From positions 62,001 through 126,000 of the forward strand of contig NZ_LFLT01000001.1 of the NCBI RefSeq assembly GCF_001189955.1: a DNA stretch of 64,000 bases. Direction: 5' to 3'. The notes under the pieces are model-generated. The model was not told where the DNA came from. It saw only the letters and a list, made by a program, of their open reading frames with translations, and did no database searches. This DNA comes from Herbaspirillum chlorophenolicum. Lineage in GTDB: Bacteria; Pseudomonadota; Gammaproteobacteria; Burkholderiales; Burkholderiaceae_D. The number at the start of each line of letters is the position of its first letter. The stretch's first letter is position 1. The translations under genes were made by a program, and so were the position numbers. This document shows, piece after piece, positions 1 to 64,000 of this stretch.

Positions 1-125
1 CTGATCTGGCGGCTGATGGCCGAGCTGGCCACATTGAGCCGTTGTGAAGCCTCGCTGATCGAGCCGCAACGCACGACTTCCAGGAAGTAGCGCAGGGCAG
101 TGTCTTGCAGGTGCTGCGATTTCAT
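1..125 (-). CDS. LysR-family transcriptional regulator (N-terminal part only)
   Basis: The reverse strand from the ATG at 125-123 encodes MKSQHLQDTALRYFLEVVRC and continues GSISEASQRLNVASSAISRQ, the winged helix-turn-helix start of a LysR-type regulator. The gene runs off the left edge, so the effector domain is unseen. It is divergent from the peptide-type ABC operon that starts at 452. LysR regulators often control the divergent neighbour, so it may regulate that operon; this is inference. Confidence 0.85.
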   Translation of the reverse strand, partial: MKSQHLQDTALRYFLEVVRCGSISEASQRLNVASSAISRQI

Positions 126-192
126 CGTGGACCTCTTTTATGCCGATTGATGAAGTGCATTCAGGGTGCTGCAAAAAGATTTGCATGGTTTA

Positions 193-324
193 TTTGGTGC
201 AGTCTTCACGGCTTTGGTGCGTCGCCAGACAAAACGTCGGGGCCGAAAATGCTGCATCTGCGTGGCAAGCCGTGGCCCTGCTGCGATGCTGGCTTTCAAG
301 GTATCCATACATTGTGGTGCACAA
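193..324. promoter_or_regulatory. candidate operator region between LysR gene and ABC operon
   Basis: The 326-bp gap between the divergent genes holds no convincing gene. TTTGGTGC occurs at 193-200 and again at 213-220, exactly 20 bp apart, which places the copies on the same face of the helix. A small inverted repeat, TTGTG-GTG-CACAA, lies at 312-324. These could be binding sites for the divergent LysR protein. No clear -35/-10 pair was identified. Confidence 0.3.
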
Positions 325-451
325 ATCGAGCCATCTCTTTTTGGCAACGAAGGCATAGAAATTTGATTATTGCGGCATCGATAAAGACCGGCCTAGTATG
401 CCCTCGACGTCGCTGTTTTTTCAAACATTTCTCTTTCACGAAGGGGTTGGG

Positions 452-1990
452 ATGAACGCAATGAAGACATCTTTATTGGCCTGGTCGCGATGTGCATTGC
501 TGGTGGCAGGCGCCGCCGCATCGTTTTCCGCGATGGCCAACAAGGCCAACGACACACTGGTGTATGCGTCCGACAGCGAAGTCGAAAACATCAGCCAGTA
601 CCACAACAACCTGCGTGAAGGCGTGATCCTGGCCCACCTGATCTGGGACACCCTGATCTACCGCGACCCCAAGACCAACGAGTACAAGCCGCAACTGGCC
701 ACTGCCTGGAAGTGGGAGTCGCCCACGGCGCTGGTGCTGGATTTGCGCCAGGGCGTGCAATTCCAGAACGGCGACAAGTTCAGCGCCGACGACGTGGTGT
801 TTACCTTCAACTATGTGGTGTCGCCCGAGTCGAAGGCGGTCACGCGCCAGAACACCGACTGGATCAAGAGCGCCGACAAGCTGGGCGACTACAAGGTACG
901 CATCAACCTGAAGGCGCCGTTCCCGGCAGCGCTCGAATACCTGGCCGGCCCGCTGCCGGTCTATCCGGCGGCTTACTTCAAGAAGGTCGGGCTGGACGGT
1001 TTCGCCAAGGCGCCGATCGGCACCGGCCCTTACAAGGTGACCAGTGTGACGCCGGGGCAGGGCGTGACCCTGGTGAAGAACGCCGGCTACTTCAAGGACA
1101 GCCCACAGGGGCAGCCCAGCATCGGCAATATCAAGTTCGTGGTGATCCCCGATCCGGAAACCCGTGCGGCGCAACTGATGACCGGCGCCATCGACTGGAT
1201 CTGGCGCGTGCCGCCCGACCAGGCCGATTCGCTCAAGACCAATCCCAAGCTGGCGGTGCAAAGCGGCGAGACCATGCGCGTGGGCTTCCTTACGCTGGAT
1301 ACCACCGGTTCATCCTCGCCCAATTCGCCGTTCAAGGACCTGCGCGTGCGCCAGGCGGTCAACCATGCGATCAACCGCAAGGGTTACGCCGACAACCTGA
1401 TGCGCGGCGGCAGCCAGCCGGTCTACACCGCCTGCTTCCGCACCCAGTTCGGCTGCGATAGCAACGCCGCCATCAAGTTCGACTACAACCCGGCCAAGGC
1501 CAAGGAACTGCTGGCGGCGGCCGGCTATCCCAACGGCTTCGACACCGACATCTACGCCTACCGCGAACGCGAGGTGGCCGAAGCCATCATTGGCGACCTG
1601 CATAAGATCGGCATCCGCGCACGCCTGCATTACATGAAGTTCGCAGCCCTGCAAAACGAATACCGCAGCGGCAAGACCCCGATGAGTTTCTATTCCTGGG
1701 GCTCGTTCTCGATGAACGATACCTCGGCCTTCGCTGGCGTCTACTTCAAGGGCAGTGCCGACGACATCACCAAGGACCCGCAATTGCAGCAATACCTGCA
1801 GATCGCCGACTCCTCGATCGACCCGGCGGTGCGCAAGGCCAACTACACCAAGGCGCAGGAGTTGATCTCCAAGCAAGCCTATGTGGCGCCGATGTTTTCG
1901 TATTCGACGTTCTATGCCTACAACGCGCAGTTGAAGTTCCAGGGCTATCCGGATGAACTGCCCCGTTTCTACGAGGCCAGCTGGAAATAA
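452..1990 (+). CDS. ABC transporter substrate-binding protein, family 5 (peptide/nickel type)
   Basis: A periplasmic solute receptor of 512 residues, in the size range of DppA/OppA-like proteins. The start at 452 follows AAGGGG at 441-446; an in-frame ATG at 461 is possible. The N-terminus is a Sec signal peptide with likely cleavage after SFSAMA. The mature protein has typical family-5 features: an early LIWDTLIYRDP segment, LRQGVQFQNGDKFSADDVVF (about residue 95 on) and a C-terminal lobe with the hinge typical of SBP_bac_5. It is the first gene of an operon with two permeases, two ATPases and two M20 hydrolases. The ligand is probably a peptide or acylated amino acid, inferred from the downstream hydrolases; the sequence alone does not give it. 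Confidence 0.9.
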   Translation: MNAMKTSLLAWSRCALLVAGAAASFSAMANKANDTLVYASDSEVENISQYHNNLREGVILAHLIWDTLIYRDPKTNEYKPQLATAWKWESPTALVLDLRQGVQFQNGDKFSADDVVFTFNYVVSPESKAVTRQNTDWIKSADKLGDYKVRINLKAPFPAALEYLAGPLPVYPAAYFKKVGLDGFAKAPIGTGPYKVTSVTPGQGVTLVKNAGYFKDSPQGQPSIGNIKFVVIPDPETRAAQLMTGAIDWIWRVPPDQADSLKTNPKLAVQSGETMRVGFLTLDTTGSSSPNSPFKDLRVRQAVNHAINRKGYADNLMRGGSQPVYTACFRTQFGCDSNAAIKFDYNPAKAKELLAAAGYPNGFDTDIYAYREREVAEAIIGDLHKIGIRARLHYMKFAALQNEYRSGKTPMSFYSWGSFSMNDTSAFAGVYFKGSADDITKDPQLQQYLQIADSSIDPAVRKANYTKAQELISKQAYVAPMFSYSTFYAYNAQLKFQGYPDELPRFYEASWK

Positions 1991-2076
1991 GGTTGCGGCC
2001 GGGCAGGCCTGCAATTTGCAAGCACTGTCCGGCGCATCCCGCGCAGCTCCGCTCACCCATCACAGGGAACGCCGCC

Positions 2077-2994
2077 ATGTTGATATTCATCCTGCGCCGT
2101 CTGGCCATCGCCCTGTGCGTGGCGCTGACGGTGTCCATCGTCAGTTTCTCGCTGCTGCACATGTCGGGCGACCTGGCCACCGCCATTGCCGGGCCTGAAT
2201 CCAGCGCCGCCCAGGTCGAGCAGATCCGCGTGCAGTTCGGCCTGGACCGGCCGATGACCACGCAGTACGTGGACTGGCTTGCCAAGGCGGTGCACCTGGA
2301 CTTCGGCAATTCGTTCTACTTCAACGGCCCGGTGATGGAAATGATCGCCGAGCGCTTGCCGATCACCTTCAAGCTGGGCGGCAGCGCCTTGCTGCTGGCG
2401 ATCCTGGTGGCCATTCCGCTGGGCGTGCTGGCGGCCATCTACCGCGACACCTGGCTTGACCGCATTGCACTGATGATCGCCGTGGTCGGCCAGGCCATGC
2501 CCAGTTTCTGGTTCGGCCTCACGCTGATCCTGATTTTCGCCGTCACGCTGCACTGGCTGCCGGTGGCCGGCAATGAAAGCTGGCAGCACTTCATCCTGCC
2601 GGCGGTGGCATTGGGCTACTACGCCATGCCGGCGATGATGCGCCTGACCCGTTCCGGCATGCTGGAAGTGCTGGGTTCGGACTACATCCGCACTGCCCGC
2701 GCCAAGGGGCTGTCCAAGTCAAAGGTGGTGTTCAAGCATGCGTTGCGCAATGCTGTGATCCCGGTGGTGGCGCTGGCGGCGGTGGAGCTGGGCTTCATGC
2801 TGGGCGGCTCGGTGGTGATCGAATCGGTCTACTCGATGCAGGGCCTGGGCCAGCTGGCCTGGGACGCCATCTCGCGCAACGACTATCCGGTGGTGCAGGC
2901 GGTGGTGCTGATCATCGCCATGTTCTACATCGGCCTGACCTTCCTGGCCGACATCATCAATGCGCTGCTCGATCCGCGCATCCGCACCCGCTGA
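2077..2994 (+). CDS. ABC transporter permease, DppB/OppB type
   Basis: Inner-membrane permease subunit, 305 residues. The start at 2077 (MLIFILRRLAIALCV) is preceded by CACAGGGA, and the N-terminal FILRRL leading straight into the first membrane helix is typical of DppB proteins. The family N-terminal region (LRVQFGLDRP-like QIRVQFGLDRPMTTQYVDWL) and the cytoplasmic EAA loop (YIRTARAKGLSKSKVVFKHA) that docks on the ATPases are present. It should pair with the next gene as a heterodimeric channel. It lies 86 bp after the binding-protein gene and 10 bp before the second permease, so it is co-transcribed. Confidence 0.92.
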   Translation: MLIFILRRLAIALCVALTVSIVSFSLLHMSGDLATAIAGPESSAAQVEQIRVQFGLDRPMTTQYVDWLAKAVHLDFGNSFYFNGPVMEMIAERLPITFKLGGSALLLAILVAIPLGVLAAIYRDTWLDRIALMIAVVGQAMPSFWFGLTLILIFAVTLHWLPVAGNESWQHFILPAVALGYYAMPAMMRLTRSGMLEVLGSDYIRTARAKGLSKSKVVFKHALRNAVIPVVALAAVELGFMLGGSVVIESVYSMQGLGQLAWDAISRNDYPVVQAVVLIIAMFYIGLTFLADIINALLDPRIRTR

Positions 2995-3004
2995 AGGAGC
3001 CGAC

Positions 3005-3922
3005 ATGACCACCACATCCTCCGCCCTGCAACCGGGCGCGCTGCTGCAAGGCGCATTGAAGCCGGCGCCGGCCTGGCGCCGCAAGCTCAACCGCTTCCTG
3101 GGCCATCGCGGCTTGACGCTGGGCGCGGCCGTGCTGCTCCTGATCGTGCTGGCGGCAGTCTTTGCGCCGCTCCTGGCGCCGCATGACCCGTTCAATCAGG
3201 ATGTGTCGGCGCGGCTGATCCCGCCGGTCTGGAACGCGCAGGGCAGCTGGGAGCACATTCTCGGCACCGACAAGCTGGGCCGCGATTACCTGTCGCGGCT
3301 GATCTACGGCGCCCGCGTGTCGCTGATGATCGGTATTGCGGCGGCACTCATTTCGGGCTTGATCGGCACCACGCTGGGCGTACTGGCCGGTTACTTCGGC
3401 GGCCGCACCGACGCCGTCATCAGCTACCTGATCACCACCCGCCTGGCCATGCCGGTGGTGCTGGTGGCGCTGGCGATGGCATCGCTGGTGGGCGGTTCGC
3501 TCAAGGTGGTGATCATCCTGCTGGGCCTGTTGCTGTGGGACCGTTTCGCGGTGGTCACGCGCTCGGCCACGCAGCAGATCCGCGACGCCGAATTCATCGC
3601 CGCGGCCAAGGCCATCGGCGCTTCCACGCCCTACATCCTGGTGCGTGAGATCCTGCCCAACATCATGGGGGTGCTGATCGTGGTGGTGACGCTGGAGATG
3701 GCCCACGCGATCCTGCTGGAAGCCACGCTGTCCTTCCTTGGCCTGGGTGTGCAGCCGCCCACTCCGTCGTGGGGGCTGATGGTGTCGGAAGGCAAGTCCT
3801 ACATGTTCTTCAAGCCGTGGGTGATCGTCATCCCCGGCCTGGCGCTGGCGGTGCTGGTGCTGGCCATCAACCTGGTGGGCGACGGCATCCGCGACATCAA
3901 TGCGCCCGACGGCCGCAACTGA
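3005..3922 (+). CDS. ABC transporter permease, DppC/OppC type
   Basis: Second membrane subunit of the importer, 305 residues. ATG at 3005 follows GAAGGAGC, the end of the upstream gene. The DppC-type features are visible: an N-terminal cytoplasmic stretch, FLGHRGLTLGAAVLLLIVLA as first helix, APHDPFNQD, HILGTDKLGRDYLSRLIYGA, and an EAA loop (FIAAAKAIGASTPYILVREI). Five to six membrane helices are expected. It pairs with the DppB-like subunit. ILLEATLSFLGLGVQPPTPS near the C-terminus is a strong family signature. Confidence 0.92.
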   Translation: MTTTSSALQPGALLQGALKPAPAWRRKLNRFLGHRGLTLGAAVLLLIVLAAVFAPLLAPHDPFNQDVSARLIPPVWNAQGSWEHILGTDKLGRDYLSRLIYGARVSLMIGIAAALISGLIGTTLGVLAGYFGGRTDAVISYLITTRLAMPVVLVALAMASLVGGSLKVVIILLGLLLWDRFAVVTRSATQQIRDAEFIAAAKAIGASTPYILVREILPNIMGVLIVVVTLEMAHAILLEATLSFLGLGVQPPTPSWGLMVSEGKSYMFFKPWVIVIPGLALAVLVLAINLVGDGIRDINAPDGRN

Positions 3923-3953
3923 GCCGCAACCGATTGCAGTCAAGGAGAAAGCC

Positions 3954-4964
3954 ATGAGCGTATTGCTGGATGTGAAAAACCTGAAGGTCGACCTGCCCAC
4001 CGAAAACGGCATGCTGCATGCGGTGCGCGGCATCGACTTCCAGGTGCGGCGCGGCGAGATGCTGTGCCTGGTCGGCGAATCCGGCTGTGGCAAGTCGATG
4101 ACTTCGCTGGCGCTGATGGGCCTGTTGCCGCGCAAGGCGCAGTGCAGCGCCGACCATATCCTGTTCGACGGCGCCGACCTGAACGGCATGTCCGAGAAGC
4201 AGCTGATGCAGCTGCGCGGCAAGCGCATGGCGATGATCTTCCAGGAGCCGATGACCTCGCTCAATCCCGCCTACACGCTGGGAAACCAGCTGTGCGAGGC
4301 AATGCTGCAGCAGCCGCACGTCACCCGCGCCGAGGCGCGCGAGCGGGCGATCTACCTGTTGCACCGCACCGGCATCGCCAACGCCGAAGACCGGTTGCGC
4401 CAGTATCCGCACCAGTTGTCCGGCGGCCTGCGCCAGCGCGTGATGATCGCCATGTCGCTCATGTGCGGTCCCGACCTGATCATCGCCGACGAGCCGACCA
4501 CCGCGCTGGACGTGACCATCCAGGCGCAGATCCTGCGCATGATCCGCGAGCTGCAGCAAGAGTTCGGCACGGCCGTAGTCTTCATTACACACGATCTCGG
4601 CGTGGTCTCGCGCATCGCCGACCGCGTGGCGGTGATGTATGCGGGGCAGGTGGTCGAGACTTCCGATGTCGGCCAATTGTTCGAGCAGCCGCGCCATCCG
4701 TACACGCGCGGCCTGCTCAACTGCATTCCGGTGCGCGGCAAGACGCCGCCGGGCAGCCGCCTGCAAGCCATCCCCGGCGTGGTGCCCAGCCTGGTGGGCA
4801 ACGTCGCCGGCTGTACCTTTCGCAACCGCTGTACGCTGGCCGATGCCGGCTGCGAGGCCGAGCCGCCGATGGCGGCGTGCGGCAGCGACGGGCATCCGCA
4901 CTATGCGCGCTGCCACAAGCCGGACGCGCTGACGCAAACCGAAGAGATGGAGGTGCTGGCATGA
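3954..4964 (+). CDS. ABC transporter ATP-binding protein, DppD/OppD type
   Basis: Cytoplasmic ATPase of 336 residues. ATG at 3954 follows CAAGGAG. Walker A is GESGCGKS (about residues 40-47), the signature is QLSGGLRQR, Walker B is [12 protein letters not shown], and the switch His is in FITHDLG. The C-terminal oligopeptide/dipeptide extension is present, with its Cys cluster ([19 protein letters not shown]) and RCHKPD end. The stop codon overlaps the next gene's start (ATGA at 4961), so translation of the two ATPases is coupled. It works as a heterodimer with the next gene product. Confidence 0.93.
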
Positions 4965-5827
4965 ACATGGGCGATCTGGGAAAATTTTTGCCGGCCGAAC
5001 CGCCGGCCCCCACTGGCGACATTGCGCTGGAGTTGTGCGCGCTGTCCAAGGTGTACCAATTGAAGCGCGGCCTGTTCAAGGCGCCGGTGGCGCTGAAGGC
5101 GGTCGATGACGTGTCGCTGCGCTTGTACCGCGGCGAGACGCTGGGACTGGTGGGCGAGTCCGGTTGCGGCAAGAGCACGCTGGCCAAGATGCTGCTGGGC
5201 CTGCTGGAGCCGACCTCGGGCAATGTGCTGGTCAACGGCCAGGAGGTCGACCCGACCAGGCGCCGCGACAATGCGCGCCATATCCAGCCGATTTTCCAGG
5301 ATCCGTATTCGTCGCTCAACCCGCGCAAGACCGTGGCGCAGATCGTCGGCCTGCCGCTGAAGCTGCATGGCATCGGCAAGGCTGCCGAGCAAGAGAAGGC
5401 GGTGCGCCGGATTCTCGACCTGGTGGGCATGCCCGAGCGCACCTATGGGCAGTATCCGAACCAGCTGTCCGGCGGCCAGCGCCAGCGCGTGGCGATTGCG
5501 CGTGCGCTGATCCTGCGGCCCGACATCCTGATCTGCGACGAGCCGACCTCGGCGCTGGATGTGTCGGTACAGGCGCAGATCCTGAACCTGCTGCTGGACC
5601 TGAAGGCCGAGTTCGGGCTGACCTACCTGTTCATCAGCCATGACCTGGGTGTGGTGGAGCATCTGGTGGACCGGGTGGCGGTGATGAACAAGGGCTGCAT
5701 TGTCGAGCTGCAGACGCGCGAGAAAATTTTCAGCGATGCCCAGCATCCCTATACCCGCATGCTGCTGGCTTCGGCGCTCACGCCGGAGCCGGGCCGGGGT
5801 ATCCCCGAACTCGCCGCGGCCGCCTGA
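4961..5827 (+). CDS. ABC transporter ATP-binding protein, DppF/OppF type
   Basis: Second ATPase, 288 residues, starting in a 4-base overlap with the first. An N-terminal family segment (LCALSKVYQLKRGLFK) precedes Walker A GESGCGKS; the signature is QLSGGQRQR, Walker B is ILICDEPTSALD, and the switch is FISHDLGVVEHL. The C-terminal extension is shorter than in OppF, ending soon after HPYTRMLLASALTPEP without the Cys cluster seen in the partner. Last transporter gene; 104 bp separate it from the M20 peptidase gene, which has its own strong ribosome-binding site. Confidence 0.92.
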   Translation: MNMGDLGKFLPAEPPAPTGDIALELCALSKVYQLKRGLFKAPVALKAVDDVSLRLYRGETLGLVGESGCGKSTLAKMLLGLLEPTSGNVLVNGQEVDPTRRRDNARHIQPIFQDPYSSLNPRKTVAQIVGLPLKLHGIGKAAEQEKAVRRILDLVGMPERTYGQYPNQLSGGQRQRVAIARALILRPDILICDEPTSALDVSVQAQILNLLLDLKAEFGLTYLFISHDLGVVEHLVDRVAVMNKGCIVELQTREKIFSDAQHPYTRMLLASALTPEPGRGIPELAAAA

Positions 5828-5931
5828 ACGACGCCATCGCAACCGAACGAAATGCACGACGCCGAAGCGGGCAGGGAGATCTGCCGCCGTCGCCGATGAA
5901 TGAATTGAACCAGACCCAGAGGAGAATCAGC

Positions 5932-7341
5932 ATGAGCAGAGCACAAGCCATCGCCGGCGTGGAAGCGTATTTCGATGACGGCCGTTTCATGGAAACGATG
6001 AAAAAGCGCGTCGCCATCCGCACCGAGAGCCAGGAGCCGGCCAGTCGCCCCATCCTGTACGACTATCTCCATCTGGAGATGGCGCCCTACCTGGAGAGCC
6101 TGGGCTTTACCTGCGAGGTGGTGGACAGTCCGCTGCCTGGCGGCAGCCCGTTCCTCATCGCCGAACGGATGGAAGCAGCAGCGTCATTCACGCTCCTGAC
6201 CTATGGCCACGGCGATGTCGTGCGCGGTTACGACAAGCAATGGCGCACCGGCCTGTCGCCTTGGGAAATCGTGGTCGACGGCGACCGTTGGTATGGCCGC
6301 GGCACCGCCGATAACAAGGCGCAGCACACGATCAACCTGGCTGCGCTGGAAGAGGTCATCAAGGCGCGCGGCGGCAAGCTGGGCTACAACGTCAAGGTGA
6401 TTCTGGAAATGGGCGAGGAGACCGGCTCGCCCGGCCTGAATGCGGTTTGCCAGGCATATGCCGGGCGCCTCAAGGCGGATGTCTTCATCGCTTCCGATGG
6501 GCCGCGCGTGAACGCGCCTACGCCGACCATGTTCCTCGGCTCGCGCGGCGGCTGCAATTTCGACCTCACGGTCAACCTGCGCGACGGCGGCCACCATTCC
6601 GGCAATTGGGGCGGTTTGCTGCGCAATCCGGGCGTGCGCCTGGCCAATGCGATCGCGTGCCTGGTGGATGGACGCGGCCGCATCCGTGTACCCAGCCTGT
6701 TGCCGGATGCGTTCCCGCAGAGCGTGCGCAATGCGCTGGCCGAGGTCAAGGTTGGCGGCGGCCCCACCGATCCCGAGGTCGATGCCGAATGGGGCGAGCC
6801 CGGCATGACGCCGGCCGAGCGCGTGTTCGGCTGGAATACGCTGGAGGTGCTGGCCTTCAAGACCGGCAATCCGGAGGCGCCGGTCAACGCCATCCCCGGC
6901 CACGCCAGCGCGCATTGCCAGATCCGTTTCGTGGTCGGCAGCGATGACCGCAACTTCATCGCCAACATCCGCGCCCATCTCGACGCGCATGGCTACAGCG
7001 ACGTGGGCGTGGCGCTGTCGGGCGTGCAGTTCGCCGCCACCCGCCTCGATCCGGATGACGAATGGGTGCGCTGGGGGCTGGCTTCGATGCAGGAGACCAG
7101 CGGCAAGAAGCCCACGCTGCTGCCCAACCTGGGCGGCTCGCTGCCCAACGATGTGTTTTCCGAAACGCTGGGGCTGCCGACGCTGTGGGTGCCGCACTCG
7201 TATCCGGCTTGCTCACAGCACGCGCCTAACGAGCATATACTGGCCAGCGTATCGCGCGAGTCGCTGCAGGTGATGGCGGGGCTGTTCTGGGATCTGGCAG
7301 AGCAAGGCACGCAAGTCATGGCGCGCCGTGCGGTTGCATGA
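5932..7341 (+). CDS. M20-family metallopeptidase
   Basis: A 469-residue cytoplasmic zinc hydrolase of the M20 family. The start at 5932 is chosen because AGAGGAGAATC lies just upstream and the product begins MSRAQAIAGVEAYF; an upstream in-frame ATG at 5896 lacks such a site. The metal/catalytic pattern is visible: YGHGDVV (first His and catalytic Asp), GRGTADNK (bridging Asp), EMGEETGSPGL (general-base Glu and metal Glu), and a late His near LWVPHSYPACSQHAPNEH. No signal peptide. Its position behind a peptide-type importer suggests it cleaves the imported peptide or N-acyl amino acid. Confidence 0.88.
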   Translation: MSRAQAIAGVEAYFDDGRFMETMKKRVAIRTESQEPASRPILYDYLHLEMAPYLESLGFTCEVVDSPLPGGSPFLIAERMEAAASFTLLTYGHGDVVRGYDKQWRTGLSPWEIVVDGDRWYGRGTADNKAQHTINLAALEEVIKARGGKLGYNVKVILEMGEETGSPGLNAVCQAYAGRLKADVFIASDGPRVNAPTPTMFLGSRGGCNFDLTVNLRDGGHHSGNWGGLLRNPGVRLANAIACLVDGRGRIRVPSLLPDAFPQSVRNALAEVKVGGGPTDPEVDAEWGEPGMTPAERVFGWNTLEVLAFKTGNPEAPVNAIPGHASAHCQIRFVVGSDDRNFIANIRAHLDAHGYSDVGVALSGVQFAATRLDPDDEWVRWGLASMQETSGKKPTLLPNLGGSLPNDVFSETLGLPTLWVPHSYPACSQHAPNEHILASVSRESLQVMAGLFWDLAEQGTQVMARRAVA

Positions 7342-7371
7342 CTGCATTCCTGAATTCACCGGAGAACAAGA

Positions 7372-8574
7372 TTGATTGACGCCAATGCCGCCAAGGCCTA
7401 TTGCCGGGTCGACGACCTGGACGATATCCGGGAAGACATCGTCGGCATCCGCCGCCATCTCCACCAGCATCCCGAGCTTTCCTTCCAGGAGGCGGATACG
7501 GCGACGCTGGTGGCTGCGCGATTGGAAGAGTGGGGTTACGCGGTCACGCGCGATATTGGCGGCAACGGCCTGGTGGGCACGCTGCGCGCCGGCAGCAGCA
7601 CGCGCAGCATCGGCTTGCGGGCCGACATGGATGCCTTGCCCATTGCCGAGCAGACGGGACTGCCATATGCCAGCCGCAACCACGGCACCATGCATGCCTG
7701 CGGCCATGACGGCCATACCGCCATGCTGCTGGGGGCGGCACGCCACCTGGCGCGCACGCGCAATTTCGACGGCACGCTGAACCTGATTTTCCAGCCGGCC
7801 GAGGAAGCGGGTTTCAACAGCGGCGCCCAGAAGATGCTGGAAGACCGCCTGTTCGAACGTTTCCCCTGCGACGCGGTGTTCGGCATCCACAACCATCCGG
7901 GCGTGGCGGCCGGCACCTTCATGTTCCGCAGCGGGCCTTTCATGGCGGCGTGCGATACGGTCAAGATCAGGATCGTCGGCAAGGGCAGCCATGCGGCGCG
8001 CCCGCACCTGTCGGTCGATCCGGTGGTGACGGCGGCCAGCCTGGTGATGGCGCTGCAGACGGTGGTTGCGCGCAATGTCGATCCGATGGAAACGGCGGTG
8101 ATCACGGTCGGCTCGCTGCATGCCGGGAATGCCTCCAACGTGATCCCGGAGTTTGCGACCATGGAGCTCAGCGTGCGCTCCTTCAAGCCCGAAGTGCGCG
8201 AGCTGCTGGAAGTGCGCATCCGCGCGCTGGCCGAGACGCATGCCGCCAGCTACGGCGCACGCGCCGAGATCGATTACCTGCGCGGTTATCCGGTACTGGT
8301 CAACAGCGATGCCGAGACCGAGTTCGCGCGCAGCGTGGCCGTTGAGCTGGTGGGCGAGGAGCACGTGATCGCGCCGTTCGGCCCGATCGCCGGCAGCGAG
8401 GATTTCGCCTATTTCCTGCAGCAGCGTCCCGGTTGCTTCTTGCGGGTGGGGAACGGCCAGGGCCAGCTGATGCTGCATAACGCACACTATGATTTCAACG
8501 ACGAGAACATCCCGGTCGGCGCCGCCTATTGGACCCGCCTGGTGGAGCGCTGGCTGGCAATCCAGCCGGGTTGA
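7372..8574 (+). CDS. M20D amidohydrolase (hippurate hydrolase/IAA-amino-acid hydrolase type)
   Basis: A 400-residue amidohydrolase. The best start is the TTG at 7372 after CCGGAGAACAAG; no ATG exists before the conserved LRADMDALP block, so an ATG start would lose the N-terminal domain. Family motifs: LRADMDALPI, MHACGHDGHTAMLLGAA (metal ligands and Cys ligand), FQPAEEAGFNSG, GIHNHPGVAAGTF, a dimerisation lid domain with GKGSHAARPH, and FGPIAGSEDFAYFL near the end. Members release amino acids from N-acyl conjugates. With the preceding peptidase it may degrade the importer's substrate; which conjugate is not visible from sequence. Confidence 0.88.
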   Translation: MIDANAAKAYCRVDDLDDIREDIVGIRRHLHQHPELSFQEADTATLVAARLEEWGYAVTRDIGGNGLVGTLRAGSSTRSIGLRADMDALPIAEQTGLPYASRNHGTMHACGHDGHTAMLLGAARHLARTRNFDGTLNLIFQPAEEAGFNSGAQKMLEDRLFERFPCDAVFGIHNHPGVAAGTFMFRSGPFMAACDTVKIRIVGKGSHAARPHLSVDPVVTAASLVMALQTVVARNVDPMETAVITVGSLHAGNASNVIPEFATMELSVRSFKPEVRELLEVRIRALAETHAASYGARAEIDYLRGYPVLVNSDAETEFARSVAVELVGEEHVIAPFGPIAGSEDFAYFLQQRPGCFLRVGNGQGQLMLHNAHYDFNDENIPVGAAYWTRLVERWLAIQPG

Positions 8575-8599
8575 ACGGCTGGAAAGCTGCGCCGGCACT

Positions 8600-8622
8600 G
8601 CTTATTCCGCCGGCGAATAAGC
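8600..8622 (+). terminator. hairpin downstream of the amidohydrolase gene, possible terminator
   Basis: GCTTATTC at 8600-8607 is the exact complement of GAATAAGC at 8615-8622 with a 7-base GC-rich loop. It lies 26 bp after the stop of the amidohydrolase gene. No run of T follows on the + strand, so it may be an RNA-stability hairpin and not a terminator. Confidence 0.3.
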
Positions 8623-8674
8623 GCATGACGAATGCTTTGTTCCGTATGCAAGGGGGCTTCGATATAGTGAATCC

Positions 8675-8749
8675 GTCTCCTCAATAACCTCTTGGACTTG
8701 GACATTGAGTTTGAACCCGCCACGCGCAAGCCTGGCGGGTTTTCTTTTT
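8675..8749 (+). ncRNA. candidate small RNA (about 75 nt) with its own promoter and terminator
   Basis: TATAGT at 8663-8668 is a good -10; the -35 (around 8640-8645, TTCCGT) is poor. From about 8675 the transcript would begin GTCTCCTC, form a stem CTCAAT/ATTGAG whose loop carries ACCTCTTGG, and end in a strong intrinsic terminator at 8715-8749. There is no open frame of note. Two pyrimidine-rich segments, UCUCC and CCUCUU, are anti-Shine-Dalgarno-like. A second candidate with the same 5' motif lies near 10507. A family called betaproteobacterial toxic small RNA exists in Rfam; whether this belongs to it cannot be decided by eye. Confidence 0.5.
8715..8749 (+). terminator. strong intrinsic terminator
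   Basis: ACCCGCCA (8715-8722) pairs perfectly with TGGCGGGT (8733-8740) around a 10-base loop, followed by TTTCTTTTT. It ends the candidate small RNA and could also stop read-through from the amidohydrolase gene. Confidence 0.85.
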
Positions 8750-8951
8750 GCGCGCCCGGTTTTCAGGTTTTTCCTGATGTGGCGCGCATGCCATACCTCT
8801 GCCCAACGTCAGGAATTCCCCGATGGTTGCCGGTAGGGTAAATGCCTACCATGAGCATCAATGAAACGCGGTCTGTAGCTCCGGATTTCGAGATGGGAAT
8901 GCCGAATTGCAATATAGACCTCTTGCGAATGAATGTTGATGGGAGGCCGTC

Positions 8952-9269
8952 ATGACGATCGTCGCCGAATCCGTACCCGGTGAAATTACCTTGATGTTTA
9001 TCAGCTATCTGCTGTTTTGCACCGTCTTGATATACCTGTTTGTGATGACCGACCGCGAATGGGGCCGTCTGGAAGTGTCGTTGGACGACGCCGGCAAGCG
9101 TGGGCCGGAACAGGCGGCGGCTTCGACTTTTTCATCCCACGAAGCCGGCATCGATCCCGAGTGGGCATTTGCCGAGGTGGATGTTGGCCGGTCGCTGCGC
9201 CATTGCGCGCAACACCATCCCCTGAATTGCTCCTGCTTTTTGCAAGGGCAGCCTAAGGAAGAGGCTTGA
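8952..9269 (+). CDS. small membrane protein of unknown function
   Basis: A 105-residue frame with a strong ribosome-binding site (GGGAGG) just before the ATG at 8952, and TATAGA around 8921 as a possible -10. One hydrophobic helix spans about residues 13-32 (LMFISYLLFCTVLIYLFVM), followed by a polar tail with an acidic segment, several His and two Cys near the end (CAQHHPLNCSCF). I do not recognise a family. It stands alone between the candidate small RNA and a G-rich tract. The good start signals support it, but the lack of a recognised homologue keeps confidence moderate. Confidence 0.5.
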   Translation: MTIVAESVPGEITLMFISYLLFCTVLIYLFVMTDREWGRLEVSLDDAGKRGPEQAAASTFSSHEAGIDPEWAFAEVDVGRSLRHCAQHHPLNCSCFLQGQPKEEA

Positions 9270-9289
9270 ACGTGCCGGTGAAGAGAATT

Positions 9290-9448
9290 GCGGGGGAAGT
9301 TGGGGGAGTGGAAGCGGGGCAATCGCGGTATGCAGTAACGGGGTGTGTTCTCGGTAAAGAGGTTTGCAGGGGCAGTAGCAGTGCGTGTAGTGGCAGTGCC
9401 AGCAGTAAGTAGCAAGGGTGAGTAAAAGGTAGTGGCAGTAAAGCAGTG
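9290..9448 (+). repeat. G-rich, C-poor tract with GTAGCAGT-like repeats
   Basis: The gap 9270-9579 holds no supported gene. Its left part has four G-runs of four or five (about 9290-9342) that could form a long-looped G-quadruplex. Its right part (about 9368-9448) repeats AGTAGCAGT, GTAGTGGCAGT and similar words. Frames on the reverse strand read as low-complexity Leu/Cys/His/Tyr strings and look like artefacts of this composition. Confidence 0.5.
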
Positions 9449-9579
9449 TCTTGAGGATGGAACGGCAGGTCGTGAAGCTGCATGGCAGTACCAAGGCGCG
9501 TCACGCAGCGTGGGTGCGTAGCTGCACTCACGGGGGCAGCCAGCGGCTTGCCCGTTCTTTTCCATGAGAAAATAGCAGC

Positions 9580-10248
9580 ATGCAAAATTCACATCCATCT
9601 GCGCAGAACCTGCGCCCGCTGATCCCGTTGGCCGACTATCAGCGTATCTTCCGCGTCGTGCATTCCGTGCTTCAAAGTGTCGAGGCAGATATTCCGGCCG
9701 CAAGTTTTTTCTTCAGCGTCACCGCAGCACAGATGCTGAAGAAATTTTACAAACGCAATGCGTTTCCCGTTGCAGGCGCTGCGTTCTACCTGATCAACCA
9801 GGAGGGCGGCGGCGCGCTGTCCTTTGGCGTGCTGGGCGACGATGCCCAGGCCGTCTCGAGCAACCATGATGCATTCCACGCCTGGGTCCAATGCGATGGT
9901 TACGCAATCGATTTCATGGCGCCGGTATTTCAGGAATTGCTCGCTGCGGCGGGCCATGCGGTACCGGTGCCGCGCCGTATGTTCCAGAAGGATCTCGGGC
10001 GCATGAGCGCGTCGGCCACGGCGTTGGCGGCGCCGGGCGACTTTTTCCTCAATCCCAATCTTGAGCTGACGCGTGAGTTGCTGCAGCAGTTCATGGCCAA
10101 GAAAGCGCTGACCAACCTGTCGCAAGTGTGCGTGGAGTGGTACCGCAAGCCGCCCAAGGCGATGCCGGACGACCTCGCGCTGCAGGGCGGCGATGGCGAA
10201 GTCGCGCGCATCAGGCTCAATCCCGTGGCGGTCGACGGCGTCTGGTAG
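9580..10248 (+). CDS. DUF2026-family protein
   Basis: A 222-residue soluble protein, no signal peptide or membrane helix. ATG at 9580; the upstream CATGAGAAAATAGCAGC has no strong ribosome site. The pattern is that of DUF2026: LIPLADYQRIFRVVHSVLQS near the N-terminus, then FPVAGAAFYLIN, a central FHAWVQCDGYAIDFMAPVF, and a C-terminal LSQVCVEWYRKPPKAM. The HAW...C...D arrangement in the middle recalls transglutaminase-like or papain-like folds, so a Cys/His/Asp hydrolase is possible, but this is a guess. It has no operon partner; function unknown. Confidence 0.7.
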   Translation: MQNSHPSAQNLRPLIPLADYQRIFRVVHSVLQSVEADIPAASFFFSVTAAQMLKKFYKRNAFPVAGAAFYLINQEGGGALSFGVLGDDAQAVSSNHDAFHAWVQCDGYAIDFMAPVFQELLAAAGHAVPVPRRMFQKDLGRMSASATALAAPGDFFLNPNLELTRELLQQFMAKKALTNLSQVCVEWYRKPPKAMPDDLALQGGDGEVARIRLNPVAVDGVW

Positions 10249-10468
10249 GTATTGCCCGGAATCCGGGTACAGAGGGGGAGTGCTGAAGGTAGAAGGCCGA
10301 GCCTCCGGAGGAGGGTGTGCTGGACGAGTGTCCAACACACCATGCGATCATGCATATCGGTTGCATGTACCGCACTAGAACCAGCAAGATAACCGTCATG
10401 TGTTACGGCAGCGTGACATGCCGGGGCGGCGATAAAAATAATCGAATCCGGTTTCCCCATGGCGCGAT

Positions 10469-10500
10469 GTCATTCCGGTGTCATAAGCCGCCGTTACTAT
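10469..10500 (+). promoter_or_regulatory. candidate promoter of second small RNA, with TGTCAT direct repeat
   Basis: TACTAT at 10495-10500 is a plausible -10. Ten bases upstream ends the second of two TGTCAT words (10469-10474 and 10479-10484). This placement resembles a Pho box feeding a PhoB-type promoter, but the repeat period is 10 and not 11 bp, so the match is imperfect. Confidence 0.3.
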
Positions 10501-10506
10501 CCTGTC

Positions 10507-10570
10507 TGTCTCCTCTGTACCTGTTGCAGATGTTTCGCCTGCGATGCGAGCGCATCGCAGGCTATTTTTT
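10507..10570 (+). ncRNA. second candidate small RNA (about 64 nt) ending in a strong terminator
   Basis: From about 10507 the transcript would begin GTCTCCTCTGTACC, contain a short pyrimidine-rich single-stranded region, and end in the terminator at 10537-10570. It shares the GTCTCCTC 5' start and the order promoter, C/U-rich segment, terminator with the candidate at 8675. No gene lies just upstream to explain the terminator: the DUF2026 gene ends about 290 bp earlier. No coding potential is seen. Confidence 0.4.
10537..10570 (+). terminator. strong intrinsic terminator
   Basis: GCCTGCGATGCG (10537-10548) and CGCATCGCAGGC (10551-10562) are exact complements, a 12-bp stem, followed by TATTTTTT. 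It is either the end of the second candidate small RNA or a distant terminator of the DUF2026 gene. Confidence 0.85.
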
Positions 10571-10847
10571 CTGCGGGCCTTATCCCCGCCATCGAATCCG
10601 ATTTCTGCTGTAGAGCTTCACGCCAAGGCCGGAAGTGGCGTTGTAACCCGGCAGTACGCACACGTGTTGGAAGCTGCGATCCTCCCTTCCCGGCAGGCGA
10701 AAGCTTGATCCGGTCACGCGGCGCGGGGTGCGTCCACACCTGTTCACGATCTTGTCGTGGGTCGTGAACGGGTGACGTCCCGCAGTATTTCTCCCTCCGT
10801 TTTCTCTCCCCTGTTTCGTATGGCCCGTTCCTGCACAACATTGCGCG

Positions 10848-10930
10848 GGAAATGGAATCCCTTTTCTTTTCAATGGCTTGGGCTACTTGTCAAAATCTTT
10901 TCCACAGGCTTACTCCCAAAAAGTGTGGAT
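10848..10930. repeat. DnaA-box-pair repeat, copy A
   Basis: First of three diverged copies. Common core: CAATGGCTT, about 15 bases, CAAAA, TTTTCCACAGGCTT, a few bases, CCAAAA, GTGTGGAT. The copy carries TTTTCCACA and, facing it, TGTGGATAT, each one mismatch from the DnaA box TTATCCACA/TGTGGATAA. Copies A and B also share a left extension ending in ATCCCTTTTC. No coding potential is seen in 10571-11437. Confidence 0.7.
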
Positions 10931-11020
10931 ATCTTTGCCTCTGGCGGATGGATGCTGACCATTCTGACCCGGCCCCATCCGGATGGCCGGGATGGCCTTC
11001 GTTTTGACGCACTTTGCTAC

Positions 11021-11106
11021 GGAAACGGAAATCCCTTTTCGATCAATGGCTTAGCCTGCTTGCTCAAGGGTTTTCCACAGGCTTGCTACCAAAATGTGTG
11101 GATAAG
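11021..11106. repeat. DnaA-box-pair repeat, copy B (contains a consensus DnaA box)
   Basis: Best-preserved copy. It carries TTTTCCACA (8 of 9) and TGTGGATAA (9 of 9 to the DnaA box on the reverse strand) in convergent orientation about 18 bp apart. A further box-like TGGGGATAA lies near 11147, and the palindrome at 11107-11132 follows directly. Confidence 0.75.
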
Positions 11107-11132
11107 CAGGGAGCTTGTGCACAAGCTCCCTG
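11107..11132. repeat. perfect 26-bp palindrome
   Basis: The 26 bases read identically on both strands: CAGGGAGCTTGTG followed at once by its exact reverse complement, with TTGTGCACAA at the centre. One G/T mismatch outside, the match resumes for two more bases each side (11104-11135). It abuts the exact DnaA box of repeat copy B. It lacks a T-run, so it is not a normal terminator. A dimeric protein site or cruciform is possible. Confidence 0.85.
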
Positions 11133-11319
11133 TTTCGGTCAGGCAGTGGGGATAAGTCGTTTTGCAACGAGGATGTTTGCCGGGCGGCAGTATTGCCGCC
11201 AGTTACCACCAGCCAGTCAAAAACCTTGCCTGGTGTGTGATTGCGGCCGATGCATGCAATGCGCAGCGGATGTGTTCGACAGCGGGGCTGCCGTTCAATG
11301 CTCCACAATGCAACGATAG

Positions 11320-11400
11320 TGGGATTGTCTTTTATTTCAATGGCTTAGGCGGCTTTTCAAAACCATATCCACAGGCTTGTACCCAAAATCTGTGAATAAG
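11320..11400. repeat. DnaA-box-pair repeat, copy C
   Basis: Third copy, reading TTTCAATGGCTTAGGC from about 11335, then ATATCCACAGGCTTGTACCC and AAAATCTGTGAATAAG to 11400. The two box-like words (ATATCCACA, TGTGAATAA) each differ from consensus by one base. It ends 38 bp before the stop codon of the convergent DUF3299 gene. Confidence 0.65.
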
Positions 11401-11437
11401 TGGCGATGAAAGGCCGGGGATCCCGGAGCGTCTTGAC

Positions 11438-12205
11438 TCAGCTGTTGTCCGGCTCGGTATAAGGTTCGACCTTCACTGCCGTCATGCTGTAGCCGGCGGC
11501 GCCCATGGACGAGTCGGAACGCTCGACCTTGACCACGCCGCTGATCCAGACCGCATCCATGGTGCGCACGTTCTTGATGGCCTTGCTGCTCTTGACGTGG
11601 ATGATCTGGTTGGCCGGCGGCGGCGGCACGTGGATGCAGGCGCCGAAGTAGGGCACCAGCAGGAATTCCTTGAGCGCCTCGCCTTCGCGGTCGAGCGACA
11701 CGACGAAGCCGGGCAGGCGCACAGCCGCACCTTCCATTGATGGGTCGACCGGCGCATCCTTCCAGTACTTCTTGGCTTTCCACAGCGCGGCGTCGGCGCG
11801 CGGGTCGTTGTCGTCCAACTGGTCCAGCTTGAGGCCCTTGAATGGCGCCATGGCGTCCCAGTCCTTGGGGATCAGGCTTTCCCAGGCGATTTCGCGGTAG
11901 CCGCCGACCATCTTGCCGGAGGCTTTGTAAGGCTGGTCGGTGACGGTGGCGCTTTGCTTGAGGTGGTCGCCGACCTGATATTGCCCATCCGATGCGGCGG
12001 CAACGCCGGTGACCGTGCTGCCGGCATCGGCGCGCGCCGTGACGGCGGGCACTGCTCCGGCCAGCGGGGCGCCTGCGGTTTGCGGTATGGCCGCGGCGGC
12101 GGGCGTCGCGGCCGCTTCGTCGCCGGAATGCGCGGCCAGGCGTACACCGGTGCCGATCAGCAGGCCGGCGGCGGCGATGCCGCCTATCCAGTAGAGAGTT
12201 TTCAT
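11438..12205 (-). CDS. DUF3299 periplasmic protein (zrg-type zinc locus)
   Basis: 255 residues with an N-terminal membrane anchor or signal (MKTLYWIGGIAAAGLLIGTG), an Ala/Pro-rich linker to about residue 85, then a DUF3299 domain: REIAWESLIPKDWD, LPGFVVSLDREGEALKEFLL and the family hallmark GACIHVPPPPANQIIHV. DUF3299 proteins are exported and commonly lie beside a MacB/FtsX-type permease, LolD-like ATPase and DUF2796 gene, as here and in the Zur-controlled zrg locus of Vibrio cholerae. It starts 14 bp after the permease gene's stop and is the last gene of this unit. Its molecular role is not known to me. Confidence 0.8.
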   Translation of the reverse strand: MKTLYWIGGIAAAGLLIGTGVRLAAHSGDEAAATPAAAAIPQTAGAPLAGAVPAVTARADAGSTVTGVAAASDGQYQVGDHLKQSATVTDQPYKASGKMVGGYREIAWESLIPKDWDAMAPFKGLKLDQLDDNDPRADAALWKAKKYWKDAPVDPSMEGAAVRLPGFVVSLDREGEALKEFLLVPYFGACIHVPPPPANQIIHVKSSKAIKNVRTMDAVWISGVVKVERSDSSMGAAGYSMTAVKVEPYTEPDNS

Positions 12206-12218
12206 GTCGATTGCAGGT

Positions 12219-13487
12219 TCAAATTCTTGGCGTCAGGCCGTCGGACAGGCTGAGCCTGTAGGCGCGCAGGCCCGGCAGCAGGCTGGCGGCGAAACCGGCG
12301 GCAACGGTCCAGAGCAGCAATTGTAATTCGCCTGCGGACGGCCATGCAGGCTGCAGCGCGATGCCGAACTGCGCCGCCAGCGTCGGCCCCAGCGCCAGCA
12401 GCAGGACGGTGAGAAGCAGCACGCCCGACACCACGCCGGCCAGCATCACACCCAGGCCTTCGATGGACAGCAGGATGAAGACATCCCAAGGACGCGCGCC
12501 GACCGAACGCAGGATGGCCAGTTCGCGCCGGCGCTCGCCCAGGCTGGCGAGGATGGCCGCCACCAGTCCGGCCAGGCCGACCACCACCACCATGCCGGAC
12601 ACCACCAGCAGCGCGTTTTCGCCGATGCCGACCACGTCCCACAACTGGTCCAGCGCGACGCCGGGCAGCACCGCCATCAGCGGTTCCTTGAAGCCTTCGC
12701 CATCGGCGATGTCGCGTTGCACGGCGAACACCCGCGCACGGCTCTTCAGGCCGACCAGCACGGCGGTGATGCTCTTGGGCGTGAGGTCGAATTTCTTGAC
12801 CAGCGCCGGCGCGATGTGAAGTCCGGGCAGCGGGGCGCCGCCTTCCCAGTCGAGATGGATGGCTTCCATCGCGTCCAGGCCGATGTGCACCGTACGGTCC
12901 ACCGGCGTGCCGGTGCGCGCCAGGATGCCGGTGACCACGAAGGGTTTGTCGGCGTGCTGGGCCAGGTGGGCGCTGCCCATGCCGTGCGCCAGCACGATGC
13001 GGTCGCCCGGTTTGTAATGCAGCTTGTCGGCGACTTCGGCGCCGAGCACGGTCTCGAACACGTCGGCGAAAGGACGGCCCTGCACCAGTTGCAGTGCCTT
13101 TCCGTCGCCGTAATGGAAATGCCGGAAGTAGTCGCCGTTGGTGGCCAGCACCGGGAAACCGCGGTGCGAGTCGCCCAGCGAGATCGGGATGGTCCAGGCC
13201 ACGGCCGGGTTGCGCGCCAGCGCCTGGGCGCTGTCCCAGCCCATGTTGTTGGTGGCGCCGCCGATGCGGAAGATCGCGTACAGCATCAGCTGGATCGGGC
13301 TGGTGCGCGCGCCCACCACCAGGTCGGTGCCCGATACCGATTGCGAGAAGCCGGCGCGCACGTCATGGCGCACGCGCTCGATGCCCAGCAGCATGGTGGT
13401 GGAAAGGGCGATGGCCAGTAGCATCAGGCCCAGCGTGAAACGGCGGTTCCATGCGCTTTTCGTGGCCAGGCGCAGCAGTGTCCTCAT
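12219..13487 (-). CDS. FtsX/MacB-like ABC transporter permease (zrg-type zinc locus)
   Basis: 422 residues. The ATG at 13487-13485 overlaps the ATPase stop by 4 bases (ATGA), indicating coupled translation; longer upstream frames would run deep into the ATPase gene. One helix near the N-terminus (FTLGLMLLAIALSTTMLLGI), a large periplasmic domain of about 240 residues (SGTDLVVGARTSPIQLMLYA onward), then three C-terminal helices with the FtsX-type loop RRRELAILRSVGARPWDVF. This architecture is that of LolC/MacB-type mechanotransmission permeases, not of importers. With the next gene it probably drives extraction or handling of a periplasmic or outer-membrane partner in zinc acquisition (inference from context). 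Confidence 0.85.
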   Translation of the reverse strand: MRTLLRLATKSAWNRRFTLGLMLLAIALSTTMLLGIERVRHDVRAGFSQSVSGTDLVVGARTSPIQLMLYAIFRIGGATNNMGWDSAQALARNPAVAWTIPISLGDSHRGFPVLATNGDYFRHFHYGDGKALQLVQGRPFADVFETVLGAEVADKLHYKPGDRIVLAHGMGSAHLAQHADKPFVVTGILARTGTPVDRTVHIGLDAMEAIHLDWEGGAPLPGLHIAPALVKKFDLTPKSITAVLVGLKSRARVFAVQRDIADGEGFKEPLMAVLPGVALDQLWDVVGIGENALLVVSGMVVVVGLAGLVAAILASLGERRRELAILRSVGARPWDVFILLSIEGLGVMLAGVVSGVLLLTVLLLALGPTLAAQFGIALQPAWPSAGELQLLLWTVAAGFAASLLPGLRAYRLSLSDGLTPRI

Positions 13488-14212
13488 GCGGCCTCCTCGA
13501 TGCTGGCGGCGCGGTTGACCTGTTCCAGCGCAATGCGCCGGTGGAAGCGTTCGGCCAGGCGCTGGTCGTGGCTGACGAACACCAGCGCCGCGCCGCCGTG
13601 GGCGCATTCGCGTTGCAACAGGTCGAGGAAGGCTTGCTGGCGGTCGCTGTCCAGCGCCGAGGTCGGCTCGTCGGCGACGATGATCTCGGGCCGGCCGATC
13701 AGTGCGCGCGCCGCCGCCACGCGCTGCTGCTGGCCGATCGACAACTGGGTGACCGGGCGCGCCCACAGTGCGGGCGCCAGGTCCAGCGATGTTAGCAATG
13801 AGTGGGCCGCTTCCTGCAAGTTGCCGCCTTGCTGCAAGGTGCGGCCCTTGCGATAGGACGAGAACTGGCAGGGCAGCAGCACGTTGTCGGTGACGGACAG
13901 ATAAGGCAGCAGGTTGAATTGCTGGAAGATGAAGCCGATATGGTCCACCCGGAAACGGTCGCGCCGTGCGGCGGGCAAGCCCTGCAACGCTTGTCCCAGC
14001 ACTTCCACGCTGCCCGCCTGCGGCGCGATGATGCCGCCGATGGTCGCCAGCAAGGTGCTCTTGCCGCTGCCGCTGGGGCCGCTGACGAAGATGTGCTCGC
14101 GTGCCTCCACCCGCAATTCGTCTAGCGCCAGTGCGGGATGCGGCTGGCCGGGCCAGGTGAAGCTCAGGTTGCGCAAGTGGATGGCGGGCGTGGCAGGCTG
14201 CGGCTGGTTCAT
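13484..14212 (-). CDS. LolD/MacB-like ABC transporter ATPase (zrg-type zinc locus)
   Basis: 242 residues, cytoplasmic. Walker A GPSGSGKS (about residues 44-51), Q-loop in FIFQQFNLLPYLSVTDNVLL (a LolD-type signature), ABC signature QLSIGQQQR with I replacing the first G of LSGGQ, Walker B IIVADEPTSALD, switch FVSHDQ. It pairs with the overlapping permease gene. The preceding gene, 105 bp upstream, is the DUF2796 protein. The set matches the zrg locus known from Vibrio. Confidence 0.88.
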   Translation of the reverse strand: MNQPQPATPAIHLRNLSFTWPGQPHPALALDELRVEAREHIFVSGPSGSGKSTLLATIGGIIAPQAGSVEVLGQALQGLPAARRDRFRVDHIGFIFQQFNLLPYLSVTDNVLLPCQFSSYRKGRTLQQGGNLQEAAHSLLTSLDLAPALWARPVTQLSIGQQQRVAAARALIGRPEIIVADEPTSALDSDRQQAFLDLLQRECAHGGAALVFVSHDQRLAERFHRRIALEQVNRAASIEEAA

Positions 14213-14316
14213 GTCAACGGTGCATCGGGGAGGCGGGATGGGATAAGGGCCGAAGGGGCTGGCGCGATGATACGCCTGCCTGCTGTCAACGGCCTGACTT
14301 CCTCTGGTAGCTCGGA

Positions 14317-14904
14317 TCAGTTGAGGGGAATGATCCCGTTGTCCGGCGCCAGTTGGAAAGCGGCTTGCTTCTTGGGCGTGGCCAGCTGGACGTCGATGCG
14401 CTGGAAGCCGGGGAAGGCGCGGAACAGGGCGCTGGCATCCACCGTGTTGAGCGCGCCGGGGCTGGCGCAGACCAGCGTGAAGTCGCCGTCGAGGTCGGCA
14501 TGGCCATCGCTGGCGGCGGCCGGGGCGGCGCTGGACGGCGATTTTTCACCCAGCAAGGCGGGCGGCAGCACGGCGGATTCAAGCTGGATTTCGGCCGGTT
14601 TGCATTGTGCGGCGGCATCGGTGGCGAACATGCGGCCGGCGTCGCGCAGCACCTTGGCCATTGCCTGTACGGTTTCCTTGTCGCGGGCAGAGGTGGCGGC
14701 GTGTTCGAAGCCGACCAGGTTGATCAGCGGCGTATCCAGGTGCAGCGTCAGGGTATTGCCTTCCAGCGCCACATCCAGCTTGCCCACGCCATGCTCGTGG
14801 GCCGGATGGTTGCCGTGGTGGTCGTCGGCGGCAAAGGCCGGCAAGCTCAACAGTGAGGCTGCAATAACGGAAAAGGCAGAAAAGGCGAGGGGCAGACGGG
14901 ACAT
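14317..14904 (-). CDS. zrgA: DUF2796/ZrgA-family periplasmic zinc-binding protein
   Basis: 195 residues. The start at 14904 gives MSRLPLAFSAFSVIAASLLSLPAFA, a clean Sec signal peptide; a longer frame upstream would overlap the operator region and lose it. The mature N-terminus is His-rich (ADDHHGNHPAHEHGVGKLDV), a likely metal-capture segment. The body has the DUF2796 pattern LHLDTPLINLVGFEH, a later DFTLVCASPGALNTVD and a closing QLAPDNGIIPLN. In Vibrio cholerae ZrgA is a Zur-repressed zinc-uptake protein. Here it is the first gene of the leftward unit, reading away from the paired operators at 14996-15050. Confidence 0.85.
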   Translation of the reverse strand: MSRLPLAFSAFSVIAASLLSLPAFAADDHHGNHPAHEHGVGKLDVALEGNTLTLHLDTPLINLVGFEHAATSARDKETVQAMAKVLRDAGRMFATDAAAQCKPAEIQLESAVLPPALLGEKSPSSAAPAAASDGHADLDGDFTLVCASPGALNTVDASALFRAFPGFQRIDVQLATPKKQAAFQLAPDNGIIPLN

Positions 14905-14984
14905 GGATAGTCTTTCGTTGGTGTGGGCGCCTGGGCGTCGGTTGAACCCAGCATTTTGGGCCTGCCTGGCAGAAAAATTCAGTC

Positions 14985-15050
14985 TTGTTACATTCTGCAA
15001 CAGGGTTGCATTATAATTCGTGCTTTCCCATTTTTTGCAACTAGGTTGCG
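14985..15050. promoter_or_regulatory. divergent promoters with two candidate zinc-repressor (Zur) operators
   Basis: Two inverted repeats lie between the zinc units: TGCAAC-AGG-GTTGCA at 14996-15010 and TGCAAC-TAG-GTTGCG at 15036-15050, centres 40 bp apart. TATAAT at 15012-15017 with TTACAT at 14988-14993 (18-bp spacing) gives a rightward promoter whose spacer holds the first box. On the other strand, TATAAT (complement of 15010-15015) with TTGCAA near 15035-15040 gives a leftward promoter overlapping the second box. Binding should block both. Zur is the natural regulator from context; its gene is not in the window. Confidence 0.7.
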
Positions 15051-15117
15051 ATCGGTTCGGAAGCTATGTCTTCCGGCGATGCCGCCGCTTGCATCCTTCT
15101 TAGTCAGGTTATCTGCC

Positions 15118-15249
15118 GTGTCGGTTCTTTCTCGTTTGTTGATGAAGCAAGGCGTGCTCGCCAGCCCTTGGTGGCAGCGCGTGCTGGCGGTGCTGCCCAT
15201 CTGCCTGCTGCTGTGGCTGGGCGTGCTGTGGGCGCTGGGGGAGGGTTGA
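15118..15249 (+). CDS. small membrane protein encoded ahead of the zinc ABC ATPase
   Basis: A short frame starting with GTG at 15118 (MSVLSRLLMKQGVLASPWWQ, 43 residues) or with ATG at 15142 (35 residues). It has one hydrophobic helix (VLAVLPICLLLWLGVLWAL) and ends GEG. Its stop is one base before the ATPase ATG at 15251, so the genes are translationally coupled. It is the first frame after the rightward promoter. No named family is recognised. The tight coupling and helix favour a real gene that may act with the transporter. No strong ribosome site is visible before either start. Confidence 0.5.
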   Translation: MSVLSRLLMKQGVLASPWWQRVLAVLPICLLLWLGVLWALGEG

Positions 15250-15250
15250 T

Positions 15251-16093
15251 ATGTCTGCCGTCATTTCATTGGAAAACCTGACCGTCAGTTACCGGCGGCA
15301 TCCTGCCTTGCATCACATCAGCGGCGCTTTCGTGCGTGGTTCGCTGACCGCGGTGGTCGGCCCCAACGGCGCTGGCAAAAGCACTTTGCTCAAAAGCATG
15401 CTGGGTCTGGTTCGCTGCAACGGCGGCCGGGTGGTCACGCATGTGGACACACGCCGCATCGCCTACCTGCCGCAGCAGGCCGAAATCGACCGCAGCTTTC
15501 CGATTTCGGTGCTGGATTGCGTGCTGCTGGGCTATTGGCCGGGCAAGGGCAACTGGCGCGGCATCGACGCCGGTATGGCGGCGCGCGCGCGCCAGGCGCT
15601 GGCGGCGGTGGGGCTGGACGGTTTTGCATCCCGCGCCGTCTCCAGCTTGTCGGTCGGGCAATTCCAGCGTGTGCTGTTCGCCCGCATCCTGTTGCAGGAC
15701 GCCGAGGTGATCCTGTTGGACGAACCGTTCAACGCCATCGACACCCGCACCACCAGTGACTTGCTGCGCATCATTGCCGCCTGGCATGCGGAGCAGCGTA
15801 CGGTGATCGCGGTGCTGCACGACTACGACCAGGTGCGGCGTTCCTTCCCGCAGACGCTGCTGCTGGCGCGCAACGTGGTGGCCTGGGGCGATACCGCCGA
15901 GGTGCTGTGCGACGACAATCTGATGCGCGCCCGCGCCATGGCCGAGGCGGTGGATGAGTACGCGCCGGTATGCGAAGTGAGGGAAGACGACCTGCTGGCC
16001 CTGTCCTTGTCCTCTTCGCGCGCGCATGTGCACGAGCACGGCAGCCATCCCGGCCATCATCATGGCACCGAAGAGAAGGGCGGCCTGCAATGA
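15251..16093 (+). CDS. zinc ABC transporter ATP-binding protein (ZnuC/AztA type)
   Basis: 280 residues, cytoplasmic. Walker A GPNGAGKS (about 37-44), IAYLPQQAEIDRSFPISV containing the Q-loop typical of metal-type ATPases, signature SLSVGQFQR (variant of LSGGQ), Walker B VILLDEPFNAID, switch VLHDYDQV. The C-terminus is His-rich (HVHEHGSHPGHHHG), unusual for the subunit and suggesting metal sensing or buffering at the membrane. The stop overlaps the permease start (ATGA at 16090). Family resemblance is to AztA/ZnuC; I cannot separate the two by eye, so no symbol is given. Confidence 0.88.
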   Translation: MSAVISLENLTVSYRRHPALHHISGAFVRGSLTAVVGPNGAGKSTLLKSMLGLVRCNGGRVVTHVDTRRIAYLPQQAEIDRSFPISVLDCVLLGYWPGKGNWRGIDAGMAARARQALAAVGLDGFASRAVSSLSVGQFQRVLFARILLQDAEVILLDEPFNAIDTRTTSDLLRIIAAWHAEQRTVIAVLHDYDQVRRSFPQTLLLARNVVAWGDTAEVLCDDNLMRARAMAEAVDEYAPVCEVREDDLLALSLSSSRAHVHEHGSHPGHHHGTEEKGGLQ

Positions 16094-16980
16094 CGCTGTG
16101 GTCGGCTTTTCATCAATTCGCCATCGAACCTTTCCAGGAATTCTCCTTCATGCGCCGCGCGCTGGTGGCGGCTTTCGCGTTGGCGCTGGGCAGCGCGCCG
16201 CTGGGCGTGCTGCTGACGCTGCGCCGCATGAGCCTGTTCGGCGAGGCGCTGAGCCACGCGGTGTTGCCGGGCGTGGCGGTGGGCTTCATCTTCTTCGGCT
16301 TGTCGCTGCCGGCGCTGTCGATCGGCGGCTTTGCCGCCGGTGTGCTGGTGGTGGCGGTGGCCGGCTGGATCAGCCGCCATACCGAGATCAAGGAAGATGC
16401 CAGCATGGCCGCCATCTACGTGGTGGCGCTGGCGTTGGGCGTGATCCTGATCTCGCGCCACGGCACCCAGCTCGACCTGTTGCATATCCTGTTCGGCAAC
16501 GTGCTGGGCGTGGACAGCGAAGGCCTGCTGCTGATCGCCGGCGTTGCCAGCGCCAGCGTACTGGCGATCGCCGCGCTCTACCGCGGCCTGCTGCTGGAGA
16601 GTTTCGACCCCGGCTACATGTCGGTCGGGCGCGGCAACGGCCGTGGCGGGGAGGTGTACCAGCAGGCTTTCCTGATGCTGGTGGTGATGAACCTGGTGGC
16701 CTCGTTCCAGACTTTGGGCACGCTGATGGCGGTCGGCCTGATGATGCTGCCGGCAGTGTCCGCGCGGCTGTGGCACGACACCTTGCCGGCCCAGCTGTGC
16801 AACAGCGTGCTGCAGGCGGCCGTGGCCGGCTATGCGGGACTGCTGATTTCGTATTACGCCTCGGTGCCATCCGGCCCGGTGATCATCGTTTGCGCCGGCG
16901 CCTTGTACGCGCTCTCGCTGCTGTTTGCGCCGCGCGGCTGGCTGCCGCGCCTGCTGAAGCGCCCGCACCTGCGTGGCTGA
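16090..16980 (+). CDS. zinc/manganese-type ABC transporter permease (ABC-3 family)
   Basis: 296 residues with about eight membrane helices. The start at 16090 overlaps the ATPase stop. ABC-3 family features: EFSFMRRALVAAFALALGSA as the first cytoplasmic loop and helix, RRMSLFGEALSHAVLPGVAVGF, GWISRHTEIKEDASMAAIYV and a late TLMAVGLMMLPAVSARLW. It forms the inner-membrane channel with the preceding ATPase and receives metal from the binding protein encoded 30 bp downstream. Confidence 0.9.
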   Translation: MTLWSAFHQFAIEPFQEFSFMRRALVAAFALALGSAPLGVLLTLRRMSLFGEALSHAVLPGVAVGFIFFGLSLPALSIGGFAAGVLVVAVAGWISRHTEIKEDASMAAIYVVALALGVILISRHGTQLDLLHILFGNVLGVDSEGLLLIAGVASASVLAIAALYRGLLLESFDPGYMSVGRGNGRGGEVYQQAFLMLVVMNLVASFQTLGTLMAVGLMMLPAVSARLWHDTLPAQLCNSVLQAAVAGYAGLLISYYASVPSGPVIIVCAGALYALSLLFAPRGWLPRLLKRPHLRG

Positions 16981-17010
16981 ATTTTTCCTTCGCTTCTTCC
17001 CGGAGTCCGT

Positions 17011-17943
17011 ATGAGCTTGCTTCGTCCTTTTTCCCTTTTGCTGGCCGCGCTGGCGTTGGCCGCGAGCCTGCCGGCAAGCGCCGCCGAGCGTATCCCCGTG
17101 GTGGCCAGTTTCAGCATCCTGGGCGATATTGTCGCCAATGTCGGCGGTGACCGTATTGCCGTCACCACGCTGGTCGGTCCGGATGAGGACGCCCACGTGT
17201 TCCAGCCGGCGCCGGACGACATCAAGGCGGTGTCGCGCGCCAGGCTGGTGGTGGTCAACGGCCTGGGTTTCGAGGGCTGGATGGAACGCCTGGCGCAGTC
17301 GGCCAATTACCGCGGCGACATCGTCATCGCCTCGGCCGGCATCAATGCACGCGAGCGGGTGGGCGATGATGACCACGGCGACCATGACCACGACGATCAC
17401 CATCATCATGGCAAGGACGACCCGCACGCCTGGCAGAACCCGCAGAACGTGATCGTCTACACGCGCAACATCGCCGCCGCGCTGGCCAAGCTGGACCCTG
17501 CCGGCGCCGATGCTTATCGCAAGAACGGCGAGGCGTATGTCGGCAAGTTGCAGGAACTGGACCGCTGGGCCAGCCAGCAATTCGCGCAGATCCCGGATGC
17601 CAGGCGCCGCGTGATCACCTCGCATGATGCCTTCGAATATTTCGGTGCACGCTACAAGGTGCGCTTCCTGGCCGCGCAGGGCGTGTCCACCGACAGTGAA
17701 CCCAGCGCCAAGCAAGTGGCGGCATTGATTCGCCAGATCCGCACCGAGAAGATCAAGGCTCTCTTTTTCGAGAACATGAGCAACCCGAAACTGCTGCAGC
17801 AGATCGCGCGCGAAGCAGGCGTCACGCCTGGCGGCAAGCTGTATGCCGATGCGCTCTCCAGGGCAGGCGGGCCGGCGCCGGATTATCTGGCATTGATGCG
17901 TTACAACGTCGGCCAATTGCTGGAGAAGATTCGTTTGAATTAA
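17011..17943 (+). CDS. periplasmic zinc-binding protein of ABC transporter (ZnuA-like, cluster A-I)
   Basis: 310 residues with a Sec signal peptide (cleavage after LPASA). Likely ligands: His in EDAHVFQP, His in DDPHAWQNP and His in ITSHDAFEYF. The third position is Glu in manganese receptors such as PsaA, so His here favours zinc. A fourth site may be Asp in LYADALS. A His/Asp-rich loop at about residues 119-139 (HGDHDHDDHHHH) precedes the second ligand, as in ZnuA proteins. CGGAG precedes the ATG. Last gene of the rightward zinc unit. Confidence 0.9.
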   Translation: MSLLRPFSLLLAALALAASLPASAAERIPVVASFSILGDIVANVGGDRIAVTTLVGPDEDAHVFQPAPDDIKAVSRARLVVVNGLGFEGWMERLAQSANYRGDIVIASAGINARERVGDDDHGDHDHDDHHHHGKDDPHAWQNPQNVIVYTRNIAAALAKLDPAGADAYRKNGEAYVGKLQELDRWASQQFAQIPDARRRVITSHDAFEYFGARYKVRFLAAQGVSTDSEPSAKQVAALIRQIRTEKIKALFFENMSNPKLLQQIAREAGVTPGGKLYADALSRAGGPAPDYLALMRYNVGQLLEKIRLN

Positions 17944-18069
17944 GCACCTGTGCCCGATTTCTCCGGGAGCGGGTCCTGTAACAGCCAATTGCCAAATCGC
18001 GTATGCTTGTCGCCTCTGCGCCGGAGAGGTTCCGGCGTTCCATTCATATCCAATAAGGAGAAGACAAGC

Positions 18070-18387
18070 ATGAGCACCATCACCGTCGTGGCCATCATCA
18101 CTGCCAAGCCCGGCAAGCGCGAAGAGTTGCTGAAACTCGGCCGCGCCAACCTCGCCGCCGTGCGTGCCGAAGAGGGCTGCATCGAATACAGCCTGGCGGT
18201 CGATGTGGACGGTTTCGGTCCCAACCAGGCGCCGATGGGCCCTGACACCTTTGCCTTCATCGAGAAATGGACCAGCGAAGATGCGCTGCGCCTGCACTTT
18301 ACGCTGCCGCACATGATCGATTACCGCGAGAAGTCCAAGGACCTGATCGCCGAGCGTGCGGTGCATGTGCTGAAATCGGCCGACTGA
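18070..18387 (+). CDS. antibiotic biosynthesis monooxygenase-domain protein (YgiN-like)
   Basis: 105 residues. ATG at 18070 after AATAAGGAG. A single ABM ferredoxin-like domain: TVVAIITAKPGKREELLKLG, EEGCIEYSLAVDVDG, FAFIEKWTSEDALRLHFTLP and HVLKSAD. Members include quinol monooxygenases such as YgiN, cofactor-free enzymes acting on quinols or aromatics. The conserved His in the helix (LRLHF) is present. Transcribed separately from the zinc unit, 126 bp downstream; substrate unknown. Confidence 0.8.
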   Translation: MSTITVVAIITAKPGKREELLKLGRANLAAVRAEEGCIEYSLAVDVDGFGPNQAPMGPDTFAFIEKWTSEDALRLHFTLPHMIDYREKSKDLIAERAVHVLKSAD

Positions 18388-18483
18388 TCCTGCCGTCGCC
18401 CTGACGAAAGTCAGGGCCCAGCGTCGTTAAAGTGCCGCCGAAGGCGCAACGAACGCCGCTGCAATTCTCCTGTCCCACCCACC

Positions 18484-19422
18484 TCAATGCTCCCCGGGGA
18501 AGTCCGCCGGATGCGTACGCTGCGGATCGTAGGCGGAAGCCTGCCCCATCTGCATCAGCCATGTGATGAACGTCTTGAGCGCCGGGTTGGCATCGGCGGC
18601 GCTGCGGTACATCATGTGGAACCCCTCCCCATGCAGCACCACTTCCGGAAACAATTGCACCAGGCGTCCATGCGCCAGGTCGTCGTCGACCAGGGCCAGC
18701 GTGCCCATGGCCACGCCAAGGTCGGTGGCGGCGGCCTGCAGGCTGAGGAAGAAGTGTTCGTAGACGGTGCCCGGCATTTTCTTGCGGACCGCCACGCCGG
18801 CCTTGCTCAGCCATTGCGACCAGGCCAGTGAACGGATGGAGAGGTGGATCAGCGGCATTTCCACCAGGTCGCGCGGCGTCTTGACCGGATGCAGCTCAAG
18901 GAAATGCGGGGAAGCCAGCGGCGCCGAGACGTCGTCCAGGAAGCGCACGCATTCGTAGCCGCTGCGTTCCAGCGGGCTGCGCCACAGGATCACGTCGAAC
19001 GGGTCCTTCACATCTTCGAAGTGCTCCGACATGGTGGTGGTCACGCGCACTTCGATGCGCGGGTTGTCTATCTGGAACTGCGACAGGCGCGGGATCAGCC
19101 AGCGCATCGCCACCGAGGGCGCGGCGATCAGGCGTACCACCCGGCTCTTGCCGGCCAGCGTCAGCTGTTCGGCCGCCAGCGCGATACGGTCCAAGCTGGC
19201 CTTGACCTCGCCATAGAAGGCCAGCGCTGCCTCTGTTGGCTCCACACCACGCGACTGGCGCAAAAACAACGGCTGGCCGAAGTATTCCTCCAGGGTCTTG
19301 ATCTGCTGGCTGACCGCGCTGTGGGTGATGAATAACTCCTGGGCCGCCAGCGTCAGACTCCGCGTCCGGACTGCCGCTTCGAACACTTTGAGGGTTTTCA
19401 GTGGGGGCAGGGAGGAGGCCAT
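18484..19422 (-). CDS. LysR-family regulator, GcvA-like
   Basis: 312 residues. The start MASSLPPLKTLKVFEAAVRT at 19422 matches the usual GcvA-type N-terminus; an upstream in-frame TTG at 19494 would add 24 unusual residues. No ribosome site is seen, so the mRNA may have a short or no leader. The wHTH is RSLTLAAQELFITHSAVSQQ and IKTLEEYFGQPLF. The effector domain follows, with VRVTTTMSEHFEDVKDPFDV. It is divergent from the small gene at 19526 and convergent with the monooxygenase gene. Its target is unknown. Confidence 0.88.
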   Translation of the reverse strand: MASSLPPLKTLKVFEAAVRTRSLTLAAQELFITHSAVSQQIKTLEEYFGQPLFLRQSRGVEPTEAALAFYGEVKASLDRIALAAEQLTLAGKSRVVRLIAAPSVAMRWLIPRLSQFQIDNPRIEVRVTTTMSEHFEDVKDPFDVILWRSPLERSGYECVRFLDDVSAPLASPHFLELHPVKTPRDLVEMPLIHLSIRSLAWSQWLSKAGVAVRKKMPGTVYEHFFLSLQAAATDLGVAMGTLALVDDDLAHGRLVQLFPEVVLHGEGFHMMYRSAADANPALKTFITWLMQMGQASAYDPQRTHPADFPGEH

Positions 19423-19424
19423 GA

Positions 19425-19571
19425 TGTTAGAAAAACTTATATTGGTGTCGGAAAATGTTGCTTTGCAAAAGCCGGGGGCGACCTTATTCTTCAATCACCG
19501 AAACGTTTAACAGTGAGTGAAGATCATGTCTACCGTTAGTATATTTGTAAAAGATGCCGGTTTTTCTAACA
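19425..19571. repeat. 12-bp perfect inverted repeat flanking a divergent promoter region
   Basis: TGTTAGAAAAAC at 19425-19436 and its exact complement GTTTTTCTAACA at 19560-19571 bracket the intergenic region. The first lies 2 bp outside the LysR start, the second inside codons 12-15 of the small divergent gene. They could be a pair of looped operators for the LysR protein. Confidence 0.5.
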
Positions 19572-19780
19572 ATTTGCGCGCCCTGGTCGAGCTGGCCAAG
19601 TTTGCGGCCCAACGCGTCATCGCCGCCCACGCCCTGCAACCGGTGCGCAACGATGCCTCCGAACTGCACGACGCGGCTTATTTCGAAGGCGTGGCAGACC
19701 ACGTTGAGCTGGAAAACCGCCTGCGCCAACTGGAAAGCGGCCACCTGCAAGCCGTATGGAAGCTGCAATCGCAGATCTGA
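19526..19780 (+). CDS. small conserved-looking protein, function unknown
   Basis: 84 residues from ATG at 19526 (GTG at 19517 in frame would add three). GAGTGAAG lies just before the ATG. The sequence is MSTVSIFVKDAGFSNNLRAL, then a helical middle and an acidic/charged end ELENRLRQLESGHLQAVWKL that could form a short coiled coil. The end recalls small DUF3563-type proteins, but I am not sure. Divergent from the LysR gene. No membrane helix or signal peptide. Confidence 0.6.
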   Translation: MSTVSIFVKDAGFSNNLRALVELAKFAAQRVIAAHALQPVRNDASELHDAAYFEGVADHVELENRLRQLESGHLQAVWKLQSQI

Positions 19781-20017
19781 TGCAAGCCCGCAGGGCAAGC
19801 AACTACCGCCGCGCCATCGAGGCCGGCAAGCCAGGCATGAAGTCGCAAGCCATTGAAGCAAGCTGTCGGACTCGGCGAGTCGCGACACCATAGAAAAGAG
19901 ACCGGCTCCAGATCTTCCGATGGTCGGAGCCGCGGACGGACAAGGTCGATGTCCCGTCCAGACCTGCAGATGCCAGGCGCAAGCAGCCCTTGGGCTGTAT
20001 TGCAAATTCCCGCCATG

Positions 20018-20045
20018 ACCCCGCTGACGCGGGGTTTGTTGTTTC
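20018..20045 (+). terminator. intrinsic terminator
   Basis: ACCCCGC (20018-20024) pairs with GCGGGGT (20029-20035), followed by TTGTTGTTT. It lies in the 504-bp gap 19781-20284, about 240 bp after the small gene. The rest of the gap shows no supported gene or promoter. Confidence 0.65.
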
Positions 20046-20284
20046 TGCTCCCCGCATTGCCCGCCGCCGTTGTTGCGGCGCATCCTCTGTTCGAAATGAC
20101 TTTGAAATAAGCCGCTGCTATATTGATTCGCAGGGATGGATTGCCGTGCGCGGCCAATGTTGCCGAGGGGAATCGCGCAACGTTGCCGCATGGTTCGCCA
20201 GCCATGACCGCGACAGCCACGCACAGGCGTCGACAACAACATCAGATGTTCCATTGTCTTGCGTCATCATTCAAGGGGAAAGCC

Positions 20285-22294
20285 ATGCTGTCGTCGTTAC
20301 GCGCACGTTTGATCGTGATCTGTGTCCTGATCGTGGCGGTCGCCATGATCGTCCTTTCCGCCGCCAACATCTTTACCGTGCGGCGCGATACCCTGGCGGC
20401 GTTGCAGGCCCAGACCGCCCAACTGACCGACAGCCACGCGGCCAACATCGCCGAGTGGGTACGCAGCAAGCGCACCATCACCGCTTCCATGAAACAGGCG
20501 CTCAAGCAGAGCGACGTGCTGCCCATCGTCGCCGCGGCGATGGAAGCGGGCGCCTTCGACGATGCCTATATCGGCTATCCCGACAAGCGCATGCTGGCGC
20601 TGCATCCCATGCCGGAAGGCTACGACCCGACCTCCCGGCCCTGGTACCAGCAGGCGGTGAACGTGGGCAAGCCGGTGCTGACCGCACCGTATGTGGACGC
20701 GACCACCGGCAAGCTGGTGGTGACCTTTGCTGAAGCCGTGGGCGGCAAGGACAACCTGCAGGCCGTGGTCGGTTCGGACGTGCAGCTCGATAACGTGGTG
20801 CGCAACGTTGCCGGCATCAAGCCTACGCCGGGCAGTTTCGCTTTCATCGTCGGCAAGGACGGCGTGATCGTCACGCATCCCAACAAGGAACTGGCCTTGA
20901 AGCCGGTATCCGCGCTCGACCAGAGCCTGAGCGCGCAATCGCTGGCATCCATGCGCCAGGGAGATGAAGTCAATATCGGCGGCGCCCACTACATGCTGTT
21001 CGTGCAGCCCATCGAGGGCACCGACTGGTCGCTGGCAGTGGCGCTCGACTACGCCGAGGCAACCCACTCGATCCGCGCGCTGATGGCCTTGTCGGCGGTG
21101 CTTGCGGTGCTGGCTATCGTGGTGGCCGCGGTGCTGCTGACGCTGACCATCACCGGCATGTTGCGCCGGCTGGGCGTGGTACGGGATGTGATGGAAGACA
21201 TCGCTTCCGGTGAAGGCGACCTGACGCGCCGCCTGGATACGCAAGGGCGCGACGAGCTGTCGCAGATCTCGGGCGCCTTCAATCGCTTTGCCGACAAGAT
21301 CTCGAAAACCCTGCTGGAAATTCGCCGCGCGAGCGAATCGGTGAAAACGTCTTCTGGCGAGATTGCTTCCGGCAACCTCGATCTTTCCGGCCGCACCGAG
21401 CAACAGGCCAGTTCGCTGGAGGAGACCGCCTCGGCGATGGAGGAGCTGACCTCCACCGTCAAGCAAAATGCCGATAATGCGCGCCAGGCCAACCAGCTGG
21501 CGGTGTCGGCGTCAGAGGTGGCGGTGCAGGGTGGAGAAGTGGTGGGGCAAGTGGTCGAAACCATGAGCTCGATCAATGACTCCTCGCGCAAGATCGTGGA
21601 CATTATCAGCGTGATCGACGGCATTGCTTTCCAGACCAATATCCTGGCGCTCAACGCCGCGGTGGAAGCGGCGCGCGCCGGTGAGCAGGGCCGCGGCTTC
21701 GCGGTGGTGGCATCCGAAGTGCGCTCGCTGGCCCAGCGCAGCGCCACCGCTGCCAAGGAAATCAAGGGGCTGATCGACGATTCCGTGCACAAGGTGGAAG
21801 TCGGCAGCAACCTGGTGCACCAGGCCGGCAGCACCATGACCGAGGTGGTATCCAGCGTGCGCCGGGTGACCGATATCGTCGGCGAAATCAGCGCCGCCAG
21901 CCAGGAGCAGAGTTCGGGGATTAGCGAGATAGGCCGTGCCGTCACGCAGATGGACGAGGCCACCCAGCAAAATGCCGCGCTGGTAGAACAGGCCGCCGCC
22001 GCCGCCCAGTCGTTGCAGGAGCAGGCGGCGCATCTGGCCGGGGTGGTCGCCGGATTCAAGCTGGACGAGGGGCATCTGTCGCCGGCCGCCATTCCGCCGT
22101 CGCGTCCGGCAGCGCCGGTGCGTCCCGCCGTGGCCCATGCGACGGTTCCGGCTGCAGGGCCGAAGAAGCCTGCCATCGCCAAACCGGCTGCTGCTGCGTT
22201 ACCTCCGGGCAAAGCGGCCACTCCCCGAGCCGCTCCCGCAGCGGCGCCCGCCAAGCCCAAGGCGGAGGAGGGCAACGATTGGGAAGAGTTCTGA
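20285..22294 (+). CDS. methyl-accepting chemotaxis protein with Cache-type sensor domain
   Basis: 669 residues; ATG at 20285 after CAAGGGGAAAG. First membrane helix about residues 7-29; a periplasmic dCache-like domain of about 230 residues ([20 protein letters not shown] and [20 protein letters not shown] are typical); second helix about 262-290; HAMP; then the signalling domain with hairpin tip [20 protein letters not shown] about residues 440-460. A Pro/Ala-rich linker leads to a C-terminal NDWEEF, an acidic/aromatic pentapeptide of the kind that tethers CheR/CheB. Cache receptors often bind amino or organic acids; the ligand here is unknown. Confidence 0.92.
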
Positions 22295-22335
22295 CATCCT
22301 GGCGCCGCGCCTGACGGGCGCGGCTGCATGCCTGC

Positions 22336-22365
22336 AACCCGGCCTCGCGCCGGGTTTTATTTTAT
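22336..22365 (+). terminator. intrinsic terminator after chemoreceptor gene
   Basis: AACCCGGC (22336-22343) pairs with GCCGGGTT (22349-22356), followed by TTATTTTATT. It lies about 40 bp after the chemoreceptor stop codon. Confidence 0.8.
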
Positions 22366-22504
22366 TGGCGGGGATTCTTCATGAGCCATATGATTGGGCC
22401 TGAGGCGGCTGCGGCAACTGGCGTATCGGACCGGGTGCTGTCATGGCTTTTGCAGGCCTGATGCCGGCACCGCAGGGGGAGCATATTTTTATACGGGGGG
22501 AGTA

Positions 22505-24367
22505 ATGGCGTTCAAGCTCAGACTACAGACGCAGTTGCTGGTGTTGGCTGCAGTGCCGATGCTGGGATTCCTGTTGCTGTGCGCGCATGCCGTGCACGAT
22601 GCGGTGAAGACCGTTGGGCATATGCAGGCGGTCGGCGCCGAGGTGCGGCAGATCCGTTCGTATGATGCCTTGATCGGGGTATTGCAAGTCGAACGCGGCC
22701 GCAGCAATGGCTGGCTGGGCATGGCCCAGGACGGCAGCACGGGAGCCGGCGAAGCGCAGCGTGCGCTGGCCGTTGCCCGGCAACAGACCGGGCAGGTTCT
22801 GGAACGGGCCGGCGCGGACGAGGCATCGTCGTTCAGGCAACGGTTGCTGCAACTGCGCCGAGATATCGATGGGCGTGCATTGGCGGCCGGATCGCTGTTC
22901 GAGCGCTACAGCGGCCTGGTCCAGGATGTCATGGACCGTACTGGCAACCTCATGCGCGGCATCCGGGTGCCTGAACTGACCGATGCGGTGCTGGCGTCGC
23001 AGGCCTTGACCAGCCTGAGCGAAGAAGCGGCGCGCGAGCGAGGCTTGCTCAACGGCGTCATCAGCGCTGGCCGCTATGCCGATGGCGAGCGCGACCAGGT
23101 GATCGCTGCCGGCAGCAACCAGGCCAGGGACGAGCGGCAGCTGTTGATGTTCGCGACGCCCGAGATGCGCAAGCGGTACCAGTCGGTGCAGCAGGCAGCG
23201 CCGGCACGCCGCCTGCTGCAATTGCGTGAGGCCGCATTGCGCGGCGAGTTCGGCGGCCTGGAAGCGCAAGTGTGGTTCGATATCGCGAGCCAGCACATCG
23301 ATGCCCTGCAAAAGCTGCAGGGCGCCCAACTCGATACGATCAGCGCGGAAGCCGGCGCGCTGCTGCATGCTGCCGAACGCACGATGTGGATGCTGGCGGC
23401 AGGCGCCGGCGGCGCCATGCTGTTGACGGCGGGACTGCTGCTGGCGATCAGCCTGCGTATCTTGCGCAGGGTCGGCGGCGACCTCGACCAGGTTGCCGAG
23501 ATCGCCAAGCGGGTGGCGCGCGGGGAACTGGCGCCGGCCGGTAGCGTGCGCAAGGGCGACCGCAGCAGCATCCTGGCGGCCATGCATCATATGGCTGGCA
23601 CGTTGTCGCATGTCGTTGGCGAATTGCAGGCCCGGGCCGGCGCCTTGAGCGCGGTCGCCGGGCAATTGCACGACGCTTCCCTGGCGATCGCGAATGCCAC
23701 CCACGAACAGGCGGCCAGCATCGAGGAAACCTCCACTGCCATGCGCACCGTCAGCGAGGCGATCTACCAAAACAATGAGCATTCGGCGCAAACGGCCAGG
23801 ATCGCCGAGAAATCCAGTACGGAGGCGCTGGAGGGATGCCGTGCGGTATCGTCCACGGTTGCGGCCATGCGCGATGTCGCGGCATCGGTGCGCTATATCG
23901 ACGATATCGCCTATCGCACCAATCTGCTGGCGCTGAATGCGGGGATCGAGGCCGGGCGTGCAGGGATCGAAGGCAAGGGGTTCGCCGTGATCGCAGCGGA
24001 AGTGCGCAAGCTGGCCGAACATTCGCAGGGGGCTGCGCAGGATGTGTCCACCATCACGGGGGATAGCCTGCAGACCGCGGAAGAAGCCGGCGAATTATTG
24101 AACCAGCTGGTGCCGTCGATCCGCCATACGGCTGAACTGGTGGCGCGCATCAGCAGCACGTCGCAGCAGCAGGCGCGCGACCTGGCGCAGATCAATGTCG
24201 CCGTCGAGCAATTTTCCGGTTCGTTGCAATACAACGCCGACACGTCGAACCGATTGTCTGTCACCGCGCAAGAGATGCGGGTGCAGGCCTACGGCTTGCT
24301 GGAACTGGTGCAGTTCTTCAAGGCTTCGCCGGCCACGGAGCATGGCGCGGGCCTGAAACCTTCCTGA
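22505..24367 (+). CDS. chemoreceptor with NIT (nitrate/nitrite-sensing type) domain
   Basis: 620 residues; ATG at 22505 after a GGGGGGAG tract. Membrane helix about residues 10-27 ([18 protein letters not shown]), a large helical periplasmic region with NIT-like repeats ([18 protein letters not shown] and [19 protein letters not shown]), second helix about 297-320, HAMP and MCP signalling domain. The tip is [20 protein letters not shown], with AYR and G where most have AFQ and A. No C-terminal tether pentapeptide is present, unlike the receptors at 20285 and 38271. NIT domains sense nitrate and nitrite in some proteins; that role here is inference. Confidence 0.88.
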
Positions 24368-24379
24368 TGCAAGTGCCGG

Positions 24380-25180
24380 TCAGCTGTGCCGCGCCAGCAG
24401 GCGCATGCGGCCAAACAATTGCTGCATGCCGCTGTGCTCGATGAAGCTCAGGTTGTAGGGGTGTTCCGCCACCGCGCGCGGGAAGGCTTCGACCAGCGGC
24501 AGGCTGTGCAACTGTTCGGCGATCTTGCCCCATAGCACCAGTGTCGGCAGCGCGCTGCCGCGCGCCGCTGCATGTTCTGCCATGGCGCGCAGCACGGTGT
24601 CGAAGAACGGCTTCCAGGCCTTGGCATCCTTGACAGGCGCCACGTGTGAGCGAAACACCAGGCTGGCGTTGAGCAGCAGGAAACCTTGCGCTTCCAGGTT
24701 GGATTGCAGGTCGGCCAGGGTCTGGATCGTACCTTGCGTATCGGCTTGCGCCTTGGCCGCAATGCCCGCCAGTGCGTCGCCGCTGGTATTGCCGGCCTGC
24801 AGCGCGCCATCGGCCACCAGCAGCATTTTCATGAAATTGCGCAGGGAAGTAGCGCGGTTGACCTGCTTGGACAAGCCCTTGTCCGACCAGAGCGAACCCA
24901 CCGCGCCATCCATGAAGCACACCCCGGTGGCACTGGCGGCGCGCGGGTAGGGACCTTCGCCGACCAGCACATAGCGCACGGCATCCATGGGCTGCTTGAA
25001 TGCGGCGAAGATGCGGCCTTCGGTGGGCAGGTAGTTGTCTTGCGCCAGCGCGCCCAGGTAGGCCGGGTCGGCCTTGGCGATCGCCTCAAGCCCCTCGCGC
25101 AGCGCGGCGTGCCAGGAGGGATCGGCGGTCTGGATCAGGCCCAGCAGGTCGGCGGGGAGAGAGGCGGAATGCGTGGTCAT
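24380..25180 (-). CDS. uracil-DNA glycosylase-fold protein, divergent active site
   Basis: 266 residues, soluble. The order of family-1 uracil-DNA glycosylase motifs can be followed: YVLVGEGPYPRAASATGVCF (about residues 70-89) where Ung has GQDPYH, then RATSLRNFMKMLL (Ung PSLRN), GFLLLNASLVFR (Ung LLLN), LVLWGKIAEQL (Ung LLWG) and AEHPYNLSF (Ung HPSPLS). The water-activating Asp of GQDPYH is Gly76 here, and the following His is Pro. The HP motif at the end is kept. It may be catalytically altered, use Glu75, or have a non-repair role. It lies 141 bp downstream of uvrB on the same strand. Confidence 0.7.
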   Translation of the reverse strand: MTTHSASLPADLLGLIQTADPSWHAALREGLEAIAKADPAYLGALAQDNYLPTEGRIFAAFKQPMDAVRYVLVGEGPYPRAASATGVCFMDGAVGSLWSDKGLSKQVNRATSLRNFMKMLLVADGALQAGNTSGDALAGIAAKAQADTQGTIQTLADLQSNLEAQGFLLLNASLVFRSHVAPVKDAKAWKPFFDTVLRAMAEHAAARGSALPTLVLWGKIAEQLHSLPLVEAFPRAVAEHPYNLSFIEHSGMQQLFGRMRLLARHS

Positions 25181-25272
25181 GGGGAAGCTTGCGGCGTGGC
25201 CGTCGTGGGAAATGGCGGCATTGTATAACGGCGGGTTTGGGGGATCGGTGCGCAGCGCGGTGAACGATGCGG

Positions 25273-25292
25273 GTCCCTGCTTTCGCAGGGAC
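25273..25292. repeat. REP-like short palindrome
   Basis: GTCCCTGC (25273-25280), TTTC, GCAGGGAC (25285-25292): a perfect 8-bp stem with a 4-base loop, followed by GACC. It lies between the end of uvrB and the glycosylase-fold gene and looks like one unit of an intergenic repeat family. It may stabilise or terminate the uvrB transcript. Confidence 0.5.
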
Positions 25293-25321
25293 GACCGAGG
25301 ATGGTTGCAGGCGCCGGACGA

Positions 25322-27403
<2,082 letters not shown>

Positions 27404-27612
27404 GGTGGTCGGTAACCCGCTTCGGTTGAGGTTTGCCTGCTTCCGGTGCGGCCGCATGCCTGAAAAGAGGGCGTTGCAGGCCGGAAATGCCGGACGCGCG
27501 AATGCGTCATAGATGCAGGCGGAGACGCCGTCTTCAAGGCGAAAAGGCGGCGGATATGTCATTTCTGCATGGAAGCATGCAGATTCAGCCTGGTTTTACA
27601 CCTGCCTGTATC

Positions 27613-27641
27613 TGTGATTAGGCACCGGGATTTGCTAGAAT
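27613..27641 (+). promoter_or_regulatory. extended -10 promoter for the aminotransferase gene
   Basis: TGCTAGAAT at 27633-27641 has both the TG extension and a good -10 (TAGAAT). TGTGAT 17 bp upstream is a weak -35. It reads toward the aminotransferase start at 27737. The rest of the 333-bp gap between the divergent genes shows nothing else clear. Confidence 0.55.
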
Positions 27642-27736
27642 GTGGTGTTGCAAAACGGTGCAGGGCTGGCAACCTCGGCCATGCATCCATCCACTCCTGC
27701 AGCGCTCCGTTGCAGCTAACTTTTCATGTTATCACG

Positions 27737-28954
27737 ATGAACGCACCTGTCTCCGCCTCCCTGTTTTCCGCCATCGAAATGGCGCCGCGCGACCCCATCC
27801 TGGGCGTTACCGAAGCCTACAACGCCGACAAGAACCCGGCCAAGACCAACCTGGGCGTGGGCGTCTACTACGACGACAACGGCAAGGTGCCGCTGCTGGA
27901 ATGCGTGAAAAAGGCGGAAGCGGAACTGATCGCCAAACTGTCCCCGCGTACCTACCTGCCGATCGACGGCCTGGCGACTTATGACCGCGCCGTGCAGGAA
28001 CTGGTGTTCGGCGTCGGCAGCGCAGTGATTACCGAAAAGCGCGCGATCACCGTGCAGGCCGTGGGCGGCACCGGTGCGCTGAAGCTGGGCGCCGATTTCC
28101 TGAAGCACTTCTCGCCGGCCGGCACCGAAGTCTGGATCAGCGACCCGAGCTGGGAAAACCACCGCGCGCTGTTCGAAATGGCCGGTTTCAAGGTCAATGC
28201 CTATCCTTACTATGACCCAGCCACCCGCGGCGTGAACTTCGCCGGCATGCTGGATGCGCTCAAGACCATGAAGTCCGGCTCGGTCGTGCTGCTGCACGCC
28301 TGCTGCCACAACCCGACCGGCGCCGACCTGACCGCAGACCAGTGGACCCAGGTCATCGAAGTCGTGACCTCGCGCGGCCTGGTGCCGTTCCTGGACATGG
28401 CCTACCAGGGCTTTGGCGACGGTATCGAAGAAGACGGCAAGGTGGTGCGCCGCTTCGCCGAAGCCGGCGGCCCGCTGTTCGTTTCCAACTCGTTCTCGAA
28501 GTCGTTCTCGCTATACGGCGAGCGCGTCGGCGCGTTGTCGATTGCCGCCGCCAGCGCCGAAGAGGCTGCCCGCGTGCTATCGCAATTGAAGCGCGTGGTG
28601 CGCACCAACTACTCCAACCCGCCGATCCACGGCGGCCAGGTCGTGGCAACTGCGCTGGCTTCGCCGGAACTGCGCAAGCTGTGGGAAGACGAACTGTCGG
28701 AAATGCGCGTGCGCATCCGTGAAATGCGCCAGCTGCTGGTGGCCAAGCTGAAGGAAAAGGCCCCCGGCCATGACTTCGACTTCGTTAACAAGCAACGCGG
28801 CATGTTCTCGTACTCGGGCCTGACCAAGGCGCAAGTCGACCGCCTGCGCAACGAATTCTCGATCTATGCCGTCGACACCGGCCGCATCTGCGTGGCCGCG
28901 CTCAACACCAAGAACATCGACGCGGTGGTGGATGCCATCGCCAAGGTGCTCTAA
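27737..28954 (+). CDS. tyrB: aromatic-amino-acid/aspartate aminotransferase (class I)
   Basis: 405 residues. The start at 27737 (MNAPVSASLFSAIEMAPRDP) matches the family, whose members begin with F-x-x-I-x-M-A-P-R-D-P-I-L. Fold-type I PLP enzyme: PLP-lysine in SNSFSKSFSLYGERVGAL (about residue 255), HACCHNPTGAD, the Arg pair for dicarboxylate substrates near the C-terminus (FSYSGLTKAQ...; DTGRICVAALN), and TYLPIDGLATYDRAV. It transfers amino groups between glutamate and aromatic keto acids or oxaloacetate. TyrB and AspC are hard to separate by eye; TyrB fits the beta-proteobacterial naming best. Confidence 0.88.
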   Translation: MNAPVSASLFSAIEMAPRDPILGVTEAYNADKNPAKTNLGVGVYYDDNGKVPLLECVKKAEAELIAKLSPRTYLPIDGLATYDRAVQELVFGVGSAVITEKRAITVQAVGGTGALKLGADFLKHFSPAGTEVWISDPSWENHRALFEMAGFKVNAYPYYDPATRGVNFAGMLDALKTMKSGSVVLLHACCHNPTGADLTADQWTQVIEVVTSRGLVPFLDMAYQGFGDGIEEDGKVVRRFAEAGGPLFVSNSFSKSFSLYGERVGALSIAAASAEEAARVLSQLKRVVRTNYSNPPIHGGQVVATALASPELRKLWEDELSEMRVRIREMRQLLVAKLKEKAPGHDFDFVNKQRGMFSYSGLTKAQVDRLRNEFSIYAVDTGRICVAALNTKNIDAVVDAIAKVL

Positions 28955-29032
28955 GCCGTTTGGCAGGCAAGGGATTGCCGGCGCCGCTTCCCCGGTTTCA
29001 TAGGGGAAAAGCGGGCCGGCTGAAAAAAGTTT

Positions 29033-29061
29033 TTGACAGGAAGTAAAAATCCGGTCATAAT
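29033..29061 (+). promoter_or_regulatory. promoter of the first tRNA-Asn gene
   Basis: TTGACA at 29033-29038 and CATAAT at 29056-29061 are 17 bp apart, a near-ideal vegetative promoter 15 bp before the tRNA. The second copy has the same CATAATC (29350) and CTCAGCTGT leader, but only a weak -35 (TGGCGG). Confidence 0.85.
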
Positions 29062-29076
29062 CTTTTTCTCAGCTGT

Positions 29077-29152
29077 TCCCTGATAGCTCAGTCGGTAGAG
29101 CGACGGACTGTTAATCCGCAGGTCCCTGGTTCGAGTCCAGGTCGGGGAGCCA
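29077..29152 (+). tRNA. tRNA-Asn (GTT), copy 1
   Basis: 76 nt including an encoded CCA. Acceptor stem TCCCTGA pairs with TCGGGGA; D-arm AGCTCAGTCGGTAGAGC; anticodon loop CTGTTAA with GTT at 29110-29112; T-loop GGTTCGAGTCC. It is followed by its own terminator. Confidence 0.98.
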
Positions 29153-29160
29153 AAAAATTC

Positions 29161-29192
29161 AAAAGCCTCGCAGTTTTCTGCGGGGCTTTTTC
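29161..29192 (+). terminator. terminator of tRNA-Asn copy 1
   Basis: AAAAGCCTCGCAG (29161-29173) pairs with CTGCGGGGCTTTT (29178-29190) across a TTTT loop, one T:G pair, and runs into TTTTTC. Confidence 0.9.
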
Positions 29193-29370
29193 AATTCATC
29201 TTCCATTTGTACCGGAGCGGCGACGTTTTCGGGTGGGATGACGCCATAAGTTGCGGATGGGACGAAGCCCGAACTTCGACGCAACGGCGGTTGTTGAATG
29301 ATGTAAAAAATTTCTTTCGCACACTCTGGCGGCGAAAGAAAAATTCGTTCATAATCGCGCCCTCAGCTGT

Positions 29371-29446
29371 TCCCTGATAGCTCAGTCGGTAGAGCGACGG
29401 ACTGTTAATCCGCAGGTCCCTGGTTCGAGTCCAGGTCGGGGAGCCA
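29371..29446 (+). tRNA. tRNA-Asn (GTT), copy 2
   Basis: Identical to the copy at 29077-29152 over all 76 nt, GTT at 29404-29406. The upstream words CATAATC and CTCAGCTGT are also repeated, so the duplication included the start of the leader. The 218 bp between the copies hold only the first terminator and no gene. Confidence 0.98.
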
Positions 29447-29454
29447 CAGAATGC

Positions 29455-29490
29455 AAAGCCCTCAATCGCAAGATTGGGGGCTTTTTCTTT
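29455..29490 (+). terminator. terminator of tRNA-Asn copy 2
   Basis: AAAGCCCTCAATC (29455-29467) pairs with GATTGGGGGCTTT (29472-29484) around GCAA, followed by TTCTTTT. Confidence 0.9.
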
Positions 29491-29639
29491 TGCCATTCCG
29501 GAGTAGTTGCGTTTGCTGCTGTTTCGATGCGATGGGCATAGGCCCTGTCGCGATGCTTCCGCAAATCCCCGCAGGCTCTTTGTTTGCGGTGACGCGTAGA
29601 ATAGGGCATTCCCGTTCGCCATCGCCACCGTTCTCAGCC

Positions 29640-30659
29640 ATGTCTTCCCGCCCGGCCCCCCCCAATGCCGCTTCCGCTGCAATCATCCCCACGCTCGACC
29701 GCCTCCATTTCGACCTGACCACGCTACGCCTGTTCGAGGCCACCGCTGAACTGGGCGCCGTGACCAAAGCGGCAGAGCGGATCTTCCTGGCGCCGGCGGC
29801 AGCGTCGCGCCGCATCCAGGAGTTCGAGGCGCAGTTCGGCATCCCGTTGTTCGAGCGCCTGCCGCATGGCATGGCGCTGACCGACGCCGGCCGTGCGCTG
29901 CTGGCGCATGTGCGCAGCATGATGCATTCGGTGGCGCGCATGCAGGACGATGCCACCGCTTTCCGCCAGGGGAATATGGGCGTGGTGCGGCTGGCGGCGT
30001 GTACCTCGGCCGTGCTGCAATTTCTGGCGCAGGATATCCGGCTGTGCCAGGACCAATATCCAGGCATCAAGATCGACCTGCTGGAAGCCAATAGCCAGGG
30101 CGTGGTGGAAGCGGTCACGCGTGGCGTGGCCGATATCGGCATCTACGAAAGCACCTTGGGCGGCACCATGCTGCCGACCCAGGCTTACCGCGAAGATCGC
30201 CTGGTGCTGGCGGTGCCGCATGGCCATCCGCTGGCCAAGAAGAGGCGCGCCACGCTCGAAGACATCTTGCCGCACGAGGTGATCGGCCTGTCCGAAGGCG
30301 CGGCCTTGTCGCTGTCGCTGGGACGCCTGGCGGCACAGAGCAGCCAGGTGCTGCACATGCGTATCATGGTGCGCAGCTTCCACAGCATGGCGGCGATGAT
30401 CGCGCAAGGCATCGGTATCGGCCTGATGCCGGACAAGGTGGCCGATCTGCTGGTCGGGGAAAACCGTTTCAAGACCGTGCCCGTGGACGGGGAATGGGCC
30501 ACGCGCCGTTTCGTGCTGTGCCATCAGCCGGTGCATGCGATGTCGGGGTCGGGCATGGCGGTGGCTGCCATGCTGGCCACCTCTGCGGCGAAGGCAGCCA
30601 AGCCTGGCAAGGCTTCCCGTCCGGTTTCGCAAAACGCGAAACCAGCTTCAGCGAAATAG
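29640..30659 (+). CDS. LysR-family transcriptional regulator
   Basis: 339 residues from the ATG at 29640 (MSSRPAPPNAASAA). The wHTH is DLTTLRLFEATAELGAVTKA and AAERIFLAPAAASRRIQEFE, followed by the linker helix and an effector domain with VVRLAACTSAVLQFLAQDI. A long Ala/Lys-rich tail (residues about 315-339) is disordered. It reads in the same direction as the PdxA2-type gene 120 bp downstream and may regulate it, or the PdxA2/MFS pair; this is inference. Confidence 0.87.
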   Translation: MSSRPAPPNAASAAIIPTLDRLHFDLTTLRLFEATAELGAVTKAAERIFLAPAAASRRIQEFEAQFGIPLFERLPHGMALTDAGRALLAHVRSMMHSVARMQDDATAFRQGNMGVVRLAACTSAVLQFLAQDIRLCQDQYPGIKIDLLEANSQGVVEAVTRGVADIGIYESTLGGTMLPTQAYREDRLVLAVPHGHPLAKKRRATLEDILPHEVIGLSEGAALSLSLGRLAAQSSQVLHMRIMVRSFHSMAAMIAQGIGIGLMPDKVADLLVGENRFKTVPVDGEWATRRFVLCHQPVHAMSGSGMAVAAMLATSAAKAAKPGKASRPVSQNAKPASAK

Positions 30660-30706
30660 CGATGGAATCGCGGCGCCTGCCGCTCGTATAGTTCGGCCAA
30701 CGTCCA

Positions 30707-30731
30707 GCGAGAGTGCGCCATGCACTCTCGC
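30707..30731. promoter_or_regulatory. 10-bp inverted repeat before the PdxA2-type gene
   Basis: GCGAGAGTGC (30707-30716) and GCACTCTCGC (30722-30731) are exact complements around GCCAT. It sits between the LysR gene and the PdxA2-type gene. It has no T-run, so an operator or an mRNA-processing hairpin is more likely than a terminator. Confidence 0.5.
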
Positions 30732-30779
30732 AGCCGGCGGCCCGACCAGATACGAGAACCACGAGACACAGGAGCAGGC

Positions 30780-31784
30780 ATGTCCATCGCAGCATCCCCA
30801 TCTTCCACACCACACAAGCCGCGTATTGCACTGACCATCGGCGACCCGGCCGGCATCGGCCCCGAGCTGGTGTTGCGCCTGCTGGCCGACCCGGCCACCG
30901 CTGCCCGTGCCGACATCAGCCTGATCGGCAACACGCCGGCGCTGGAGCGCGCGGCCAAGGCGACAGGCCTGCCGCTGCCGCAAGCAGCCGATTGGCTGCA
31001 GATCGTCGACTGGGCGCAGCAGGACACGCAGTACGAGCCTGCCGTCGCTACCGAAGCCAATGGCAAGTTCATCCTCGAATCGCTCACGCTGGGCGCGCGC
31101 ATGGTGGCAGAGGGCCGCGCCGACGCGCTATGCTTCGCGCCGCTGAACAAGGGCGCCATGCGCAAAGGCGGCATGCACGAGGAAGACGAGATGCGTTGGT
31201 TCGCCAAGCTGCTCGACTACAACGGCCTGTGCGGAGAGTTGAATATCCTGGACGACCTGTGGACCGGCCGCGTGACTTCGCACATGCCCTTGAAGGATGT
31301 GTCCTCGCATCTCACGCCCCAGGGCGTGGCCGCCGCCATCCGCATGCTGACCGAATCCTTCCGCGCTGCGGGCAATCCGAATCCGCGCATCGGCGTATGC
31401 GGCTTCAACCCGCACAACGGCGACAACGGCAACTACGGCCGCGAAGAGATCGATGTCATCGAACCCGGCATCAAGCTGGCGGCCGACACCGGCTGCCCGT
31501 CGGAAGGCCCGTATCCAGCCGACACCATCTTTCTGCGCGCCAAGGCCGGCAAGCTGGACGGCATCGTCACCATGTACCACGACCAGGGGCAGATCGCGAC
31601 CAAGCTGCTGGGCTTCGACGTCGGCGTGACGGTAGAAGGCGGCTTGCCGATTCCCATTACGACACCGGCGCACGGCACCGCCTACGACATCGTGGGGCAG
31701 GGCATCGCCAAGCCCACGGCGATGGCCAATGCCTTCGAGCTGGCTTGCAGGATGGGGAGTACGCGCGCCGCAAGCCACGCCTGA
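30780..31784 (+). CDS. PdxA2-type dehydrogenase (4-phosphoerythronate/threonate or HTP dehydrogenase family)
   Basis: 334 residues; ATG at 30780 after CAGGAGC. PdxA-fold: RIALTIGDPAGIGPELVLRL at the N-terminus; metal-binding His in TSHMPLKDVSSHLT, GVCGFNPHNGDNG and MYHDQGQIATKLL; a closing TTPAHGTAYDIVGQG. Differences from housekeeping PdxA (for example GQIATKLL for GLPVLK, and ALCFAPLNKGAMRKGG) place it with the catabolic PdxA2 group, which oxidises 4-phospho-D-erythronate or -threonate. The DUF1537 kinase such a route needs is not in the window. An MFS symporter follows 78 bp later. Confidence 0.82.
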   Translation: MSIAASPSSTPHKPRIALTIGDPAGIGPELVLRLLADPATAARADISLIGNTPALERAAKATGLPLPQAADWLQIVDWAQQDTQYEPAVATEANGKFILESLTLGARMVAEGRADALCFAPLNKGAMRKGGMHEEDEMRWFAKLLDYNGLCGELNILDDLWTGRVTSHMPLKDVSSHLTPQGVAAAIRMLTESFRAAGNPNPRIGVCGFNPHNGDNGNYGREEIDVIEPGIKLAADTGCPSEGPYPADTIFLRAKAGKLDGIVTMYHDQGQIATKLLGFDVGVTVEGGLPIPITTPAHGTAYDIVGQGIAKPTAMANAFELACRMGSTRAASHA

Positions 31785-31861
31785 CATCACAATCAATAAC
31801 TGGCGCCGAGCACCGATAAACGGGCCGGCGCTTCAACAACGTCCACAGAGGCGAGGAGACC

Positions 31862-33169
31862 ATGCAAACCAATATCAACCACGGGCAGGCGACCCATGTA
31901 CAGAAGATCATGCTGGCGATCTTTTGCGCCATGTCATTCATCCTGTATCTCGACCGCGTCAACCTGGCCGCCGCCGCCGGGCCGATCAAGGATGAGCTGG
32001 GCCTGTCGAATACCACGCTGGGGCTGGCGTTCTCGGCCTTCGGCTATACCTATGCGATCTTCCAGATCATCGGCGGCTGGTTCGCCGACAAGCTGGGCGC
32101 CAAGAAGACACTGATCTTCTGCGGCTCGATCTGGGTGGTGGCGACGATCGCCACCGGTTTTGTCAGCGGACTGGTCTCGCTGGTACTGGCGCGCCTGCTG
32201 CTGGGCATCGGCGAGGGCGCGGCGCTGCCGGCCCAGGCACGCGCCATTGCCAACTGGTTCACGCGCAAGGATCGCGGTTTCGTGCAGGGCATCACGCATT
32301 CATTCTCGCGCCTGGGCAATGCGGTGGCGCCGCCGATCGTGGCGGTGCTGATCGCGCTGCATTCATGGCGCGCTGCCTTCGTCATCGTCGGCGTGCTGAC
32401 CGCGTTGTGGATCTTCATCTGGGCCTTCTATTACAAGGACAATCCGCGCGAGCACCGGTCCATCAATGAGGCCGAACTGGCCAAGCTGCCGGAGCACACC
32501 AAGACGGCCGCTGCCAACGGCGAGGCGACGCCGTGGAAGAAGATCCTGCGCCGCATGTCGCCGACCATCTTCGTGTACTTCTGCCAGGTCTGGACCAATA
32601 CGCTGTTCTTCAGCTGGGTACCGATCTTCTTCATGAACGCCTATCACCTGGACCTGAAGAAATCCGCCATCTTCGCCTCCGGCGTGTTTTTCGCCGGCGT
32701 GGTGGGCGACGTCACCGGTGGCCTGATCAGCGACCGCGTGCTGAAGAAGTCCGGCAACTTGCGCCTGGCGCGCCAGGGCGTGATCGCGGTGAGCCTGTTG
32801 GGCACCTTCGGTTTCCTGATCCCGGTGATGATCAGCCATGACGTGAACGTGGTCGTGTGGTGCCTGTCGGGCGCATTCTTCATGCTGGAACTGACCATTG
32901 GGCCGATCTGGGCGGTGCCGATGGATGTGGCGCCGAAATTCGCCGGCACTGCCAGCGGCATGCTCAATACCGGCGCCGCGCTGGCGACCATCATCTCGCC
33001 GCTGGTGTTTGGCGCGGTGGTCGACATGACCGGCAACTGGAGCCTGCCTTTCGTGGGTTCCGGCGTGTTCCTGCTGATCGGGGCGGTATCCACGCTGGCC
33101 ATGCGCCCGGATCGCGATATCGAGCACCTTGACGCCGGCCTGCCCAAGAAGGAATACGCGCACGGCTGA
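31862..33169 (+). CDS. MFS anion:cation symporter (ACS family)
   Basis: 435 residues, about 12 membrane helices. ATG at 31862 after GAGGCGAGGAG. ACS-family features: FILYLDRVNLAAAAGPIKDE (the D-R in the first helix/loop), FADKLGAKKTLIFCGSIWVV, GIGEGAALPAQARAIANWF and RGFVQGITHSFSRLGNAVAP. The family moves hexonates, hexarates, tartrate and similar organic anions with protons. It follows the PdxA2-type gene and probably imports its precursor sugar acid. No further gene until 33737. Confidence 0.88.
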   Translation: MQTNINHGQATHVQKIMLAIFCAMSFILYLDRVNLAAAAGPIKDELGLSNTTLGLAFSAFGYTYAIFQIIGGWFADKLGAKKTLIFCGSIWVVATIATGFVSGLVSLVLARLLLGIGEGAALPAQARAIANWFTRKDRGFVQGITHSFSRLGNAVAPPIVAVLIALHSWRAAFVIVGVLTALWIFIWAFYYKDNPREHRSINEAELAKLPEHTKTAAANGEATPWKKILRRMSPTIFVYFCQVWTNTLFFSWVPIFFMNAYHLDLKKSAIFASGVFFAGVVGDVTGGLISDRVLKKSGNLRLARQGVIAVSLLGTFGFLIPVMISHDVNVVVWCLSGAFFMLELTIGPIWAVPMDVAPKFAGTASGMLNTGAALATIISPLVFGAVVDMTGNWSLPFVGSGVFLLIGAVSTLAMRPDRDIEHLDAGLPKKEYAHG

Positions 33170-33545
33170 AGCCGGGAGGCAAGAAAACTGGTTGCGGCCC
33201 TTGTGGCTGCAACGTTTGGTTGGGGGAAGGGCGTTTGCCTTTTCCCCTTTTTTATTTCCCTCAGATATGTGGCCTGGCCCGCATGTCCGCCAAATGAACA
33301 GGCGGACGGGCGTTTTACGATCATGTCATACAACTTCATGGAATGACGTGGCCAAGTGACGCTTTGCGGTCGGAGGTTACTGCTTGCTGCGTGTGTGTTC
33401 TGTTGCCTCGCTCCCCCTTGTAAACGGGGAGTGAGGCGAGCTGTAAAGCCTGTCCAGCATGCCCATTCGGGCCATTCCATCATTTTGTCGAGTCGTTTCC
33501 GCAAGACTATTGCCAAAGCATGGACTCCTGATATACTCGCCCTGA

Positions 33546-33569
33546 TTGTTGTACGATGTCTTATAACAA
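33546..33569. promoter_or_regulatory. candidate FadR-type operator upstream of the hexarate transporter/garD unit
   Basis: A 24-bp imperfect palindrome (18 of 24 positions symmetric) reading TTGTTGTACGATG then TCTTATAACAA. It shares 16 of 21 positions with a site upstream of kdgD (41246-41266, reverse strand), including TACGATG. It lies about 170 bp before the transporter start. The likely binder is the FadR-type protein at 41348-42121. The rest of 33170-33736 shows no supported gene. Confidence 0.55.
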
Positions 33570-33736
33570 TTAATATTCCTTCATTAAAACAAAACGCTAA
33601 AGAGAGACGCCCGCCCATCCTTGTCTGCTGCCTTGCCTTGTTTGCCCGGTATGATCCGGCGCGAAATACTATGAGGCGCAGCCACGGGACTTGGCGTAAC
33701 GAATCCTTGAAGGCGAGACGAGATCTGGAGAAAAAA

Positions 33737-35080
33737 GTGGCGCAAAGCAATATCACGGCGGCTGCCGCGGGAGCGGTCAAGGCCAGCCATGTTCGTTATC
33801 TGATTCTGTTTATGCTGTTCATCGTGACCACGGTCAATTATGCCGACCGCGCCACGCTATCGATCGCCGGTTCGGCGATGAAGACCGAGTTGAGCCTCGA
33901 CCCGGTCACCATGGGCTATATCTTTTCAGCCTTCAGCTGGGCTTACGTGCTGGCGCAATTGCCGGGCGGTTGGCTGCTGGACCGCTTCGGTTCCAAAAAG
34001 ATCTACATGTGGAGCATCGCCCTGTGGTCGGTGTTCACGATCCTGCAGGCAGGTGTGACCTGGATGGGTACCGCTGCCGCCGTGGTGTCGCTGTTCCTGT
34101 TGCGTTTCATGGTGGGGTTGGCGGAGTCGCCGTCTTTCCCGGCCAACGGTCGTATCGTCGCCGCCTGGTTCCCGACCAATGAGCGCGGCACCGCTTCGGC
34201 CATCTTCAATTCGGCGCAGTATTTCGCGGCGGTGCTGTTTACGCCGCTGATGGCGTGGATCGTCCATGCGTTCAGCTGGCACCATGTGTTTACCGTGATG
34301 GGCATTTTCGGCCTGGTGCTGGCGGGGATCTGGAGCAAGATCATCTACAGCCCCAAGGACCATCCGATGATCAACAAGGCCGAGCTCGCACATATCGAGC
34401 AGGGCGGCGGCCTGGTCGACATGGATAACAGGAAGGTGGCAGCGGCATCGACCAAGGGCAAGGGCTACATCAAGCAGTTGCTGTCCAACCGCATGCTGCT
34501 GGGCGTGTACATCGGCCAGTACTGCATCAACGTGATCACCTATTTCTTCCTGACCTGGTTCCCGGTGTACCTGGTGCAGGAGCGCGGCATGTCGATCCTC
34601 AAGGCCGGTTTCGTGGCCTCGATTCCGGCGGTGTGCGGCTTCATCGGCGGCGTGGTCGGCGGCATCATTTCGGACCGCCTGATCAAGCGCGGCTTCTCGG
34701 TGACCTGGGCCCGCAAGATCCCCATCGTCGGCGGTATGCTGTTGTCGATGACCATGATCCTGTGCAATTACGTGGAAGCGCAGTGGATGGTGGTGGGCAT
34801 CATGGCGCTGGCCTTCTTCGGCAAGGGCGTGGGCGCGCTGGGCTGGGCCGTGGTGGCGGACACCGCGCCCAAGCAGATCGTCGGCCTGTCGGGCGGGCTG
34901 TTCAACATGTTCGGCAATGTGGCCGGCATCACCACCCCGATCGTGATCGGCTACATCCTCAAGGAAACCGGCTCCTTCGCCGGCGCCCTGGTGTTTGTCG
35001 GCGTGAACGCGCTGGTCACCGTGATCAGCTATCTTGTCATCGTCAAGGAGATCAAGCGCGTCGAACTGAAAGACGCCTGA
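33737..35080 (+). CDS. MFS hexarate (glucarate/galactarate) symporter, GudP-like
   Basis: 447 residues from the GTG at 33737, chosen because CTGGAG lies 8 bp upstream and the conserved [20 protein letters not shown] comes about 20 residues later; longer ATG starts lack a ribosome site. About 12 helices. GudP/GarP-like segments: [41 protein letters not shown]-like [40 protein letters not shown] and [18 protein letters not shown]. It is followed 76 bp later by garD, so galactarate or glucarate is the likely cargo. Confidence 0.87.
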
Positions 35081-35156
35081 TCCGCAGCAAGCGGCCGGGC
35101 AGCATGCCGGCAGCGGTTCCATATTCAAAGCAAGCATCGTCGCATTGGGAAACAGC

Positions 35157-36725
35157 ATGACAACCGATACCATCGCCAGCGCAGCCGCCAGCCCGCGTTA
35201 CATCATGATGAACGACACCGACAATGTCGCCATCGTCGTCAATGACGGCGGCCTGCCGGCCGGCACCGTCTTTCCGGACGGCCTGACCCTGGTCGACCGC
35301 GTGCCGCAGGGCCACAAGATCGCCTTGCGCGACATCGCCGAGGGCGAGCCCATCGTGCGTTACGACGTGGCCATCGGCTATGCCGTGCGCGATATCCCCA
35401 AAGGCAGCTGGATCGAAGAGTCGCTGGTGCGGATGCCGCCGGCGCGCGAGCTGGACAACCTGCCCATCGCCACCAAAAAGCCCGCGCCGCAGCCGCCGCT
35501 GGAAGGCCATACCTTCGAGGGCTACCGCAACGCCGACGGTTCGGTCGGCACGCGCAACCTGCTGGCCATCACCACCACCGTGCAGTGCGTGGCCGGCGTG
35601 GTCGAGCATGCGGTCAAGCGTATCCGCGCCGAGCTGCTGCCCAAGTACCCGAATGTGGAAGACGTGGTGGCGCTGGAGCATACCTACGGCTGCGGTGTGG
35701 CGATCGATGCGCCCAATGCCGGCATCCCGATCCGTACCTTGCGCAACATCAGCCTCAATCCGAACTTCGGCGGCCAGGCGATGGTGGTCAGCCTCGGTTG
35801 CGAAAAGCTGCAGCCCAACCGCCTGCTGCCGGAAAACATGATCCCGATCCACAAGGAGGGCGAGCCCTACGTGGTCTGCCTGCAGGATGCGGAACACGTC
35901 GGCTTCAACTCCATGATCGATTCGATCATGCACATGGCCGAAGCGCGCCTGGTCGAACTGGACAAGCGCCGCCGCCAGACCTGCCCGGCATCCGACCTGG
36001 TGGTCGGCGTGCAGTGCGGCGGCAGCGACGCTTTCTCCGGCGTGACCGCCAACCCGGCCGTGGGTTTCGCCACCGACCTGCTGGTGCGGGCCGGCGCCTC
36101 GGTAATGTTCTCGGAAGTGACCGAAGTGCGCGACGGCATCGACCAGTTGACCTCGCGCGCGGTCAACGAGGAAGTGGCGCAGGCCATGATCCGGGAGATG
36201 GACTGGTACGACAATTACTTGAAGCAAGGCGGCGTCGACCGCAGCGCCAACACCACGCCCGGCAACAAGAAGGGCGGCCTGGCCAACATCGTCGAGAAGG
36301 CCATGGGTTCCATCGTCAAGTCGGGCAGCAGCCCGATCTCGGGCGTACTGGCGCCGGGCGACAAGCTGCGGCAGAAGGGCCTGATCTACGCCGCCACGCC
36401 GGCATCGGACTTCATCTGCGGTACGTTGCAACTGGCCGCCGGCATGAACCTGCACATCTTCACCACCGGCCGCGGCACGCCCTATGGCCTGGCTGCGGTG
36501 CCGGTGATCAAGGTCGCCACCCGCAACGACCTGGCGCGTCGCTGGCATGACCTGATGGACGTCAATGCCGGCCGTATCGCCAGCGGCGAGGCCACGATCG
36601 AGGACGTCGGCTGGGAGCTGTTTCAGCTGATGCTGGACGTGGCCAGCGGCAAGAAGAAGACCTGGGCCGAACAGTGGAAGCTGCACAATGCATTGACCTT
36701 GTTCAACCCGGCGCCGGTGACTTGA
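35157..36725 (+). CDS. garD: galactarate dehydratase
   Basis: 522 residues; ATG at 35157 after TTGGGAAAC. UxaA/GarD family: an N-terminal SAF-like domain (about residues 1-105, with [20 protein letters not shown]), a linker, then the main domain with [74 protein letters not shown] and [20 protein letters not shown]. It dehydrates galactarate to 5-dehydro-4-deoxy-D-glucarate, the substrate of the KdgD encoded at 40097-41011. Altronate dehydratase (UxaA) is a relative, but length and domain layout favour GarD. Confidence 0.93.
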
Positions 36726-36733
36726 TGTTCCAG

Positions 36734-36770
36734 AAAAGGGATCTGCTTGCAGATCCCTTTTTCTTTATTT
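36734..36770 (+). terminator. terminator after garD
   Basis: AAAAGGGATCTGC (36734-36746) pairs with GCAGATCCCTTTT (36749-36761), then TTCTTTATTT. It starts 9 bp after the garD stop. Confidence 0.9.
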
Positions 36771-36876
36771 GTTCCAGCAGCAAACGGGAAAGAAGCAAGC
36801 CATGCACGGCCATTGTGTGCAGGGGCTTGCGCACGCCAATGCAGTACCAACAACAAGCATCCTTCAAGGAGACGCC

Positions 36877-37980
36877 ATGTCCAAGCAAATCTCATCCACA
36901 CCCGGCCGCCTTGCCGCCGCCATCGCAGCGTCGGCGTTGACGCTGGCGGCCATTCCGGCCGGTGCGGCTACCATCGCCTACGTTTCCAATGCCGACAGCC
37001 AGGATATCTACGTGCTGCAGCTTAACGGCGACGGCAGCGTCAACCTGGTCGACAAGGTCGATACCGGCAGTACCGTGATGCCGCTGGCGATCAGCCCGGA
37101 CCACCGCTTCCTGTACGCTTCCTTGCGCGGGCAGCCATATTCGGTGACCAGCTATGCAATCGACCAGGCCAGCGGCAAGCTGACATCGCTGGCCACGGTG
37201 CCGCTGGCCGACAACATGGCGAACATTGCTACCGACAAGAACGGCAAGTACCTGTTCGCGGCCTCGTACACCGGCCACAGGATTTCGGTCAACACCATCG
37301 GCGCCGATGGTACGGTGCAAGCACCGGCGCTGGCGGTGATCCCGACCGGGAAGAATGCGCACTCCGTCCAGGTCGATCCCGACAACCGTTTCCTGTTCGC
37401 CTCCAATCTTGGCAGCGATGTGATCCTGCAGTTCCGTTTCGATGCCGCGACCGGCAAGGTGGTGCCGAATGACCCGCCATCGGTGGCCACCAAGGCCGGC
37501 GCCGGCCCGCGCCATTTTGTGTTCGCCAACGACAAGCGTTTCGTCTATTCCACCAATGAATTGGACGGCACCGTCAATACTTACGCCTACGATGCCAAGG
37601 CCGGCACACTCAAGCTGGAGGCGACCGACTCGGCTTTGCCCGACGGTTTCAAGAGCAGCGAGCAACTGGCCACGGCCGACCTTCACCTCACGCCCGACGG
37701 CCGCTTCCTCTATGCCAGCGAGCGCACTTCCAGCACGCTGACGAGCTATCGCGTCGACACCGCCAGCGGCAAACTGACCCGTCTTGCCAACCTCCCGACC
37801 GAAGCCCAGCCGCGCGGTTTCAACATCGATCCGCAAGGGCGCTTCCTGTTGGCAGTGGGGCAGAAGTCCAATGCGCTGACCAGCTATGCCATCGACCGCA
37901 CCAGCGGCGCCTTGAAGCCATTGTTCCGCTATACGCTGGGGCGCAACCCGAACTGGGTCGAAATCATCGACTTGCCTTGA
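36877..37980 (+). CDS. exported lactonase-family beta-propeller protein
   Basis: 367 residues; ATG at 36877 after CAAGGAG. A Sec signal peptide (SALTLAAIPAGAA) directs it to the periplasm, unlike the cytoplasmic 6-phosphogluconolactonase YbhE. The rest is a seven-bladed propeller with repeated blades such as PLAISPDHRFLYASLRGQPY, HSVQVDPDNRFLFASNLGSD, RHFVFANDKRFVYSTNELDG and RGFNIDPQGRFLLAVGQKSN. Position behind garD suggests it opens sugar-acid lactones outside the membrane before uptake, but this is inference. The 290 bp to the next gene hold no feature I could support. Confidence 0.82.
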   Translation: MSKQISSTPGRLAAAIAASALTLAAIPAGAATIAYVSNADSQDIYVLQLNGDGSVNLVDKVDTGSTVMPLAISPDHRFLYASLRGQPYSVTSYAIDQASGKLTSLATVPLADNMANIATDKNGKYLFAASYTGHRISVNTIGADGTVQAPALAVIPTGKNAHSVQVDPDNRFLFASNLGSDVILQFRFDAATGKVVPNDPPSVATKAGAGPRHFVFANDKRFVYSTNELDGTVNTYAYDAKAGTLKLEATDSALPDGFKSSEQLATADLHLTPDGRFLYASERTSSTLTSYRVDTASGKLTRLANLPTEAQPRGFNIDPQGRFLLAVGQKSNALTSYAIDRTSGALKPLFRYTLGRNPNWVEIIDLP

Positions 37981-38270
37981 ACCGGCCCTCTGTTGCACGG
38001 CAACCTCCCGTTCGGAGTGTTGCTGCTGCAACTATTTGTGGCGCGATCTGCATGCGCTTTGATCCAGAACAGGTCGGGGCGCGGATTCGCATTGCAAAAT
38101 CGATACGGGGAAAGTTCGCCTGCAACGGGCGGGGCCGCAACGCGCCCTAATGGGGAAACAAGGGCGTTTTCACCTGTTTACCGGGATATTGGGGCGAGAA
38201 AGCTTGCGGTATCTTCTGTTGCAACGTTCTTGATAAATTTTGTTGCGAAAAAATTAAGTGGAGAGTGGGA

Positions 38271-40013
38271 ATGCGGAATTTAACGGTTCGCTTCAGCTTG
38301 ATGGGCGCGCTGGCGCTGTTTTCATGCATGATCGTGGTCGGCGCCGGCGTCGGCATTTTTGCCTTGGGCCGGGCCAACCAGTCGACCGAGTTCGTGCATC
38401 AGATCACCGAGCGCACCCTGCTTGTGAACGATGCCTATAAGGACACCACGCGCACGCGTTCGGCGTTGACGCGCGCCTACGCCAACCTGAAGGAAAAGAA
38501 CGAGGCCAGCGTCAAGGAGTCCGCTTTCAAGAGTGCGCAAACCACGTATGAGCGCGGCTTGAAGACCATGGACAACTTTGCCAGGCTGCCTGACCTGCCG
38601 GGGCAGGATCCGGCGCTCAAGACCGAACTGATCGACTCGGCCAGGGCCTTGTCGGATCTGCTGAAGAAGGCCGGCGACCTGCTCAAGGCGGATGACGCCG
38701 CTGCTTATTCCGAACTCAACGACAAGCAGATCAATCCGGGCGGCGGACGCTTCTCGGCGGCGCTGGAGAAGTACCAGGCGCTGGCGATGCAATTGAACGA
38801 CAAGACCGCCGACCAGCGCGACAAGGAGTACAGCCTGGTCGTATGGCTGGTGGTGGCGGGCCTGGCCGGTGCGATGGCGCTGGTGCTTGCGGTGCATTTC
38901 ATGCTGCGCAATATCGTGCTCACACCGCTCAATCGTGCCGTGAACCTGCTTGACCTGGTTGCCAACGGCGACCTCACCGCCAAGGTGGATGTCAATAGCA
39001 ACAATGAAATCGGCCGCCTGTTCTCGGCCATCCGCAGCATGCAGCAAAGCCTGCTCAATACCGTCTCGCGCGTGCGCGGCAGTTCGGAAAGCATCGATAC
39101 CAGTTCCAAGGAAATCGCTGCCGGCAATCTGGATCTGTCTTCGCGCACCGAACAGCAGGCCAGCTCGCTGGAAGAGACTGCCGCATCGATGGAGCAGCTG
39201 ACCGGCACCGTGCGCCAGAATGCCGAGAACGCCATGCAGGCCAACCAGCTGGCGCATTCGGCTTCTTCCACTGCCAGCAAAGGGGGCGAGGTGGTGGCGC
39301 AGGTGGTCGACACGATGCAGGCCATCAATGAGTCTTCCCGCAAGATCGTCGACATCATCAGCGTGATCGACGGCATCGCCTTCCAGACCAATATCCTGGC
39401 GCTCAATGCCGCAGTGGAAGCGGCCCGCGCGGGTGAGCAGGGGCGCGGTTTTGCCGTGGTGGCTTCCGAGGTGCGCTCGCTGGCGCAGCGTTCGGCGGCG
39501 GCGGCCAAGGAGATCAAGACCCTGATCGACAACTCGGTGTCCAAGGTGGACGCCGGCAGCCAGTTGGTGGAGCAGGCCGGCATGACCATGAGCGATGTGG
39601 TCGACAGCGTGCGGCGCGTGACCGACATCGTCGGCGAGATCGCCGAAGCCAGCCGCGAGCAAAGTACCGGCATCGAGCAGGTCAACCAGGCCATCGCGCA
39701 GATGGATGAAGTGACCCAGCAGAATGCCGCGCTGGTGGAGCAAGCTGCCGCCGCCGCGCAATCGCTGCAGTCGCAGGCGACCAACCTGGTGGGCGCGGTG
39801 AGCATTTTCAAGATTGATGCGAATGCGGTGGCTGCGCATCAGAAAGTGGCGAGTAAACCTGTCTCGGTGACGCCGCTTGTATCGAAAGCGCCCGCAGCGA
39901 AGCCGGCGCCCGCTGCGCCGGCAAGCGCACCTAAGCTGGCTACACCGGTGCCGAAACCTGCCGCAGGCAGCAGCCGTGCCAAGGATGAGAGCCAGGATTG
40001 GGAAGAGTTCTGA
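38271..40013 (+). CDS. methyl-accepting chemotaxis protein, Tar/Tsr-type
   Basis: 580 residues; ATG at 38271 after AGTGGAGAGTGGGA. Helix about residues 8-31, a four-helix-bundle TarH-like ligand domain (TRTRSALTRAYANLKEKNEA, GGGRFSAALEKYQALAMQLN), second helix about 191-213, HAMP, signalling tip [20 protein letters not shown] about 367-386, and a C-terminal SQDWEEF tether pentapeptide on a Pro/Ala-rich linker. It lies between the garD/lactonase unit and kdgD, so it may sense the sugar acids degraded there (inference). A terminator follows. Confidence 0.92.
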   Translation: MRNLTVRFSLMGALALFSCMIVVGAGVGIFALGRANQSTEFVHQITERTLLVNDAYKDTTRTRSALTRAYANLKEKNEASVKESAFKSAQTTYERGLKTMDNFARLPDLPGQDPALKTELIDSARALSDLLKKAGDLLKADDAAAYSELNDKQINPGGGRFSAALEKYQALAMQLNDKTADQRDKEYSLVVWLVVAGLAGAMALVLAVHFMLRNIVLTPLNRAVNLLDLVANGDLTAKVDVNSNNEIGRLFSAIRSMQQSLLNTVSRVRGSSESIDTSSKEIAAGNLDLSSRTEQQASSLEETAASMEQLTGTVRQNAENAMQANQLAHSASSTASKGGEVVAQVVDTMQAINESSRKIVDIISVIDGIAFQTNILALNAAVEAARAGEQGRGFAVVASEVRSLAQRSAAAAKEIKTLIDNSVSKVDAGSQLVEQAGMTMSDVVDSVRRVTDIVGEIAEASREQSTGIEQVNQAIAQMDEVTQQNAALVEQAAAAAQSLQSQATNLVGAVSIFKIDANAVAAHQKVASKPVSVTPLVSKAPAAKPAPAAPASAPKLATPVPKPAAGSSRAKDESQDWEEF

Positions 40014-40037
40014 TCTGGTACCGATCCGGCTGGAATA

Positions 40038-40070
40038 AAAAAACCTTCGCCAAAGCGAAGGTTTTTTTTC
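40038..40070. terminator. bidirectional terminator between chemoreceptor gene and kdgD
   Basis: AAAACCTTCGC ending at 40050 pairs with GCGAAGGTTTT from 40055 around CAAA. T-runs lie on both strands, so it can end both converging transcripts. Confidence 0.9.
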
Positions 40071-40096
40071 GTTGCTGCTCTTGCAGAGGCTTGCGA

Positions 40097-41011
40097 TTAC
40101 TGCGGGCCGAGCTTCTTGATCAGCGCGGCCAGTTCTTCGTGCTCTTCCGGCGTGCAGTCGGTCAGCGGAGTACGCACCGGACCGGCATCGTGGCCCACGA
40201 TCCTGGCGCCTGCCTTGACGATGGAGACGGCGTAGCCAGCCTTGCGGTTGCGAATTGCCAGGTAAGGCAGGAAGAAGTCATCGATCAGCTTGCCGACGGT
40301 GTCATGGTCTTCCTTGGCGATCGCTTCGTAGAACTGCACGGCGGTCCTGGGGATGAAGTTGAACACTGCCGACGAGTACACCGGCACGCCCAGCGCCTTG
40401 TAGGCCGCAGCATAGACTTCCGCGGTCGGCAGGCCGCCCAGGTAGGTGAAGCGGTCGCCCAGCTTGCGGCGGATGTGCACCATCGGTTCGATCTCGCCGA
40501 CGCCGTCCTTGAAGCCGATCAGGTTGGGGCAGCGGTCGGCCAGCTTTTGCAGGGTCTCGGCATTGAGCTTGCAGACGGCGCGGTTATAGATGATGACGCC
40601 GAACTTGACCGATTTGCAGACGGCTTCGACGTGGGCGGCGATGCCGTCCTGGCTGGCTTCGGTCAGGTAATGCGGCATCAGCAGGATGCCGTGCGCGCCC
40701 AGGCGTTCGGCTTCTTGCGCATAAGCGATGGCAGCGCGGGTGGAGCCGCCGGCGCCGGCGATGATGGGGACCTTGCCGCGGCAGGTATCGACCGCGGTGC
40801 GGATGATGTCGCTGTACTCGCCCGGTACCAGCGAGAAGAACTCACCGGTGCCGCCGGCGGCGAACAGCGCGCTGGCGCCGTATGGGGCCAGCCATTCCAG
40901 GCGTTCGATATAGGTCTTCGGGCGGAAGTCGCCTTGCTCGTCGAAGTCGGTCAGCGGGAACGACAGCAGGCCGGAGGAGAGGATCGTTTTCAGGTCTTGG
41001 GGTGTGTACAT
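40097..41011 (-). CDS. kdgD: 5-dehydro-4-deoxyglucarate dehydratase
   Basis: 304 residues, dihydrodipicolinate-synthase fold. Schiff-base lysine K168 in LIGFKDG and the catalytic Tyr142 in VIIYNRA; substrate loop [11 protein letters not shown]. It converts 5-dehydro-4-deoxy-D-glucarate to 2,5-dioxopentanoate with loss of CO2 and water, the step after GarD; 2,5-dioxopentanoate dehydrogenase, the next enzyme, is not in the window. It reads leftward. Its leader contains a 160-bp inverted-repeat element and, beyond it, an operator-like site; its own FadR-type regulator lies upstream on the same strand. Confidence 0.93.
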
Positions 41012-41053
41012 GATTTCGCTACGCCGTTAAGAATTGGATGGTTGTGTTGCTTA

Positions 41054-41213
41054 GAACCTGTTCGGGATCTCGCCGGGGTCGTTCCAATGCCCTTTCAGGC
41101 GGTCTGCGGCGTTGCAAAGCCTCGCCGGGCCACCGGCCCGGCTGCGTTTTGCGCCTTGCAGCCCATCCTGAAATGACATCGGCCCAACTCCCGGCGAGAT
41201 CCCGAACAGGTTC
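41054..41213. mobile_element. 160-bp element with 24-bp perfect terminal inverted repeats (MITE-like)
   Basis: GAACCTGTTCGGGATCTCGC begins the left arm (41054-41077); the right arm (41190-41213) is its exact complement over 24 bp. Inside is a nested perfect hairpin GCCGGGCC-ACC-GGCCCGGC and a further pair TTTCAGG/CCTGAAA, so the whole unit can fold as one long branched stem. No coding frame and no obvious target-site duplication. It sits between kdgD (starts 41011) and the operator at 41246-41269. Confidence 0.7.
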
Positions 41214-41245
41214 CTATTCTTGTTTTCGCTACGTATCCCAATAGG

Positions 41246-41269
41246 ATATCAGTCATCGTATAACATGGA
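41246..41269 (-). promoter_or_regulatory. candidate FadR-type operator upstream of kdgD
   Basis: On the reverse strand it reads ATGTTATACGATGACTGATA. It shares 16 of 21 positions with the site at 33546-33569 before the hexarate transporter. GTTATAC could also serve as a -10 for kdgD, so binding there would repress. Confidence 0.5.
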
Positions 41270-41278
41270 TTTTAAGAA

Positions 41279-41303
41279 AGCCAGCATTTTTTAGGTGCTG
41301 GCT
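41279..41303 (-). terminator. weak terminator for the FadR-type regulator gene
   Basis: AGCCAGC (41279-41285) and GCTGGCT (41297-41303) form a 7-bp stem with an A/T-rich loop; on the reverse strand TTCTTAAAAT follows. It lies 45 bp after the regulator's stop codon. Confidence 0.45.
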
Positions 41304-41347
41304 GTTGGGTGTTGCGGCGGTGAAATCGGCCGTGCAGGCCGGGACGT

Positions 41348-42121
41348 TCAGGCGGCAGGGGAGCCGGCGGCGCCGGATTCGGCTTCCATTTGCGCGCGGC
41401 GCAGGCGCTCGCGGCTGTTGGTCAGGTGGTTGCGCATGGCTGCGCGCGCCGCTTCGGTATCGCCGCGGGCGATTGCCTCATAGATATCTTCGTGTTCGCG
41501 CTGCACCCGGTCGAGGTAGCTGGCTTGCTGGTCGTGCGCCAGTTCGGCGGTGTTGATGCGCTTGCGGGGGATCACGCCCATGCCGAGGTGGTTGATGATC
41601 TCGATGAAGTAGCGGTTGCCGGTGGCGTTGGCGATGGCGAAGTGAAAGCGGAAGTCGGGGCCGACGGTGTCGCCGCCGGACAACTGGTTTTCGCGGAAGG
41701 CGTCCAGCGCTGCGCGGATCTCGCCCAGCTGTTCATCGGTGCGGCGCGTCGCCGCCAGGCCGGCGGTTTCGGTTTCCAGGCTGATGCGCAGCTCCAGCAG
41801 GGCCATCAGGTCGCGCATGGTGGTGATGGTGGCCGGATCGATATTGATGTTGGAACCCTTCTTGGGCTCCAGTACAAAGGTGCCGATACCGTGGCGGGTC
41901 TCGACCGCGCCGGCGGCCTGCAGGCGCGAGATGGCTTCGCGCACCACGGTGCGGGACACGCCCTGACTCTGCATGATTTCGGATTCGGTGGGCAGCTTGT
42001 CTCCCGGCTTGAGGCTGCCGTTTTCCATCATCTGCGAGAGCGCAGCCACCACCTCCTGCGACAGGCTTTGGGGCCTGCGACGCGGGCGCAGCAGCGGGTT
42101 GGGGGTATCGCTTACATCCAT
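41348..42121 (-). CDS. FadR-subfamily GntR transcriptional regulator
   Basis: 257 residues. GntR wHTH: SQEVVAALSQMMENGSLKPG, KLPTESEIMQSQGVSRTVVR, EAISRLQAAGAVETRHGIGT. The FCD effector domain follows, with its metal-binding residues visible: FRFHFAIA, VQREHEDIYEAI and MRNHL. FCD regulators bind organic acids and usually repress. Its place beside kdgD and the shared operator at kdgD and the garD transporter make it the likely repressor of hexarate catabolism. Divergent from iscR; the ATG at 42121 lies about 300 bp from iscR. Confidence 0.9.
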   Translation of the reverse strand: MDVSDTPNPLLRPRRRPQSLSQEVVAALSQMMENGSLKPGDKLPTESEIMQSQGVSRTVVREAISRLQAAGAVETRHGIGTFVLEPKKGSNINIDPATITTMRDLMALLELRISLETETAGLAATRRTDEQLGEIRAALDAFRENQLSGGDTVGPDFRFHFAIANATGNRYFIEIINHLGMGVIPRKRINTAELAHDQQASYLDRVQREHEDIYEAIARGDTEAARAAMRNHLTNSRERLRRAQMEAESGAAGSPAA

Positions 42122-42248
42122 GTCGTTATGTTGAATGCCGGTGGGGGATGTCTGGCCGAACCGTTGTCGCGGATTGTCAGTTCCGCTGGTGCCAGATGAA
42201 AAAAGAGTTGGGACATCTTACCAGATCGTTAATGCTCGATAGCAGGAA

Positions 42249-42282
42249 AATGCCCGCCGGAAGCGTGAACTTGGCGGGCATT
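42249..42282 (-). other. hairpin in the regulator-iscR intergenic region
   Basis: AATGCCCGCC (42249-42258) pairs perfectly with GGCGGGCATT (42273-42282). On the reverse strand ATTTTCC follows, giving a terminator-like end in the leader of the FadR-type gene. Role uncertain. Confidence 0.35.
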
Positions 42283-42339
42283 CGCATGTTTGGGGCTTTG
42301 CGCTCTTCCGGCAACCGGCTTCCCTGCAGCAATTAGTAC

Positions 42340-42385
42340 CTGACAGGATTACTCGGGTTTGATATACTTGACTCAAATATTCGGG
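42340..42385 (+). promoter_or_regulatory. iscR promoter with type-1 IscR operator
   Basis: CTGACA (42340-42345) and TATACT (42363-42368), 17 bp apart, form the promoter. ATACTTGACTCAAATATTCG (42364-42383, continuing GG) matches the type-1 IscR consensus ATAssyyGACTrwwwyAGTCGG closely, with the first half perfect. It overlaps the -10, so holo-IscR would repress its own operon. The start of iscR is 45 bp downstream. Confidence 0.85.
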
Positions 42386-42429
42386 AATTCAGGGAACCGG
42401 GATTCAATTGTTTCTGGAGCAGGAATTTC

Positions 42430-42924
42430 ATGCGTCTAACCACCAAAGGCCGTTTTGCCGTGACCGCGATGATTGACCTGGCCTTGCGCCAGGGCAACGG
42501 CCCGGTCACGCTGTCCGCGATCAGCGAGCGGCAGGAAATTTCCTTATCATATCTGGAACAGCTGTTCGGCAAGTTGCGCCGCCACCAGATCGTGGAGTCC
42601 GTGCGCGGCCCCGGCGGCGGCTACAACCTCGCCCGCAAGGCGGCCGACGTGTCGGTCGCCGACATCATCATCGCGGTGGACGAGCCCCTGGATGCGACGC
42701 AGTGCGGCGGCAAGGAAAATTGCCACAGCGCCACCCATCCGGGCGGCCCGCGCTGTATGACGCACGACCTGTGGTCGACCCTGAACGAGAAGATGGTCGA
42801 ATACCTGGACTCGGTATCCTTGCAGGACCTGGTCGACCAGCAGAAGGAACACAAGTTGGCGGAGACCCGCTCCGCCGAAAAGCAAAGTGTGGTGGTGATG
42901 CACCGCCCGCAAGCAGCAGCCTGA
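42430..42924 (+). CDS. iscR: Fe-S cluster assembly transcriptional regulator IscR
   Basis: 164 residues, Rrf2 family. The wHTH MRLTTKGRFAVTAMIDLALR and ISLSYLEQLFGKLRRHQIVE, then SVRGPGGGYNLAR. The three cluster Cys lie in TQCGGKENCHSATHPGGPRC, with a His in THDLW as the fourth [2Fe-2S] ligand, as in E. coli IscR. Holo-IscR represses the isc operon through the site at 42364-42385. First gene of the operon; iscS follows 16 bp later. Confidence 0.97.
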   Translation: MRLTTKGRFAVTAMIDLALRQGNGPVTLSAISERQEISLSYLEQLFGKLRRHQIVESVRGPGGGYNLARKAADVSVADIIIAVDEPLDATQCGGKENCHSATHPGGPRCMTHDLWSTLNEKMVEYLDSVSLQDLVDQQKEHKLAETRSAEKQSVVVMHRPQAAA

Positions 42925-42940
42925 TTTGGAGCTTTAACTC

Positions 42941-44194
42941 ATGAACGCACCTTTGGAAAAGAGCCTGTTGGAGACCATCAAGGCTCCCCACTTCCCGATC
43001 TACATGGACTACTCGGCGACCACCCCGGTCGATCCGCGCGTGGCCGACAAGATGATTCCCTACCTGCGCGAGCAGTTCGGCAATCCGGCTTCGCGCAGCC
43101 ATATGTATGGCTGGTCGGCGGAAAAGGCTGTCGAAGAGGCGCGTGAAGAAGTGGCCAAGCTGGTCAATGCCGACTCGCGCGAAATCATCTGGACCTCCGG
43201 CGCCACCGAGAGCAACAACCTGGCGATCAAGGGCGCGGCGCAGTTCTACAAGACCAAGGGCAAGCACCTCATCACCATCAAGACCGAGCACAAGGCGGTG
43301 CTGGATACCTTCCGCGAGCTGGAGCGCCAGGGCTTCGAAGCGACCTACCTGCAGCCGCAGGACAACGGCCTGGTGACGGTCGAGCAGATCGCCGCCGCCG
43401 TGCGGCCCGACACCATCCTGGTCTCGGTCATGCTGGTCAACAACGAAATCGGCGTGATCCAGCCGGTCCCGGAAATCGGCGAATTCTGCCGCTCCAAGGG
43501 CATCATCTTCCATTGCGACGCCGCGCAGGCGACCGGCAAGGTCAAGATCGACCTGGAAAACTGGAAGGTCGACCTGATGAGCTTCTCGGCCCACAAGACC
43601 TATGGTCCCAAGGGCATCGGCGCGCTGTACGTGCGCCGCAAGCCGCGCGTGCGCATCGAAGCGCAGATCCACGGCGGCGGCCATGAGCGCGGCCTGCGTT
43701 CGGGTACGCTGGCCACGCACCAGATCGTCGGCATGGGCGAAGCCTTCCGCATCGCCCGCGAAGAGATGGACAGCGAACTGCAACGCGTCCGCGCGCTGCG
43801 CGACCGCCTGGCCCGTGGCTTGAAAGAGATCGAAGAAACCTACATCAACGGCGACATGGAACACCGCGTGCCGCACAACCTGAACGTGAGCTTCAACTAC
43901 GTCGAAGGCGAGTCGCTGATCATGGCGATCAAGGATATTGCGGTGTCGTCCGGCTCGGCCTGCACGTCGGCCAGCCTGGAGCCGTCGTACGTGCTGCGGG
44001 CACTGGGCCGCAGCGACGAGCTGGCGCACAGCTCCATCCGTTTCACCATCGGCCGTTTCACGACCGAGGAAGATATCGATTTCACCGTCAACCTGATCAA
44101 GAGCAAGGTCGGCAAGCTGCGTGAACTGTCCCCGCTGTGGGACATGTACAAGGACGGCATCGACATCTCCACGATCCAGTGGGCTGCACACTAA
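42941..44194 (+). CDS. iscS: cysteine desulfurase IscS
   Basis: 417 residues. PLP lysine K219 in [14 protein letters not shown], active Cys C341 in [20 protein letters not shown], and the N-terminal [14 protein letters not shown]. It takes sulfur from cysteine for Fe-S clusters and other sulfur carriers. The N-terminus is about ten residues longer than in E. coli IscS. Confidence 0.98.
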
Positions 44195-44277
44195 ACCAGA
44201 ATTCTGCCAGCCGCCGCTAGCACGCATCAGGAGTTGGAAAGCTGGTTGCGGTGGATACATCTTCAAGGAGCAACAAC

Positions 44278-44679
44278 ATGTCTTATTCCGAAAAAGTACT
44301 CGACCACTACGAGAACCCGCGCAACGTCGGCGCCTTTGAAAAGGGCGACGAGACAGTTGGCACCGGCATGGTCGGCGCGCCGGCCTGCGGCGACGTGATG
44401 AAGCTGCAGATCAAGGTGGGCGCCGATGGCGTGATCCAGGACGCCAAGTTCAAGACCTACGGCTGCGGCTCGGCGATCGCTTCCTCGTCGCTGGTGACCG
44501 AATGGGTCAAGGGCAAGACGCTGGATCAGGCGTTGTCGATCAAGAACACCCAGATCGCTGAAGAACTGGCGTTGCCGCCGGTGAAGATCCACTGCTCGAT
44601 CCTGGCTGAAGACGCAATCAAGGCCGCTGTGCAGGACTACAAGGCCAAGCACGGCGCCGAGCAGAAAGCCGCGGCCTGA
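44278..44679 (+). CDS. iscU: Fe-S cluster scaffold protein IscU
   Basis: 133 residues; ATG at 44278 after CAAGGAGC. The three cluster Cys are C37 (GAPACGD), C63 (TYGCGSA) and C106 (KIHCSIL); Asp39 is present. The chaperone-binding LPPVK, recognised by HscA, is at about residues 99-103. It assembles the cluster with IscS. Confidence 0.98.
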
Positions 44680-44726
44680 TTGGTTCGGTCCGGGCAGCAC
44701 CATTTGACAGCAGCAAGGCAGGCATC

Positions 44727-45050
44727 ATGGCAATCACATTGACAGAGAAGGCAGCAAAACACATCAGCCGGTACATGGAGCGCCGCGGCAAAGGCATCGG
44801 CCTGCGCCTGGGCGTGCGCACCACCGGCTGTTCCGGTTTGGCGTACAAGCTGGAATATGTGGACGAACAGATTGCGGAAGACGCAGTGTTCGAGTCGCAT
44901 GGCATCCGCGTTTTTGTCGATCCCAAGAGCCTGCCCTATATTGACGGCACCGAACTGGACTTCGCCCGCGAAGGCCTGAACGAGGGATTCAAGTTCCAGA
45001 ACCCCAACGTCAAGGACGAGTGCGGCTGCGGCGAAAGTTTCCGCATCTGA
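44727..45050 (+). CDS. iscA: A-type iron-sulfur carrier IscA
   Basis: 107 residues. The three conserved Cys are C35 (TTGCSGLAY), C99 and C101 (DECGCGESF). It receives or carries iron or clusters to targets. It ends 222 bp before hscB, with a terminator-like hairpin in that gap. Confidence 0.97.
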
Positions 45051-45183
45051 GCCGTCGCCGGCGTCATCCGCTGTAATCCGATTTTCCGCCGCAGTGCCTG
45101 TCATATCGCCTGCGGCCAGTGCTTAGCCGAATCCTGTGACAGCGCACCGATCGTCCCGCCAGTAACCCGCCAGGTGCGGTGGA

Positions 45184-45251
45184 CGATACATTAGTATCGC
45201 AGCGGTATGGATGTGCCAAGCCTGTTGAAGTCCGACAGGCTTTTATATTTT
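45184..45251 (+). terminator. possible attenuator between iscA and hscB
   Basis: A small stem CGATAC-ATTA-GTATCG lies at 45184-45199. AAGCCTGT (45218-45225) then pairs with ACAGGCTT (45235-45242), followed by TTATATTTT. The second is close to an intrinsic terminator and would lower transcription of hscB and later genes relative to iscSUA. Confidence 0.5.
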
Positions 45252-45272
45252 AGGCCCCGAATTTTTCCAGCC

Positions 45273-45788
45273 ATGAAAAATCACTTTGCCCTGTTCCAGC
45301 TGCCGCAGCGCTTCGCCATCGACATGAAGGCGCTGGAGCAGGCGTATCACCAGGTGCAGGGCCAGGCGCATCCCGACAAGTTTGCGCACGCCAGCGACGC
45401 CGAGAAGCGCGTGGCGATGCAATGGGCCACCCGCGCCAACGAAGCCTACCAGACCCTGAAGAACCCGCTGCGCCGCGCACGCTACCTGTGCGAACTCCAC
45501 GGCGTGGACTTGCAGACCGAATCGAATACCTCTATGGCGCCGACGTTCCTGATGCAGCAGATGGAATGGCGCGAGACCCTGGATGACGCCAAGGCCGGCA
45601 AGGACATCGATGCGCTGGAGCGGCTCAACAGCGAGCTGACGTCTGAAAAGAAGGCCGAGGTGGCGCGCATCGAAAAGCTGCTGAATGCAGACGACTACAT
45701 CCAGGCCGCACAACTGGTACGCCAGTTGATGTTCCTCGACAAGTTCGGTAACGAGATCGGCGACGCGTTCGCCCTGATCGAAGGCTGA
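45273..45788 (+). CDS. hscB: Fe-S assembly co-chaperone HscB
   Basis: 171 residues. J-domain with the HPD tripeptide at 33-35 (QGQAHPDKF), FALFQLPQRFAID at the start, and a C-terminal helical domain that binds IscU (LMQQMEWRETLDDA). It delivers IscU to HscA. Unusually, the next gene is a LysE-type exporter and not hscA. The ATG at 45273 lacks a strong ribosome site. Confidence 0.95.
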   Translation: MKNHFALFQLPQRFAIDMKALEQAYHQVQGQAHPDKFAHASDAEKRVAMQWATRANEAYQTLKNPLRRARYLCELHGVDLQTESNTSMAPTFLMQQMEWRETLDDAKAGKDIDALERLNSELTSEKKAEVARIEKLLNADDYIQAAQLVRQLMFLDKFGNEIGDAFALIEG

Positions 45789-45808
45789 AGCGAGGCAGAG
45801 GAGACGAT

Positions 45809-46432
45809 ATGCCCGATATCTTCCTGTTCCTGCTGGCCGCCATGACGCTGACCCTGGCGCCGGGGCCGGACAACATCTACGTGCTCACGCGCGGCATCGC
45901 GCAAGGAAAGAAGGCAGGGCTGGTGGCGGCGGCCGGTTTCTCTTCCGGGCTGATTTTCCATACCTTGCTGGCGGTGCTGGGTTTCGCTGCCGTGATCAAG
46001 GCGTATCCGCCGGCGTATCACGCGCTGCAATACGCGGGTGCGGGCTACCTGGCGTACCTCGGTTACCGTACGCTGCGTTCGGCCTCGGCCGGCATCGCGC
46101 TGGCATCCGAAGAGGGCGCGCCGGGCGTGCCGCTCACGCGCATCTACTGGCAAAGCGTGCTGGCCAACATGCTCAACCCCAAGGTCACGCTGTTCTTCAT
46201 CGCCTTCCTGCCGCAGTTCGTGCATGCCGACGCCGGCCACGTGCCGCTGCAGATGCTGCTGCTGGCGCTGGTGTTCATCGTCCAGGCCTTTGCCATCTTC
46301 AGCACCATCGCGCTGTTTTCCGGCGCGGTCGGCGCGTATTTCCGCCGCCGCGCTTCCGCTTCCGTCCACCTGAACCGCCTTGCAGGCTGCGCCTTCATCG
46401 GCCTCGGCATCCGGATGGCTCTTCCAGAATAA
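45809..46432 (+). CDS. LysE/RhtB-family amino-acid exporter, inserted in the isc operon
   Basis: 207 residues, about six membrane helices. ATG at 45809 after CAGAGGAGA, 20 bp behind hscB, so co-transcribed. LysE-family features: TLTLAPGPDNIYVLTRGIAQ (the PGP motif in the first helix), GAGYLAYLGYRTLRSA and QSVLANMLNPKVTLFFIAFL. Members export Lys, Thr, homoserine, Cys and others. A cysteine-exporting role beside cysteine desulfurase would be attractive but is not shown by sequence. Confidence 0.88.
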   Translation: MPDIFLFLLAAMTLTLAPGPDNIYVLTRGIAQGKKAGLVAAAGFSSGLIFHTLLAVLGFAAVIKAYPPAYHALQYAGAGYLAYLGYRTLRSASAGIALASEEGAPGVPLTRIYWQSVLANMLNPKVTLFFIAFLPQFVHADAGHVPLQMLLLALVFIVQAFAIFSTIALFSGAVGAYFRRRASASVHLNRLAGCAFIGLGIRMALPE

Positions 46433-46469
46433 CAGCGTGAATAACGCCTAACCGCTCGACGATAACTTC

Positions 46470-48335
<1,866 letters not shown>

Positions 48336-48361
48336 TCCATTGAATAGCTGAAAGTCATCCT

Positions 48362-48700
48362 ATGCCTCAGATCGTCATCCTCCCCCATCCGGTACTGTGC
48401 CCCGAAGGCTCGGTGATCGACGCGCCGGCCGGCAAGACCCTGTGCGACGCGCTGCTCGACAGCGACATCGACATCGAGCACGCCTGCGAAAAGTCCTGCG
48501 CCTGTACCACTTGCCACGTGGTGATCCGCGAAGGCTTCAATACCCTCAATGAGCCTTCCGACAAGGAAGAGGATCTGCTGGATATGGCCTGGGGCCTGGA
48601 AGCGACTTCCCGCCTGTCGTGCCAGGTGGTGCTGGGCGAGGACGACCTGACTGTCGAAATCCCGAAGTACACGATCAACCACGCTTCCGAAAACCATTGA
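48362..48700 (+). CDS. fdx: ISC-type [2Fe-2S] ferredoxin
   Basis: 112 residues. Cluster Cys: C42, C48 and C51 (the C-x5-C-x2-C in ACEKSCACTTCHVVI) plus the distal Cys in SRLSCQVVL. Adrenodoxin-like; provides electrons for cluster assembly. It follows hscA by 26 bp and precedes iscX by 16 bp. Confidence 0.97.
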   Translation: MPQIVILPHPVLCPEGSVIDAPAGKTLCDALLDSDIDIEHACEKSCACTTCHVVIREGFNTLNEPSDKEEDLLDMAWGLEATSRLSCQVVLGEDDLTVEIPKYTINHASENH

Positions 48701-48716
48701 TCCGGGGGAACCCAAC

Positions 48717-48911
48717 ATGAAATGGACAGATACCCAGCAGATCGCCGAGGAACTGTATGACAAGTTCCCCGAGATCGATCCCAAGACCATCCGATTCACC
48801 GACCTGTATCGCTGGGTGATGGAGCTCGATGGTTTCGATGACGATCCCAAGCACGTGGGCGAGCGCATCCTGGAGGCGATTCAGGCTGCGTGGATCGAAG
48901 AGACTGAGTAA
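48717..48911 (+). CDS. iscX: Fe-S assembly protein IscX
   Basis: 64 residues, acidic, all typical: MKWTDTQQIAEELYDKFPEI, DPKTIRFTDLYRWVMELDGF and an end AIQAAWIEETE. It binds IscS and tunes its activity. RBS GGGGGAA upstream. Last isc gene, followed by a terminator. Confidence 0.96.
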   Translation: MKWTDTQQIAEELYDKFPEIDPKTIRFTDLYRWVMELDGFDDDPKHVGERILEAIQAAWIEETE

Positions 48912-48928
48912 GTCTCCGGAGGTTGCAG

Positions 48929-48970
48929 AAAAAATGCCGTTCAGTGCGAAACCTGAACGGCATTTTTTTG
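48929..48970. terminator. bidirectional terminator at end of isc operon
   Basis: AATGCCGTTCAG (48933-48944) pairs perfectly with CTGAACGGCATT (48953-48964), with A-rich and T-rich flanks. It separates iscX from the converging DUF1501 gene. Confidence 0.92.
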
Positions 48971-48987
48971 CGTCAATCTTTCCGTAT

Positions 48988-50301
48988 TCAGACAAACAGA
49001 TTCGGCACACCGCGCCCCCCGGCAGCATATTGCGGGAAGATTTTCTCCAGCGCCTGGTCGCCGATACGCATATGGCGCTCCGCCACCGACGACAGCACCG
49101 CGCGGAAATCGGTAGTGATCGCCAGGTCCCGGCCTTCGTTCAAGGCGGCCTGGTTCAGCCCCGGCCATTGCCCGTAGATCTTGCCGCCGCGCAGGTTGCC
49201 ACCCAGCAGCCACATGGCGTTGCCATGACCGTGGTCGGTGCCGCCGTTGCCATTCTCGCGGAAGGTGCGGCCGAATTCCGATACCACCACGACCACGGTG
49301 TCATTGAATGCGGGCCCCAGCTCGCGCGCCAGCGTCGCCAGGCCGGTGGCCAGCGGCGTCAGCCGTCCCGCCAGTTGGCCGGTGCCGTTGCCCTGGTTGA
49401 TGTGCGTGTCCCACCCGCCCACGGCGAGGAAAGACAGCCGGATGCGCGGATCGTTGCGCATCAGGCGGCCCAGGCGCGCGGTGTCGATCGACAGGCCGTT
49501 GGGCAGCGGTGCGCCGTTGTTGGCCATCTGCTGCTCATCGCTGTTGATTTCGGCCATCAGTTCCTTGCGCGCCGCGATGCCGTCGCGATAGGCCTTGCCT
49601 AGCGGATCGTCGCCGCCGTACAGCGGCGCGAAGGCCTGCATCATGCGCGGCTGGTCGATCAGGCTGGGACGGGCGGCGGCGCGGCCGGTCTGCAGGTTGG
49701 CCACGACGTTCCTGCCGCTCATGATGCGCGGCGTGGCGTCGCCCACGGAGAGTGCCTGCAGCGGCGACTCCGACGGCGGCAGGTAGCCCATCAGGCGGTT
49801 CATCCAGCCATCGCGCGTATTGTGCTGGCCGGGCGTGCCGGTTTCCATGTAGTCCTGTGCCTCGAAGTGCGAACGCGAAGCGTCTGGCGAGCCGGAGGCG
49901 TGGACGAAGGCCAGTTGGCCGCTTTCCCAGTAGGGCATCAGCGGCTGTAGCGCCGGATGCAAACCAAAGTAGCCGGTCAGGTCGATGGCGCCGTTGGCCT
50001 GGCCGGGGCGCGCCACGGCGATGGTCGGGCGCGCCCGGTAGTACTCGGGATCGCCATGCGGCACTACCACGTTCAGGCCGTCGACAGCGCCGCGCAGGAA
50101 CACCACCACCGTGCGTGGGGCGCCATCGCCATTGGCGTGCGCACGCGGCTTGGGCGAACCGTAGGCGAGTTTGGCCGGCCCGGCCCGGCTGATGCTCTTG
50201 TCGCCGGTAGGCACTACGGCGCAGCCGGACAGGCCGACCGGCACCAGGATGGCGCCGCTGCCTGCGGCGCCGAGATAGCGGATGAAGTCGCGGCGGTTCA
50301 T
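48988..50301 (-). CDS. DUF1501 family Tat-exported protein
   Basis: 437 residues. The N-terminus NRRDFIRYLG is a twin-arginine signal and LSGC at about 24-27 may be a lipobox. DUF1501 body: FLRGAVDGLNVVVPHGDPEY, FVHASGSPDASRSHFEAQDY, DNGTDHGHGNAMWLLGGNL-like GGTDHGHGNAMWLLGGNLRG. The fold is sulfatase/alkaline-phosphatase-like. It is almost always encoded after a DUF1800 gene, as here (14 bp apart); the pair's substrate is unknown. Confidence 0.88.
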   Translation of the reverse strand: MNRRDFIRYLGAAGSGAILVPVGLSGCAVVPTGDKSISRAGPAKLAYGSPKPRAHANGDGAPRTVVVFLRGAVDGLNVVVPHGDPEYYRARPTIAVARPGQANGAIDLTGYFGLHPALQPLMPYWESGQLAFVHASGSPDASRSHFEAQDYMETGTPGQHNTRDGWMNRLMGYLPPSESPLQALSVGDATPRIMSGRNVVANLQTGRAAARPSLIDQPRMMQAFAPLYGGDDPLGKAYRDGIAARKELMAEINSDEQQMANNGAPLPNGLSIDTARLGRLMRNDPRIRLSFLAVGGWDTHINQGNGTGQLAGRLTPLATGLATLARELGPAFNDTVVVVVSEFGRTFRENGNGGTDHGHGNAMWLLGGNLRGGKIYGQWPGLNQAALNEGRDLAITTDFRAVLSSVAERHMRIGDQALEKIFPQYAAGGRGVPNLFV

Positions 50302-50315
50302 GTCGATCCTTAGCG

Positions 50316-51851
50316 TCAGCGTTTCATGAAATCCGGGCCGCCCAGAATCAGGCCGGCCTGCAGGTTGGGTGGTGCGGCATTGATCTTCTGTACGCTGTCC
50401 GGTGCGATGGCCGGCCCCAGCGTAGCCAGCAACTGCTGAGGATCGGCAGGGCGCGCATCGGCATTGGATGGCGGTGGCGCACCATCGGCGCGGGCGATGG
50501 GCGATTTGCCGTTCACCAGGCCGCCGGCGAAATTGATCCGGCGCAGCAGTGCGTCAGGATTGAGCCAGGCCTCTTCGGAATACTTGTAGCCCTCCGGCGT
50601 GAGCCAGCCGTACAGCGGCATGCCGAACTGGCCCAACGCGCCGTTGACCGGCCTGGGGTTTACCACCGGCGTGGCGGTGGCGCGCAGTGCGGAGACCACG
50701 AACTGGTAGGGCGTCTTGAACTGCGTCTGGTAATTGGCGCGCGACCAGAACTGCGGGCTGTCGAACAAGGTTTGCAGCACCGCGCGAATATCGCCATGCG
50801 TGGCCAGGAAGGTTTGCGACAGTTTCTGCACCAGTGCCGGATCGGGTTTGTCGGCGACGAAATACTGCGCCAGTTGGGTGGCAATGAAGCGCGCCGTCGA
50901 CGGATGGCTGGCCAGAATGTCGAGTGCGGCTTCACCCTCCTGGTAGCCACGGGCCGCGAGCGGCTTGCCGAGAAAGACCTTGGGTGCGGCATCATGGCGG
51001 GCGGCGTTGAAGGAGAAGGGCGCGGCGCCGCCTTTCATGGCGTTGACGTCAATGGTCCAGCCGGACAGGATGCGCGCCAGCGTGATGACGTCGGCCTGCC
51101 GGTAGCCGCCATCCACGCCCAGCGTATGCAGCTCCATGAGTTCGCGTGCGTAGTTCTCATTGAGCCCCTTGAAGTTGCCGCGTGCACCCGGCGTGCCGAC
51201 GCCGCTGGAGAGCCAGTTGTCGAGGTAGTACAGCATCGCCGGATGGTGCGCGACAGCGCCCAGCAGATCGCGGAAATTGCCGAGTGCATAAGGGCGGATG
51301 GCATTTTTTTCATAATCGCCGACCCAGTAGCGCACCCATTCCTTGCCTTCGAAGACGTTGAAGTGGTTGGCCCAGAATTCGGTCATCACCTCTTGCAGCT
51401 GGCGTGGGCTTTCGGTGGCTTGCAGCAGGCGCGCCAGATGGAATTGCGGCGTCAGTTCGCTCCCGGCGCGCTGGCGCGCGGCCTGTTTTTCTTCTTTCGA
51501 TGCGTTCTTGTCGAATGAGGGCGGGCCATAGTCGACGAACAATTGCGCCGGCGTCATCTGCAGCCCCGGCAGCGCGGCCAGCTGGGCCTGCAGGTCTTGC
51601 GGCAGCGGGATGCGTTCGGGGTGCAGTTGCAGTTCGATATAGCGTTTGGCGCCCATTTTCTCGACCTGCTCCAGATCGCCCGGACGCGGTCCGTAGGCCA
51701 GGCGGTCGAGTACATGCAGGGCGCGTTCTTGCGGCGACAGGTCAGCGCCGGTGGCCGATGCGGCACAGCATGCGAGCAATACCAGCAAGCATCGCTGGCG
51801 CAGGGTGGCCGGCAGCATGGCCGGGCGGATGGCTTGGCGAAACGGGCGCAT
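50316..51851 (-). CDS. DUF1800 family exported protein
   Basis: 511 residues with a signal peptide (CLLVLLACCAASATGA). The DUF1800 pattern is clear: LDRLAYGPRPGDLEQVEKMG, EVMTEFWANHFNVFEGKEWV, HPAMLYYLDNWLSSG, NENYARELMELHTLGVDGGY and ILSGWTID. Function unknown; the DUF1800-DUF1501 pair is widespread and probably acts together in the periplasm. The 188 bp upstream to 52039 hold no supported feature. Confidence 0.88.
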   Translation of the reverse strand: MRPFRQAIRPAMLPATLRQRCLLVLLACCAASATGADLSPQERALHVLDRLAYGPRPGDLEQVEKMGAKRYIELQLHPERIPLPQDLQAQLAALPGLQMTPAQLFVDYGPPSFDKNASKEEKQAARQRAGSELTPQFHLARLLQATESPRQLQEVMTEFWANHFNVFEGKEWVRYWVGDYEKNAIRPYALGNFRDLLGAVAHHPAMLYYLDNWLSSGVGTPGARGNFKGLNENYARELMELHTLGVDGGYRQADVITLARILSGWTIDVNAMKGGAAPFSFNAARHDAAPKVFLGKPLAARGYQEGEAALDILASHPSTARFIATQLAQYFVADKPDPALVQKLSQTFLATHGDIRAVLQTLFDSPQFWSRANYQTQFKTPYQFVVSALRATATPVVNPRPVNGALGQFGMPLYGWLTPEGYKYSEEAWLNPDALLRRINFAGGLVNGKSPIARADGAPPPSNADARPADPQQLLATLGPAIAPDSVQKINAAPPNLQAGLILGGPDFMKR

Positions 51852-52039
51852 GAATGGGCCTCGATAATGGATGGTTGTCTGCCGGTAACTTTCAGGGGGG
51901 ATGAGTGCGAGCCCGACGAACCGGGATGGCGCATGACACGTTCTATAACGCCGCTTGCCCGATTAGGGTTGGCAGGATTTGAGAGCGTTACACGGCGTTA
52001 CAAAGAGTGTTGCAGTTGTCAGGAATAGGGGGAGCCGGG

Positions 52040-52612
52040 TCAATCTTCGACCAGCTCGAAACTCCCGGCGCCGCGAAATACCGTGCGGTCGTTGATACGG
52101 CTGCCGGTAGTCAGGATCACGGCATCGATGTCGACTTGCAGTTGCAGCGAGCTGCCCCTGACCGGCACGTCGTTGATGATGGGTACCGCGCCGGTGTTGG
52201 GCCGCAGCGTTACGCTGTCGGCCTTGATTTCGGGCGGTTGCTCCGGCACCAGGACGCTGCCCAGCCCGACCGCGCGGCCGTCCAGCCTGGCATTGAGCAC
52301 GTTCAGGGTGAATGAGCCGCCATTGCCGAGCCGGTAGGTGTTGGCGTCGGCGGCGCTGCCGCGGTAGAACAGCGTCATCAGCGTCGGCACCCGGCAGGTG
52401 ACGGTGAGCGTCACGCTTTGCCGCCCCAGGCTCATCATCAGCGGCGAGACTTGCTTTTTCAGCAGCTCCGCGCGCGTGGTGTCGCCATAGTCCACGCTGG
52501 GGTTGCTGATTTGCATCTGACAGTTGTCGGGGCCGGCCGCGTGGGCGGCAGGCGTGGCCAGCAGGACGGCCGCCAGCGTGGCCAGCGCAAGGACAGGATC
52601 AGACCGGGGCAT
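52040..52612 (-). CDS. fimbrial minor subunit or tip protein (DUF1120-like)
   Basis: 190 residues. The start at 52612 (MPRSDPVLALATLAAVLLAT) gives a clear signal peptide and a ribosome site AAAGGAATT; it overlaps the usher end by 14 bases. The mature part begins GPDNCQMQISNPSVDYGDTT, shares the C-x-DYG pattern of the two DUF1120 subunits of the operon, and has a second Cys in TVTCRVP, the subunit disulfide. It is encoded last, after the usher, so it may be a tip or terminator subunit (inference). Confidence 0.7.
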   Translation of the reverse strand: MPRSDPVLALATLAAVLLATPAAHAAGPDNCQMQISNPSVDYGDTTRAELLKKQVSPLMMSLGRQSVTLTVTCRVPTLMTLFYRGSAADANTYRLGNGGSFTLNVLNARLDGRAVGLGSVLVPEQPPEIKADSVTLRPNTGAVPIINDVPVRGSSLQLQVDIDAVILTTGSRINDRTVFRGAGSFELVED

Positions 52613-55196
52613 GGGGAATTCCTTTCGGTTGCGCGTGCATGTCCGGCCGGCACACCGCATCGGCCGTCTCGTAGAACATATTGGGATCGGGGGCGGATGG
52701 CAAGCTGTATTGGAGCACGCAGTTTTTCTCGTCCGGCAGGGTGACGCGCAGCGGCCCGGTTGGCGTGCCGTTAAGCAGGAACACCTGGCCGTCGTCGACC
52801 ACGGTAGTCACGAACCGGTTGTCAGCATCGAGTACGAAAGCGCCCTTGGGCAATGGTTGCCCGTCCGGTGATTTGGTGTTGAGCAGGATGCGCCTGACCT
52901 TGAGCACATCGAAGTCGATGTGGCTGACCGAGCCCCGGCCCGGGTCGAGCAATTTCAGTCCATTCTTGATGTCGACGTTGCGGGGCAGGCTCTTGGTGGC
53001 GATTTCCAGCCGGGTGCTGGCGTAGGGCGGCAATTGGGAAACCACGGCCTGGCCTTTCCAGTCGGTCCAGACGGGGCCGTAGGGCGTGCTGACCTTGACG
53101 CCGGAGACATCGCCTACCTGCAGGATGCCGAAGGTGTCCTGTACCGCGTAGGGAGACAGCGTCAATCCAGCCTGGTGCAGCACCATCGCACCGCGCAGTC
53201 CGCCGTTGTAGGCAGTGCTGCCCGATCCGTAGCGCGCGTAGCCGAGGTTGACTTGCGCATAGCGCGGCAGCATCGAGACCTGGGTGCTCAGGTCGCTGTC
53301 TTTTGTTTGCTGGTTGCGTTCGGCTGCGACGGTGTAGTTGACATAGTCATTGAGCTGCTCGTTATACGACGCGCCCAGGCGCTGGTAGCCGCTGCTGTTG
53401 TTGACGTAAGTGCGCACGCTGCGCTTGCCCAGCGGGATGCTGACGGTGAGGTAGAAGGTATTGGCGGCTCCCGTCAGCGCGCCGGTGCCGCCCATCTGGT
53501 GCTCGATATTCAGGTTGACGCTGACGGTATCGAAGCTGCGTCCCCATGAGGCCATGACGCGCTGGGTGCTTTGTCCGTAGAACTGGGTTGATCTGGAGTA
53601 GGAGACATTGAAGCCGCCCAAGAGCGTATTGCTCCAGCTGAGCGAGGCCGTGTATTGGCCTCGGTAGCGCGCGTATTGCGTAGTGGGTGTTTGGCCCGGC
53701 GCGAGCAGCAACTGTTCGGTCAGCTCGTTGCGCTGGTCAATGGTGGTGTCGCTGAGGTCGCGATAGCCCAGGGTCTGCTGCGTGGTCGACAGGCCCAGCG
53801 AAGTGTTGGCCGCCAGGATGCTGCTGCTGGCAAGCGTGAACTGCGTGCCGTGTTCGCCCTCGCGTGGGGCACGGGAGAGCCTTTGTTGAACGCTCAGGTT
53901 GTTGTCGCCGATGCGGGTGTCCGCCCCCCAGCTTGCCGCCTGGTAGCCGGTGGCGCCCATCAGGCCGGCGCTGAGCGTACTGTTCTTGCCCAGTGGCCAG
54001 CCGCCGCCGGCGGTGGCGACCCAGGGCTGCCTGCCGGTGGAGTTGCCCAGCGAGCGCAATTTGCCGAGCGCGAAGGAATAGCCGCGCTGCATGCCAAGGT
54101 TGCCGCCGTGCAGCGACGCGGCCGGCACGGTGAAGCGGCGTTGCGAACCATTGGCTTCGGTCACGGTGACATCGAGGTCGCTGGTGCCATTGAGCAGCGG
54201 CAGGTCGGTCAGCGCGAAGGGGCCGCTGGGCACCACCGTCGAGTAGATCAAGGCATTGTTCTGGCGCACTTCGACCCGCGCCTGGGTCTGCGCGATGCCT
54301 TCCACCATCACGTTGTTGAGAGAGCTGGATGACAGTGCGGTCTCCGGCACGATCTGCAGCCCGGTGATCGGCCCGGCGGCGAAGGCGGTATTGAGGATGT
54401 TGATCTGGCCGCCCTGGAAGATGGATTTGTAGTCGACCAGCGTGTGCTGCGCATAGGCATACAAGTGCTGGCGCTGCGAGGACTGGTCTTGCCGCGCATA
54501 CATGGTGCGTCCGCGTACGATCCAGTCGCGCGTGTTGAATCCGTATTCCAGGTTGGCGCTGAGGAAGTTGCTGGAACTGCTGCCGAACTGGCTGCGCGAG
54601 GTCACGATGTCATAGTTGACCAGGGCAGCGGTGCCGCCGGTCGTGAAGCCGGAAAAATCGCTTTCATTGGGCCGCATCGCATCGGTCGGCACGACCAGCG
54701 CGACTTCTTCCTTGCCCGGCCTGAGTTCGATCCCGGTTTGCGGATAGGCATCCTTGAAATCGTAGCATTGCCCGGCCGCTGCAGCGGCTGCCGATGCCGG
54801 GGCCGGCCCGCCGGCGGGCAGGGTTTTCTCGGGCGTCTTCAGGCCGCCTTTGTTGAGCAGGTTCTTGTCGAAGCAGAGTTCGCCCTTGTCGTCGAAGCGT
54901 GCATCGACGCGTCCGCGCATCTGTCCGTTGACGAACAAGGTGACGATGTTGATGCCGGGGCGGAAGCGGGCGGCATCCTTGAAGTATTCGGCGATTTGCG
55001 GATCGATGCCGCGCTCGCGCAGCATGTCCAGGTCGAACCCCGCCGGCAGTTGCGCCCATGCGGGGAGCGCCGCGGCCAGGCCACCGAGCGCAAGCAGGAG
55101 GCGGCTGCAGCATGGCGAGAGGCGCGGCGCAACTGTCCCGCCGGTATGCCGTTGCTGCGTACCGGAAGAAGGCAGGCCGTTGTCCGCGGTCGCCAC
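52599..55196 (-). CDS. fimbrial outer-membrane usher protein
   Basis: 865 residues from the GTG at 55196, 10 bp after the chaperone stop. Signal peptide LLLALGGLAAALPAWA ends near residue 48. PapC-like: an N-terminal domain (FDLDMLRERGIDPQIAEYFK onward), a long beta-barrel with FSGFTTGGTAALVNYDI, FLSANLEYGFNTRDWIVRGR, GPFALTDLPLLNGTSDLDVT and LGYRDLSDTTIDQRN, and C-terminal domains with a Cys in KNCVLQYSLP. It forms the pore that assembles subunits on the cell surface. No strong ribosome site; probably coupled to the chaperone gene. Confidence 0.9.
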   Translation of the reverse strand: MATADNGLPSSGTQQRHTGGTVAPRLSPCCSRLLLALGGLAAALPAWAQLPAGFDLDMLRERGIDPQIAEYFKDAARFRPGINIVTLFVNGQMRGRVDARFDDKGELCFDKNLLNKGGLKTPEKTLPAGGPAPASAAAAAAGQCYDFKDAYPQTGIELRPGKEEVALVVPTDAMRPNESDFSGFTTGGTAALVNYDIVTSRSQFGSSSSNFLSANLEYGFNTRDWIVRGRTMYARQDQSSQRQHLYAYAQHTLVDYKSIFQGGQINILNTAFAAGPITGLQIVPETALSSSSLNNVMVEGIAQTQARVEVRQNNALIYSTVVPSGPFALTDLPLLNGTSDLDVTVTEANGSQRRFTVPAASLHGGNLGMQRGYSFALGKLRSLGNSTGRQPWVATAGGGWPLGKNSTLSAGLMGATGYQAASWGADTRIGDNNLSVQQRLSRAPREGEHGTQFTLASSSILAANTSLGLSTTQQTLGYRDLSDTTIDQRNELTEQLLLAPGQTPTTQYARYRGQYTASLSWSNTLLGGFNVSYSRSTQFYGQSTQRVMASWGRSFDTVSVNLNIEHQMGGTGALTGAANTFYLTVSIPLGKRSVRTYVNNSSGYQRLGASYNEQLNDYVNYTVAAERNQQTKDSDLSTQVSMLPRYAQVNLGYARYGSGSTAYNGGLRGAMVLHQAGLTLSPYAVQDTFGILQVGDVSGVKVSTPYGPVWTDWKGQAVVSQLPPYASTRLEIATKSLPRNVDIKNGLKLLDPGRGSVSHIDFDVLKVRRILLNTKSPDGQPLPKGAFVLDADNRFVTTVVDDGQVFLLNGTPTGPLRVTLPDEKNCVLQYSLPSAPDPNMFYETADAVCRPDMHAQPKGIPHAPV

Positions 55197-55206
55197 CCGT
55201 CAGGGC

Positions 55207-55929
55207 TCAGGGTTTGCCCAGCGGCGCGTCGAAATTGTCGACCGAGAAACCGTACACCGTGGCCGGAGACAGGCGAACCGTAGTCGTGCCGGACGCGTTG
55301 CCCTTGATCTGTCCGGTCAGTTTTTCTCCCGGCAAGATATAGGTGCGGCTCATGTCGACTTCGGCCATGGACGGCAGCAGCGACACCGACTGGGCAAAGC
55401 GCACTACATAGGCGCTGTCGTTGCGCATTACCAGCGAATCGCCGTTGATGGACCAGGTCAGCAGCTTCCAGGGCTCACGGTTCATGGGCAGGTTCTTGGG
55501 ATGGATGATCAGCGGCAGGTTCTGGCGCACGTTCATCGTCACCTTGACGCCGCCTTCGGCGCCTTTTTGCGGAATGCCTTCGAAAATCACGCGCTTGAGG
55601 CGCTGCGTCTTGAGCGGTTCCTTCAATTGCAGGATGAAGCGCACCAGTTGCGTCTGGTCGGGTTCCACGCGCGCCACCGGCGGGGAGACCACCAGCAACT
55701 GCTCCTTGTCTTCAGGCAGGTTCTGGATGGAGGTGTAAAGCAGGGTAGCGGCAGCGTCGGTGTTCTTGACGTTCATGCTGGCTTCGCCATCGGCTTCGTT
55801 GACGATGACGACCGACGTTTCCGGCAGCATGCCGCTGGCGTGGGCGATGGGTGCGGCGGCGCAGGCCAATGCGAAAAGCGACAGGCATGCCAGGCCGCGC
55901 ATTTTTTGTTGCATGACGAAAGCGGACAT
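55207..55929 (-). CDS. periplasmic fimbrial chaperone
   Basis: 240 residues with a signal peptide (LFALACAAAPIAHA). Pap-chaperone features: ETSVVIVNEADGEASMNVKN, VSPPVARVEPDQTQLVRFIL (the G1-strand and the conserved Arg region), RVIFEGIPQK, and the second Ig domain ending TVYGFSVDNF. It caps subunits by donor-strand complementation and hands them to the usher. RBS GGGGGAAAC upstream. Confidence 0.88.
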   Translation of the reverse strand: MSAFVMQQKMRGLACLSLFALACAAAPIAHASGMLPETSVVIVNEADGEASMNVKNTDAAATLLYTSIQNLPEDKEQLLVVSPPVARVEPDQTQLVRFILQLKEPLKTQRLKRVIFEGIPQKGAEGGVKVTMNVRQNLPLIIHPKNLPMNREPWKLLTWSINGDSLVMRNDSAYVVRFAQSVSLLPSMAEVDMSRTYILPGEKLTGQIKGNASGTTTVRLSPATVYGFSVDNFDAPLGKP

Positions 55930-56049
55930 CTTGTTTCCCCCAGGAACGAAACTCTATTTTTGATCATCGCCCATCCAGGCCATCTGCAAGCGATGGAACA
56001 ACAGGTGGTTTATGGCTGTTTTAGCCATTTCGCGCCGATCCGATTTTTT

Positions 56050-56733
56050 TTACAGGTAATGCAGCTCCAGCGTAGCCGAACCATCAAGCGGGATGTCCTG
56101 GCTCAAGGGCAGGTTTTCCGCTTTGTTGACATAGGGTTGTACGGACAGGCTTCCCGATACCGCTTTGTAGGCGTCGACCGTGCCGTTGCCCGCTCCCCAT
56201 GAAAAGCGTAGCCGTTTGGAGGCAGCGCCATTGCCGGCATCGCTCCATGTATTGCCATCGGTTGAGGACATCAGCTTCACCGGCCGATAGTCGCCGGTAT
56301 AGGTATTGGGCATGAAGCGGATGGTATAGCCTCCGACATTGCGGCCGGAGGCGATGCCCAGGCCGAAGTTGTAGTCGTCCCCCAGCGCGCTGTTGCCGGA
56401 CCCGGCGGCAACGATGCCGGGCACCAGCGAGGCGCTGCGGTTGTCGATGACCCTGACGCTGAATTTGGCAGCGGCGTCGCAATTGATGGAAAAGGTCATA
56501 TTCATGGCCGGCAATGCTGTGACCTGGCCCTGGCGCAGGATATTGGCGTTCATCGTTCCATAGTCGGCCACGCCGCCATTGGACAGCGTCGGCGTGCAGG
56601 CTGCGGGTGTGAGCGTGACCACGACTTCCATCGGCACCATGCTGGCCGCGCCGCCGCTGCCGGCATAGGCAACTCCCGCGCAAAGCAGCATCAGGCGAAG
56701 CAGTGAATGGCAGGAAGGGCGGATGGCTGGCAT
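56050..56733 (-). CDS. DUF1120 fimbrial subunit 2
   Basis: 227 residues with a signal peptide (LLRLMLLCAGVAYAGSGGAA). DUF1120 pattern: VTLTPAACTPTLSNGGVADY, FSINCDAAAKFSVRVIDNRS, FGLGIASGRNVGGYTIRFMP and the closing PLDGSATLELHYL. Two Cys form the subunit disulfide. The paralogue at 56772 shares the core (TLxLPAK.../LNGSATFELVYL). The 120 bp between this gene and the chaperone have no feature. Second gene of the operon. Confidence 0.82.
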   Translation of the reverse strand: MPAIRPSCHSLLRLMLLCAGVAYAGSGGAASMVPMEVVVTLTPAACTPTLSNGGVADYGTMNANILRQGQVTALPAMNMTFSINCDAAAKFSVRVIDNRSASLVPGIVAAGSGNSALGDDYNFGLGIASGRNVGGYTIRFMPNTYTGDYRPVKLMSSTDGNTWSDAGNGAASKRLRFSWGAGNGTVDAYKAVSGSLSVQPYVNKAENLPLSQDIPLDGSATLELHYL

Positions 56734-56771
56734 GGCTATGTCGGGAGCGGTGTGGCAGGAATAGGCCGGTT

Positions 56772-57431
56772 TCAGAGGTAGACCAACTCGAAAGTGGCCG
56801 ATCCATTCAGGGGGATTTCATCACCCAGACCTTCGCTGCGGCTGTCGATGACAGGCTGGATGCTCAGCGTGGCGCCCATCTGCTGCATTTTTGCCGGGAT
56901 GCCATGCTCGCCTGCGGCCCAGGTGTAGAGCGTGTTCTGCAGCAGCATGCCATCGGTGCGTGCAGTCCAGGTGCCGCTTGCGGCGTTGCCCGATTCACTC
57001 ATTTGCAGGTTGGGCGCGGCAGCGTTGTCGCGTGGTTCGAAGCGCAGTACATACCCGCCGACCCGCAGGCCTTGTCCGTTCTTTAATCCGAAATAACGTT
57101 CGTCGCGCAGCATGCTGGGTCGGGCCGAAGTCTTGACCATGCCATCGCCTGTCGCCAGCGGGCGGTTATCGACCAGGCGGAACGCCACGCTGGCAGGAAT
57201 GCCGCAAGACACTTGCAGGCCGACCGATTTGGCAGGCAGCAAAGTCAGGGCATGCGCCGAGAGCGTGCTGGACGGGATGGCACCGTAGTCGATCACGCCG
57301 CCCCCGATGAAATTCGGTACACAGGCATTGGGCACGATGCGGCCGGTGACGCGCAATTCCGCCGTCGGCCCGGCAAGGACCGCAGCGGGAACGGCGAGTG
57401 CCCAGAGTGTGTAGAAGATCCGCCTGTCCAT
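56772..57431 (-). CDS. DUF1120 fimbrial subunit 1 (first gene of the operon)
   Basis: 219 residues with a short signal peptide (LWALAVPAAVLA). Core: LRVTGRIVPNACVPNFIGGG, VIDYGAIPSSTLSAHALTLL, SVGLQVSCGIPASVAFRLVD, NGQGLRVGGYVLRFEP and PLNGSATFELVYL. As the promoter-proximal subunit it is a candidate for the main pilin. Its start at 57431 faces the REC-EAL gene at 57682; the 250-bp gap is A/T-rich on the right and would hold both promoters. Confidence 0.82.
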   Translation of the reverse strand: MDRRIFYTLWALAVPAAVLAGPTAELRVTGRIVPNACVPNFIGGGVIDYGAIPSSTLSAHALTLLPAKSVGLQVSCGIPASVAFRLVDNRPLATGDGMVKTSARPSMLRDERYFGLKNGQGLRVGGYVLRFEPRDNAAAPNLQMSESGNAASGTWTARTDGMLLQNTLYTWAAGEHGIPAKMQQMGATLSIQPVIDSRSEGLGDEIPLNGSATFELVYL

Positions 57432-57681
57432 GATCGATGCGATACGTAAAGGTTGGTCCGTTCGATTCTAATTCAGTCCGTCGCCGGAGGTGAGGGAATA
57501 TCGGTGCCTTCATGCGTTTCGCCTCAAGAGGGGAGTGATCTGGATTTCATTGTATTTTCACAATTTCTTTAATTTATTCGGGGGGCATTCCAGACGATTC
57601 TTATTGGAGGCGATGAGCCGCAGGCACAAAATCACAGGTTGGAAAATACCGAAAAACGGCATTGAAACAACCTGAAATATC

Positions 57682-58941
57682 ATGAAATCGATCTCGGATT
57701 TATCCATTCTGATTGTCGAGGATGAGCCGCTGCAAAGGGCGGTTCTGGCCGGCAATCTCAAGCGCATGGGGGCGCAAAAGGTGCTGGAAGCAGCCGACGG
57801 CCAGGAGGCAATCCAGCTCATGGGAATGCATGGCGTGGACCTGATTTTCTGCGACATCGGCATGCCCAACATGGATGGTCCGCAGTTCATCGTCCAGCAT
57901 GTGGAACAGGCTCGTAGCGAGCAAGGGACGCAGCGGCAGTTTCCGATGCTGGTATGGGTGAGCGTGCTTGGCGCGGGCATGCTGGACTCACATATCAGGC
58001 TGGCCAAGAGCGCCGGTTTTACGGTCGTTGAAGCCTTGCCCAAGCCGTTATCCAATATTTCCCTGTGCTATGTGATCGAATTGGCGCTTGCCTTGAGCAA
58101 GCCGCGCCGCCAGCGGCGTCCAGGCGCGGATGACGCATTGCGCAACATCACCGATGACGATTTGCTCAGGGCCATTTGCGATGTCGATGAATTCGATGTG
58201 TGGTATTGCCCGCAGGTTTCTCCTGAAAGCTTGCGTACGGTTGCGGCCGCGGCCGAGGTGCGCTGGAACCATCCCAGGTTCCGCAAATTGCGCCCGGAGC
58301 AATTCATGGCGCTGATCGAACAGCAGGGGCTGGGATTGGTATTGTTTTACCGCACCGTCAATCACGTGCTGCGGGTGCAGCAAAAACTGAAGGCCTACGG
58401 CCATTGTTTGCCGTTCAGCATCAAGGCCTCCGCCCAGACGCTGCAGACACCGGAAATTGTGGACTATCTCGCCGACCGGGTGAGGCAGCATCAATTGAGC
58501 CCGGAACAAGTCTCCATCGTTCTCACGGAAAACGGCGCGCCGGTGCGGTCGGTGCATCTGTCGGCTTCGCTCAACCGTTTGCGCATCAAGGGGTTCGGTT
58601 TGGCGCTCAACGGCTTTGGCGCGGGCAGCGCCAATATCAACATGCTTTCCGAGATGCCGTTCACCGGCATCCATATCGATGGCGGACTTATCGGGCAACT
58701 GTTGCGCCATGAGCCTTCACGCAGCATGGTCGACAGCATCTTCGACATGGGGCGGCGCCTGGGGATGGATGTCGTGGCCTGCGGTGTGGACGATCTGGAA
58801 ACATCCGAGGCCTTGCGTGAAATGGGATGCCAGTTGATGCAGGGCGGTGTTGCGCCGCCGCTGAAGGCATCCGAGTTCCTGCATGCCGTGCGCCGCGGCA
58901 CGGAAGCACCGTCTTGCGATTCGGCGCAAGTGCCTGCCTGA
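57682..58941 (+). CDS. response regulator with degenerate EAL domain (RocR-like)
   Basis: 419 residues. REC domain 1-135 with phospho-acceptor D58 (LIFCDIGMPNMDG). The EAL domain follows, but its catalytic residues are lost: the EALLRW motif reads AAEVRWNHP (Glu to Ala), DDFGTG reads NGFGAG (both Asp gone), KID reads HIDGG, and AEGVE reads ACGVDD. It should bind neither two metals nor cleave c-di-GMP, and may be a c-di-GMP sensor or pure protein-interaction module. Divergent from the fimbrial operon and followed by a NarL-type regulator and a REC-Hpt protein. Confidence 0.82.
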   Translation: MKSISDLSILIVEDEPLQRAVLAGNLKRMGAQKVLEAADGQEAIQLMGMHGVDLIFCDIGMPNMDGPQFIVQHVEQARSEQGTQRQFPMLVWVSVLGAGMLDSHIRLAKSAGFTVVEALPKPLSNISLCYVIELALALSKPRRQRRPGADDALRNITDDDLLRAICDVDEFDVWYCPQVSPESLRTVAAAAEVRWNHPRFRKLRPEQFMALIEQQGLGLVLFYRTVNHVLRVQQKLKAYGHCLPFSIKASAQTLQTPEIVDYLADRVRQHQLSPEQVSIVLTENGAPVRSVHLSASLNRLRIKGFGLALNGFGAGSANINMLSEMPFTGIHIDGGLIGQLLRHEPSRSMVDSIFDMGRRLGMDVVACGVDDLETSEALREMGCQLMQGGVAPPLKASEFLHAVRRGTEAPSCDSAQVPA

Positions 58942-58954
58942 AGCGGAGGAAATC

Positions 58955-59122
58955 ATGGCCCTATTCGTTCGTTTGACACGAGGCGCTATTGATACACTTG
59001 GAAAAAAGACTGGCCGCGACCATTCGGTTTTCGGCACATGGGACGGCGTTCGCCATCATGGGGAGAGGCGAGGCCGGGACGCCGCGGCCCTTGGGGCCAT
59101 CAGCCAAAAAAGGAATCCATGA
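58955..59122 (+). CDS. possible small protein in the signalling cluster
   Basis: A 55-residue frame starting at 58955 with a strong ribosome site GGAGGAAATC. MALFVRLTRGAIDTLGKKTG, then a basic tail. It overlaps the start of the next gene by 4 bases (ATGA at 59119), as coupled genes do. No family is recognised, and the basic composition could be chance. It otherwise would leave a 177-bp gap. Confidence 0.35.
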   Translation: MALFVRLTRGAIDTLGKKTGRDHSVFGTWDGVRHHGERRGRDAAALGAISQKRNP

Positions 59123-59814
59123 TGACATGGTCATCTGCATCGACGGTCCGCATTGCCTTGCTGGACGATCACGCAGTGGTCCGCTACGGACTGGCGGGAC
59201 GTTTGTCCGAAGAGCCGGATTTTCAGATCGTGGGGACGTTTGCGACCAGCAAGGAAATGATGGTGGCCTTGCGCACTGCGCCGGCCGATCTGCTGGTCAT
59301 CGATTATTCGCTGGGGGCCAATGATATTGACGGCCTGAACCTGATTCGTGCATTGCGGGTGCGTTTTCCCGACAGCAAGATCCTGGTCTCTTCCTCACAT
59401 TACAACCCGGCCACGGTCGCCTTGGCCATGAAGGCCGGCGCCCGTGGTTTTGTCGGTAAGTCGCAGGAACTCTCGGAGCTGATCCAGGCGATACGTACCG
59501 TTTCTCTTGGCCGTGTCCATCTGAATAACAACATGGCCGCCGAATTGTCATCGATGCTTTCCGCCGAACCGGGGACGGGCGCCCGGGAAGGCGAGGTGAT
59601 GTCGGATTCACTCTCCGAGAATTCGGAATTGTCGCCGCGTGAACGCGAAGTGCTGCGCTGTTGCCTGGATGGCATGACCGTGACCCAGATAGCGGAAAAA
59701 TTCGCGCGCAGCGTCAAGACCATCAGTGGCCAGAAGCAATCGGCATTTCGCAAGCTTGGCGTTCGCAACGATAGCGAGCTGTTCAAGATTCAGCATCAGT
59801 TGGAAGACCTTTGA
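59119..59814 (+). CDS. NarL/LuxR-type response regulator (RocA1-like)
   Basis: 231 residues; the ATG at 59119 has AAAAAAGGAATCC upstream. REC domain with DDH at 16-18 and phospho-acceptor D62 (LVIDYSLG), Lys in GFVGKSQ, then a linker and a LuxR-type HTH (LSPREREVLRCCLDGMTVTQ, IAEKFARSVKTISGQKQSAF). The layout is that of RcsB/BvgA/EvgA/RocA1 proteins, which control surface structures. It is a natural candidate to activate the adjacent fimbrial operon. Confidence 0.88.
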   Translation: MMTWSSASTVRIALLDDHAVVRYGLAGRLSEEPDFQIVGTFATSKEMMVALRTAPADLLVIDYSLGANDIDGLNLIRALRVRFPDSKILVSSSHYNPATVALAMKAGARGFVGKSQELSELIQAIRTVSLGRVHLNNNMAAELSSMLSAEPGTGAREGEVMSDSLSENSELSPREREVLRCCLDGMTVTQIAEKFARSVKTISGQKQSAFRKLGVRNDSELFKIQHQLEDL

Positions 59815-59847
59815 GACCGAGAGACTGAGATAAGGACGGATCGACAA

Positions 59848-60534
59848 ATGAGCGAAAAAGGACCTTCGATTCTGGTGGTCGACGATTCGGCGACCAGCCG
59901 CATGGTGATCGAAAAGCAGTTGCGCAAGTTCGGCTGCAGCGTGGCCGGCGCCGAAGACGGCAGGTCCGCGCTGGCTGCCATACAGGCGCAGCGTTATGAC
60001 CTGGTGCTGCTCGATTGCTACATGCCGGACATGAACGGCTACGAAGTGGCGCGCCGGGTGCGCGCGGCGGAAGAGAGCAATCCGGATGCGGGTTATACCC
60101 CGCTGATCGGCATCTCGGCCGAGGCCGACGCAGCCCATGTGCAACTGTGCCTGGAAAGCGGCATGGACGGCATTCTGGGCAAGCCGTTGCCGATCGAAGA
60201 GTTCAAGAAAATGCTGTCGCTGTGGTGCGATTACGATGTGGACGAACAGGCCCCCGGCGCGCCGCCGGTGGATGCCCAGTCGGTCGACCTGGAGGCTTTG
60301 TTCCGGACAACCTCGCTACAGGATCTGGCGGCAATGCGTGTGGCCCATGCTGCGTCCGACATCGAAGCCGTCAAGTGCCTCGCGCATCGGATGAAAGGCG
60401 CGGCGCTGACGATGAACCGGGAGGGGATTGTCGTGACGCTCGAGCGCATTGAAGATGCAACGCGCAACGGCGCTGCCGGCTTTGCCGCCATCGTTGCGCT
60501 GATGGCGGAGCTGGATGCTCCTTTGGGAGCCTGA
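59848..60534 (+). CDS. REC-Hpt phosphorelay protein
   Basis: 228 residues. REC domain with DD at 12-13, D56 (LVLLDCYMPDMNGYE) and K112 (LGKPLPIEEF), a linker of about 30 residues, then an Hpt domain with phospho-His H180 in CLAHRMKGAAL. It has no kinase domain: it looks like the cytoplasmic tail of an unorthodox BvgS/EvgS/RocS1-type sensor split off as its own gene. It can carry phosphate from a kinase to the NarL-type regulator. No sensor kinase gene is present in the window. 33 bp after the regulator gene; a terminator follows. Confidence 0.87.
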   Translation: MSEKGPSILVVDDSATSRMVIEKQLRKFGCSVAGAEDGRSALAAIQAQRYDLVLLDCYMPDMNGYEVARRVRAAEESNPDAGYTPLIGISAEADAAHVQLCLESGMDGILGKPLPIEEFKKMLSLWCDYDVDEQAPGAPPVDAQSVDLEALFRTTSLQDLAAMRVAHAASDIEAVKCLAHRMKGAALTMNREGIVVTLERIEDATRNGAAGFAAIVALMAELDAPLGA

Positions 60535-60591
60535 TCGGCAAGGCCGATATTGCCGCGTCGGGAAATCTTATAAATAAAATGTGAAGCACGC

Positions 60592-60620
60592 AAAAAAGCC
60601 CGGCATGACCCGGGCTTTTT
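60592..60620 (+). terminator. terminator of the signalling cluster
   Basis: GCCCGG (60598-60603) pairs with CCGGGC (60110 offset: 60610-60615) around a short loop, with A-run before and TTTTT after. It can serve both the REC-Hpt gene and the converging rhodanese gene. Confidence 0.85.
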
Positions 60621-60663
60621 CATATGCGGGCCGCGATCGTGCCGCAGGCCGCCGATGGGCGCT

Positions 60664-61125
60664 TCAGGCACCTGTCCAGGGCAGGCCGGCCTTGCACCAT
60701 CCTTCCACCGTCTTGCGGTGCCCGGCCGCATCTTTGTTGCCTTCGAATCCTTCGACGATGTCGAAGCAATTGCGATAGCCGTTTTCTGTTGCCAGTTTGG
60801 CGGCATGCCTGGAACGAACCCCGGAGCGGCACAGGAACAGCAGTACCTCGTCCGGACCGGCGGCTTCCTTCAACTGCTCGAGGAATTGCGGATTGGGTTT
60901 GCCTTCAGGGTACAAATTCCATTGAACGAACAAGTGTTGCTCAGCGGGAATGTGCACTACCCCGACCCAGTCACGTTCGGCCTTGGTCCGCACATCCACC
61001 AGCTTGATAGCAGGATTGCCCTGAATCAGGGCAAAGGCTTCCTGGGGAGTGACGGCCCCGCGGTAGGGAAGTTGGCCATCCTGGGCACGCTGGCTTGCAG
61101 TGGTGAGGATCAGTTCTTGAGTCAT
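60664..61125 (-). CDS. rhodanese-like sulfurtransferase
   Basis: 153 residues, single domain. The active Cys is C99 in LFLCRSGVRSRHAA, the six-residue loop CRSGVRS. VTPQEAFALIQGNPAIKLVD and VRTKAERDWVGVVHIPAEQH are usual. The C-terminal VEGFEGNKDAAGHRKTVEGW with a late Cys resembles PspE/GlpE-like or betaproteobacterial thiosulfate sulfurtransferases. Substrate not clear. It is convergent with the signalling cluster. Confidence 0.85.
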   Translation of the reverse strand: MTQELILTTASQRAQDGQLPYRGAVTPQEAFALIQGNPAIKLVDVRTKAERDWVGVVHIPAEQHLFVQWNLYPEGKPNPQFLEQLKEAAGPDEVLLFLCRSGVRSRHAAKLATENGYRNCFDIVEGFEGNKDAAGHRKTVEGWCKAGLPWTGA

Positions 61126-61231
61126 CGATGTCTCGCAGGGGCTGCTTTGGTTGGAAATTGCTAAAAATTATAAATAAATTGGAACGATTAATTCTTTTGG
61201 AGCAGGGAATGCATCGATAATTTGCGCGAAT

Positions 61232-61316
61232 GCACTTTTAAAGTGCGCATTCTGAATCTGGTGCACCAAAATGGTATTTGTTGGTGCAATTTCTCCAAAG
61301 TGCACTAAAATAATGC
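61232..61316 (+). promoter_or_regulatory. NtrC-binding enhancer sites upstream of glnA
   Basis: Three GCAC-N7-GTGC-type sites. 61232-61246 is perfect (GCAC TTTTAAA GTGC). 61302-61316 reads GCAC TAAAATA ATGC (one mismatch). 61263-61277 reads GCAC CAAAATG GTAT (two mismatches). They lie about 90-190 bp before the sigma-54 promoter, typical enhancer spacing for phosphorylated NtrC. Confidence 0.75.
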
Positions 61317-61404
61317 ATAAATTCGACCTCCATGCACTGAAGGGAACGGCCGTCCAGCCTGTACTCCCTAAAATATTCCATTATTGCGGCCCCTGAAAGG
61401 GCGG

Positions 61405-61420
61405 TGGCATGGAATCTGCT
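61405..61420 (+). promoter_or_regulatory. sigma-54 promoter of glnA
   Basis: TGGCATGGAATCTGCT at 61405-61420 carries GG (61406-61407) and GC (61418-61419) ten bases apart, as in TGGCAC-N5-TTGCA. The transcript would start near 61431, about 100 bases before the glnA ATG. Confidence 0.8.
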
Positions 61421-61533
61421 ATCATCCACGCCTGAGTTCCGGCGCAAGACCGTTGTATCAAATGCAAAGATCCAGTCGCAGAAAACGGCTCACCCCCCAA
61501 ATTTATACTACTTCCTCGTTTTAGGAGATTCGC

Positions 61534-62949
61534 ATGGCAAGGACGGCCGCAGAGGTTTTGAAGATGGTGAAGGACAACGAAGTCAAGTTTGTTGACTTCC
61601 GTTTCGCGGACACCCGTGGCAAGGAACAGCACGTTTCCGTGCCTGTTTCGCATTTCGACATCGACAAGTTCGAATCCGGTCACGCCTTCGACGGTTCGTC
61701 GATCGCAGGCTGGAAGGGTATCGAAGCCTCCGACATGCTGCTGATTCCGGACCCGAACACCGCCAACATCGACCCGTTCATGGAAGAAACCACACTGTTC
61801 ATGCAGTGTGACGTGATCGAGCCGTCCGACGGCAAGGGCTACGACCGCGACCCGCGTTCCATCGCCAAGCGCGCTGAAGCCTACCTGAAGTCCTCCGGCC
61901 TGGGCGACACCGCCTACTTCGGTCCGGAACCAGAATTCTTCATCTTCGACGGCGTGCGCTGGGGCGCAGACATGTCCGGTTCCTTCGTCAAGATCGATTC
62001 CGAAGAAGCTTCCTGGAGCACCGGCGCCAAGATCGAAGGCGGCAACTCCGGCCACCGTCCGACCGTCAAGGGCGGCTACTTCCCGGTTCCCCCGGTCGAC
62101 AGCTTCCAGGACATGCGTTCGGAAATGTGCCTGATCCTGGAATCCCTGGGCATCCCTGTTGAAGTGCATCACCACGAAGTCGCCGGCGCCGGCCAAAACG
62201 AAATCGGCACCAAGTTCTCGACGCTGGTCGAGCGCGCCGACTGGACCCAGAACCTGAAGTACGTGGTCTGGAATGTTGCGCACACCTACGGCAAGACCGC
62301 GACCTTCATGCCTAAGCCGCTGGTCGGCGACAACGGCTCCGGCATGCACGTTCACCAGTCGATCTGGAAAGATGGCAAGAACCTGTTCGCAGGCGACGGC
62401 TATGCCGGTCTGTCCGAAACAGCGCTGTTCTACATCGGCGGCATCATCAAGCACGCCAAGGCGCTCAACGCGATCACCAACCCCGGCACCAACTCGTACA
62501 AGCGTCTGGTTCCAGGCTTTGAAGCACCGGTCAAGCTGGCCTACTCGGCACGCAACCGTTCGGCATCGATCCGTATTCCGCACGTGGCCAATCCTAAGGG
62601 CCGCCGTATCGAAACCCGTTTCCCGGATCCGCTGGCCAACCCGTACCTGTGCTTCGCTGCATTGCTGATGGCAGGCCTGGACGGCGTGCAAAACAAGATC
62701 CATCCGGGCGAAGCCGCGACCAAGGACCTGTACCACCTGCCGCCGGAAGAAGACAAGCTGATCCCGACCGTCTGTGCGTCGCTGGAAGAAGCGCTGGACC
62801 ACCTGGACAAGGATCGCGAGTTCCTGACCCGCGGTGGCGTCTTTACCGACAGCATGATCGATGCCTATCTGGAACTGAAGGGTCAGGAAGTTCAACGCTA
62901 CCGCATGACCACTCATCCGATCGAATTCGATATGTACTACTCGCTGTAA
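61534..62949 (+). CDS. glnA: glutamine synthetase type I
   Basis: 471 residues; ATG at 61534 after TTAGGAGA. All signatures: [36 protein letters not shown], the ATP/glutamate site [45 protein letters not shown], and the adenylylation site Tyr in [10 protein letters not shown] (about residue 400). It makes glutamine from glutamate and ammonia. Regulated by NtrC/sigma-54 at the sites upstream and by adenylylation of that Tyr. Confidence 0.98.
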
Positions 62950-62965
62950 TCGAAGACGGGTACTC

Positions 62966-63000
62966 AAAAAAAGGGGAAGCTTGCTTCCCCTTTTTGTTTG
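62966..63000 (+). terminator. terminator after glnA
   Basis: An A-rich stem ending GGGGAAGC (to 62980) pairs with GCTTCCCC (62983-62990), followed by TTTTTGTTTG. It separates glnA from the DUF4124 and ntrB genes, so their expression needs read-through or another promoter. Confidence 0.9.
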
Positions 63001-63060
63001 TACGCAGCCGGAGCGCTTGCCGTCTTGTCATAAGGCGGTGGATGTTTTCCGGAGGATGCG

Positions 63061-63498
63061 ATGAGGCACTGGTGTAGTTTGGGATGGGCGGCGGCACTGC
63101 TGGCCGGCGCGGCGGCGGGCCATGCTGCCGACATGTATGTCTGCACCGGCAGCGGCGGCGTCGAATACCGCGATGACGCGCGTGCGGCGAACTGCCGCAA
63201 GGGTGTACTGGCGCCGGTAGGCGCGGTCAGTGGAGATGGCGTCGGCAAAGGGCGGCAGGATGTGCCGCCGGCAGTGCCAATTGCCGAAGAGCGTTCGAAC
63301 ACGGATGTGCGCGAACGCCTGGCGGCCGAACGCAAAAAACTCGGCGAGCTCCGGCGCGAATACAACGGCGGCGAACCGGAGCGCCGCGGCGGCGAGCGCA
63401 ATTACGCCCGATACCAGTCGCGCACCGCGGCCTTGAAGGATGCGATCAGCCAAAGCGAGGCGGCAATCGCCGTATTGGAGCAGGCGCTGCAAGATTGA
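63061..63498 (+). CDS. DUF4124-domain exported protein
   Basis: 145 residues; signal peptide AAALLAGAAAGHA, then a DUF4124-like start (ADMYVCTGSGGVEYRDDARA, with Cys in NCRKG), a linker and a charged helical C-terminus (RERLAAERKKLGELRREYNG onward, likely coiled coil). ATG at 63061 after CCGGAGGATGC. Such genes are often found between glnA and ntrB in beta-proteobacteria. Role unknown. Confidence 0.8.
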   Translation: MRHWCSLGWAAALLAGAAAGHAADMYVCTGSGGVEYRDDARAANCRKGVLAPVGAVSGDGVGKGRQDVPPAVPIAEERSNTDVRERLAAERKKLGELRREYNGGEPERRGGERNYARYQSRTAALKDAISQSEAAIAVLEQALQD

Positions 63499-63586
63499 CG
63501 CATAAAGTGCCGTGGGATGCGGGCTCGCCCGAAACTTGCTAGAGCAGGATCAATAACCAACGATTTCAGGGTCAACGATTATCCGA

Positions 63587-64000
63587 ATGAAGACAAATTT
63601 CCCTTCGCTTGACGGCCTCGACCTGTTGGCTTCGGCGGTGATCATTCTGGATGCCCGGGGCGGCATCGTGTACGCCAACGCTGCGGCAGAGAACCTGCTG
63701 GAAAGTTCATTCAAGGTCCTGTCGCAGCAGAAGCTCTCGGAGCTGTTCCTCAACGGCACGGAGCTATCCGCGCTGTTCTCCCAGGCCATCGAACACCAGT
63801 TTGCCGACAAGCGCCTGGACCTGGTGCTGGAACGCGCCAACCGCGAGCCCTTGCAGGTGCATACCATCGTCACGCCGCTGGACAACCCGGACATGCCGGT
63901 GCTGCTCGAGTTGCGGGAGAACGTGCAGCAACTGAAGCTGGACCGCGAAGAGCGCATGTTCGACCAGAGCCAGGCCAACAAGGAACTGATCCGCAACCTG
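63587..64000 (+). CDS. ntrB: nitrogen regulation sensor kinase NtrB (N-terminal part)
   Basis: 138 residues seen; the gene runs off the right edge. MKTNFPSLDGLDLLASAVIILDARGGIVYANAAAENLLE begins a PAS domain of the GlnL/NtrB type, continuing SFKVLSQQKLSELFLNGTEL and ending with REERMFDQSQANKELIRNL, just before the kinase His box. The position after glnA and DUF4124 is standard. It phosphorylates NtrC, which acts on the sites at 61232-61316. Confidence 0.92.
   Translation, partial: MKTNFPSLDGLDLLASAVIILDARGGIVYANAAAENLLESSFKVLSQQKLSELFLNGTELSALFSQAIEHQFADKRLDLVLERANREPLQVHTIVTPLDNPDMPVLLELRENVQQLKLDREERMFDQSQANKELIRNL

Follow-up and report, generated by a model that had tools for sequence, protein, structure and literature searches.

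The recharging of DnaA by DNA sites has been worked out in E. coli, where DARS1, DARS2 and datA are the systems closest to the array described here. Passages in PMC10380432 and PMC8682772 name facing boxes I and II as characteristic of DARS, and the former also calls them essential; for DARS2, a passage in PMC4245941 describes facing boxes with IHF sites beyond box III, and according to a passage in PMC4585315 DARS1 requires no protein factor. In the E. coli sequences we found that DARS1 consists of TTATCCACT, a reverse box 14 bp on and a second reverse box 12 bp further, and that DARS2 has the same distances of 14 and 12, with two IHF sites (at most one mismatch) beyond the third box; at DARS1, no IHF match within one mismatch occurs in the 700 bp scanned. 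Both sites can be written as I, 14, II, 12, III or, when reversed, as III, 12, II, 14, I, with a span of 26 from III to I. At datA, an exact IHF site lies between two same-direction DnaA boxes that are 162 bp apart, and no 12/14 core is present among its boxes within one mismatch. Its loss leads to a higher origin number, as stated in a passage of PMC12371093. The passages at hand are at odds on the spread of DARS: DARS-like sequences are placed in many proteobacteria (PMC10380432) or in beta- or gamma-proteobacteria proximal to E. coli (PMC5742627), and the DARS2 core is described as confined to relatives of E. coli among the gamma-proteobacteria (PMC4245941). Our literature searches gave no hit for Herbaspirillum together with DnaA box and oriC, only plasmid work for betaproteobacterial DnaA boxes and DARS, and only a Laribacter genome analysis for hemE, priA and DnaA box; among the titles and abstract openings retrieved, none described arrays of the kind reported here.

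The array lies in a window of 64,000 nucleotides of Herbaspirillum chlorophenolicum, by which we mean the whole stretch of DNA that was analysed. A preliminary description of this window had pointed out three diverged repeats in a gene-free kilobase, each with two DnaA-box-like words facing each other. We could recover all of these elements (Table 1): the repeats are direct, align without gaps at 71-72% identity to copy A, start 173 (A-B) and 294 nt (B-C) apart and lie between convergent genes for a DUF2026 and a DUF3299 protein. Of 16 named relatives of the DUF2026 protein, 15 bear the genus name Herbaspirillum and one the label Duganella. Every copy has its facing pair, every paired word is at most one base from TTATCCACA, which is exact in copy B, and the additional TTATCCCCA reported near 11147 is found at 11147-11155. 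As other candidate explanations we considered a coding role (in the ORF list, which starts at 80 aa, no frame spans all three copies), an RNA element (Rfam gave no match for 9500-12500 at E-values up to 1, and 34 copies yielded no consensus fold) and a promoter of a neighbouring gene (both genes converge on the array), and rejected each of them. The palindrome behind copy B has no T-run; its stem is kept with other bases in two relatives (G021 and G002).

Table 1. Features of the array and its surroundings (positions in the window; mismatches counted by hand against WATCAANNNNTTR for IHF and TTWTNCACA for box II)
Feature	Position	Strand	Sequence	Remark
DUF2026 protein gene (left neighbour)	9580-10248	+		directed towards array
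Terminator-like hairpin	10537-10562			downstream of DUF2026 gene
Copy A	10832-10931			reference for identity, 100 nt
Copy A, IHF-like site	10868-10880	+	TTTCAATGGCTTG	1 mismatch
Copy A, DnaA box III	10898-10906	+	TTTTCCACA	box scan
Copy A, degenerate box II position	10910-10918	+	TTACTCCCA	2 mismatches
Copy A, DnaA box I	10924-10932	-	ATATCCACA	box scan
Copy B	11005-11104			72% identical to copy A over 100 nt
Copy B, IHF-like site	11041-11053	+	GATCAATGGCTTA	1 mismatch
Copy B, DnaA box III	11071-11079	+	TTTTCCACA	box scan
Copy B, degenerate box II position	11083-11091	+	TTGCTACCA	4 mismatches
Copy B, DnaA box I	11097-11105	-	TTATCCACA	exact, box scan
Palindrome	11104-11135	.	centre TTGTGCACAA / GCTTGTGCACAAGC	16-nt arms, 94% complementary, immediately 3' of copy B
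Copy C	11299-11398			71% identical to copy A over 100 nt
Copy C, IHF-like site	11335-11347	+	TTTCAATGGCTTA	1 mismatch
Copy C, DnaA box III	11365-11373	+	ATATCCACA	box scan
Copy C, degenerate box II position	11377-11385	+	TTGTACCCA	2 mismatches
Copy C, DnaA box I	11391-11399	-	TTATTCACA	box scan
DUF3299 protein gene (right neighbour)	11438-12205	-		directed towards array

Two elements had been overlooked in that description, namely an IHF consensus site 17 bp ahead of the first box, formed as an IHF-type site by the CAATGGCTT part of the repeats, and a degenerate box position in the middle, which gives the spacing of DARS. The distance between boxes III and I is 26 in all three copies, and the order III, 12, II, 14, I can be laid over each of them, the +12 position being the best one for box II though a weak one; a functional head-to-head pair of boxes I and II is not found, given the two, four and two mismatches of box II in copies A, B and C. 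The IHF-type site, one mismatch off in every copy, is on the box III side as in DARS2; no exact match to the IHF consensus exists anywhere in the 64 kb. The window has no surplus of single DnaA boxes (8 versus 5.1 expected; 17 of 100 shuffles reach as many), but seven of the eight are packed within 502 bp. DARS2 and the array share facing boxes, IHF beyond box III and the distances of 12 and 14 bp between the three box positions; the array differs from DARS2 in its degenerate box II, in the distance of IHF from box III (17 bp versus 58 or 74 bp) and in having one to seven modules where DARS2 has a single core. DARS1 has the same box spacing, and here the IHF-type sites of the array set the two apart. 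On the grounds of this layout we lean slightly towards reading the array as tandem DARS-like DnaA-reactivation modules. IHF would bind WATCAANNNNTTR and introduce a bend 17 bp from box III; DnaA would bind the strong facing boxes III and I, 26 bp apart, with the weak box II position between them being occupied only in the assembled complex. The facing AAA+ domains of DnaA could then meet and bring about ADP release, as proposed for DARS, and the number of modules might set the rate at which ADP-DnaA is recharged. What we infer for the array is that the proteins bind, that nucleotide is exchanged and that the timing of initiation is affected; IHF alpha is encoded in the genome, and domain IV of its DnaA retains the RDHTT motif.

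The modules, their IHF site, their box geometry, their orthology and their constraint are apparent from sequence comparison within the genus. In a first search, 29 of the 34 genomes of the genus, the own genome included, had the array, and G009, G016, G024, G027 and G028 gave none; a one-copy module was later found in the locus of G009. For synteny, which the preliminary description had suggested checking, we compared 24 relatives chosen for having a match (G003, G017, G018 and G022, also with matches, were left out) and found the array in the same gap and in the same orientation in 24 of 24 loci. The number of module matches per locus was six in eight loci, five in four, three in three, seven in one and one in seven; a further locus has two matches, only one of them inside the gap, so that the gap holds a single module in 8 of 24 loci and the copy number ranges from 1 to 7. 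The module profile was built from 111 copies of 29 genus genomes, after dropping 8 of 119 nhmmer matches (seven because L091 repeats L065, and one because it lay too close to a contig end); two of the copies come from the second site of the own genome described below (L011) and one (L090) entered without a site check. The conserved columns of the profile are TCAA-N4-TT followed by A or G, TTnTCCACA, and TGTGGATA, after which T or A predominates, and GGCTTGCYMCCAAAA between the boxes is likewise conserved, with the third base of the first box being free. The first of these blocks is the IHF consensus WATCAANNNNTTR, as quoted in a passage of PMC10380432, with the invariants TCAA....TT[AG]. This consensus is exact in 77 copies, with one mismatch in 29 and two in 5. 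Box II has decayed to TTGCYMCCA in Herbaspirillum (two mismatches in 14 copies, three in 27 and four in 70); still, +12 on the same strand is the best middle box among offsets 9-18 with a mean of 3.5 mismatches, the second best being +11 with 3.98.

In 12 of 13 species pairs, identity was higher at module positions than in the remainder of the gap, e.g. 97% versus 82% between the own genome and its nearest relative (G021), 94 versus 72% for G000-G002 (G000 being the own genome), 91 versus 73% for G005-G030 and 89 versus 63% for G029-G019. In the thirteenth pair, three copies against one, the modules scored lower (25% versus 33%), because two thirds of the module positions fell in gaps. The spacings from copy to copy cluster near 130, 150, 162, 173 and 183, and their best period is 10.55 bp (R 0.65; none of 2000 jittered sets as high) for the 68 values of all arrays and 10.35 (R 0.53; again none of 2000) for the 42 values of a reduced array set. 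With each spacing value counted once, all arrays together give P 0.019 for a period of 10.5 and 0.07 across periods of 8-14, and the reduced set gives 0.03 and 0.12, respectively; helical phasing is thus weak when values are counted once, and the arrays are of common ancestry.

Outside the genus, we searched with a sequence-only model made from 34 Herbaspirillum copies, which matched 169 of the 245 genomes of the family and 30 of 44 genera, with rough E-values and many weak matches. From 25 of these loci (12 taken from the search output and 13 chosen by hand) we read 35 distinct modules belonging to seven genera, the frame of each module being set within 3 bp for the lowest mismatch total. Box II at +12 from box III has no mismatch in 5 of them, one in 9, two in 17 and three in 4. 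The search model was made from copies devoid of a box II and so had no means of favouring it; all 14 modules with no or one mismatch come from two genera (g52 and g56). IHF is exact in 10 of the 35, one off in 15, two off in 9 and three off in 1, which is in part by construction; in every module the best IHF match is separated from box III by a tight 16 or 17. Groups of three to six modules occur at L175, L178, L182 and L183. In L178, L179 and L184 one module each lies inside a predicted ORF, hence modules outside the genus are not all intergenic.

The weak box II is the main ground for doubting the DARS reading and leaves room for titration or a datA-like action, and the confinement of an intact box II to two other genera lowers the former and raises the latter. 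In this main rival explanation, which we consider possible though unlikely, the boxes and IHF would hold DnaA or stimulate ATP hydrolysis and in this way lower free ATP-DnaA. It would fit the strong boxes III and I around a weak II, a copy number of 1-7 such as a dosage device might show, and the position of IHF between same-direction boxes of neighbouring copies, which is the arrangement of E. coli datA (copies A and B are 173 bp apart, compared with the 162 bp of the datA boxes). However, the flanked IHF site is found only between neighbouring copies and is absent from the 8 of 24 loci with a single module, so it is not conserved; the 12/14 geometry is that of DARS and is not seen among the datA boxes with at most one mismatch; and titration alone needs no IHF site at a fixed distance.

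The three-box geometry of DARS also occurs outside the arrays. Searching for the bare core with at most two mismatches, a pattern independent of IHF and of the model and in which origin matches were not separated, we found matches in 296 of 369 genomes of the class, compared with three matches for the reversed pattern. In the own genome the pattern hits two cores between hemE and priA (genes named by eye), C105:108439 and copy C of the window; copies A and B have more than two mismatches. The two DARS2-like hemE-priA cores (C2:49058-49457 of G000, L010:1559-1958) are located at C2:49058 and 49423, a distance of 365 bp, and in both an exact IHF site lies 83-84 bp from box III. Pairs of this type, 365-375 bp apart, are present in all seven closed Herbaspirillum genomes searched; their flanking genes were viewed in the own genome, G019 and G031. 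Like the array, this double core follows the order III, 12, II, 14, I and carries IHF on the side of box III, but its box II is intact and its IHF sites are 83-85 bp away and in the opposite sense. Among 40 distinct cores from 11 closed genomes (seven Herbaspirillum and four of other genera), an exact IHF site is found within 200 bp of 23 on their III side and of none on the other side, and 22 of these 23 sites are 83-85 bp away. The 22 cores belong to hemE-priA-type pairs, 14 of them in the seven Herbaspirillum genomes and 8 in the four others. A count over 35,280 bp of flank gave no exact IHF match. For 29 cores from other loci of the class, IHF was found 7 and 4 times on the two sides versus 0.8 expected per side; the association of core and IHF is clear in the family and weaker elsewhere in the class.

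Herbaspirillum and some of its relatives thus keep a version of the three-box core in the form of multi-copy, IHF-linked arrays. As a tentative extension, we propose that helically phased arrays of IHF sites and DARS cores across the taxonomic family of Herbaspirillum may form a new class of DnaA-recharging sites, in which the weakening of box II in Herbaspirillum would make DnaA assembly depend on the nucleotide state or on bending by IHF, and initiation would be tuned by copy number. The kin of the array offer a test of DnaA recharging beyond E. coli, as a natural series with one to seven modules, box II intact or lost and IHF near or far, from which it may be learned which parts of such sites matter.

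It appears improbable to us that DnaA and IHF serve another purpose at this site, structural or regulatory, for instance by controlling a local transcript, pausing forks or folding the chromosome. DnaA and IHF are both transcription factors, and the palindrome after copy B, with its changing stem bases in three species, would suit such a role; yet both neighbouring genes point at the array, which is thus downstream of both, promoter-like matches number 2 compared with a shuffle mean of 0.9 (sd 0.8), and, as mentioned above, there is neither an Rfam match nor a consensus fold.

An origin or reserve origin of replication, for which the clustered DnaA boxes with an IHF-type site might be taken, is very improbable. 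As the preliminary description had stated, no dnaA is nearby and no AT-rich unwinding stretch is evident: dnaA and an AT-rich, box-bearing region are on another contig, and the lowest G+C of any 100 bp in the gap is 0.41 versus 0.35 in that origin-like region, so that the array lacks the AT-rich unwinding stretch with boxes near dnaA that marks an oriC. The origin-like region (L009:2830-3860, C101) is some 5.9 kb upstream of dnaA and has two similar AT-rich halves on either side of a small ORF judged ferredoxin-like by eye. Along the arm from dnaA to dif, the array of five closed genomes is located at 0.636-0.670, which amounts to one observation and not five because the surrounding genes keep their order within the genus, and the hemE-priA-type pairs are nearer to the origin, at 0.172-0.235. 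Computed with the oriC and dif positions of E. coli, the corresponding fractions there are 0.66 for DARS1, close to the 0.64-0.67 of the array, 0.20 for datA and 0.41 for DARS2. These arm positions come from five of the seven closed genus genomes, using a dif-like site with three mismatches to the consensus; G029 was left out as no dif match was found, and so was G031, whose sole dif-like match at 1.10 Mb of its 4.97 Mb single-contig genome is unfit for balanced arms and hints at a rearrangement or a mobile dif copy. The preference of the preliminary description for a datA/DARS-like locus over an origin is supported, at the level of sequence, by the DARS core spacing, the side of the IHF site, the orthology and the lack of a dispersed repeat.

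Diverged direct repeats of varying number could also be an ordinary repeat family with no replication function, a reading to which we give hardly any credence in view of only five copies at two sites, the same gap in 24 of 24 loci, the constraint on the modules and their presence in other genera. Equal clusters at many intergenic sites, which the preliminary description had named as an argument for such a family, are not seen: in the 5.3 Mb genome, facing pairs (TNCACA, 5-30, TGTGNATA) occur at only three places, namely the array, hemE-priA and the origin region (5 forward and 4 reverse matches; 0 and 0 for the reversed pattern as a control). A dispersed repeat was likewise rejected, the window-type module being present in the own genome as the three copies of the window and two copies at one other site (E up to 0.001). 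This second site (C105:155800-156060 of G000, L011:999-1262) has pairs resembling it in G002, G010, G015, G020, G021 and G033, and its neighbouring genes are convergent in five of six loci (own, G015, G020, G021 and G033), G002 being ambiguous. Another three-box core, with one mismatch, is found at C105:108439-108473 of the own genome, and similar ones in G015, G019, G020, G025 and G029.
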